From an uncultured Pseudomonadota bacterium (lineage in GTDB: Bacteria; Pseudomonadota; Alphaproteobacteria; Rs-D84): 35,032 bases of DNA. Below, in pieces: positions 1-35,032 of this stretch (the first letter of the stretch is position 1; every line of letters begins with the position of its first letter). The stretch covers positions 1-35,032 of the forward strand of contig CADBBQ010000010.1 of NCBI GenBank assembly GCA_902793005.1, given 5' to 3'. Both the position numbers and the translations under genes were made by a program. The notes under the pieces were generated by a model, which saw only the letters and a list, made by a program, of their open reading frames with translations, had not been told where the DNA came from and made no database searches.

Positions 1-165
1 CATTGTTCTTTCCATCTCTTTCTTTTTTATTTTATAGTCTTTTTCGCTCTTAGCGAACAGCTTTTCAAATTTTGCTTCGTCAAGCTCAGGGCTTAGATCC
101 GTGATAACACCCATTGTCTCATCGTCCGTATTTTCAAGTATATCAAATATGTTTTTCTTTTTCAT
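1..165 (-). CDS. Start of an unknown gene following the sigma-like gene (partial)
   Basis: The first 55 codons are present and the frame runs off the window edge. It begins MKKKNIFDILENTDDETMGV and is rich in Lys, Glu and Asp, with no membrane segment in the visible part. A very strong ribosome binding site (AAAGGAGGGTG) sits just upstream, only 13 nt after the stop of the sigma-like gene, so the two form one operon. In Firmicutes, short ECF sigma genes are often followed by a regulator or anti-sigma-like gene with this kind of acidic/basic N-terminus. That role is inference from context; the visible part shows no diagnostic domain. Confidence 0.6.
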   Translation of the reverse strand, partial: MKKKNIFDILENTDDETMGVITDLSPELDEAKFEKLFAKSEKDYKIKKKEMERTM

Positions 166-178
166 GATTCACCCTCCT

Positions 179-436
179 TTAACCTGTTATACCTGCTTCG
201 ATAAGCTTTTTGCGGAGCTTATCCATTGCCCGCGTACATCTTGAACGTACCGATGATGCAGTCATGGACACTGTCTTCGCTATCTCCGACGACTTACGGT
301 TATAATAGAATTTCTGTATAATTATGGTGGAATCAGGCTCGCCAAGCTCTTTTATCTTCTGAATGAGTATCCTGCGGAGTTCAGAACTTTCAATGTGATC
401 GTCCACACTGTTATGAACATATTGTTTTCCAGCCAT
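179..436 (-). CDS. Sigma-70 region 4 (ECF-like) protein, N-terminally short
   Basis: The 85-residue product is essentially one helix-turn-helix of sigma-70 region 4. A helix ending in KELGEPDSTIIIQKFYY is followed by KSSEIAKTVSMTASSVRSRC and a basic tail (RAMDKLRKKLIEAG). Region 4 binds the -35 promoter element; region 2, needed to bind -10 DNA and core polymerase, is absent. The chosen start (MAGKQ) has AAGGA a few bases upstream. The frame stays open to 526, but the extra residues look non-coding and enter the gpmI promoter. The sequence style (GEPD, YYxxxxSxEIA) is that of Firmicutes ECF sigma factors, unlike the rest of the window. It may be the 3' part of a gene cut at an assembly join, a decayed transfer, or a genuine region-4-only regulator. 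Confidence 0.6.
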   Translation of the reverse strand: MAGKQYVHNSVDDHIESSELRRILIQKIKELGEPDSTIIIQKFYYNRKSSEIAKTVSMTASSVRSRCTRAMDKLRKKLIEAGITG

Positions 437-494
437 AGTTTCCTTCTTTGCTATGTTTGTTATATTGTCATAGTTTAACATAATATTTTTTTGT

Positions 495-522
495 TTGTTT
501 TGCAATAAAAAATACTTATAAT
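495..522 (+). promoter_or_regulatory. Predicted sigma-70 promoter of gpmI
   Basis: TTGTTT and TATAAT are separated by 16 bp, about 25 bp before the gpmI start, and AGGAGAT lies at 538-544. The promoter is complete, so any join with the foreign-looking left end must lie upstream of about 490. Confidence 0.55.
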
Positions 523-548
523 GCAATCTGGAAATTTAGGAGATACAT

Positions 549-2024
549 ATGAAAAAACCGCTTGTTTTGTGCATTATGGATGGTGTGGGAATAAACGCCA
601 ATCGCGAACACAATGCCGTGGCACAGGCAAATACCCCGTTTTTGGATTCTTTGTTGGAAAAATACCCTCATTCGCAATTATGCGCCAGTGGCGAGGCCGT
701 TGGATTACCGGCGGGTTTGATGGGCAATTCCGAGGTTGGACACATCACAATCGGTTCGGGACGCGTGGTGCGCCAATATTTATTGCGGTTCCAACAAGAA
801 AATTGGGACACCAATACAAAATTACAAGATTTTATTGCGTCTGTGCGTGGTAAACACGGTATTGTGCACTTTGCAGGCCTGATGTCGTCGGGATGTGTAC
901 ATTCGAATATTGATGACGAAATAACCATTATGAAATATATTTTGGACCGTGGTTTGCGTGTGTGTATTCACTTTGTTGCCGATGGACGTGATGTACCGCC
1001 ACAGTCTGCGATGGATTTTATTGATTTGATTGAAAAAAAATTGGCCCCTTATTTCGCAGATAACCGGGCGTTTTGGGGAACTTTGTCGGGACGGTATTAT
1101 ACAATGGACCGCAATCACAATATGGACCGAACCGAGGCGGCGTTTAACGCAATTGCGCACGGGCGCGCAGAATTTTCGGCGTCTGATATTCGTGCGGCGT
1201 TGCGTGATGCGTATGCGCGTGGTGAAACAGACGAATTTATTAAACCTATTGTGATATGCGCAACACCAATCACGGCAAATGATGGTTTTGTGTGGGGAAA
1301 TTATCGTTCGGACCGGTCACGACAAATCGTTCGTGCGATGGCACAATCAAATATCGGTATGAAAATTTTATGCTTTTCCCAATATGGCGAAGGGTTAAAC
1401 GAGGTGTGCCCCGCATTGATTAATGATGAAACGCACACTAATTCTTTGGGCGCGGTGTTGGCGGCCGCCGGCAAAACCCAGTTACGCATTGCCGAAACCG
1501 AAAAATACAATCACGTCACATATTTCTTTGATATGGAATCAAATGATGAATTGGTGGGCTGCAAAAAAATTTTAATTCCGTCACCTGATGTCGCAACTTT
1601 TGATTTGAAACCAGAAATGTCGGCGGGTGAAGTGACCGATACTTTAATCCAAGAATTACCAAATTTTGATGTGGTGATTTTGAATTGGGCAAATGGCGAT
1701 ATGGTTGGGCATACCGGGGTTGAGACTGCGACAATACGTGCCGTGGAATTCTTGGATTCTCAATTGGCGCGCCTGGTGCCACGGGTTTTGGAATTGGGGG
1801 GCGCGGTGTTAATTACCGCCGATCACGGCAATGCCGAGGAAATGTGGGATTATAAAAATAATGTGCCCTGCACTTCGCATACGACAAATCCGGTGAATTT
1901 TATTGTTGTGGGCCTGGGCAATATCGCGGTTGCGGACGGTGGTTTGCGTGATATTGCACCGACAATGCTGAAAATTTTGGATATAGCAAAACCCGCCGAG
2001 ATGACTGGGCACAGTTTGATATAA
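549..2024 (+). CDS. gpmI: 2,3-bisphosphoglycerate-independent phosphoglycerate mutase
   Basis: This cytoplasmic two-Mn enzyme interconverts 3- and 2-phosphoglycerate in lower glycolysis. The 491-residue protein is slightly shorter than the usual ~510. Family motifs are in order: an N-terminal metal-binding CIMDGVG; GNSEVGHITIGSGR with the phosphoserine nucleophile; ADGRDVPPQSA; SGRYYTMDR; a RIAETEKYNHVTYFF segment; ANGDMVGHTG; and the second metal motif ADHGNAEEM. The start has AGGAGAT 4-5 bases upstream. Together with pfkA in this window it implies a working Embden-Meyerhof pathway. No unusual catalytic substitutions are visible. Confidence 0.96.
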   Translation: MKKPLVLCIMDGVGINANREHNAVAQANTPFLDSLLEKYPHSQLCASGEAVGLPAGLMGNSEVGHITIGSGRVVRQYLLRFQQENWDTNTKLQDFIASVRGKHGIVHFAGLMSSGCVHSNIDDEITIMKYILDRGLRVCIHFVADGRDVPPQSAMDFIDLIEKKLAPYFADNRAFWGTLSGRYYTMDRNHNMDRTEAAFNAIAHGRAEFSASDIRAALRDAYARGETDEFIKPIVICATPITANDGFVWGNYRSDRSRQIVRAMAQSNIGMKILCFSQYGEGLNEVCPALINDETHTNSLGAVLAAAGKTQLRIAETEKYNHVTYFFDMESNDELVGCKKILIPSPDVATFDLKPEMSAGEVTDTLIQELPNFDVVILNWANGDMVGHTGVETATIRAVEFLDSQLARLVPRVLELGGAVLITADHGNAEEMWDYKNNVPCTSHTTNPVNFIVVGLGNIAVADGGLRDIAPTMLKILDIAKPAEMTGHSLI

Positions 2025-2029
2025 AAACG

Positions 2030-2092
2030 CCGCCCGATAATACCCACAAAATTTTACAATTTTGTGGGGCCTGATTTTGGGCGGATTTTTTT
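2030..2092. terminator. Bidirectional hairpin terminator between convergent genes
   Basis: CCGCCC pairs with GGGCGG and encloses a second stem of CCCACAAAATT with AATTTTGTGGG. A run of Ts follows on the plus strand and As precede it, so it can serve both gpmI and the convergent small gene. Confidence 0.75.
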
Positions 2093-2336
2093 ACCGTTGT
2101 TTTGTGCCGAATAATTGCTGGGCGATGCTGTCAATTTGAAATGCCCCCTGTTCCACGTGTTGTGCATCCTTTGTTTGCGCAGCCTGTGGCTTGTTTGGTT
2201 GCACCGAATTATCAGAATTTGGCGATGTCCCAACAATGGCCGCAATTATTATGGCCACAACAATGATGGCAATGCCATCGCCAGTGCTGTTTTTTTGCGT
2301 GTTGGGTTTTGATACCTTGAAATTATCTTCACTCAT
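2091..2336 (-). CDS. Small single-pass membrane protein, unknown function
   Basis: The 81-residue product has a hydrophilic N-terminus of about 20 residues, one strong membrane helix (GIAIIVVAIIIAAIVG), and then a Gln/Asn-rich tail ending in IAQQLFGTKQR. Its ATG overlaps the tadA stop as ATGA, so it is translationally coupled to tadA. I do not recognise a family. The coupling and the terminator just after it support a real gene. A link to tRNA editing cannot be inferred from its composition. Confidence 0.65.
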   Translation of the reverse strand: MSEDNFKVSKPNTQKNSTGDGIAIIVVAIIIAAIVGTSPNSDNSVQPNKPQAAQTKDAQHVEQGAFQIDSIAQQLFGTKQR

Positions 2337-2794
2337 TTGTTACCTTCCTTTATCTTGCGTCGGATTTTAAAAAAATCCCGTAATAATTCAGCCGATATGT
2401 CTGCATATTCGGGCATTTGTACTATGTTTGGCCGCCACAGATGTTTATCCGTATCAAATATGCGCGCGTTTGCGGTTATGCCGCCACCTTTGGGGTCGGG
2501 GGCCGCGAAATAGATGTTTTTTATGCGCGCAAATGATATTGCGGTCGCACACATCGCACAAGGTTCCAGCGATACATAAATATCGCAATCGTCCAAAAAT
2601 TTTGTTTCCACTTTACGGCAGGCGTTATTTATCGCGACAATTTCGGCGTGTAATGTTGGATTCTGATTTTTTTGCACACGATTTTCGCCACGTGCAATAA
2701 TGCGTCCATCACGCACAATTACCGCGCCGATTGGAACATCGTCGTGGGCAAATGCGCGGCGCGCAGAAATGATTGCTTGATTCATAAAATCCAT
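2333..2794 (-). CDS. tadA: tRNA-specific adenosine deaminase
   Basis: TadA converts A34 to inosine in tRNA-Arg(ACG) and is normally essential. The zinc/catalytic motif HAEI (proton-shuttling Glu) and the PCAMC zinc cysteines are both present, with the family context NPTLHAEIVAI and VSLEPCAMCATAI. The start MDFMNQA gives 153 residues, close to the family norm. An upstream extension to 2821 would overlap rsmD and adds nothing conserved. MNQA (start 2785) is an alternative. No Shine-Dalgarno sequence is visible and TATACA lies just upstream, so the mRNA may be nearly leaderless. The gene is divergent from rsmD, with start codons about 17 bp apart. Confidence 0.93.
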   Translation of the reverse strand: MDFMNQAIISARRAFAHDDVPIGAVIVRDGRIIARGENRVQKNQNPTLHAEIVAINNACRKVETKFLDDCDIYVSLEPCAMCATAISFARIKNIYFAAPDPKGGGITANARIFDTDKHLWRPNIVQMPEYADISAELLRDFFKIRRKIKEGNK

Positions 2795-2804
2795 ATTGTA
2801 TAGT
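2777..2804 (+). promoter_or_regulatory. Predicted promoter of rsmD (leaderless)
   Basis: TTGATT and TATAGT are separated by 16 bp, with the -10 ending 7 bp before the rsmD ATG. Transcription would therefore start at or next to the start codon. The promoter overlaps the 5' end of tadA. Confidence 0.5.
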
Positions 2805-2811
2805 GTAATGT

Positions 2812-3366
2812 ATGAATTCAAATTTACAAGTTATTTCTGGGGAATTCCGTGGGCGCAAGTTAAAATTGCCCGATGGCGCGCGTCCAACACAAAATTTAAC
2901 GCGTGGTGCGATTTTTAATTCTTTGACAGGTATTTTGGCGGAATCACTTTCCGAAATCCACGCGTGGGATGCGTTTGCCGGGTCCGGCGCATTAGGGTTA
3001 GAGGTTTTGTCCCGATATCACAATTCAACCGTTATTTTTACCGATGTGGCGGATGCGTCCCATCGGGCAATCACGGAAAATGTTCGTGATATAGATTTGG
3101 CGCGATATAAAATTGATAAATCAGACGCGGCAACACGCGTATGTAAATATGCTGCCCAAGTGAATTTGGTTTTCGTTGATCCACCCTATGCCACCCCGGA
3201 ATTAGGAATAGGTTTTGTTGACGCGTTGGCGGATTCTGGGTTTCGCGGCATCGTCGTGCAAGAGATTGAATCCAATGTTGATTACACGCCGAGTACCACA
3301 AAATGGACGGTTTTGCGTGATAAAAAATATGGCCGCGCCAGAATTTTGATTTTGCGCAAGATTTAA
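2812..3366 (+). CDS. rsmD: 16S rRNA (guanine966-N2)-methyltransferase
   Basis: This SAM-dependent enzyme methylates G966 of 16S rRNA during small-subunit assembly. The 184-residue protein shows the RsmD N-terminus (VISGEFRGRKLKLP), the RPTQNLTRGAIFNSL segment, the SAM-binding motif DAFAGSGALGLEVLSR, and the N2-methyltransferase catalytic motif DPPY in VFVDPPYATPE. Length and motif spacing are normal. No ribosome binding site is visible, and the predicted promoter places the transcript start at the ATG. An ATG 4 nt upstream (2808) is in another frame. Confidence 0.93.
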   Translation: MNSNLQVISGEFRGRKLKLPDGARPTQNLTRGAIFNSLTGILAESLSEIHAWDAFAGSGALGLEVLSRYHNSTVIFTDVADASHRAITENVRDIDLARYKIDKSDAATRVCKYAAQVNLVFVDPPYATPELGIGFVDALADSGFRGIVVQEIESNVDYTPSTTKWTVLRDKKYGRARILILRKI

Positions 3367-3367
3367 C

Positions 3368-3425
3368 TTGATTTTTCAATGTTTTTAATACATAATACGC
3401 CCTGCACGACACCCTTGGAGGTTGT
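3368..3425 (+). promoter_or_regulatory. Promoter and 5' leader hairpin of rplY
   Basis: TTGATT (3368-3373) and CATAAT (3391-3396) are 17 bp apart. The transcript would begin just before a hairpin in which GCACGAC pairs with GTTGTGC around a 10-nt loop. The leader is about 60 nt, ending in AAGGAA before the ATG. A hairpin at the very 5' end of a ribosomal-protein mRNA could be autoregulatory or stabilising; this is inference. Confidence 0.45.
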
Positions 3426-3461
3426 GCGATAACAAAAAACACAAAATTTAAGGAAATAAAA

Positions 3462-4073
3462 ATGGCTATTGAATTAAATGCAGAATTTCGTAATGTTGCT
3501 GGCAAGGGGGCCGCACGTGCAATTCGTAAAAACCAAAATATCCCCGCTGTAATCTATGGTGAAAAAAAGGAACCAACCGCAATCGTGTTGAATATGCGCG
3601 ATTTTGAAATGTTGTTGAAACAACCTTCTTTGCGGACAAAATTGTTCCAAATCAAAACACCAAAGGGAACAGAAGATGCTATGTTGATGGATATTCAATA
3701 TCATCCGGTGTCCGACCGTGTTATCCACGTTGATTTCAAACGCATCGATGTTAAATCGCCGGTCGCGGTCAGTGTGCCGTTGGAATTGGCAAATGTGGAA
3801 ACATCTCGCGGTTTGAAAATGGGTGGTGTGTTGAACTTTGCTGTGCGTAAGGTTGCATTGCGTGGTTTGGTTCACGATATGCCGGAAAAAGTCGTTATCG
3901 ATTTGGCAGATTTGAATATCGGTGATGTGGTTCACGGAACTGATTTGGTTTTGCCAAAAGGTATTGAACTGGGCCTGCACCAGGCAGAATTGGCGTTCGT
4001 CACAATCGGTGGTAAAATGCCAGACGAATCCGATAATAAACCTGCGGCAGCGGCAGCACCGGCAAAAAAATAA
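3462..4073 (+). CDS. rplY: 50S ribosomal protein bL25 (CTC form)
   Basis: bL25 binds 5S rRNA in the central protuberance of the large subunit. The 203-residue product is the long CTC form. An N-terminal 5S-binding domain of about 95 residues (KGAARAIRKNQNIPAVIYGE; LMDIQYHPVSDRVIHVDFKRI) is followed by a C-terminal TL5-like beta domain (VPLELANVETSRGLKMGGVL to LPKGIELGLHQAELAFVTI). The tail is Ala/Lys-rich. AAGGAA precedes the ATG at good spacing, and the gene is followed by its own terminator. Confidence 0.95.
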   Translation: MAIELNAEFRNVAGKGAARAIRKNQNIPAVIYGEKKEPTAIVLNMRDFEMLLKQPSLRTKLFQIKTPKGTEDAMLMDIQYHPVSDRVIHVDFKRIDVKSPVAVSVPLELANVETSRGLKMGGVLNFAVRKVALRGLVHDMPEKVVIDLADLNIGDVVHGTDLVLPKGIELGLHQAELAFVTIGGKMPDESDNKPAAAAAPAKK

Positions 4074-4098
4074 GTTTTTTCAACAAAAAACTTCGTTT

Positions 4099-4122
4099 AA
4101 ACCGTCCAAGTGGACGGTTTTT
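4099..4122 (+). terminator. Rho-independent terminator after rplY
   Basis: AACCGTCC and GGACGGTT form a perfect stem with an AAGT loop, followed by TTTAT. Confidence 0.9.
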
Positions 4123-4182
4123 ATTTGCTTTCGTTATGCGTATGTGTTATATGTTTTGTATAGGAATCAAAGGATATATATT

Positions 4183-5079
4183 ATGAAAGGTTTACGCAGA
4201 TTTTTTGCACACCTGGTCGCAACTTTTATCACAGACAAGCGCGTGTCGCGTCGGGTCAAATCGGTGGTTGAATATGGCATTATACGCAAATTACGTGAAA
4301 ATCGTGCGTTCAGACAATCTGTGCGGACGCCGGCAAAATTCAAATATAATCTGGCTATTGTTGCAATTATGAAAAACGAGGGGCCGTATTTGGCCGAATG
4401 GATTGAATTTCATAAATTGTTAGGGGTCGAAAAGTTTTACCTGTATGATAATGACAGCACTGATAAAACCCAAGAAATATTAAAACCATATATTAAATCC
4501 GGGTTGGTGGATTATACTTTTTTCCCCGGCGAAAAAATGCAATTGCCGGCGTATAACGATTGTATCGAAAAACACAAAAAGGACACCAGATGGCTGGCTG
4601 TGATTGATTTAGATGAATTTTTGGTGCCGGTGAAATATGATAATATGACCGATTTTTTGGCAACAATTCCGGAAAATGTCGCACAAATCATTATTCCGTG
4701 GGTGATTTTTGGTTCGAACGGACACAAAAACAAACCCCGGGGCCTGGTTACCGCAAATTATACTATGCGTGCAAAAAGAAATTGGTTATATAAATCGATT
4801 ATCAAACCACAGTTCGTTATGCATATGGGGTGCCACGAACACGATGTGGCCGGTGCAACAAAAAGTGTGCGGATGTCGGTATGCCGCGTGCATCATTATC
4901 ATTGTAAATCTTGGGGAGAATATAAATTAAAGGCGATGCGTGGTGATGCGTGGGATGGCGCAGATGCCGGGGTTAAAAAATATCAAATGGATTGCTTTAA
5001 AAAGCACGATTTGAACGATATTTATGATGATAGTGCCTTGCGTTTTGCAAATAAAATTGATGGGATTTTAAACAAATAA
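4183..5079 (+). CDS. Glycosyltransferase, family 92 / DUF23-like
   Basis: The 298-residue protein has a GT-A style core. AIVAIMKNEGPYLAEWIEFH (about residues 58-77) is the N-terminal signature of this family. It is followed by GVEKFYLYDNDSTDKTQEIL and the metal/nucleotide-sugar DxD motif in VIDLDEFLVP (about residues 140-150). Later come a His/Cys-rich segment (VCRVHHYHCKSWGEY) and an acidic region. The basic N-terminal ~50 residues have no clear membrane segment. Donor and acceptor cannot be told; cell-surface glycan synthesis is the likely role. The start has AAGGAT upstream; a longer in-frame reading from 3922 would run through rplY and its terminator and is not credible. No other glycan genes are adjacent. 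Confidence 0.85.
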   Translation: MKGLRRFFAHLVATFITDKRVSRRVKSVVEYGIIRKLRENRAFRQSVRTPAKFKYNLAIVAIMKNEGPYLAEWIEFHKLLGVEKFYLYDNDSTDKTQEILKPYIKSGLVDYTFFPGEKMQLPAYNDCIEKHKKDTRWLAVIDLDEFLVPVKYDNMTDFLATIPENVAQIIIPWVIFGSNGHKNKPRGLVTANYTMRAKRNWLYKSIIKPQFVMHMGCHEHDVAGATKSVRMSVCRVHHYHCKSWGEYKLKAMRGDAWDGADAGVKKYQMDCFKKHDLNDIYDDSALRFANKIDGILNK

Positions 5080-5096
5080 TTTTTTGTATTTTGCCA

Positions 5097-5127
5097 CTTG
5101 AAATCGGTTATGAAATACCTATATCTG
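5097..5127 (+). promoter_or_regulatory. RpoH (heat-shock) promoter of dnaK
   Basis: CTTG is followed after exactly 17 bp by CCTATATCTG, matching the alphaproteobacterial RpoH consensus (CTTG, 17-18 bp, CYTATNTNNG) at every defined position. It lies about 35 bp before dnaK. It also supports the alphaproteobacterial assignment. Confidence 0.8.
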
Positions 5128-5160
5128 GGTTAGCAAATATTTTTCAAGGAGGCATAAAAT

Positions 5161-7056
5161 ATGGCAAAAGTATTAGGTATCGATTTAGGAACAACAAATT
5201 CCGCAATGGCCTTTATGGATGGGTCAGATCCAAAAATTATCGAAAATTCCGAAGGTCAACGCACAACCCCGTCGGTTGTCGCATTGACGGCGGGTGGCGA
5301 ACAACTGGTTGGAATTACTGCAAAAAACCAGGCGGTAACAAATCCAGAAAATACTATTTATGAAATTAAACGTTTGATGGGATTGCGTTATGACAGTCCG
5401 GCCGTTCGCGAAATCGCGGCACGTGTTCCATATAAAATTGTTGCCGGTGATAATGGCGACGCATGGGTTGAAATGGACGGCAAAAAATATGCCCCGTCCC
5501 AGATTTCGGCTATGATTTTGGCAAAATTAAAGAAAGATGCCGAAAATTATTTGGGTGAAACTGTGACGGATGCGGTTATTACCGTGCCGGCGTATTTTAA
5601 TGATTCTCAACGTCAGGCAACCAAGGATGCTGGTCGTATCGCGGGATTAAATGTGTTGCGTATTGTTAACGAACCAACCGCGGCGGCATTGGCCTATGGT
5701 TTGGACAAAGATAAAAACGGCACAATCGCGGTTTACGATTTGGGTGGTGGAACATTCGATGTGTCCATTTTGGAAATCGTTGATGGCGTGTTCGAGGTTA
5801 AATCAACAAACGGTGATACCGCATTGGGTGGGTCTGATTTCGATGCACGTATTTTGAAATATTTAATTGAAGAATTCAAAGGTCAAACCGGAATTGATTT
5901 GTCTAATGATAAATTGGCGTTGCAAAGATTAAAAGAAGCCGCAGAAAAGGCAAAAATCGAATTGTCGTCAAAAACATCTGCGGATATCAATTTGCCGTTC
6001 TTGACGGCGGACGCGACGGGTCCAAAACATTTCAACACAACGCTGTCACGTGCAAAATTGGAATCTTTGGTCGATGATTTAATCCGCAAAACAATTGAAC
6101 CGTGCGAAAAAGCGTTGAAAGACGCCGGATTATCCAAGAGTGATATCAATGAAGTGATTTTGGTTGGTGGTCAAACACGTATGCCAAAAGTGGTCGAAAC
6201 GGTCAAAGAATTCTTTGGTCGCGAACCACACAAGGGCGTTAATCCTGATGAAGTGGTCGCTATGGGTGCCGCGATTCAGGGTGGCGTTTTAAAAGGCGAT
6301 GTAAAAGATGTTTTGCTGTTGGATGTGACACCTTTGTCATTGGGTATCGAAACATTGGGTGGTGTGTTCACGCGTTTAATTGACCGCAACACAACAATTC
6401 CAACCAAAAAATCCCAGGTGTTTTCAACCGCCGAAGATAATCAATCGGCCGTGACAATTCGCGTATTCCAAGGCGAACGCGATATGGCCGCCGATAACAA
6501 ATTGTTGGGTCAATTTAACCTGGAAGGTATCGCACCGGCGCCACGCGGGATGCCGCAAATCGAGGTTTCTTTTGATATTGACGCAAACGGTATCGTGCAC
6601 GTATCTGCCAAGGATAAAGGCACCGGCAAAGAACAGGCGATTTCGATTAAATCCGATGGGGGCCTGTCCGAAGACGAAATTAAACGTATGGTTGACGAAG
6701 CCGCAGCCAACGCCGACGCGGACAAGAAAAAACGCGAATTGGTCGAGGCGAAAAACCAAGGCGAAACCGCAGTATTTTCGATTGAAAAATCTTTGAAAGA
6801 ACACGGCGACAAGATTTCGGCCGAAGAAAAGAAAGCAATCGAAGATGCCAAGGATGCGTTGGCCGCAGAATTAAAGAAAGACGATGCGACGGTTGAATCA
6901 ATCAAAGAAAAAACTGATGCATTGACTGAAAAAGCTATGAAGTTAGGCGAAGCGGTTTATAAAGCCGCGCAAGCCGAACAACAGGCAAATGCAGGAAATT
7001 CTGAATCAGGTAATGACAACAACACAACCGATGCAGATTTTTCTGAAAAGAAATAA
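5161..7056 (+). CDS. dnaK: Chaperone protein DnaK (Hsp70)
   Basis: This ATP-dependent chaperone binds exposed hydrophobic segments with DnaJ and GrpE. The 631-residue protein has all Hsp70 signatures: [16 protein letters not shown] at the N-terminus; [33 protein letters not shown]; the phosphate-binding [28 protein letters not shown]; the linker [19 protein letters not shown]; and the substrate-binding beta domain. A charged, helical lid and tail end in DADFSEKK. A strong AAGGAGG ribosome binding site lies at the correct spacing. dnaJ does not follow, unlike the usual dnaK-dnaJ pair; a terminator comes next. Confidence 0.98.
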
Positions 7057-7074
7057 CATATATCAACCTATGAC

Positions 7075-7099
7075 AAAACGCCCTTTTGGGCGTTTTTTT
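7075..7099 (+). terminator. Rho-independent terminator after dnaK
   Basis: AAACGCCC and GGGCGTTT form a stem with a TTTT loop, followed by a T run. Confidence 0.9.
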
Positions 7100-7157
7100 G
7101 TTGCATTTGGTGTATTTTATAGTATTCTGGACGCCGTATAAATAAAAAGGATTTATT

Positions 7158-7745
7158 ATGGCAAATTATGAAGACGAAAATCACCAGTTTAGCACAATTC
7201 TCAGCATTGATGATAGTGGCGTATGGTTAGAAAACGGTTTGTGGGGGAGATTTTTCACAAAACGGTTTGATGGTTCAATCGATTGGGATGGGGCTTGGCG
7301 TAAAAGTTTGAAACCAGGCGATATGATTCCTGTATTACGTCAAAAACGTGGGAATACTTATGCATATATGACAGGGTTTAATTTGTGTAAAGCGGAACAA
7401 AAATTACTGGATTTTATAAATCAAAAAGAACAAGATGCAGTTGTGACATCTGTTATACATATACAAGCCAGTGAATATACAAAAATACAAGCATACAGCC
7501 CAGTATGGAAAAATATTTATTATGAATCACGCAACGGTATGATTGGTGTTCAACGTGGCGATATCGTGACATTTTCACGCACAAAAGATGAACAAGACCA
7601 TTATATATATCACCTGATAGAAAGTAAAACAGTCGAAGAAATTAAAAAAGCTGGCAGTGCCCAGATATTAAAAGATTTTTACGAAGCTGAACGCAGCAGA
7701 ATATTATTACTGAGCGATAGAATTAGATTGGGATTGGACAAATAA
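7158..7745 (+). CDS. Unknown cytoplasmic protein, beta-rich
   Basis: The 195-residue protein has no signal peptide or membrane segment. Two similar beta-rich stretches are visible. One near residues 10-75 has a GVWLENGLWGRFFTKR core and then LKPGDMIPVLRQKRGNTYAYM. The second, near 100-160, has NIYYESRNGMIGVQRGDIVTFSR and then DEQDHYIYHLIES. This hints at a duplicated small-barrel (OB- or SH3-like) fold. A helical tail follows. That fold is inference from pattern only. AAGGAT precedes the ATG, and the gene is isolated between two terminators, so it is transcribed alone. Confidence 0.75.
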   Translation: MANYEDENHQFSTILSIDDSGVWLENGLWGRFFTKRFDGSIDWDGAWRKSLKPGDMIPVLRQKRGNTYAYMTGFNLCKAEQKLLDFINQKEQDAVVTSVIHIQASEYTKIQAYSPVWKNIYYESRNGMIGVQRGDIVTFSRTKDEQDHYIYHLIESKTVEEIKKAGSAQILKDFYEAERSRILLLSDRIRLGLDK

Positions 7746-7774
7746 AAATCGGGCGACCTGCCCGATTTTTTATT
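7746..7774. terminator. Bidirectional terminator between convergent genes
   Basis: ATCGGGC pairs with GCCCGAT around GACCT, with As on the left and Ts on the right. It serves the unknown gene on the plus strand and pfkA on the minus strand. Confidence 0.88.
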
Positions 7775-8852
7775 TTGTTTCACCGATATATATACCCATA
7801 TCTCCTGAGGCAATCAACAATGGGTTATCATCATCAATCATTGCGTTAGAAATCATTAACCCATCTATATTCGGGTCACGTTCTGGCTTACCCGCAGAAA
7901 CGACTTTGTCCAAACCATCCGTTGTAATTTCACCATTTTGCAGTGCCGTCATTACATATGTTTCGTTATTCTCGATTGCATCCAATGCGGCGTTTGCCAT
8001 TGATATTGCCAAAATACGGTCGGTGGGGGTTGTGCGCCCTGCCCTTTGGATATGTTCGGGGAATGCAGTACGATTTGCGATGCCGGCGGCGGTTAGTTTT
8101 CGCGAAATCATTGTTGCGGCATCACCCGAATGTCCACGCAGACGAACACCCTCGGACACCATAATAATTCCATAATCGGTTGGCGCGTTTTTAATATGCG
8201 TGACCAATTTGTCGATATCAAATTTTATTTCCGGTATTAAAATTGCCGTGGCGCCGGACGACACACCAGCCGTTAATGCCAATGCGCCACAATTGCGACC
8301 CATTGATTGCACAACGAACCAACGATGGTGACTGCGTGCGGTCAACATTAAATCATCGCAAAAACCGGTCAGTTGCGACACCGCCGTATCAAAACCAATC
8401 GTTCGGTCGGTTAACGGGATATCCATATCAATCGTTTTTGGAATACAAATCAGTTGCAAATCAGAATAAATGTCGCGAGTATTCCACGCCAGCGATATAC
8501 TGCCGTTGCCACCAATCAAAATCAGCGCGTCCAGTTTTGCCGCCGCCAAATTTTTCTTTAATTGTTTTGTAAACTGGGGCAATTTACCCGATTGCACAGC
8601 ACGCTCGAAATTATTTGTCGCACCAACATTACCATTGCGCAGAATACTGCCCGCCACGGGCATTTGTTCAGGCGGCAATGTATCCGGGGTTATGCGCACC
8701 ATATTTGGGGTCGCGCCCACCAGGCCGTCCGTACCATCCAAGATACCATATGTTGCCCAACCGCGTTTCGCCGCACCAATTACAATGCCATAGATTGCCG
8801 TATTCAAACCCGAACAATCACCACCCGTTGTCATAATGCCTATTTTCTTCAT
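7770..8852 (-). CDS. pfkA: 6-phosphofructokinase
   Basis: The enzyme phosphorylates fructose 6-phosphate, committing carbon to glycolysis. The 360-residue protein has the PFKA-family order: KIGIMTTGGDCSGLNTAI at the N-terminus, LIGGNGSISLAW, PKTIDMDIPLTDRTIGFDTA with the catalytic Asp, SMGRNCGALALTAG, VSEGVRLRGHSGD, and EHIQRAGRTTPTDR for sugar-phosphate binding. Odd points are IGGNG in place of the usual GGDG (ATP type) or GGDD (PPi type), and PKTIDMD in place of TIDND. Lys after Pro is usual for PPi-using or mixed-clade enzymes, so the phosphoryl donor is not certain. GGAGAAG precedes the ATG. Most Alphaproteobacteria use the Entner-Doudoroff route, so this gene points to a fermentative lineage. 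Confidence 0.9.
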   Translation of the reverse strand: MKKIGIMTTGGDCSGLNTAIYGIVIGAAKRGWATYGILDGTDGLVGATPNMVRITPDTLPPEQMPVAGSILRNGNVGATNNFERAVQSGKLPQFTKQLKKNLAAAKLDALILIGGNGSISLAWNTRDIYSDLQLICIPKTIDMDIPLTDRTIGFDTAVSQLTGFCDDLMLTARSHHRWFVVQSMGRNCGALALTAGVSSGATAILIPEIKFDIDKLVTHIKNAPTDYGIIMVSEGVRLRGHSGDAATMISRKLTAAGIANRTAFPEHIQRAGRTTPTDRILAISMANAALDAIENNETYVMTALQNGEITTDGLDKVVSAGKPERDPNIDGLMISNAMIDDDNPLLIASGDMGIYIGETK

Positions 8853-8892
8853 ATCTTCTCCATTTTTATGTGTATATTATATCACAAAAAGT

Positions 8893-8922
8893 TTGACAGC
8901 GGTATTGTTTTTGTGCTAATTG
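8893..8922 (+). promoter_or_regulatory. Predicted promoter of the LysM protein gene
   Basis: A perfect TTGACA is followed after 18 bp by TAATTG. It sits in the divergent region shared with pfkA, which has a TATAAT on the other strand. Confidence 0.5.
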
Positions 8923-8951
8923 TGTATGTATAAAAATATAAAGGGTTTGTT

Positions 8952-10088
8952 ATGTCTGGGAAAATGGGACAAACGAAAAATTCTACCGATGATTTGATAA
9001 ATGGTGCGGTTGCGCAACAACAAGATTGGCACGAACGCCGGCGTTCTTTTGCACGCGAATTTTTAACATCTATAAACCTGTTTGCAAAACCAAATCCGAC
9101 GCGACGCGTTGTTGGTCGCCCCGCCGTAAAATCCGAGAACACACCCCGGCCCCGTAAAAAATCCGTGTTGCGCGAATACTGGTTCCCTATTTTGTGTGCG
9201 ATTGTTGTTTTGTTGGTCTTGGTTTGGATTTTGTTTTGTTGTGTACGTCCCGCGACGCAAAATGTTCAACCCGTACCGGAACCAATTGTTCGCCCGGTGG
9301 CGGCAGAATTAAAAACACCAATGTTTGATATCGTGCGTATCGGTGATGACGGAAAAATTATTGTTGCGGGACGATGGAAACCCAGTACACGCGTATCGGT
9401 TTATACAAATAAGAAACTGGTTGCAACATTGATAACCGACGATAATGGCGAATTTGTCTATGCGCCAATGCGTGCGTGGGATGCCGGGAATTACACGGTT
9501 TATTTAATGGACGTGGAAACAAAATTAAAATCGGCGGATTCCGTATTTATTTATGTGTCGGAACACGGCGCGGAAAGTTCGATATCTTTATTAATGACCA
9601 ATGACGGCAGTCGCGTTTTACAAGCACCCACCACATTACACGACGGTGATTTGGTTGTATCAAAAATTGACTATATGGACAATGGACGTTTGGTTATAAC
9701 CGGGAACGGATTGCCACGTTTACGTGTGTCTGCAACATTGAATGATGATGTATTGGGAACCGCGCGAGTATCTGATTTTAAACATTTTGGGTTGGGTGCG
9801 GATGTCGGTGATTTAACCCCGGGCGAAGAATATACTTTATCGGTTCGTATGCACGATGGTGATGGTAATATTATATCAACCATCACACATAAATTTATTA
9901 TGCCTAAAATGACGGGCGATGACGATACGTATTATACTGTTCGTCGTGGCGATTGCCTGTGGATTATTGCACGAAACTTTATGAGACGCGGAATTTTATT
10001 TAGTATGATTGCAGCACGCAACAATATTAAAAATCCAGATTTAATTTTTCCAAAACAAAAATTAAACATCCCTGTCCAACCCAAATAA
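8952..10088 (+). CDS. Membrane-anchored LysM peptidoglycan-binding protein
   Basis: The 378-residue protein has a basic cytoplasmic N-terminus of about 75 residues, one membrane helix (WFPILCAIVVLLVLVWILFC, about 77-96), and a periplasmic part. Beta-rich segments (FDIVRIGDDGKIIVAGRWKP; TLITDDNGEFVYAPMRAWDA) match the Ig-like repeats that precede LysM in alphaproteobacterial proteins. The C-terminal ~45 residues are a LysM domain (YTVRRGDCLWIIARNF to IFPKQKLNIP). The topology suggests an inner-membrane protein that touches the peptidoglycan, for envelope organisation. AAAGGG precedes the start. The next gene follows after 18 bases in the same transcript. Confidence 0.88.
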   Translation: MSGKMGQTKNSTDDLINGAVAQQQDWHERRRSFAREFLTSINLFAKPNPTRRVVGRPAVKSENTPRPRKKSVLREYWFPILCAIVVLLVLVWILFCCVRPATQNVQPVPEPIVRPVAAELKTPMFDIVRIGDDGKIIVAGRWKPSTRVSVYTNKKLVATLITDDNGEFVYAPMRAWDAGNYTVYLMDVETKLKSADSVFIYVSEHGAESSISLLMTNDGSRVLQAPTTLHDGDLVVSKIDYMDNGRLVITGNGLPRLRVSATLNDDVLGTARVSDFKHFGLGADVGDLTPGEEYTLSVRMHDGDGNIISTITHKFIMPKMTGDDDTYYTVRRGDCLWIIARNFMRRGILFSMIAARNNIKNPDLIFPKQKLNIPVQPK

Positions 10089-10106
10089 ACACCCAAGGAG
10101 AGATAA

Positions 10107-10559
10107 ATGCCGGTCAAAAAACACGCTGTCGAAATTTACAAAAATTATACGATATATGTTGTGGCCGGTATTAGCCCAACAATGTTTATCGCCGAAAAAT
10201 CAGACCCATCAAAAGGTGCAACCTTGGTTGGTGACAGTTTAGAGGAATTAAAATCCGATATTGATAAAAAACTGGATTATGCATTAAGTGTTCATATTAA
10301 TATTTGGGACGGCCCATTACAAAATCAAACAATTCAAAACCCAACAACCAACATAAAATCTGTGAATGGATTTTTGAACGGTTTTGCCATTGTTATTGAA
10401 AGTAATTATGATTTGGATGTCGTTATCGAAATGGCGGAAAATTGCAAATTGCGCAAATCTAAGAAACACAAGAGAAATCGCAGTGCACCGTTAAATGTTT
10501 TACGGATTGTTTGTCGCAACAGGATGTCCATGCAAAATAACAAGCAATACCAAAAATGA
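10107..10559 (+). CDS. Unknown protein, co-transcribed with the LysM gene
   Basis: The 150-residue protein has no signal peptide or membrane helix. The N-terminal half (EIYKNYTIYVVAGISPTMFI to GDSLEELKSDIDKKLD) reads as an alpha/beta fold. The C-terminal 50 residues are strongly basic (KLRKSKKHKRNRSAP), which could bind nucleic acid or lie against the membrane. AAGGAGAG precedes the ATG. I do not recognise a family, and the shared transcript is the only functional hint. Confidence 0.7.
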   Translation: MPVKKHAVEIYKNYTIYVVAGISPTMFIAEKSDPSKGATLVGDSLEELKSDIDKKLDYALSVHINIWDGPLQNQTIQNPTTNIKSVNGFLNGFAIVIESNYDLDVVIEMAENCKLRKSKKHKRNRSAPLNVLRIVCRNRMSMQNNKQYQK

Positions 10560-10570
10560 CGGTTTTTGCG

Positions 10571-10598
10571 TTGACAATATGCTTTTCTATATTATGAT
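10571..10598 (+). promoter_or_regulatory. Sigma-70 promoter of rfbA
   Basis: A perfect TTGACA is followed after 16 bp by TATGAT, about 35 bp before the start. It is one of the best promoter matches in the window. Confidence 0.7.
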
Positions 10599-10634
10599 AA
10601 ACATATACACAACCCACAAACAAAAGGTTTTATG

Positions 10635-11516
10635 ATGAAGGGAATTTTACTGGCCGGAGGGAGTGGTTCCAGATTATATCCATTAACAAAAACAATATCT
10701 AAACAATTATTGCCGGTGTACGACAAACCGATGATTTATTATCCTTTGTCAACATTGATGCATTTTGAAATTCGGGATATTTTGATTATATCAACACCAA
10801 ACGATACGCCTAATATCGAAAAATTATTGGGCAATGGGGAACAATTGGGTATGAAAATATCATATAAAATCCAACCACAACCCCGTGGCATTGCCCAGGC
10901 GTTTACCATTGGCGAACAATTTATTGGTGATAACAATGTGTGTCTGATATTGGGCGACAATATTTTCCATATGGATACCGAGTTTGCGGATTTTCAATCT
11001 GCGGTCAAAAAGAACCAAAACAATCGCGCAACAATTTTCGCATATCAAGTATCAGACCCAGAACGTTTCGGCGTGGTCGAGTTTGATAAAAACAACCGTG
11101 CCATATCAATCGAAGAAAAACCGGCAAAGCCAAAATCTAACTTTGCGTCGGTGGGTCTATATTTTTACCCGTCGGATGTCGTGCAATATGCACGCGATTT
11201 GAAACCGTCGGCACGCGGGGAATATGAAATCACGGATTTGAATAACATCTATCTGCGCCAAGGTCGTATGTCTGTCGTGCCAATGCATCGCGGAAATGTT
11301 TGGCTGGATGCAGGAACACCAAATTCGTTGATGGATTCGGGAAACTTTGTCCAAATGATAGAAGCACGCCAAGGTATCAAAATTGCATGTATCGAAGAAA
11401 TCGCGTTTGCGCGTGGATTTATTGACGCCACCCAAATGGCCCGGTTGATTGATAAAGCACCACGCGGTCAATATCGAACATATTTGGAACGCGTATTGAA
11501 CGAAAAACAAAGATAA
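10635..11516 (+). CDS. rfbA: Glucose-1-phosphate thymidylyltransferase
   Basis: RmlA/RfbA joins dTTP and glucose 1-phosphate to give dTDP-glucose, the first step to dTDP-L-rhamnose and related sugars. The nucleotide-binding motif GILLAGGSGSRLYPLTK is at the N-terminus. KQLLPVYDKPMIYYPLSTLM, LGDNIFHM, FGVVEFD, IEEKPAKPKSN and ASVGLYFYP follow, then GRGNVWLDAGT-like residues (HRGNVWLDAGTPNSLMD). The 293-residue length is normal. The second of two tandem ATGs is chosen for ribosome-binding spacing (AAAAGG). rfbB, rfbC and rfbD are not adjacent, so the pathway must be completed elsewhere. Confidence 0.95.
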   Translation: MKGILLAGGSGSRLYPLTKTISKQLLPVYDKPMIYYPLSTLMHFEIRDILIISTPNDTPNIEKLLGNGEQLGMKISYKIQPQPRGIAQAFTIGEQFIGDNNVCLILGDNIFHMDTEFADFQSAVKKNQNNRATIFAYQVSDPERFGVVEFDKNNRAISIEEKPAKPKSNFASVGLYFYPSDVVQYARDLKPSARGEYEITDLNNIYLRQGRMSVVPMHRGNVWLDAGTPNSLMDSGNFVQMIEARQGIKIACIEEIAFARGFIDATQMARLIDKAPRGQYRTYLERVLNEKQR

Positions 11517-11518
11517 AA

Positions 11519-11546
11519 TTGCCGCCGTTTTGGCGGCTTTTATTTT
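11519..11546 (+). terminator. Rho-independent terminator after rfbA
   Basis: GCCGCC and GGCGGC pair around a GTTTT loop, followed by TTTTATTTTA. Confidence 0.88.
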
Positions 11547-11569
11547 AACCAAAGGAGATTACAAAAAAT

Positions 11570-11599
11570 TTGACAAACGATAAATTTCTGCAATAATTT
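11570..11599 (+). promoter_or_regulatory. Predicted promoter of the small coiled-coil gene
   Basis: TTGACA is followed by overlapping -10 candidates AATAAT (16 bp) and TAATTT (18 bp), about 40 bp before the start. Confidence 0.5.
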
Positions 11600-11638
11600 T
11601 ATTAAGTATAGGCGACAATTTTACCACAGGAGGCAAAT

Positions 11639-11905
11639 ATGAACGCCCAACGACAAAATGATTTAAACACCTATTACCACAAAACATCGCGGTTGGAAGA
11701 CGCGTGGGACGAATTACAAAACCGCCTGGGTATGTTATTGTATCAATCGAAACAAAAACGTGATTTTGTAATGGCGGGACAATTGGCAAAATTATTGGCC
11801 TCGATGTATAAAAACAAGCCAACAAAACAATTACTGCGGTCAATTGAACAACGTGTGGAAAAAATAGAAAAACAATTAAATAATGACCAATCACGCACGC
11901 GATAA
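11639..11905 (+). CDS. Small helical, probably coiled-coil protein, unknown
   Basis: The 88-residue product is nearly all helix-forming, with heptad-like hydrophobic spacing (TSRLEDAWDELQNRLGMLLY; LLRSIEQRVEKIEKQL) and no membrane segment. AGGAGG precedes the ATG by 6 bases and a promoter lies upstream, so it is very likely expressed. It stands alone before the tRNA gene. Function is not recognised. Confidence 0.7.
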   Translation: MNAQRQNDLNTYYHKTSRLEDAWDELQNRLGMLLYQSKQKRDFVMAGQLAKLLASMYKNKPTKQLLRSIEQRVEKIEKQLNNDQSRTR

Positions 11906-11985
11906 GTTTTAAGACTCTCGCAACAATCTGGTGTACATTTTTATTCTGGACAAACAAAAAACTAATATGTATTATTGATTGCAAT

Positions 11986-12059
11986 GCGGGCGTGGTATAA
12001 TGGCAGCACGAAAGCTTCCCAAGCTTTAGACGAGGGTTCGATTCCCTTCGCCCGCACCA
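11986..12059 (+). tRNA. tRNA-Gly (anticodon CCC)
   Basis: A full cloverleaf of 74 nt includes an encoded CCA. The acceptor GCGGGCG pairs with CGCCCGC. The D arm contains GTGGTATAATGGCAGCAC, the anticodon stem AAAGC/GCTTT carries loop TTCCCAA (anticodon CCC), and the T arm GAGGG/CCCTT has TTCGATT. It reads GGG codons. Confidence 0.95.
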
Positions 12060-12074
12060 CCCTTCGCATCTGCG

Positions 12075-12140
12075 ATGCTTTGGGTGGCAAGCCACCTAAA
12101 GCGAACAAAAAACACAATCGGCGTAAAGCCGGTTTTTTAT
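12075..12140 (+). terminator. Hairpin and Rho-independent terminator after tRNA-Gly
   Basis: A strong hairpin (GGTGGC-AA-GCCACC, extended by CTTT/AAAG) is followed by a second stem ATCGGC-GTAAA-GCCGGT and TTTTTTATTTTA. The second is the likely terminator; the first may aid tRNA 3' processing. Confidence 0.75.
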
Positions 12141-12208
12141 TTTATACCGCAGAATAAAAAACGCTTGATATAAAATATCTGTTTTTGATAAAATTTTCGC
12201 AGAGAGAT

Positions 12209-13351
12209 ATGAATTTTTTTAGAAATCTGTTTTTTCTGCGTTTTTTGTGCGGCGTGTTTGTTGCGCCGATAATGTTTATGCCGGCGTTTGCCGATGATAC
12301 ACCTGGGGAATCTGATACAGAAACAAACGATACCCAGGACGAAAATCAGTTATCAATTGAAACCGCCGAAGATGACGGAATGGATGAAATTGTTCAAATA
12401 ATTTCTGAACTGGGATGGTGTCCCGATGACGCGGACCAAATCAAGGATTCGCGCAAGGCGGATTTATGCAAAAAAATAAAAGCGTTGGAATCAGTATCTG
12501 TGGATTCTGCATTGGCCGCGAACACGGATGCGTTGGCGGAAAATTACCAAAATATGCGCGATAAAGAAAAATCTTTGGAAAATCGTATGCTGGGTGCCGC
12601 CGGCATTGGAACGGTTGGTATTGGTAGTATGATGGCAGCCCAATCTTTGGCCGAACAATCCGCGGATACGGCTGCGGAACGCGATATGCAGGCGCACATT
12701 GCCACAATGCAATGCAAAATTGGTGAAAGCGGTGGCACGCCCTATTCCGTGGGCACAACAAATATCGAAATTGGTGGCGCAAACCAGTTGATAAACCTGT
12801 ATCAGGAATACGCCACATTGGCGGGAAAATTAAAAGAACAAAAATCCGCCCTGGGGTTAAAACCCGGTATCGAGTCTGAAATTGTGATTGATAAAGCATC
12901 CAGTGGACTGTATGACAATGCGGGTGGTGGAATTGGTTCGGGCGCATACGCATCAATTGCGCGCGCATTAATGAATCCAAATGGGACGGATGCCGCAAAA
13001 TGGAATGAAATAAAAGAAAAAACATCAACAAAACTGAAAACTGGTGCAGGCATTGCGGCGGCTGGTGCGGTGGCATCGATGGCGGCAAATTATGCGATAA
13101 ACCATAACAACAAAGATAAATCTGGGGAATTATTGGCGGAACGTGCGGAAATAAAGGAATCTTATAATAATTTGGCACAACAAATTATCAACGAGTGCAA
13201 TCAAAGAATTCGTGAACACAAAGAATATGTAAAAACATTAACATCCGAACAATTGGCGGCCGATGATATCCGCGAATACAAATCGGCCGTGGATAATGCG
13301 CGCGAAATTAATGATATTTCAGAAATCACAAACAACAGGTTTTGCAGATGA
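12209..13351 (+). CDS. Exported protein of unknown function (first of a coupled pair)
   Basis: The 380-residue product starts with a signal peptide (MNFFRNLFFLRFLCGVFVAP, ending ...MPAFA before DDTP). An acidic, low-complexity stretch and a helical region with a Cys pair (ELGWCPDDADQIKDSRKADLC) follow. Two Gly/Ala-rich hydrophobic segments (about residues 127-150, GAAGIGTVGIGSMM; and 277-298, GAGIAAAGAVASMAANYAI) separate helical, Gln/Glu-rich parts. It might insert into a membrane or form helical hairpins. AGAGAG precedes the chosen ATG; an upstream ATG at 12185 would bury the signal peptide. The stop overlaps the next start as ATGA, so both products are made together. No family recognised. 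Confidence 0.8.
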   Translation: MNFFRNLFFLRFLCGVFVAPIMFMPAFADDTPGESDTETNDTQDENQLSIETAEDDGMDEIVQIISELGWCPDDADQIKDSRKADLCKKIKALESVSVDSALAANTDALAENYQNMRDKEKSLENRMLGAAGIGTVGIGSMMAAQSLAEQSADTAAERDMQAHIATMQCKIGESGGTPYSVGTTNIEIGGANQLINLYQEYATLAGKLKEQKSALGLKPGIESEIVIDKASSGLYDNAGGGIGSGAYASIARALMNPNGTDAAKWNEIKEKTSTKLKTGAGIAAAGAVASMAANYAINHNNKDKSGELLAERAEIKESYNNLAQQIINECNQRIREHKEYVKTLTSEQLAADDIREYKSAVDNAREINDISEITNNRFCR

Positions 13352-15651
13352 TAAAACTATTCAGATTTTTTATCGTATTATTTATCGCTGCGAATACCGA
13401 ATTCGCGTGGGGCGATGGCGCGGTGTCTGCGGCAATGCAGGCCGCGCGTGCAGAAAAAGAAGCGGTCAAAGTTATAATCAAAGACGACAAAGGAAACCCG
13501 ATATCGGGTCTGGATGTGGTAACGGTTAATTTAATCAACAAACAATTCCGTGCAAAAACAGATGCATCTGGGGTGGCGCGTTTTGAAAACGTGTGTTCGG
13601 CGTTTGGAAACCTGGGACGCGCATATTCGAACGCACGACGCAATAATCCAAACACAACTAAACGCCCTGTGCGAATCAAGGTATCGGATCCGGCAAATAA
13701 ATATAAAAGTTTTTATGGATATCTGGAATGGGATGATTATACAAACAAAACTGGATGTGAACGCGTAATTACGGTAAAGCCTGATATGATACGCGAAACA
13801 TTTCCGTCCGCCGAACAATTAAAATACGCGTTTGATAAACGAACCGGAAAGTTAAAGTTTTATAACATCTGTACGCACGATGTGAAGCCAGGTGGCAATA
13901 TAAAATATGGATGTGTGGACGCGTTTAAAAATGTTGACACTCAATTAACCGAAGGAATATTCTTGGCCCAAGAATATATGTTAAAAAACATAATTCCCAC
14001 GGGCAGCAACACCTGGATTGAATGCGTGGGGACACCAATACGAACCAAGGGAAATCAAGATTTCTTGAAATGTACCAGCACGGACGGGAAATACGCATAT
14101 GATTTTGAATTTGATGATTTGATTGAATCCACCGATAAAACCGTTCAAACAGATGCCGCACAGGCATTATGCGAAACTATACACGGCGGAAAATTTGAAT
14201 CTGGGGCGGGACGATATTTTTGTACCAAGGGCGACGCTGCGGATACCAAGGATATGTGCAACAAAATGCGCGGAACATCGTATGGTTTGTCGTGGACAAC
14301 ACAATTTTATCCATCAATCCAGGTTGGTACAACATATTCGGGATCTGCGATGGCGGCTAATGTCAGGGCATCGGCACAAACACGTCAAAATGTATGTGTG
14401 TTTGATTTTAGAAGTGTTGGTAAAGATTATAAACCAAAAACAATCCCTGGGGTTGATAACTATAAATATGAATATATCGAGGTTCGTTCTTTGCCGTCGC
14501 TGGAATTTTTGCTGCACCAATATGTCCAAGCACAAACAGGAACAAGTTTTAATAATTTTAATTGTACATCTGGGTTCAGACAATGGAAGTCGCCAAACGG
14601 CACAAAGCATATTTTTGAATGCACGGTTATAAATGATGACGCAACAAAATCTGATACGATTGAATTCGTGTTTGATAATATCAATGTCAGAAGCGAATTG
14701 TATTCCAATGCCGGTGAATCCGGTATGGGTTGCATTGGTGCGGGCGGCTCGTTTGACGGTGCACAATGCCGCGGTATGACACAATCCCAATGCACAGAAT
14801 TAGGTAAAATCGCACCGGGCGGAACGAAATGGGACAATGATATAAAACAATGCACATTAAATGAGGCACAAAAATTACAAACACTGCGCACGGTTGGCGA
14901 TACAATCGTAACCGGTTTGACCGTTGCCGGCAGTGTTGTTGTCGTTGTCGCAACGGCCGGTACCGCGGCACCAGCGATTGCCGCGTTGGCTGTCGTGGGC
15001 GGAACTTTGTCTGTTGGTGGCACGATAGTGGACAAAACCACAAGCGCACAAATGCAATCAAAAGCAGAAGAATTTAAAGAATTGTATGACAATTGTAAAA
15101 ATCAACCTGTTGCAGACCAAGACCCGTGCGCCCGGTCTGCATTACAGGCATTTTTGGGTTATATTGAAACATACATCGACAGTGATGTTTTTGATGGACA
15201 ATATGCAAAATCTTTAGATGAAATTTTCCGCGGGTTTATTGAATTAACCGAACCAGAAAGCATTACCCAAAAAGACATAAAATATTATTCTTTGCAAAAA
15301 ATGTTGGCAAAATCCACGGTTGTTAAACAAAGAATTGCGTCCGCGGCAACAATCATTGGTGATTTCGCGATGATTTTTGCGGGTGGCGCGGTCGCCATCG
15401 CAAAGTTAGGCAAAGTCGGCGTAACGGTTGGCACGGATGGCGTTGCAGTCGTCAACGCAGCCAGTCGCGGAAATAAAATGTCGCGCTTTTTTGCACGCGT
15501 ATATAATTTAAGTAAAAAATCTGGGTCCGTCGCCAATGATGCCCGTGTTGTCCAGGCCGATGTTCAGTCGGCGACCAATAAATTAGAATATATCCCCAGT
15601 ACCCAAGGTGCCGCCTGTTGGGTCGGCGGACATCTGCAAGCTTGTTCTTGA
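13348..15651 (+). CDS. Large exported protein, unknown function (second of a coupled pair)
   Basis: The 767-residue protein has a signal peptide (MIKLFRFFIVLFIAANTEFA). A beta-sandwich-like domain follows (VKVIIKDDKGNPISGLDVVT to ASGVARFENVCS), reminiscent of carboxypeptidase-regulatory or Ig-like folds. The middle part (about residues 150-500) has many spaced Cys residues, suggesting disulfides outside the cytoplasm. Two hydrophobic Gly/Ala/Val-rich segments occur near residues 516-562 (TIVTGLTVAGSVVVVVATAG) and 662-701. The C-terminus ends in GAACWVGGHLQACS, with another Cys pair. The hydrophobic C-terminal half recalls membrane-inserting secreted proteins; a toxin or adhesin role would be speculation. 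Start ATG 13348 is chosen for its ATGA overlap; an in-frame TTG lies two codons upstream. Confidence 0.82.
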   Translation: MIKLFRFFIVLFIAANTEFAWGDGAVSAAMQAARAEKEAVKVIIKDDKGNPISGLDVVTVNLINKQFRAKTDASGVARFENVCSAFGNLGRAYSNARRNNPNTTKRPVRIKVSDPANKYKSFYGYLEWDDYTNKTGCERVITVKPDMIRETFPSAEQLKYAFDKRTGKLKFYNICTHDVKPGGNIKYGCVDAFKNVDTQLTEGIFLAQEYMLKNIIPTGSNTWIECVGTPIRTKGNQDFLKCTSTDGKYAYDFEFDDLIESTDKTVQTDAAQALCETIHGGKFESGAGRYFCTKGDAADTKDMCNKMRGTSYGLSWTTQFYPSIQVGTTYSGSAMAANVRASAQTRQNVCVFDFRSVGKDYKPKTIPGVDNYKYEYIEVRSLPSLEFLLHQYVQAQTGTSFNNFNCTSGFRQWKSPNGTKHIFECTVINDDATKSDTIEFVFDNINVRSELYSNAGESGMGCIGAGGSFDGAQCRGMTQSQCTELGKIAPGGTKWDNDIKQCTLNEAQKLQTLRTVGDTIVTGLTVAGSVVVVVATAGTAAPAIAALAVVGGTLSVGGTIVDKTTSAQMQSKAEEFKELYDNCKNQPVADQDPCARSALQAFLGYIETYIDSDVFDGQYAKSLDEIFRGFIELTEPESITQKDIKYYSLQKMLAKSTVVKQRIASAATIIGDFAMIFAGGAVAIAKLGKVGVTVGTDGVAVVNAASRGNKMSRFFARVYNLSKKSGSVANDARVVQADVQSATNKLEYIPSTQGAACWVGGHLQACS

Positions 15652-15816
15652 CTTTTTGCAAATAAAGTATAATAATACACCTGCAAATCCCAAAGATTGC
15701 GATTTCAGATAACCCTGTGTGCGGTATGCACAAGGCACATCATCCGGCGAGTTTTCGCCCTTGATGGTGGTTTTCTTTGTGGATGAAACCATATAAAAAA
15801 TTAAGGAGCAACAAAT
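15648..15816 (+). promoter_or_regulatory. Promoter and structured 5' leader of the rpsP operon
   Basis: TTGACT overlaps the stop codon of the preceding gene. TATAAT follows after 14 bp, or AATAAT after 17 bp. The leader of about 135 nt holds three possible hairpins: GTGTGC/GCACA; ATCA/TGAT enclosing GGCGA-GTTT-TCGCC; and GGTTTT/GAAACC, before AAGGAGC at the ribosome binding site. Ribosomal-protein operons are often autoregulated through such leaders. The pairing is read by eye. Confidence 0.45.
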
Positions 15817-16251
15817 ATGGCAACAGTTATTCGTTTGGCACGTTTCGGCGCAAAAAAACGTCCGTATTATCACATCGTCGTGACAGATTCACGTAACGCA
15901 CGTAATTCTGGTAATGTTTTAGAGGTCATTGGTAAATACAACCCAATGTTGGCCAAAACGGACGAAAAGCGCGTCGTGTTGAAAGTCGAAGAATTAAAGG
16001 CTTGGTTGGCCAAGGGCGCAAAACCGTCTGACCGTGTTTATAAATTTATGGTAAACGCTGGTTTGGCAACGGCAAGACCAATTCCAACACAAACAAAAAA
16101 GAATTTGCCATCTGAAAAAACACAACAAAAGGCAAAAGATAAAGCCGAAAAATTGGCTAAATTAGCCGAAGAAAAAGCCGCCGCCGAGGCCGCAGCCAAG
16201 GAAGCCGCCTCTGCACCGGCAGACACAGAGGCACCGGCCGAAAACGCCTAG
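15817..16251 (+). CDS. rpsP: 30S ribosomal protein bS16
   Basis: bS16 is needed for assembly of the 5' domain of 16S rRNA. The family core spans the first ~80 residues (MATVIRLARFGAKKRPYYHI; GNVLEVIGKYNPM; LKAWLAKGAKPSDRVYKFM). A Lys/Ala/Glu-rich tail of about 60 residues follows, as is common in Alphaproteobacteria; total length is 144. A good ribosome binding site, AAGGAGC, is present. It is the first gene of an operon running to rplS. Confidence 0.96.
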   Translation: MATVIRLARFGAKKRPYYHIVVTDSRNARNSGNVLEVIGKYNPMLAKTDEKRVVLKVEELKAWLAKGAKPSDRVYKFMVNAGLATARPIPTQTKKNLPSEKTQQKAKDKAEKLAKLAEEKAAAEAAAKEAASAPADTEAPAENA

Positions 16252-16253
16252 AA

Positions 16254-16502
16254 ATGTATGCTATGACAGCCAAAATACAATCGAAATATTCAGACATTGA
16301 ATTACGGCACGAGTTAAATGCCGTGTTCAAGTCTGTTTATTTTATTAATAAACGCGACAAGGTTAAAATAAACGACAGTTATTTTTTAAACTTTTATAAT
16401 CTGATGGATTATGCGCGTGCGAACAATATCGATGAAAAGGATTATATTCACAGTATTCGCGATATATTGTTGAAACACCCACAAACATATTCGGCACGAT
16501 AA
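16254..16502 (+). CDS. Small unknown protein in the rpsP operon
   Basis: The 82-residue, charged, mainly helical product (KIQSKYSDIELRHELNAVFK to DILLKHPQTYSAR) starts 2 bases after the rpsP stop and ends immediately before the next ATG, so it depends on translational coupling. No Shine-Dalgarno sequence is visible. No motif is recognised. The tight packing and lack of stop codons support a real gene. An internal ATG at the fourth codon is an alternative start. Confidence 0.6.
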   Translation: MYAMTAKIQSKYSDIELRHELNAVFKSVYFINKRDKVKINDSYFLNFYNLMDYARANNIDEKDYIHSIRDILLKHPQTYSAR

Positions 16503-16715
16503 ATGAGTAATGTAAATTGCCCGTTTGATAATCAATACTGTTCGGACAAAGACCGGCGTTTTTCTGCGTGGGCAGAAATCGTGATGACATATACGATGCC
16601 GTCAATTGTTGGCCCAAATACGTTTTCTGGGTGCCCGGATGAAAAAAATTGCCCCAGAAATCCTGCGTTTTTAACACAAAACCGGATTACCCAACGACAA
16701 AATGTACAACGATAA
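16503..16715 (+). CDS. Small cysteine-pair protein in the rpsP operon
   Basis: The 70-residue product carries two Cys pairs, CPFDNQYC near the N-terminus and CPDEKNC near residues 44-50, an arrangement that could bind a metal. Its ATG follows the previous stop directly, and its 3' end overlaps rimM by 14 bases. The CP-x-C spacing resembles CPCSLENC in the gene just before trmD. No known family is recognised. Packing in the operon favours a real gene, although the Thr/Gln/Arg-rich C-terminus within the overlap is less convincing. Confidence 0.5.
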   Translation: MSNVNCPFDNQYCSDKDRRFSAWAEIVMTYTMPSIVGPNTFSGCPDEKNCPRNPAFLTQNRITQRQNVQR

Positions 16716-17169
16716 TCAAAAAATCTTGGTCGGTAAAATTGTGGCAATGCAAGGCGTGCGTGGTGATGTACGCGTACAGACATACAGTGAAAATCCAGAG
16801 GATTTTTCAAAGTTCAAAGTGCAAAGTGCAAAGTTCAGTCCAAATGATTTCAAATTTATTCGTGTTGTGCCGAATTCAAGTGTTATTATCGCACACATCA
16901 AAGGATTTGAAGACAGAACCGCGGCCGAGGCTTTGCGTGGAACAGAGTTATTCATCGAACGCGACACCCTGCCCGCGACCGCCGACAACGAATATTACCA
17001 GGCGGATTTAATCGGGTTTAATGTTATGCAAAATGGCATAAATCTTGGCATAGTTGTCGGATTTCAAAACTATGGCGCGGGCGATATTATTGAAACAGAT
17101 GACGGCAATATGTATTCGTTTATTGGCGCAGATGTTGACTTTAATAAAAAAACCGTCACAGTAAAATAA
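16702..17169 (+). CDS. rimM: Ribosome maturation factor RimM
   Basis: RimM binds bS19 and helps assemble the 30S head. The 155-residue protein has the N-terminal RimM barrel (ILVGKIVAMQGVRGDVRVQT; IKGFEDRTAAEALRGTELFI) and the C-terminal PRC-barrel (YYQADLIGFNV; GIVVGFQNYGAGDIIET). A loop of the N-terminal barrel is encoded by a heptanucleotide repeat (FSKFKVQSAKFS) that recurs almost identically at the far end of the window. The start overlaps the preceding small gene, and no strong ribosome binding site is visible. Confidence 0.92.
   Translation: MYNDNQKILVGKIVAMQGVRGDVRVQTYSENPEDFSKFKVQSAKFSPNDFKFIRVVPNSSVIIAHIKGFEDRTAAEALRGTELFIERDTLPATADNEYYQADLIGFNVMQNGINLGIVVGFQNYGAGDIIETDDGNMYSFIGADVDFNKKTVTVK
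16807..16838 (+). repeat. Heptanucleotide repeat inside rimM
   Basis: The units CAAAGTT, CAAAGTG, CAAAGTG and CAAAGTT run in tandem and end in CAG. The 32-base stretch differs at a single position from 34949-34980. It is read in frame and translates to a loop in RimM. Confidence 0.85.
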
Positions 17170-17180
17170 GAGGTTGTTTT

Positions 17181-17414
17181 ATGTCATATAGAGATAAATT
17201 AGGAACACAAGTTGCGTTAGATACGACACCGGTGTCGTTACACTGTTATGATGCAGGCGAATGTCCTGCTGTCACAGTATTACGCAATACAATGCCGTCT
17301 GTACACATAGAAACGAATGTAGACGGAACAATAACCGCAACATGCCCAATCAGGCAATTTGCACAAGCACAAGAAACTATACGCGTCACATGTTTTGGAT
17401 GCAGATGCAGATAG
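17181..17414 (+). CDS. Small cysteine-containing protein between rimM and trmD
   Basis: The 77-residue product has Cys in SLHCYDAGECP, in ATCP, and in a C-terminal CFGCRCR, six in all, suggesting metal binding or disulfides. There is no signal peptide. GAGG lies a few bases before the ATG. It follows rimM by 11 bases and is followed closely by a second Cys-rich gene. No family recognised. Confidence 0.6.
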   Translation: MSYRDKLGTQVALDTTPVSLHCYDAGECPAVTVLRNTMPSVHIETNVDGTITATCPIRQFAQAQETIRVTCFGCRCR

Positions 17415-17425
17415 GAGTTTTAAAG

Positions 17426-17773
17426 ATGGCTTATTTGTATGTTTTTCAAGAAAAATGTCCTTGTAGTTTAGAAAATTGTGCAATCTATAAACAGACACCA
17501 ACAAGACTTAAAATAGATCCAAATACAGACAAATTCTATGTAGATCAAGTTGTTAATGAAAGTTATAGATGTAATCCGGAATATGCGGTATTAAGACCAA
17601 CCGATTTATGTCTTAACAGCGATGAAACCCTTTGCGCAAACCTTGATGAATTAAAAGCTATTTGCCAACAATGTTGTGCCAAACACCCCATTGATAAACG
17701 CGACAAATCGTTTCGTCCAGCACGAATAAAAATCGATTTAATGAATATGCACAAACCTATGAAAAAGAGATAA
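17426..17773 (+). CDS. Small cysteine-rich protein upstream of trmD
   Basis: The 115-residue product begins MAYLYVFQEKCPCSLENCAI and has about ten Cys, including CLNSDETLC and CQQCC near residues 85-90, in an otherwise hydrophilic, basic protein. The pattern suggests a zinc-ribbon-like or metal-binding fold, by inference. AGGAG precedes the start. trmD begins one base after the stop, so the two are co-translated. Base composition is more AT-rich than that of neighbouring core genes. Confidence 0.65.
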   Translation: MAYLYVFQEKCPCSLENCAIYKQTPTRLKIDPNTDKFYVDQVVNESYRCNPEYAVLRPTDLCLNSDETLCANLDELKAICQQCCAKHPIDKRDKSFRPARIKIDLMNMHKPMKKR

Positions 17774-17774
17774 A

Positions 17775-18416
17775 ATGCATTTTAATATATTGACCATTTT
17801 TCCAGAATTATTTCCAGGTACACTTGGTGCCGGGGTTGTTGGGCGCGCACGCGACAAGGGGATTTGGTCGATGGATGTTATCAACATTCGCGATTTTGCC
17901 GTAAATAATTATGGCAGTGTCGATGACGAACAATTTGGCGGGGGGGCCGGTATGGTTATGCGTGCCGATGCAATAGGTCCCGCGATTGATTCAATTAAAA
18001 ATCCTGGTAAAATCATATACTTTTCGCCACGTGGCGTTCAATTAAATCAAAAATTGGTACGCGAATTTGTGGCGGATAAAAATGCGATATATACCCTGCT
18101 CTGTGGTCGATACGAGGGGATTGACGAACGCGTTTTGGATGAGTATGACATTACCGAGGTTTCAATCGGCGATTATATTTTGTCCGGGGGCGAAATTGCC
18201 GCGCAAGTTTTTGTTGACAGTTGCGTTCGCGTGATGGATAATGTACTGCACGGTGGTGCGGATTCCACCGAAAATGAAAGTTTCGAAATCGGGGGGTTGG
18301 AATGGCCATTATATACCCGCCCGTCAGTATGGCGTGGACATAAAGTCCCAGAAGTCCTGCTGTCCGGTCACCATGGCAATATCGAACGGTGGCGGATAAA
18401 AAATGAGCATTATTAA
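17775..18416 (+). CDS. trmD: tRNA (guanine37-N1)-methyltransferase
   Basis: TrmD makes m1G37 in tRNAs reading CNN and GG-containing codons and prevents frameshifting. The SPOUT knot motifs are present: [68 protein letters not shown]; and YTRPSVWRG with [17 protein letters not shown]. At 213 residues it is shorter than the usual 230-255, having lost the end of the C-terminal helical domain. It overlaps rplS by 14 bases. Confidence 0.96.
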
Positions 18417-18792
18417 AAAAATTGAAGAAAAACAAATTGCTAAATTAAAAGGCGACAAAGTTATTCCAAACTTTAAAGCCGGGGATACGGTTCGCGTTCA
18501 TGTAAAAATTAAAGATGGCGACAAATTCCGTATTCAAATGTTCGAAGGCGTCGTTATCGCACGCGATGGTGGCGATGGCAACAACGCATCGTTCACGGTA
18601 CGTCGCGAATCTTATGGTGTGGGTGTGGAACGCAAATTCCCATTGTACACACCGGCGATTGAAAAAATCGAAAAAGTTCGTATTGGTCGTGTTCGTCGTG
18701 CAAAATTGTTCTTTTTACGCAAATTGTCTGGTAAAAAGGCACGTATTGTTGAAGATTTGGCGGCGACAAGTGCTGAAAAATCTGCAAAATAA
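18403..18792 (+). CDS. rplS: 50S ribosomal protein bL19
   Basis: bL19 sits at the 30S-50S interface. The 129-residue protein has the family motifs [50 protein letters not shown], and a basic C-terminus ([20 protein letters not shown]). It is the last gene of the operon and overlaps trmD; a terminator follows. Confidence 0.97.
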
Positions 18793-18810
18793 TTTGCGAA
18801 TAATATTTCA

Positions 18811-18836
18811 AAACCGCCTTTTGGCGGTTTTTTTGA
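18811..18836 (+). terminator. Rho-independent terminator of the rpsP-rplS operon
   Basis: AACCGCC and GGCGGTT pair around TTTT and are followed by a run of seven Ts. Confidence 0.9.
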
Positions 18837-18856
18837 TTTTTTTCTTAAAAATACCA

Positions 18857-18885
18857 TAGACATTTTTTTCACAATATTTTATAAT
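18857..18885 (+). promoter_or_regulatory. Promoter of the surface-lipoprotein/Slam operon
   Basis: TAGACA is followed after 17 bp by a perfect TATAAT. Predicted transcription starts near 18892, giving a leader of roughly 250 nt before the first lipoprotein. Confidence 0.65.
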
Positions 18886-18897
18886 TGTATTGAATCC

Positions 18898-19108
18898 AAG
18901 AAATTGGGTTTGGGCTGTGGTGGCCCGTCTTGTTCGGTGCGAAAGCGTCGTTAATTTTGATATTCCGGTGTTTTTGCACCGTTATTAATCCTGACTGCTG
19001 TGAAAAAACAATGGTCGGGGGGCTGACGGTTATACAACAGGGGCAACCCGAAAACCGCAGAATCAATAACAAGATGGTTACCAACGCCCCGACCACCAAT
19101 TTCTTGAC
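18898..19108 (+). ncRNA. Long structured RNA leader, unknown family
   Basis: The ends pair perfectly: CAAGAAATTGG at the left with CCAATTTCTTG at the right (11 bp), closing the whole element. Inside are GGGC/GCCC; GGTGC-GAAA-GCGTC; a hairpin CGGTG/CACCG extended by TTAAT/ATTAA; and a large arm GGTCGGGG/CCCCGACC. That arm holds CGGTT/AACCG and a GGG-GCAA-CCC stem with a GNRA-type loop. No terminator follows, and the AAAGGGGA ribosome binding site of the lipoprotein lies ~20 nt downstream, so a cis-acting leader is more likely than a free sRNA. It does not match riboswitches I know. Pairings were found by eye. Confidence 0.6.
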
Positions 19109-19139
19109 CGTTTGATATTTTTATAAAGGGGAATTTTAA

Positions 19140-20450
19140 ATGAAAAAATGTTTTATTCTGACATCCGTATTGGCATTGGCGGCGTGCAGCGGCGGTTCCG
19201 GTGGCGGCGGTGCGCCAGGCGTTTCCGGCGGGCAATTGTCTGGCGCGGAAAATTTTATACGATCAGGGCAAACCACTATTGGAAATGTGGAAATTAATAA
19301 CGATGTCACAAGTATGGCAAGCGCGATTGTTGTCGCAAAGGATGGTTCCAGTTCCGCGATACGATCTGCGACCAAGAGTTTTAACGGTAAAGAATATGAC
19401 ATCTATGATTTAAGTGATGTTAAATTTAATGCCACAGACGAAGGTTTTGGGTTGCCAATGCAATTTATCGTTGGTGACGACAAAGTAATAAGACAATTGG
19501 CGATACAGGATAATGAATCTATTGTGCAAGGCAATAAGATATACATTGAATATGATGACGAAAATTATATATTAAGCGGAACAAAATTATTATCAAAATT
19601 GAACGAGCCTGGTTATGAAATCCTGGACAGTGGCTCTGGTCCCAATATTTATTACAATGGAAATCTGTATGTGGGCGACGATCTGGAAATTGCGAATAAT
19701 AACATATACCGGGTACTGAACACCGTGCCAGACGGCATGCTTGTAGAAAATGACAAGATTTATACCGAGTATACTGGCGATCATCGTATTATCAAAAACA
19801 ACGAAGTGTACGAATTATATGATTTGGATTCTGGGTACACATTTAAATCAGAAGATGGGGATATAAACTTAACCTATGCGTCACATGGCAAGGATATGAA
19901 ATTAAAATATTCTGATTTTGGATTCTATCAATTTTCTGCAAATAACGATGTTGACAGGCCGGTTCCGTTTATTGGTGGGTATGACGATGTCAAAAAAATT
20001 GAATCTGATGAATTGCCCACATCAGAAACCACATTTACCGGTAACGCAATCGCATCGGTGATATCGATATTGGGTGGCGAAAATAGTGGCACCGTTTACG
20101 ATCCCCAGAATAATGGCGGTTTTATTAATGGCTCTGCCGAACTAAAATTCACAAAGGACAGTGAAAATTTAACAGCCCGTTTTGAAGATTGGTATGATGT
20201 CTCGTATAATAATGGAAATTTGTCTTTTGACGGGACAAACAAAACCATTCCTGACGCATACAAATTATTTTCAAATGCATCTGACAGTGAAACCAATTCC
20301 AAAATTCAGTACTATGGTGATAACGGAACTCCATCCGAAGCGGTTGGTTTAATTCAATATCGCCAGTGCGCCAATGGCACGTGTGACAATGATTATGATA
20401 CACATCAGGAAATTCGTATGAATTTAAGTTTTGGTGCCAAGGCACAATAA
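19140..20450 (+). CDS. Surface lipoprotein candidate with TbpB-like barrel
   Basis: The lipoprotein signal peptide has lipobox LAAC (Cys16), followed by a Gly/Ser-rich flexible tether typical of surface-exposed lipoproteins. The 436-residue protein has a variable, beta-rich middle and a C-terminal domain, about residues 255-436, of the transferrin-binding-protein-B barrel type: YSDFGFYQF, GGYDD, TTFTGNAIASVIS, GSAELKFT, LTARFEDWYDV, and a last strand IRMNLSFGAKA. The neighbouring Slam-like gene is the expected export partner. TbpB-type barrels often bind host metalloproteins, but there is no ligand evidence here. The gene shares its signal-peptide sequence and C-terminal motifs with the next gene. 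Confidence 0.82.
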   Translation: MKKCFILTSVLALAACSGGSGGGGAPGVSGGQLSGAENFIRSGQTTIGNVEINNDVTSMASAIVVAKDGSSSAIRSATKSFNGKEYDIYDLSDVKFNATDEGFGLPMQFIVGDDKVIRQLAIQDNESIVQGNKIYIEYDDENYILSGTKLLSKLNEPGYEILDSGSGPNIYYNGNLYVGDDLEIANNNIYRVLNTVPDGMLVENDKIYTEYTGDHRIIKNNEVYELYDLDSGYTFKSEDGDINLTYASHGKDMKLKYSDFGFYQFSANNDVDRPVPFIGGYDDVKKIESDELPTSETTFTGNAIASVISILGGENSGTVYDPQNNGGFINGSAELKFTKDSENLTARFEDWYDVSYNNGNLSFDGTNKTIPDAYKLFSNASDSETNSKIQYYGDNGTPSEAVGLIQYRQCANGTCDNDYDTHQEIRMNLSFGAKAQ

Positions 20451-20471
20451 ATAATAACAAAAGGATTTCAA

Positions 20472-22193
20472 ATGAAAAAAATTGCAATTTTAACATCTGT
20501 GTTGGCTTTAGCGGCGTGCAGCGGTGGTTCCGGCGGTGGTTTTGCGCCAAATAATATTGTCAGGGCCAGCGAAACAGATATACGTAATTCAAATCTGGAA
20601 GTGACTGCAATGGTTGATAATGAAACACAACGAACCGTGTATTTGCAAAATGCATTGGGTGATGATTATGATACATACGCACAAGAATTGGATAACACAT
20701 CACAACAAAATAACACACGACAATCAACCATACGTTCCGCTACTAATGGTTTTACCCCAAGCCCATTAACTTGCCGTGGCAAAGGGACATGTAATCAGTT
20801 GATTTTGGATGAAATGTACCGGGTGTTAGTGACAGAAATAGACAACTGGGAAAATGTATCTGAAAACGATATTATTCGGGCATTACGCGTTGCAGGGTAT
20901 AAACACGAGATAGCAACCCATAACGATGATATAAGACAATGGTTTCGTGACAATAAAGAAAGCATAAGACAACAGGCCGAAAATGTGGCAAACGCAATAG
21001 GCGATTTGCATCAATTTGATTTGAGCCAGGCTGAATTTTATTCTGATGAAGATATTTTGAAGATAAATTTAGACAATACTGGAAAAATAGAATCAATAAA
21101 TATAGATTCCAATACTGATTCTGCTGTAAACAGACTTTCAATTAATGCTGTTCGTGATAACAATAGTGTATTTAATACAGACGAAACAATATATTATTAC
21201 ACTTTATTGCATGCCGGTAATGACGCGTATAACTCGTTAATTCAGCAATCTGATGACGGATACACGATTGAAGTTGTGTCAAAAACACCGCTAACATTAA
21301 ATCAATTAAAGGCAAAATTATTGGCACGTCTGGACGAGATAAAAGATAATGATGATATGTTCGCGGTATTTGGGTTTAATCCAGACAACCATACAGAGGC
21401 TGAAACACAAAATTTTAGAAATGATTTTGTGAGCCTGACGACGGACAAGATAAATGGACTGTCATCATTAGACGATCAACATATCAGAGTAGAAAACGAT
21501 GATATGATCGGAGCAATAGATTTAGAAACTTTTGGTAACCAAGTTGGTTTGGCGTATTCTGATTTTGGTTTTATGAAATTCTTTGATCCTGATAATCCAC
21601 AAAATGCCGAAAGAGCGGTATTATACGGCGGTTATAATGATTATAAACGTGATATAACCAACGCAAATCAAAGAATGGTGTTTTCAGGAAAAGCTGCCGG
21701 TTTGGTTTCGTATAGTGACGGCGTATTAAATGACACGAGAGGTCAACAAGGTCCAATTACTCAGGGAACCCAGGTAATATCTGGGGATGCAGAATTTGTG
21801 TTTGATCCATCTGGTATATCTGGTCCAACAGAAACATTAACTGCAAACTTTAGTAATTGGTATGATGTTGAAATTACAAAAACTGGTAATACAGCAAGCG
21901 CGGTATTCAGCGATGCAACCAATAAAATAAATGATAATAATTTCAAGTTCTTTGATATGAATGGGACAACAGGACAATTAGAATATAAAGACACTAATAC
22001 CGTAAACAATATGTTGGTAGATACTATTTTGGATTCACAAACTTCTTTTGTGACAGGTCATCACAGTGGGGCTATGGATTTGAATTATTATGGTTATACA
22101 GATTCTGGTATCAGCGAGGTTAGTGGCCAGGTTAATTATGGTGAGAGTTTTCCATATTATTCAAATGGTATAGATGGTTCAACTGATCGTTGA
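20472..22193 (+). CDS. Second surface lipoprotein candidate, interrupted by in-frame TGA
   Basis: This is a paralogue of the gene before it: nearly the same signal peptide (ILTSVLALAACSGGSGGG), a longer and different helical/beta middle (573 residues), and the same C-terminal barrel motifs (YSDFGFMKFF, GGYNDYK, MVFSGKAAGLVS, GDAEFVF, LTANFSNWYDV). The reading frame hits TGA after IDGSTDR. It then stays open for 26 more codons, to a TGA at 22272-22274, encoding RSINVTFGFGGLNTFEPQ and more, which matches the last strand of the paralogue. The stop is therefore a nonsense mutation, a read-through site (TGA followed by C) or a sequence error. AAAGGA precedes the start. Confidence 0.8.
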   Translation: MKKIAILTSVLALAACSGGSGGGFAPNNIVRASETDIRNSNLEVTAMVDNETQRTVYLQNALGDDYDTYAQELDNTSQQNNTRQSTIRSATNGFTPSPLTCRGKGTCNQLILDEMYRVLVTEIDNWENVSENDIIRALRVAGYKHEIATHNDDIRQWFRDNKESIRQQAENVANAIGDLHQFDLSQAEFYSDEDILKINLDNTGKIESINIDSNTDSAVNRLSINAVRDNNSVFNTDETIYYYTLLHAGNDAYNSLIQQSDDGYTIEVVSKTPLTLNQLKAKLLARLDEIKDNDDMFAVFGFNPDNHTEAETQNFRNDFVSLTTDKINGLSSLDDQHIRVENDDMIGAIDLETFGNQVGLAYSDFGFMKFFDPDNPQNAERAVLYGGYNDYKRDITNANQRMVFSGKAAGLVSYSDGVLNDTRGQQGPITQGTQVISGDAEFVFDPSGISGPTETLTANFSNWYDVEITKTGNTASAVFSDATNKINDNNFKFFDMNGTTGQLEYKDTNTVNNMLVDTILDSQTSFVTGHHSGAMDLNYYGYTDSGISEVSGQVNYGESFPYYSNGIDGSTDR

Positions 22194-22317
22194 CGTTCGA
22201 TTAATGTGACATTTGGATTTGGGGGACTCAATACATTTGAACCACAAACACAGCCACAGAATACTGGAAACTGACACACAAAAAACAAACATTTCTTTTG
22301 GTACTAAGAGAAATTAA

Positions 22318-23676
22318 TTGAAAAAACATCTGTTGCTTTTAGTGTTGATATTTCTGCCGGCGATTGCGTCGGCAGAGGTGTCTGTGGCAAAAACAAATAA
22401 TAAAAAAACCGAAATCACCCTGTCTGCGCTGGATGCGGTTAAAATGGCGGGCGCAATGGTTGAACGGGGTGATTTTGATAATGCCGAAGTAATTTTAACA
22501 AAACTGCCCAAATTATCGCGTGTGGAATTGGAAATTGAACGGTGGTTTTTGTTGGGGCAAATTTCTGCGCGGCGTGGGGATTATGATACTGCGATTAAAA
22601 TTTTTCGTAAAATTTTGGATGACCAACCAGATTTGGCGCGCATTCGTTTTGAATTGGCAATTTGTTATATGAAAACTGGGCATTGGTATCGGGCGGATTA
22701 TCATTTGCGTTTGGCTATGGCCGGGGACAATTTGCCGGAAAACGTGCGCAAAATGATGTCTTATTATCGATATATCGTGCGTCAGAATAAAAATTGGAAT
22801 GTGTGGTTTAATTTTGGTGCGGCACCTGATAATAATGTCAATCAGGCAACCGGAGGGCAAGAGTGCGTGAACACTATATTCGGGCCAATGTGTCGTGAAT
22901 TGTTGGCGCCGGAATCTGCAGTGGGATTTAATTTTGTCCTGGGTGGAAATTACGAATTCAAATTTGGCGAACATTGGCGTTGGAAGACGGACGCCAATAT
23001 TTACACCAATACTTACAACAAACATAAATTTGACGATTTGTATTTATCTGCGTCAACTGGGCCACGTTATGTGTGGAATAATGGCGATATATGGTTGGCG
23101 TCTGTGGCGGCGCGACGTTGGTATGGATGGGAAAAATACAGTTGGTCGCTGGGCGGAAAGTTGGATACAAATTATGATTTTACCAGAAAATTATCAGGCG
23201 GATTGTCTTTGCGTGTGTTAAACAATAAATATGACGAATACGGTCCGTGGATGGATGGACAGACATATTCTGCAAATGGCCGGGTGTCATATTCACTGGA
23301 CGCGACAAAGTATATAGTATTGCGCGGTGGTATTGACCGGGATACGGCACGCGACGATATTTATGCAAACTGGCGCCCTAATGTTGGCGTTGGGTTTGGT
23401 GTGGCCCTGCCCTATGGATTTGATATTTATGCCGAACCATCGTTTTATTGGACCAATTATGATGGCGAACGGTGGGTTGTTGATGAAGGGATTTTTACAA
23501 AAAAGAAGGCCAAAGATTTTAATCAACGGTATTCTGTGTCTTTGTCTAATCACAAGTTTGATATTTGGGGATTTGTTCCGACGCTAACTGTATCTTATAC
23601 CAAACGCAATTCAAATATTTGGCAACGCGAATACGATAAATGGACAACAGAATTTACTTTTCAACAACGTTTTTAA
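22318..23676 (+). CDS. Slam-type surface lipoprotein assembly modifier (outer-membrane translocator)
   Basis: Slam proteins move lipoproteins across the outer membrane to the cell surface. The 452-residue protein begins with a signal peptide (MKKHLLLLVLIFLPAIASA). TPR-like helical repeats follow, about residues 30-150 (AMVERGDFDNAEVILTKLP; GQISARRGDYDTAIKIFRKI; RIRFELAICYMKTGHWYRAD). The Slam junction motif NFGAAPDNNVNQAT comes next, then a beta barrel rich in alternating Trp/Tyr strands, ending in the typical terminal Phe (FTFQQRF). The start is TTG, as no suitable ATG precedes the signal peptide; AGAGAA lies upstream. It is the third gene of the lipoprotein operon, so its likely cargo is encoded directly upstream. 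Confidence 0.85.
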   Translation: MKKHLLLLVLIFLPAIASAEVSVAKTNNKKTEITLSALDAVKMAGAMVERGDFDNAEVILTKLPKLSRVELEIERWFLLGQISARRGDYDTAIKIFRKILDDQPDLARIRFELAICYMKTGHWYRADYHLRLAMAGDNLPENVRKMMSYYRYIVRQNKNWNVWFNFGAAPDNNVNQATGGQECVNTIFGPMCRELLAPESAVGFNFVLGGNYEFKFGEHWRWKTDANIYTNTYNKHKFDDLYLSASTGPRYVWNNGDIWLASVAARRWYGWEKYSWSLGGKLDTNYDFTRKLSGGLSLRVLNNKYDEYGPWMDGQTYSANGRVSYSLDATKYIVLRGGIDRDTARDDIYANWRPNVGVGFGVALPYGFDIYAEPSFYWTNYDGERWVVDEGIFTKKKAKDFNQRYSVSLSNHKFDIWGFVPTLTVSYTKRNSNIWQREYDKWTTEFTFQQRF

Positions 23677-23702
23677 ATACCGTGTTATCAAAATTTAATA
23701 AT

Positions 23703-23731
23703 TTGACTTGTGGGCAATATAAATGTATCAT
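23703..23731 (+). promoter_or_regulatory. Predicted promoter of the DUF2155 gene (leaderless)
   Basis: TTGACT and TATCAT are separated by 17 bp and the -10 ends 7 bp before the ATG, so the transcript would begin at the start codon. Confidence 0.5.
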
Positions 23732-23738
23732 TGTTGGT

Positions 23739-24101
23739 ATGAAACATTTATCTGGATTTTTTGTATTGTTTGCATTATTGTGCGGAATTATCGCGCAACC
23801 TGCGAACGCGTATATTGACCATAATACCGCCGTGTTGCGCGTTTTAAACAAGGCCGCCGGTAAAACACAAACTGTGCGTGCGTCCGTTGGTGAAGAATTT
23901 AAATTCGATAAATTAAACATTTTTGTGCGCGCTTGCAAGCAATCTGACCCATTTGACGCGGAAAACCATTTCGCTTTTGTTGAGATTTTTAATTCAACAT
24001 CTGACCAGATTTATGGCGGTTGGATGAATAAAAACGAACCTGGGCAAAATCCAATGGAAAGTCCGGATTGGGATATTTGGTTAATTGGGTGTGAAAATTA
24101 A
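23739..24101 (+). CDS. DUF2155-family exported protein
   Basis: The 120-residue protein has a signal peptide (MKHLSGFFVLFALLCGIIAQ, ending PANA). The DUF2155 core found mainly in Alphaproteobacteria follows: AVLRVLNKAAGKTQTV, VGEEFKFDKLNIFVRACKQS, FAFVEIF, YGGWMNKNEPGQNPMESPDW, and a terminal WLIGCEN. The two mature Cys residues are the family pair and could form a disulfide. Function is not established for the family; a periplasmic location is predicted. The chosen start matches the signal peptide and the leaderless promoter; a longer reading to 23640 overlaps the Slam gene. Confidence 0.88.
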   Translation: MKHLSGFFVLFALLCGIIAQPANAYIDHNTAVLRVLNKAAGKTQTVRASVGEEFKFDKLNIFVRACKQSDPFDAENHFAFVEIFNSTSDQIYGGWMNKNEPGQNPMESPDWDIWLIGCEN

Positions 24102-24116
24102 AAATGGGGGGATGAT

Positions 24117-24449
24117 ATGAAAAAGGTATTTAATAAAACCACAAATTTTTTTAAAAAAAATTTTAAACTGATTATCGGTGTCGCGGTGTTGGTTTTGGTG
24201 ATCATTATTTTTTTCACCATACAATATAAAACAACCAGTTTGGAAAATACAAATCTGCAAAAATGGACAGAAAGTTCTGTTGAGGCAAAAATGTCCACAG
24301 TTCAAATTTTGACAGATAATTCCAAGGATTCTGAATTAATTATGCAATGTGTTGATAAAATGTCCACGTTTAATGATTCTGGGGAATTTGCGGTGCGTGA
24401 CGCGATAAAGTTATGCAATATGGGCATTCAATTACGGGAAAACAACTAG
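24117..24449 (+). CDS. Small single-pass membrane protein, unknown
   Basis: The 110-residue product has a basic N-terminus, one membrane helix (LIIGVAVLVLVIIIFFTIQY), and a C-terminal ~70-residue domain with two Cys (IMQCVDKM; IKLCNMG). GGGGGAT precedes the start. It sits 15 bases after the DUF2155 gene and 2 bases before tsaD, so it is part of that transcript. No family recognised. Confidence 0.65.
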   Translation: MKKVFNKTTNFFKKNFKLIIGVAVLVLVIIIFFTIQYKTTSLENTNLQKWTESSVEAKMSTVQILTDNSKDSELIMQCVDKMSTFNDSGEFAVRDAIKLCNMGIQLRENN

Positions 24450-24451
24450 AA

Positions 24452-25579
24452 ATGACGAACGATGATAAAATTATTCGGATGAATATGGGCGCCGTACATA
24501 CAAATAACGGCGATGATGGGCGTGGTGTTTTGTGTTTGGGGATTGAATCTTCGTGCGACGAGACATCCGCGGCAATTGTTGATTCAAACAGAAATATTTT
24601 GGCACACATTATCTATTCACAAATCCCGGAACATCAAAAATATGGTGGCGTAGTGCCGGAATTGGCGGCGCGTGCACATATCTTGGCCATTGACGAGGTT
24701 ATAGAACAAACTTTGCGTTTGGCCGGAAAAACTATATCCGATATTGATGTTATCGCGGCAACGGCGGGTCCTGGATTAATCGGTGGTGTTTTGGTCGGCT
24801 GGATGGCCGCAACCGCAATCGCACAATCAACCCACAAACCATTGGTCGCGGTTAATCATTTAGAGGGGCACGCATTGGTGCCACGGCTGTCGGCCGCCGC
24901 CGCGGGTGGTAATTGGTCCGATAACGCGGTGGATTTTCCGTATTTGCTGATGCTGGCATCGGGTGGTCATTGCCAGATTTTATTAGTGCGTGGCGTTGGT
25001 CAATATGAATTAATCGGTCAAACCATTGATGACAGTGCGGGCGAGGCTTTTGATAAAATTTCTAAAATGTTAGGATTGGGATATCCGGGTGGACCGATTG
25101 TTGATAAACGCGCAAAGTTGGGCGACGCAACCAGATTTCATTTTCCACGTCCGTTGTGCAACACACCGGGATGCGATTTTTCGTTTTCTGGCATCAAAAC
25201 GGCCGCACGCATAATGTTGGACAAAAATACCGAACCGGTGGACGACACATTTATAAATGATTTTTGCGCCTCTTTCCAGGCGGCGGTTGTGGATTGTATC
25301 ATAAACCGTTTGGAACACGCATTGGGAACGGACGCGGTAAAATCCGCGAATCCGAAAACACTGGTTGTGGCCGGTGGCGTTGCGAAAAACAGTGCGATAC
25401 GCGCGGCAATGGAAAAGTTGGCCGACGACAACGGGATGGTGTTTGCCGCCCCACCGATGAGTTTATGCACCGACAACGGCGCGATGATTGCGTGGGCCGG
25501 AATTGAAAATTGGCGCGTTGGGAATATTGTTCGCGAACCTGTGGCCCCCCGCCCCAGATGGCCCCTGACCGAATTATAA
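24452..25579 (+). CDS. tsaD: tRNA N6-adenosine threonylcarbamoyltransferase
   Basis: TsaD transfers threonylcarbamoyl to A37 of ANN-decoding tRNAs (t6A) together with TsaB and TsaE. The ASKHA motifs are clear: LGIESSCDETSAAIVD; the iron-binding HLEGHALVPRL; LLMLASGGHCQILLV; DDSAGEAFDKISKMLGLGYP; FSFSGIKTA; VAGGVAKNSAIRAAM; and CTDNGAMIAWAG. The start MTNDDK follows the previous stop by 2 bases and adds about 30 unconserved residues; an internal Met (24482) is an alternative. tsaB and tsaE are not nearby. Confidence 0.95.
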   Translation: MTNDDKIIRMNMGAVHTNNGDDGRGVLCLGIESSCDETSAAIVDSNRNILAHIIYSQIPEHQKYGGVVPELAARAHILAIDEVIEQTLRLAGKTISDIDVIAATAGPGLIGGVLVGWMAATAIAQSTHKPLVAVNHLEGHALVPRLSAAAAGGNWSDNAVDFPYLLMLASGGHCQILLVRGVGQYELIGQTIDDSAGEAFDKISKMLGLGYPGGPIVDKRAKLGDATRFHFPRPLCNTPGCDFSFSGIKTAARIMLDKNTEPVDDTFINDFCASFQAAVVDCIINRLEHALGTDAVKSANPKTLVVAGGVAKNSAIRAAMEKLADDNGMVFAAPPMSLCTDNGAMIAWAGIENWRVGNIVREPVAPRPRWPLTEL

Positions 25580-25588
25580 GGGGGGCAT

Positions 25589-26101
25589 ATGACACCACAG
25601 AAGGAAAGATATTACGAAGATGCCACGCGCAAATTGTTGAAAAACCTCGATACGATGAATTTAGGCAAAATTCCAACAATGCGTGCGAAAAATTTGGTTT
25701 TGCTGTTTCGCGATTCTTTTAAAATACCGACAATTAAATACAAAACTTTTGAACACGAACTGGGAAACAGTTTGGGATTTTTAACATATGATTCTGACGG
25801 ATTTTGTCGCGTTGCCAGTGTGAATTTCGGAATTATGATGGGTGGCGCAAAGCATTGGCAAATGATGTATATTGATGATATTTGGACATATGGGCCACAT
25901 CATTTTTTGATGCATATTCCAACAAAAACCGTTTTCGATTTGACATACGATCAATACACTAATCACGATATTACTGTTCCATATGACATCGCGCGCCCAA
26001 TATCGTATCAAATGGACACGCCAGAAAAAGACCCGGCTTTGCGCTTTGCCAAAGAGGTTGGGATTGATTTAATTCAAGAATTAAAAAAACAAAACGATTA
26101 A
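25589..26101 (+). CDS. Unknown protein with a possible Cys-His-Asp active site
   Basis: The 170-residue cytoplasmic protein carries GFCRVASVNF (Cys73), YGPHHFLMHI (His104/105) and TVFDLTYDQY (Asp117/Asp121). That order and spacing resemble papain-like or transglutaminase-like hydrolases, in which a Cys at a helix start is followed by a His and an Asp on strands. This is inference from pattern; no known family was recognised. GGGGGG precedes the start 9 bases after tsaD, and xseA starts 3 bases after it, so all three share a transcript. Confidence 0.65.
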   Translation: MTPQKERYYEDATRKLLKNLDTMNLGKIPTMRAKNLVLLFRDSFKIPTIKYKTFEHELGNSLGFLTYDSDGFCRVASVNFGIMMGGAKHWQMMYIDDIWTYGPHHFLMHIPTKTVFDLTYDQYTNHDITVPYDIARPISYQMDTPEKDPALRFAKEVGIDLIQELKKQND

Positions 26102-26104
26102 AAA

Positions 26105-27340
26105 ATGTTACCAAAACCGGAACCTTTTGTTAAACCAGATATGATTTTCAGTGTGTCTGACGCGTCGGCATTGTTGAAAAATGTTGTCGAGACCGCGTTT
26201 CCAGTAATTCGCATACGTGGCGAATTGTCGGGAATTACACGCGCAACATCGGGGCATATTTATATGTCTGTCAAAGATTCTGGTGCGGTCATAAATGCAA
26301 TCATTTGGCGCAGCACGCCCGTGCCTTTTAAATTAGAAGAAGGGATGGAGGTTATTGTTTCTGGGAAATTTACGACATATCCGGCGCGCAGTAATTATCA
26401 ATTGATTGTGAACGATATTGAAATGGCGGGTGTTGGCGCAATCCTTAAAATGTTAGAGGAGCGCAAACAGAAATTGGCGGCCGAGGGGTTATTTGATGCA
26501 TCACGAAAAAAACCGTTGCCACGCCTGCCCCAGCGAATTGGTGTCGTCACCAGTCCAACCGGTGCTGCATTCCAAGATATACAAAATCGTTTGCGCGAAC
26601 GATTCCCGGTACACGTGTTATTGTATCCCGCCACCGTCCAGGGAGATACCGCCGCGCGCGAGGTTGCGGCCGGCATTGAATACTTTAACAAAATGCAAAA
26701 TGTTGATGTGATTATCGTTGCGCGTGGTGGCGGCGCATTGGAAGATTTACTGCCTTTTTCCGAAGAAATTGTTGTACGTGCCGCCGCGGCGAGTAAAATA
26801 CCATTGATATCGGGCGTGGGACACGAACCGGATTGGATGCTGATTGATTTTGCCGCCGATGTGCGCGCACCAACACCCACGGGTGCCGCCGAAATGGTCG
26901 TGCCGACAAAATTATCCTTGATTCAAGAGTTGGACAATATGTCGCATCGGTTGGATACCATTTTCGCAACACGTTTGGTCGGTATAAAACAAAAAATTGA
27001 AAACATTTCCATAAAAAGTCCGAAACAGGTTGTAATGGAGTGGGCGCAACGATTGGACGATGTCGGACGCACAATTGGTTTAATTATTTCAAATAAAATG
27101 ACTGTGGCGCGCCAGAAAATAGATACCGTTGCAAATATTCCAAACATTTTGTCGAACAAAATGAACTTGTTGAATCAAAATATGACGCATATTGGAAATA
27201 TGCTGAATAGTTTAAGTTATAAAAATGTATTGCGGCGCGGATACGCCATTGTACGCGATGAAAACAATAAAATCATCAGTAATTCTGGCGATGGGCGACC
27301 CGCAACAATTGAATTTAACGATGGAGTAATACAGCTGTAA
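26105..27340 (+). CDS. xseA: Exodeoxyribonuclease VII large subunit
   Basis: XseA is the catalytic subunit of ExoVII, which degrades single-stranded DNA in repair and recombination. The 411-residue protein has the N-terminal OB-fold (FPVIRIRGELSGITRATSGH; VINAIIWRS; EVIVSGKFTTYPARSNYQLI). The catalytic domain follows (RIGVVTSPTGAAFQDI; VDVIIVARGGGALEDLLPFS; LISGVGHEPDWMLIDFAADV; APTPTGAAEMVVP), then a helical C-terminal region and a short end motif (VLRRGYAIVRDEN). The small subunit gene xseB is not adjacent. A terminator follows directly. Confidence 0.95.
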   Translation: MLPKPEPFVKPDMIFSVSDASALLKNVVETAFPVIRIRGELSGITRATSGHIYMSVKDSGAVINAIIWRSTPVPFKLEEGMEVIVSGKFTTYPARSNYQLIVNDIEMAGVGAILKMLEERKQKLAAEGLFDASRKKPLPRLPQRIGVVTSPTGAAFQDIQNRLRERFPVHVLLYPATVQGDTAAREVAAGIEYFNKMQNVDVIIVARGGGALEDLLPFSEEIVVRAAAASKIPLISGVGHEPDWMLIDFAADVRAPTPTGAAEMVVPTKLSLIQELDNMSHRLDTIFATRLVGIKQKIENISIKSPKQVVMEWAQRLDDVGRTIGLIISNKMTVARQKIDTVANIPNILSNKMNLLNQNMTHIGNMLNSLSYKNVLRRGYAIVRDENNKIISNSGDGRPATIEFNDGVIQL

Positions 27341-27368
27341 AAAATGCGCCAATCGCGCATTTTTTACA
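27339..27368. terminator. Hairpin terminator between xseA and the HTH gene
   Basis: AAAAATGCGC and GCGCATTTTT form a near-perfect palindrome around CAATC. It can end transcription from both sides, xseA on plus and the HTH gene on minus. Confidence 0.88.
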
Positions 27369-27373
27369 GTTTT

Positions 27374-27389
27374 CAGAGTACAGAGTACA
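27374..27389 (+). repeat. Short heptanucleotide repeat
   Basis: CAGAGTA occurs twice in tandem and is followed by CA. It has the same period and a similar unit to the CAAAGTT/G repeats in rimM and at the right end. Confidence 0.5.
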
Positions 27390-27456
27390 CCCCGTCGCCC
27401 GTTGGGCTATGGGGCGCAGGCAGAGTGCAGTTGATGTGTGCGCACGGCGCACAACA

Positions 27457-27675
27457 TTATTTGTGTGTTTTGACGGCGGTCAACGCCAATCCACGATGCA
27501 GCAACGCGCACAATAAATCTGGCGGAATTGGTAATCGCCCGATTTCATACAGGTATAAATCACGCGGCGATATTTTTAAAATTTCCGCCACGGCGGCTTT
27601 ATTCATATGCAGCGATTTGCGCGCCCGGCGTAATTGCTGGCCATATGCACGCGCATCAATTAAAACAATAGACAT
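27457..27675 (-). CDS. Small XRE-family helix-turn-helix protein
   Basis: The 72-residue protein is essentially one Cro/CI-type HTH domain: LRRARKSLHMNKAAVAEILK, then ISPRDLYLYEIGRLPIPPDL. It is likely a DNA-binding regulator. GGAGGAG precedes the ATG. A structured RNA and its terminator end only ~28 bases upstream, and no separate promoter is visible between them. Expression therefore probably depends on read-through of that terminator. The 3' end is followed by a hairpin terminator shared with xseA. Confidence 0.8.
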   Translation of the reverse strand: MSIVLIDARAYGQQLRRARKSLHMNKAAVAEILKISPRDLYLYEIGRLPIPPDLLCALLHRGLALTAVKTHK

Positions 27676-27699
27676 CTTCTCTCCTCCATTTTTGAATAA

Positions 27700-27849
27700 A
27701 AATACCGCGGAAAAAGCGCGGTTGGAGGCAAGAAAAACTACTACAGAGTGTAGCGTTGCTTATTCAATATATTCGCAACCCTCCAACCCAAGGGTGGAGT
27801 TTTCTCTGTACAAGGGTTTTCTTGTCCCACATTGGCAACACGCCAATGC
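27700..27849 (-). ncRNA. Structured RNA, copy B (pseudoknot, own promoter and terminator)
   Basis: Read on the minus strand, the transcript would start at a hairpin CATTGG/CCAATG. A conserved GGG-ACAAGAAAA-CCC follows, then segment TACAGAG (27804-27810). Next come GGTTGGAGG, a GTTGC/GCAAC hairpin, CTAC-A-CTCTGTA-GTAG (the CTCTGTA at 27742-27748 pairs with TACAGAG), CCTCCAACC, and a terminator ACCGCG/CGCGGT with Ts. The TACAGAG/CTCTGTA helix and the GGTTGGAGG/CCTCCAACC helix cross, giving a pseudoknot. CCTCCAACC shares its last three bases with the terminator stem, so the two compete. The 34787 copy has the same layout. No known family recognised; structure read by eye. Confidence 0.75.
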
Positions 27850-27855
27850 AATTAT

Positions 27856-27884
27856 ATTTTAACCGATAAAGTATAATTTTGCAA
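27856..27884 (-). promoter_or_regulatory. Promoter of structured RNA copy B
   Basis: On the minus strand, TTGCAA is followed after 17 bp by TAAAAT. It begins immediately beyond the recN stop and is conserved in the other copy. Confidence 0.65.
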
Positions 27885-27885
27885 A

Positions 27886-29538
27886 TTATTTTATTAATGT
27901 TTTTGCGGTGGCGATGGATTCAGGCGTTATGTCGGCACCACTGATTATACGGGCAATTTCGTTCACCCGTTCGTCGCCCGTGATTTCCACAACCGATGTT
28001 GTTGTTTTGTCATTATTACTGGATTTCGATATTTTATAATGACGGTCGGCAAAGCCGGCAACCTGGGCCGAATGGGTTATGACAATTGATTGTCCGTGTT
28101 CGGATAACCGATTCAATCGTGCACCCACCGCGGATGCGGTTGCGCCACTGATACCGGTATCAATTTCATCAAATACAAATGTGTGTGAATCCGCCCCACC
28201 CGCCAAAACCACACGCAGTGCCAACATAAAACGCGCCAATTCACCACCAGATGCCGATTTGTTTAATGGCGCAAATGGCATACCCGGATTTGTTTTAATC
28301 ATAAACATAACATCATCCATCCCAGTGGCCGACGGCGCTGTTTTCGTTATATCAACCATAAAATCCGCAGAACCCAATTTTAAATCCGGTAATTCCGCCA
28401 AAATCCGTGTTCGTATTGCCGCGGATGCATCCGCCCGCATCGCAGATAATTTTGTGGCATTATCTTCGAATTGTTTTTTTGCCCCCGTCAATTCGCGCTG
28501 TAATTTTTGTAATTCAGCATCCGAATTATCAATTGCGTTTAATGCCGTTTCCATATCAACCAATTTGTTCGGCAATTCATCCGGCAAAACACGATGTTTG
28601 CGCGCCAGACTGCGAATTGCAAACAAACGTTCTTCGACATCGTCAATTGTACCAATATCCGGCGCGTCCGGTTTTATTGTTTCCGCGATATCTGCGATAT
28701 TTTGTGCCGCGTCATATAATGCGTCAATTTGTTCTTGGTATGGATTTTCGCCATCGCCGTGCAAGCGTTCCAAAATATGCGCAACATCACATACAAGTGA
28801 ATCCAACGAGTTTCCGTTTGGATTTAATGCACTTTGCGCATCGTTCAAAATCGCGGTGTTTTTTTCCGCATTCATCATATTTGTGCGAATTGTTGCCAAT
28901 TCGGCCTCTTCCCCGGGGCGCACATTTAACGCACGCAATTCGGCGACATTATGTTCTAAAAATTCGCGTTCAGATGCCGCGCGCGCAACCAATTCTTGCA
29001 ATTCGGCAATCTTGGTTTCAATCGTGTGCATTGTGTTATATGATTCACGAACAGATTTCTGGGTCGCGACAAAATCCGGATTATATGTTTTTGCAAACAT
29101 ATCCAATGTCGGACGATGCGTTGCCGGATTTAACAATGTATGATTTGCAAATTGACCGTGAATTTCAACCAACGCATCACCAACCGTTTTTAAAACACGC
29201 ACAGATGTCGGAACATCATTTATCCACGCGCGGCTTTTACCATCGGACGACAATGTACGACGCAAAATAACCGTATCATCCGGTTCCAGGCCATTTTCAA
29301 TTAATATATTCCGAACATTTTCGCCAACATTTGTAAATTCCGCCGTGGCCGCCCCCATATCACACCCCGTTCGCACCAGACCCACATCACTGCGTGCGCC
29401 CAACGCCAACGATAACGCATCCATTAAAATACTTTTACCCGCACCAGTTTCACCAGTCAGCACATTTAAACCACGACCGAATTCCAGATTCAGTTTTTCA
29501 ATTAAAACGATATTAGAAATATTTAACGCAGTTAACAT
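27886..29538 (-). CDS. recN: DNA repair protein RecN
   Basis: RecN is an SMC-like ATPase for double-strand-break repair. The 550-residue protein has the Walker A motif in GLNVLTGETGAGKSILMDAL and the RecN/SMC N-terminal segment (SLALGARSD). A long helical coiled-coil middle follows, about residues 150-370. The ABC signature SASGGELARFMLALR, the Walker B FVFDEIDTGISG, and the His-switch segment IVITHSAQVAGFAD complete the head. Length is normal. It lies downstream of the AddA-type genes, but its own promoter sits in the gap. Confidence 0.95.
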   Translation of the reverse strand: MLTALNISNIVLIEKLNLEFGRGLNVLTGETGAGKSILMDALSLALGARSDVGLVRTGCDMGAATAEFTNVGENVRNILIENGLEPDDTVILRRTLSSDGKSRAWINDVPTSVRVLKTVGDALVEIHGQFANHTLLNPATHRPTLDMFAKTYNPDFVATQKSVRESYNTMHTIETKIAELQELVARAASEREFLEHNVAELRALNVRPGEEAELATIRTNMMNAEKNTAILNDAQSALNPNGNSLDSLVCDVAHILERLHGDGENPYQEQIDALYDAAQNIADIAETIKPDAPDIGTIDDVEERLFAIRSLARKHRVLPDELPNKLVDMETALNAIDNSDAELQKLQRELTGAKKQFEDNATKLSAMRADASAAIRTRILAELPDLKLGSADFMVDITKTAPSATGMDDVMFMIKTNPGMPFAPLNKSASGGELARFMLALRVVLAGGADSHTFVFDEIDTGISGATASAVGARLNRLSEHGQSIVITHSAQVAGFADRHYKISKSSNNDKTTTSVVEITGDERVNEIARIISGADITPESIATAKTLIK

Positions 29539-29544
29539 AATCGG

Positions 29545-29573
29545 ATTATAATTATATTTTTCCCAGATTTCAA
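29545..29573 (-). promoter_or_regulatory. Promoter of recN (leaderless)
   Basis: On the minus strand, TTGAAA is followed after 17 bp by TATAAT, which ends 6 bases before the ATG. The transcript would start at the start codon, and no Shine-Dalgarno sequence is visible. No LexA box was noticed. Confidence 0.6.
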
Positions 29574-29578
29574 ATTTT

Positions 29579-30022
29579 TTATAACCGTTCTAGGCGCCAA
29601 TCGTGCAACCATAAAATATAACACGACGTTTTATAACCAGGGTAAATTTGCGACATCAAAGATTTATATTCGCGCAATTGCGCAATATATTTTGGACGAA
29701 ACTTTTCCGTATCAATATCTGTTTTATAATCCAATATATACACAGTTTTCTTTACATCATCCACAACCAATCGGTCAATTCGACGCGACACAAAATGACC
29801 GTCAATAATGCCGGCAACGGGGACCTCAGGTTTTGATTTTTCGCCAAAAAAAGTTTGCAATTCGGGGCCGCTTGCCATAATTTTTTCAATCAATTCCGCA
29901 TCGCCCACGAGGGTCGGCGCAATACGCACAAACTGCAATTTTGCGTGCGTTGCGCGACCGTTATATGTCGCGTATTTTTCGGCATCTTGTTTTTTTACAG
30001 ATTCATAAATTGAATTAGTCAT
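29579..30022 (-). CDS. AddA-type PD-(D/E)XK nuclease domain as a separate ORF
   Basis: The 147-residue product matches the C-terminal nuclease domain of AddA. A helical start is followed by RIDRLVVDD (catalytic Asp), VYILDYKTD (the D-x-K core) and QLREYKSLM (the Q-x3-Y motif of RecB/AddA nucleases). Its ATG overlaps the helicase stop as ATGA, on a run of five As, so a -1 slip would fuse the two. As separate chains they could form a split AddA. The product would cut DNA ends during RecBCD-like resection. Confidence 0.85.
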   Translation of the reverse strand: MTNSIYESVKKQDAEKYATYNGRATHAKLQFVRIAPTLVGDAELIEKIMASGPELQTFFGEKSKPEVPVAGIIDGHFVSRRIDRLVVDDVKKTVYILDYKTDIDTEKFRPKYIAQLREYKSLMSQIYPGYKTSCYILWLHDWRLERL

Positions 30023-32637
30023 TTTTGTATCCTGATGTATTCCGAATTGTCAGACACGTTCGTCACACGCGAAAATACGCGCCATAAATTTGCGTGCCAC
30101 GACAATTCGTTTGGATTTTTGTTCGGTGTATATCCATAAATATACAATTCATCCCGTGCGCGCGTCATTGCAACATATAACAATCTGAAATATTCGGCTA
30201 TTTGCAAATCGTGACGAACGCCCAAGGCCGATTTTACCGCATCGGTTTTTGTCGCCCCGGACGCACACCAAATCCACGGCGTCCCAAATTCAGAATGTGA
30301 CGCATCCGGCAACGACACAATACTTTCAACATCCGGTGTGCGCACCGTATCAATCAAAAATACAACCGGCGATTCCAGGCCCTTGCTGCCGTGGACGGTG
30401 ACAATACGAACACCAGATGCCGCATCCATATCGCGTTTAATTTCCGCTCCACCCGTGATAAACCATTTTAAAAACTCTCGCAATGTGCCGGTTTGTGTGC
30501 GTTCATACGACAAACATATTGTCATAAATTCTTCCAATGGGTCAATAATTTGTTCGCCCAGTGCCGCAATCATCTTGTTGCGATTACCGTTTTGTTGCAA
30601 AACGTATGTAAAAAATGAATATGGCGCCATTTGTTCAGATGCCTTTTTTATTTCCATTAATTCCGAAAACGCGGTCGGATTATATTCCGACAACACAGAA
30701 AACACCGTGGTTTTTACATCCGAACCAGGGGCGTTTTTCTGATTTTTTTCGCGACACAGGTTGTAAATATCCCCCTCGGTAAATCGGAACAACGGACTTT
30801 TTAACACACAACACAAAGAATAGTCATCGGTTATGTCCAAACAAAACCGCGTCAAATTTAACAAATCTTGTATTGCCGCGAATTTAGGCAAAACAATGCG
30901 ATCGCTGCCCGCGACAGGAATTCCCATTTTCTTTAATTCCAAAACCAATGGCGCCATAAAAGGATGACGATTTTGCACCAAGACCATTATGTCGCCCGCC
31001 GTATATTTGCCCGACGCCAAAACAGATTGTATTTTTTGTGCAATTTTTTTCACATAATCCACAGGTGTGTCACCCGTTTCGCCACGTGCCACCAAGCGAT
31101 GTAATTCGACCAAGCCTGTTGAATTTTCACGTGTGCCACGAAAACAAAAATGACGCTGATTGGCAAATGCACTGATATTTTTAACCGTGTCGTCATCAAA
31201 AAATGTATCCACGGCGTATAAAACCGACGACAAAGATCGAAAATTTTGCGTTAATGGAATATCACGAATTGTACGGTAATTGTTTTCAATTTGACGCGCA
31301 ATATCGTCACGACTGCGGATAAATGCGATGGGGTCGGCACCTTGGAATCCATATATGGATTGCTTGGTATCACCAACAACAAACAAAGAGCGCGGCAAAT
31401 CCGTATTATCGCCATCATCAAAAAAATCACCTGTTAACATACGAATTATATCCCACTGGATTGGGGATGTATCTTGGGCCTCGTCCACCAAAATATGCGA
31501 AAGCGACACATCCATTTGCGACAATACCCACCCCATTGTTTGTGGATTAGAAAACAATTTACGTGTATATAAAATCAAATCTGTGAAATCCAGAATATTG
31601 TGAGTATGCTTGATATCCATATATGACCGCGCAAATGCCGCCGACAAATCAAATAACGCAACCGTGTCATCGTATATTTTTTTGTTTTCGTTATATTCAT
31701 TTATCGCAAATACACGCGATTGCACCTGTGCAAAATCTGGATTATTAGATATCGCAACAATCTTGCCACCAGTTTTTGTTAAATATGCCGTTTTATATTC
31801 GTCAAAATCAATTTTATTATCCAAGTATTTTTGTGTTAAATCACCGATTTTTTCTATATATTTTGGTGCAGCACGGTTTGATTGTATGGCACGCGCCATC
31901 GACACCACATTTTCCAAATCTGAACGCGACAAACTTGTATCCGGCGCGTTTTTGATTTTTAAAAAATCTGCAATCGTTTCAGTAAAATATTCGCGATATT
32001 TAATATAATTTGTTATCCCAAAAAAATCTTTATAATGTTGCTCTAGAATACCCAACAAATCATCAATTACATATTCAGAAACACGTCCGACAATGTGCGA
32101 AAAAGCATTTTGCGTTGCCGGGTCTTTGTCCGATTGCAGCATATTATTAAATGCATCCCACAACAACACCCGTTGATCCGCATCAGACACCAATTTCCAG
32201 GTCGTTGATATACCCGCCTCAATCGGAAAACGATGTAAAACCTCTTCACAAAAACCGTGAATAGTTTTTACTTTTAACATATCAGGATTGTCGATATATG
32301 TGAAAAATATTTCACGCGCGTGCGCAATATCTGCGTCCGTTATTTCACGATTTACAGACACCCCATCCAACATATCACGCATATCATCATCCGGCAAAGA
32401 CGCCCATTTTTTCAGGCTTTTTAATATACGATTACGCATTTCACCCGCGCCAGCGTTTGTATATGTCAAACACAAAATCCCCGTATGGCTTATATCCGCA
32501 CTGCGGAATAATATACGCAACAGCCGCCCGGTCAAAACACTGGTTTTGCCGGTACCGGCGTTCGCCTGGACCCAAACATTTTCAGTTGGGTTCGCCGCAC
32601 AATCTTGTTCCGGTGAAAGATGTGGTTTTTTTTCCAT
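30019..32637 (-). CDS. addA: AddA-type UvrD-family helicase without nuclease domain
   Basis: AddA unwinds double-strand-break ends for RecA loading. The 872-residue protein has the SF1A motifs in order: WVQANAGTGKTSVLTGRLL (Walker A), LCLTYTNAGAGEM, HILVDEAQDTSPIQWDII (Walker B), LFVVGDTKQSIYGFQGADP, LTQNFRS, VTVHGSKGLESPVVF, and LLYVAMTRARDELYIYG. The nuclease domain expected at the C-terminus follows as the overlapping ORF; together they reach 1018 residues, slightly below usual AddA length. addB is not adjacent. TATAAA lies 9 bases before the ATG with no ribosome binding site, so it may be leaderless. Confidence 0.93.
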   Translation of the reverse strand: MEKKPHLSPEQDCAANPTENVWVQANAGTGKTSVLTGRLLRILFRSADISHTGILCLTYTNAGAGEMRNRILKSLKKWASLPDDDMRDMLDGVSVNREITDADIAHAREIFFTYIDNPDMLKVKTIHGFCEEVLHRFPIEAGISTTWKLVSDADQRVLLWDAFNNMLQSDKDPATQNAFSHIVGRVSEYVIDDLLGILEQHYKDFFGITNYIKYREYFTETIADFLKIKNAPDTSLSRSDLENVVSMARAIQSNRAAPKYIEKIGDLTQKYLDNKIDFDEYKTAYLTKTGGKIVAISNNPDFAQVQSRVFAINEYNENKKIYDDTVALFDLSAAFARSYMDIKHTHNILDFTDLILYTRKLFSNPQTMGWVLSQMDVSLSHILVDEAQDTSPIQWDIIRMLTGDFFDDGDNTDLPRSLFVVGDTKQSIYGFQGADPIAFIRSRDDIARQIENNYRTIRDIPLTQNFRSLSSVLYAVDTFFDDDTVKNISAFANQRHFCFRGTRENSTGLVELHRLVARGETGDTPVDYVKKIAQKIQSVLASGKYTAGDIMVLVQNRHPFMAPLVLELKKMGIPVAGSDRIVLPKFAAIQDLLNLTRFCLDITDDYSLCCVLKSPLFRFTEGDIYNLCREKNQKNAPGSDVKTTVFSVLSEYNPTAFSELMEIKKASEQMAPYSFFTYVLQQNGNRNKMIAALGEQIIDPLEEFMTICLSYERTQTGTLREFLKWFITGGAEIKRDMDAASGVRIVTVHGSKGLESPVVFLIDTVRTPDVESIVSLPDASHSEFGTPWIWCASGATKTDAVKSALGVRHDLQIAEYFRLLYVAMTRARDELYIYGYTPNKNPNELSWHANLWRVFSRVTNVSDNSEYIRIQK

Positions 32638-32646
32638 TTTGTTTAA

Positions 32647-32684
32647 TTTATAGTCTTGCTTTCTGTGTTTTATTTTAGTATAAA
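32647..32684. promoter_or_regulatory. Divergent promoters for addA and the coiled-coil gene
   Basis: On plus, TTGCTT (32656) is followed after 17 bp by TATAAA (32679). On minus, TATAAA at 32647-32652 ends 9 bases before the addA ATG. The two overlap in a short divergent region. Confidence 0.5.
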
Positions 32685-32726
32685 TTCAAATGCACTGCAA
32701 GGCTATAAACACACGGGGAGAAAAAA

Positions 32727-34643
32727 ATGCCAATTACTCAGGTTTTATTAATTATTTTATGTTCGGTTTGCTTTTTATTATTGGTGGCACTGGGTATATC
32801 TTTTTCAATTTCACGCAAATCTCAAAAGGTTATGGAATCTTTGTTAACCATTTTAACAAGTCCGGAACGCGTACAAATTCGCGATGCGGCACGCGTGTTA
32901 AACACGGTTTTGGCCGATGAAATTACAAAAATCCAAACCAATTTTCAAACCTTGCAAGAAACATTGAACACGCAAATTGCAACGGTCGAAAATATTCAAC
33001 ACAATTTAAATGAACAAAATGACAAATTGGTTAATACCGCCGATGACGCAACCAAGAAAGTTGCCAATATGTCACAAAGATTGGAAAATACGGTTGGCGG
33101 ATTGCAAAATATTGTCAATTCTGAAAATTGGGATTCGGTGGCGCATTCGGCTGATAATTTTTCAAATAATTTGTCTGATACCCTGACAAAAATCGACCAA
33201 ACAACCAACGATGTAAATTCGCGTATTGATACCATACAATCACAAATCACCAAATGGATTGACGCGGGCGAAAAATTAAATGATGAATTAAATACCAATT
33301 TTGAAAACAATACAAATCAGATGAAATCTTTGACAGACGAAACAAACACAATGCGCGACGTATTGTCAGAATTGCACAAATCTGTGGCGGATGGGTTTGA
33401 TAACATCAAAACATCGGCGTCTGGATATGAAGAAGTTTTACGGACAAATGATAAATTTATGAATGACCACTTGGTTAAATTGGACGCATACAGCAAGGGC
33501 GCAAAAAAACAACTGGTGGCCCAAACAAACACATTAACCAATACCGCAAATGTCGTCGCCAGCCAAGTTCAATTAGCAGAATCATCAATCGACAAACAAA
33601 CACGCAAATTGACCGACGCCGTGGATACTTTGATGACATCCGCCACCACGACCGAGGCATCTGTGCGTGGTGTATCAAATGAACTATCGGGATTAACCAA
33701 TCATTTCAATGGCGAAATCAAGGATTTTGCAACATCTGTCGTATCCGAAATCAAAACAGTGTCGGGCGTTGCAAATGTTACATTAGAAAACACAAAAACC
33801 GCCGCCAACGCATTTTCTGAATCGGTAAAAACGATGGCGACCGGCGTGCGTGAAACACTGATTGAAATGAATACCGCGCACACGCAATTGTCCGGGCAAT
33901 CACAAAATTTAATCAAGTTATCCGCAGATACAACCGCACAATTGCAACCGTTATCTGAATTGATTGAAAAATACTATGCGGCCCTGCCCGATTTGTCACG
34001 GACATCGATTGATGCAAATGACAACCTGAACAAGGTCGTGGCAAATATGGAAAAGAATATCGCATTGATTAAACAAGCGGTTGCAGATTCAACAACATCT
34101 GTCGCGGAATCTGCGACAAAACTGGAAGATTTGGCGGGACAATCGCGTCAACAAATGATTGATTTGATGTCGGATTATGCCAAGGCCGTAAACACATTGC
34201 AAACATTAAACAAACAAATGATGGTTGCACGCGCATCGGCACCAATGGACGCAATAAAAACGGCACCGGTTGTGGCAACGGCGGCCGCCAGTGGTTCGGA
34301 TTTCTTGGCCAATGTAGATTTCGGGAAACTGCACGAATTATCAATGGATTTAACCCAGGCAATCGGCGCAGATATTCCAGATGTCGTTTGGAAAAAATAT
34401 CACGCGGGCGACGCAACAATATTTTCAAAATGGCTGTCCAAGATGTTAACCGCATCCGATAAAAAACAGGTTCGCGATTTGTTAAAGAACGATACAATAT
34501 TCCGTTCCCAGGCGTCCCAGTTTGTCCGCGGGTTCGACAAAATATTGGACGGTGCGGCCTCGACAGATACGCCTGATGCGGTAAAATCAAAATTGTTAAA
34601 GTCCGATTTAGGAAACATTTACACACACCTGAAAGGAAAATAA
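32727..34643 (+). CDS. Large membrane-anchored coiled-coil protein, unknown
   Basis: The 638-residue protein has one N-terminal membrane helix (VLLIILCSVCFLLLVALGIS). A long helical, heptad-rich region follows, about residues 50-500, rich in Asn, Thr, Ala and Asp, with repeats of the form LTNTANVVASQVQ. After a short Ala-rich linker comes a C-terminal domain of about 100 residues (LHELSMDLTQAIGADIPDVV; WKKYHAGDATIFSKWLSKML; FRSQASQFVRGFDKIL). No HAMP or methyl-accepting signalling hairpin is evident, though the rod recalls chemoreceptor and RmuC-like architecture. GGGGAG precedes the start. A role in envelope or DNA organisation is only a guess. Confidence 0.8.
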   Translation: MPITQVLLIILCSVCFLLLVALGISFSISRKSQKVMESLLTILTSPERVQIRDAARVLNTVLADEITKIQTNFQTLQETLNTQIATVENIQHNLNEQNDKLVNTADDATKKVANMSQRLENTVGGLQNIVNSENWDSVAHSADNFSNNLSDTLTKIDQTTNDVNSRIDTIQSQITKWIDAGEKLNDELNTNFENNTNQMKSLTDETNTMRDVLSELHKSVADGFDNIKTSASGYEEVLRTNDKFMNDHLVKLDAYSKGAKKQLVAQTNTLTNTANVVASQVQLAESSIDKQTRKLTDAVDTLMTSATTTEASVRGVSNELSGLTNHFNGEIKDFATSVVSEIKTVSGVANVTLENTKTAANAFSESVKTMATGVRETLIEMNTAHTQLSGQSQNLIKLSADTTAQLQPLSELIEKYYAALPDLSRTSIDANDNLNKVVANMEKNIALIKQAVADSTTSVAESATKLEDLAGQSRQQMIDLMSDYAKAVNTLQTLNKQMMVARASAPMDAIKTAPVVATAAASGSDFLANVDFGKLHELSMDLTQAIGADIPDVVWKKYHAGDATIFSKWLSKMLTASDKKQVRDLLKNDTIFRSQASQFVRGFDKILDGAASTDTPDAVKSKLLKSDLGNIYTHLKGK

Positions 34644-34673
34644 ACACCGCCAGGTTATCCGCCAGGGCACTAT

Positions 34674-34720
34674 GAGACGCAAGCATCCGCTTGCGCTGAC
34701 ACCACAGCGGAATTTTTGTT
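34674..34720 (+). terminator. Hairpins and probable terminator after the coiled-coil gene
   Basis: CGCAAGC-ATCC-GCTTGCG forms a strong hairpin. An overlapping alternative stem, CCGCT/AGCGG, is followed by AATTTTTG and would be the terminator form. Confidence 0.6.
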
Positions 34721-34750
34721 TTCAAAGTGTGTTAAATTATTAATAATAAT

Positions 34751-34779
34751 TTGCAAAATCATATTTTATCGGGTAAAAT
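34751..34779 (+). promoter_or_regulatory. Promoter of structured RNA copy A
   Basis: TTGCAA is followed after 17 bp by TAAAAT, as in copy B, with transcription expected to start at the first hairpin near 34786. A perfect TATAAT 5 bases further on would need a 22-bp spacer. Confidence 0.65.
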
Positions 34780-34786
34780 ATAATTG

Positions 34787-34945
34787 CATTGGTGTGTTGC
34801 CAGTGTGGGACAAGAAAACCCTAAATAAGCTAAACTTCCATCCCTGAGTGGTTGGAGGGTTGCGAATATATTGAATAAGCGACGCTACTTTTTTAGCTTA
34901 GTAGTTTTTCTTGCCTCCAACCGCGCTTTTTTACGCGGTATTTTT
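34787..34945 (+). ncRNA. Structured RNA, copy A (pseudoknot, own promoter and terminator)
   Basis: The layout is the same as copy B. Hairpin CATTGG/CCAGTG (34787-34805) is followed by GGG-ACAAGAAAA-CCC. Segment TAAGCTAAA (34826-34834) pairs with TTTAGCTTA (34892-34900), which sits inside a CTAC/GTAG hairpin. GGTTGGAGG (34850-34858) pairs with CCTCCAACC (34914-34922) and crosses the first helix. GTTGC/GCGAC lies between them. The terminator is ACCGCG/CGCGGT plus TATTTTTAT. Relative to copy B there are single compensating changes (G-U for A-U in two stems) and a completely different but still complementary long-range helix. This is strong evidence for a conserved RNA structure. Confidence 0.75.
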
Positions 34946-34948
34946 ATA

Positions 34949-34980
34949 TCAAAGTTCAAAGTGCAAAGTTCAAAGTTCAG
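34949..34980 (+). repeat. Heptanucleotide repeat, right end
   Basis: Units CAAAGTT, CAAAGTG, CAAAGTT and CAAAGTT end in CAG, 31 of 32 bases identical to the repeat within rimM. It directly follows the terminator of structured RNA copy A. Confidence 0.85.
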
Positions 34981-34993
34981 TTGTGGAAAATAA

Positions 34994-35032
34994 TTATTTA
35001 TTATCGGACATTCCCCGTCTTTTCTTGCGTAG
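34994..35032 (-). CDS. Possible C-terminus of a gene entering from the right edge
   Basis: On the minus strand an open frame from the window edge reads LRKKRRGMSDNK before TAA. The basic composition is protein-like, but 13 codons are too few to identify it. If real, the gene is convergent with structured RNA copy A. Confidence 0.25.
   Translation of the reverse strand, partial: LRKKRRGMSDNK

Follow-up and report, generated by a model that had tools for sequence, protein, structure and literature searches.

A structured leader RNA of a surface lipoprotein/Slam operon is one copy of a multi-copy family resembling C4 and sRNA-Xcc1

The leader of the lipoprotein/Slam operon

What is the strongly folding stretch in front of a surface-lipoprotein/Slam operon of an uncultured alphaproteobacterium, and is its function tied to the lipoproteins? 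The operon lies in a window of 35,032 nucleotides (contig CADBBQ010000010.1, forward strand; "window" denotes this whole stretch). For this window, an initial annotation had described a leader at 18898-19108 and proposed a riboswitch or another cis-regulator of surface-lipoprotein export. The element is present, but it is slightly longer, reaching from 18892 to approximately 19122. It is a highly structured leader of approximately 225 nt, which ends just 5' of the operon. Fold prediction, suggested as a check, yielded a minimum free energy of −97.1 kcal/mol for the region 18880-19140, far below that of shuffled sequences (−68.4 ± 4.9 kcal/mol; z = −5.8; 0 of 200 as low). The features of the leader and the operon are as follows:

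18857-18885, plus strand: predicted sigma-70-type promoter TAGACA-17-TATAAT, predicted transcription start at approximately 18892
18892-18911, plus strand: hairpin P1 (GAATCC..GGGTTT), 98% of the alignment cells paired, double changes in five of six pairs
18912-18926, plus strand: hairpin P2, its loop TGGT (approximately 18918-18921) being the a1-like segment
18927-18934, plus strand: linker GTCTTGTT, b1-like, complementary to 19068-19075, compensatory changes in all seven pseudoknot columns
18935-18981, plus strand: hairpin H3 (CGGTGC..GCACCG), with covariation
18989-19020, plus strand: hairpin H4 (TCCTGAC/GTCGGGG), 98.4% paired, rivalling the C4-like outer helix for GTCGGGG
19013-19094, plus strand: C4/sRNA-Xcc1-like domain with the outer helix GGTCGGGG/CCCCGACC, H5, H6 and then the a segment, with covariation
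19061-19079, plus strand: hairpin H6 (AATCA..TGGTT), its loop (19068-19075) being the b antisense segment
19080-19083, plus strand: a antisense segment ACCA, pairing with the P2 loop (98% paired, double changes in three of four pairs)
19088-19122, plus strand: terminator position of the family, decayed in this copy (no hairpin, 0.0 kcal/mol)
19140-20450, plus strand: first surface-lipoprotein gene, adjoining the leader
20472-22193, plus strand: second lipoprotein gene
22318-23676, plus strand: Slam (surface lipoprotein assembly modifier; PF04575 SlipAM, 2e-33)

Most structural details of the initial annotation could be located. The 11-bp helix CAAGAAATTGG/CCAATTTCTTG lies at 18897-18907/19096-19106, the 8-bp arm GGTCGGGG/CCCCGACC at 19013-19020/19087-19094, and the GNRA-type loop GGG-GCAA-CCC at 19040-19049. 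H5, within the C4/sRNA-Xcc1-like domain, combines an AUACAA internal loop with the GCAA tetraloop. The proposed alternative pairing GTTATTAATCCTG/CAGAATCAATAAC can form, with two mismatches rather than the three counted before, but it is weak across homologues (own −3.3 vs. swapped −3.0 kcal/mol) and was discarded as a feature of the family. The promoter with its 17-bp spacer matches the consensus at 11 of 12 positions. The same spacing is kept upstream of 93 homologous copies, in which the −35 and −10 elements stand at a fixed distance from P1, and the flank upstream of the promoter is not conserved. The second lipoprotein gene indeed has no such leader, because only 21 nt separate it from the first. 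A Pfam search with the protein encoded by the first gene gave no match. An Rfam search of the window and 20 homologous loci at the gathering score returned only tRNAs. Since the sole tRNA-Gly detected is located elsewhere, a tRNA or tmRNA identity of the leader was rejected.

A multi-copy family in front of unrelated genes

Of 59 related genomes searched at the DNA level, 28 contain similar stretches, frequently several each. The aligned copies share a −10 box before GAATCC, the chain of hairpins, a GC-rich hairpin followed by a T run, a ribosome site and a start codon. A covariance model of this approximately 225-nt leader family (R1) matched 93 of 95 searched genomes, covering all 13 sampled genera of the window's bacterial family, and 11 of 142 genomes sampled from the whole class. 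At E ≤ 1e-6, six genomes of approximately 1 Mb contain 54, 53, 47, 39, 38 and 31 copies, and the window's own genome contains 11. The search for homologues proposed at the outset thus found related leaders in abundance, and the window leader is neither unique nor lipoprotein-specific, being one copy of a multi-copy family. According to the database records, carriers of the strict core motif are mostly metagenome-assembled genomes of uncultured Alphaproteobacteria from the guts of ruminants, horses and insects. Strict searches of annotated phages and viral contigs gave no match to the leader sequence or the strict motif. Weak R1 matches in the window's own genome (below approximately 20 bits; loci L082, L084, L086 and window positions 34786-34950) resemble isolated terminators and were left out of the counts; the match within the window (14.6 bits, E 0.004) probably is one.

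The start codon of the following gene is at most 45 nt away from the match in 87 of the 90 copies with an open reading frame. These genes encode lipoproteins, outer membrane proteins, polymorphic-membrane-protein-like repeats, ankyrin proteins, a sulfatase, a protease and many proteins of unknown function, as well as EcoRI-type, C5 and N6/N4 DNA methyltransferases, a GIY-YIG protein, glycosyltransferases and RgpF. A simple rule predicts a signal peptide or a membrane-like start for 59 of 90 (a raw fraction), and no common pathway connects them. Of the function first proposed, the cis-regulatory leader is retained. Specificity for lipoprotein export lacks support, as copies of the leader also stand before genes for methyltransferases, a GIY-YIG protein, glycosyltransferases, ankyrin proteins, a sulfatase and outer membrane proteins.

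Covariation, competing helices and the terminator

In an alignment of 99 distinct copies, 96.5% of the cells assigned to P1, P2, H3, the outer helix, H5, H6 and two pseudoknots are paired, compared to 34-49% when the pairing is slid along the alignment. Compensatory changes occur in 44 of 61 pairs, and 0 of 500 shuffles performed as well. Absence of covariation in homologous leaders had been named as the outcome that would speak against the element; the covariation is very strong, so this objection does not arise. It is strongest in the two pseudoknots, one between the P2 loop and the segment that follows H6, the other between the H6 loop and the linker from P2 to H3; the columns of both were absent from the model that built the alignment. 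Because covariation, a fixed promoter, an adjacent gene start and a terminator recur across the family, the sequence data strongly support a cis-regulatory structured RNA that is co-transcribed with the lipoprotein operon.

A second fold, formed by H4 and the terminator, is also conserved by covariation in the 99 copies. GTCGGGG can pair upstream (H4) or downstream (C4-like outer helix), and GACC can be part of the outer helix or of the terminator. The three helices therefore compete for two strands, since H4 and the terminator overlap the outer helix on either side; the overlap comprises only 4-7 bp. An intrinsic terminator (hairpin and T run) is located at the end of the element in 91 of 93 copies, compared to 9% of shuffled sequences. 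Two copies deviate, among them the window copy, in which the region 19088-19125 forms no hairpin. Mutually exclusive antiterminator and terminator helices thus covary in a family of which the window copy has no terminator.

This also changes the meaning of the 11-bp helix, which had been described as closing the whole leader. The helix is present, but it is not a hallmark of the family, since its 3' strand is the 5' arm of the terminator in 91 of 93 copies. In the window copy, it joins a strand of the P1 hairpin to the decayed terminator arm. Judged by its sequence, this copy has lost its terminator and would form the long closing helix in its place. Across the family, P1 and the terminator are more complementary within a copy than between copies (own −15.3 vs. 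swapped −12.4 kcal/mol; 0 of 2,000 permutations), which suggests an alternative, antiterminating pairing, although the signal may stem in part from the common ancestry of the copies. Because of the decayed terminator, the lipoprotein/Slam operon is probably either read through constitutively or controlled by leader folding alone.

Copy-specific pairing codes

The two long-range pairings, a1 with a and b1 with b, link the 5' hairpin loop and the linker to the 3' domain. For the 93 copies, the P2 loop and linker (a1b1) were paired as a separate strand with the segment from H6 to a (ba). The duplexes of a1b1 with the copy's own ba reached −22.5 kcal/mol, compared to −10.3 kcal/mol for swapped partners, and 0 of 2,000 permutations were as good. 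The own partner was the best of all 93 in 80 copies. Within one genome, it was the best in each of 20 sampled copies, with a median margin of 7.4 kcal/mol. A preference for the own code was also found in other alphaproteobacterial families (0 of 5,000 permutations). Codes from one genome do not differ from each other more than expected by chance, as 728 of 1,000 random draws were equally spread. A second copy of the code at the ribosome site, comparable to a2/b2 of phage P1, is weak in the window's family (21 of 2,000 permutations; own partner best in 3 of 93).

The very mixed accessory genes downstream could indicate a non-coding cassette spread by recombination, a portable promoter and leader for exchanged genes that folds mainly for mRNA stability. 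The occurrence of sRNA-Xcc1 in mobile integron cassettes (PMC12444791) would be compatible with this. We regard it as very improbable: private codes held by compensatory changes need selection for pairing and not copying alone, and the flank upstream of the promoter shows no conservation.

Relationship to C4 and sRNA-Xcc1

C4-type RNAs are regulators of phage immunity and have been studied mostly as single loci, namely in P1, P7, P4 and Gifsy-1. In Xanthomonas and Xylella, sRNA-Xcc1 has been investigated as an sRNA that is linked to virulence or found in vesicles. A relaxed Rfam search identified sRNA-Xcc1 (RF02221) at 19013-19102 with 39 bits (E 1.8e-5), and a genome-wide search with RF02221 returned the same site (E 8.5e-6). 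The score is below the gathering cut-off of 53 bits, so that formal membership is not given, and the domain of the window shows the sRNA-Xcc1 consensus fold including the AUACAA/GNRA hairpin.

The C4 model (RF01695) matched neither the window nor any of 40 genomes of the genus and the order, a search in which the controls remained silent as well and phage P1 did match. Formal C4 membership was rejected for want of a model match, an antirepressor and more than a weak target at the ribosome site, and the name is not used here to denote membership because RF01695 has no match in the genus. The layout of C4 is nevertheless present: an outer helix, a tetraloop hairpin, a hairpin with a b' loop and a free a' segment, each helix covarying in the 99 copies, with the a1 and b1 targets located upstream within the same transcript. 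No phage antirepressor is controlled; lipoproteins and Slam follow in the window and mixed genes elsewhere. The RNase P-type RCC 3' tail is inconsistent among the copies.

In the immI region of phage P1 (GenBank AF234172), the order is a1, b1, C4, a2, b2, icd. Rfam assigns c4-a1b1 (RF03163) and C4 (RF01695), both of clan CL00128, to this leader, and the isrK model matches its a1b1 region. The order of promoter, a1 loop, b1, C4 and gene in P1 and P7 is that of the window's family, and the order of the C4 helices is that of sRNA-Xcc1 and of the window domain. In contrast to P1 and P7, the window's family has an added intrinsic terminator in 91 of 93 copies and dozens of copies per genome; its cargo is not an antirepressor, a2/b2 are weak, and there is no Rfam match in the genus.

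RF02221 scored above its cut-off in 35 of 299 sampled proteobacterial genomes, and the 190 nt upstream were read at 30 of these sites. A hairpin loop 5' of the match corresponds to the segment after the last hairpin, and a linker corresponds to the loop of the last hairpin. Many loci additionally have a GCGG..GCGGTATTTTTGTGCC-type hairpin upstream. Judged by position and sequence, H3 is presumably the counterpart of the GCGG..GCGGTATTTTTGTG hairpin in the leaders of phage P1 and sRNA-Xcc1. Both words often recur downstream around the ribosome site of the next gene. The upstream and the ribosome-site matches are both copy-specific (0 of 5,000 permutations each; ribosome site own −20.6 vs. swapped −16.4 kcal/mol). 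The 15-mer TGCGGTATTTTTGTG is common to three RF02221 loci and the P1 leader. A reverse search of the RF02221 loci with the model of the window's family was marginal (best E 0.007). From reading the sequences, we take the genes that follow RF02221 loci to encode BRO, BRO-N or antirepressor proteins, Rha-like and SymE-like proteins, and small proteins of unknown function.

The RF02221 loci share with the window's family the AUACAA/GNRA hairpin and the upstream a1/b1 hairpin; unlike it, they usually carry the a/b segments a second time, at the ribosome site, and no U-run terminator follows the domain. The Rfam entry, which is in no clan, covers only the 3' half, and at the loci examined (L087-L116), RF02221 is apparently just this part of an approximately 180-nt leader with C4-like a1/b1 and ribosome-site targets. 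These data suggest that sRNA-Xcc1 constitutes the antisense half of a leader of the immunity type, for which the gene directly following that leader would be the first target. In the cited portions of PMC2996969, PMC12444791 and PMC12189769, sRNA-Xcc1 is treated as a trans-acting sRNA, and no link to C4 is drawn there. The window leader probably works like C4 and sRNA-Xcc1 and is most likely a diverged relative.

Further systems resemble the family in part. The P4 CI RNA with seqA/seqC and IsrK/STnc1160 of Gifsy-1 are leader-internal antisense RNAs acting on termination or translation (PMC4825925), but they are single-copy prophage loci of different sequence, and Gifsy-1 exerts control via read-through and translational coupling, whereas the window's family has an intrinsic terminator beside each of many genes. 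The C4-like Group 1 sRNAs of Acinetobacter baumannii resemble the family in that these C4 derivatives are present on the chromosome in multiple copies and vary in their target loop (PMC5320573); the 21 sRNA genes are treated as trans-acting and not described as leaders with matched codes (PMC5320573). Like sRNA-Xcc1 and C4, the leaders might be sources of trans-acting sRNAs that end at the terminator, with read-through into the gene being incidental and other mRNAs or phages being the targets. Consistent with this, sRNA-Xcc1 was mapped as an 88-nt RNA (PMC2996969), the A. baumannii C4-like sRNAs are processed and abundant (PMC5320573), and 91 of 93 copies have a terminator. We consider such a function quite unlikely, because each antisense segment pairs best with its own leader and because 87 of 90 copies have a start codon no more than 45 nt away.

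Proposed mode of action

We think it reasonably probable that the leader is a C4-type antisense module, resembling that of P1 immunity, which was recruited as a general gene switch, probably acting by transcription attenuation. Following the promoter, the module would present the a1 loop, the b1 linker, the C4-like domain with its b and a antisense segments, and the gene. In the stop state, H4 and the terminator would be formed, and most transcripts would end before the gene. In the read-through state, the GACC/terminator arm would be taken up by the outer helix of the C4-like domain or by the strand of the P1 hairpin, allowing the polymerase to continue. The C4-like domain, either in cis or processed and in trans, might pair with its own a1/b1 code and thereby bias the choice between both states. 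A private a/b code would thus allow addressable feedback for each gene separately. Attenuation as the mode of action is inferred from the sequences. We do not favour the P1-type step, in which the antisense segments mask the ribosome site, because the code copies at this site are weak (21 of 2,000 permutations); the control point in the window's family seems to have shifted from the ribosome site to the terminator.

The initial proposal of a riboswitch is reflected in a further explanation, according to which the family is a multi-copy class of metabolite or ion riboswitches, the pseudoknots serve as tertiary structure and the H5 AUACAA/GNRA loop is the binding site. A transcriptional leader in many copies with mutually exclusive H4, outer helix and terminator would fit, as would the conserved unpaired AUACAA..GAA loop. 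We nevertheless consider a riboswitch unlikely, given that the downstream genes have no common pathway, that variation is greatest in a matched code specific to each copy, unlike a ligand pocket, and that other alphaproteobacterial families have a different H5 loop. The layout, moreover, fits the leaders of P1 immI and RF02221, whose genes are antirepressors, Rha or SymE. The antisense-type switch is favoured over the riboswitch because each copy has its own pairing code and because the layout agrees with that of C4 and sRNA-Xcc1.

Tentatively, with confidence just short of even, we propose in addition that a C4-type phage-immunity RNA has become a genome-wide control layer in gut Alphaproteobacteria with reduced genomes, where 31-54 self-addressed, privately coded attenuators would govern surface, restriction-modification and glycosylation genes in each of six 1-Mb genomes, and, across Proteobacteria, sRNA-Xcc1 would represent the C4-like half of units of this kind. 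If true, this would be among the densest RNA-control systems known in a bacterium, with dozens of individually coded copies per tiny genome, joined to an intrinsic terminator and located in front of surface and defence genes, and the family would provide a natural library for studying how antisense codes keep their specificity.

Variants and further copies

Five copies in the window's own genome (L075, L076, L078, L079 and L081) form a longer subfamily of approximately 320-350 nt. They are highly similar to one another, with codes of the kind described above, an enlarged H3 region and an H5 hairpin without the AUACAA loop. Two copies of the longer subfamily (L078 and L083) precede genes for large secreted proteins that share one repeat-like C-end domain. 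In other alphaproteobacterial families (L122, L125, L132 and similar loci), the code pairing is retained, but the H5 loop reads approximately RTRTGTYCA in place of AUACAA. By sequence comparison, the H5 loop therefore appears in at least two conserved versions, AUACAA and RTRTGTYCA.

Contig G048:C44 (L026), from a different family of the order, carries two modules of the same orientation, approximately 700 bases apart (702-892 and 1416-1605). Their codes differ and their 5' part is shorter; a third match in this genome is located on contig 35. A genome named Endomicrobiia bacterium MS502-22 includes a contig with a full copy in front of a lipoprotein-like gene (L215:4500-5100, minus strand), which reflects either a transfer between phyla or the misbinning of an alphaproteobacterial contig.
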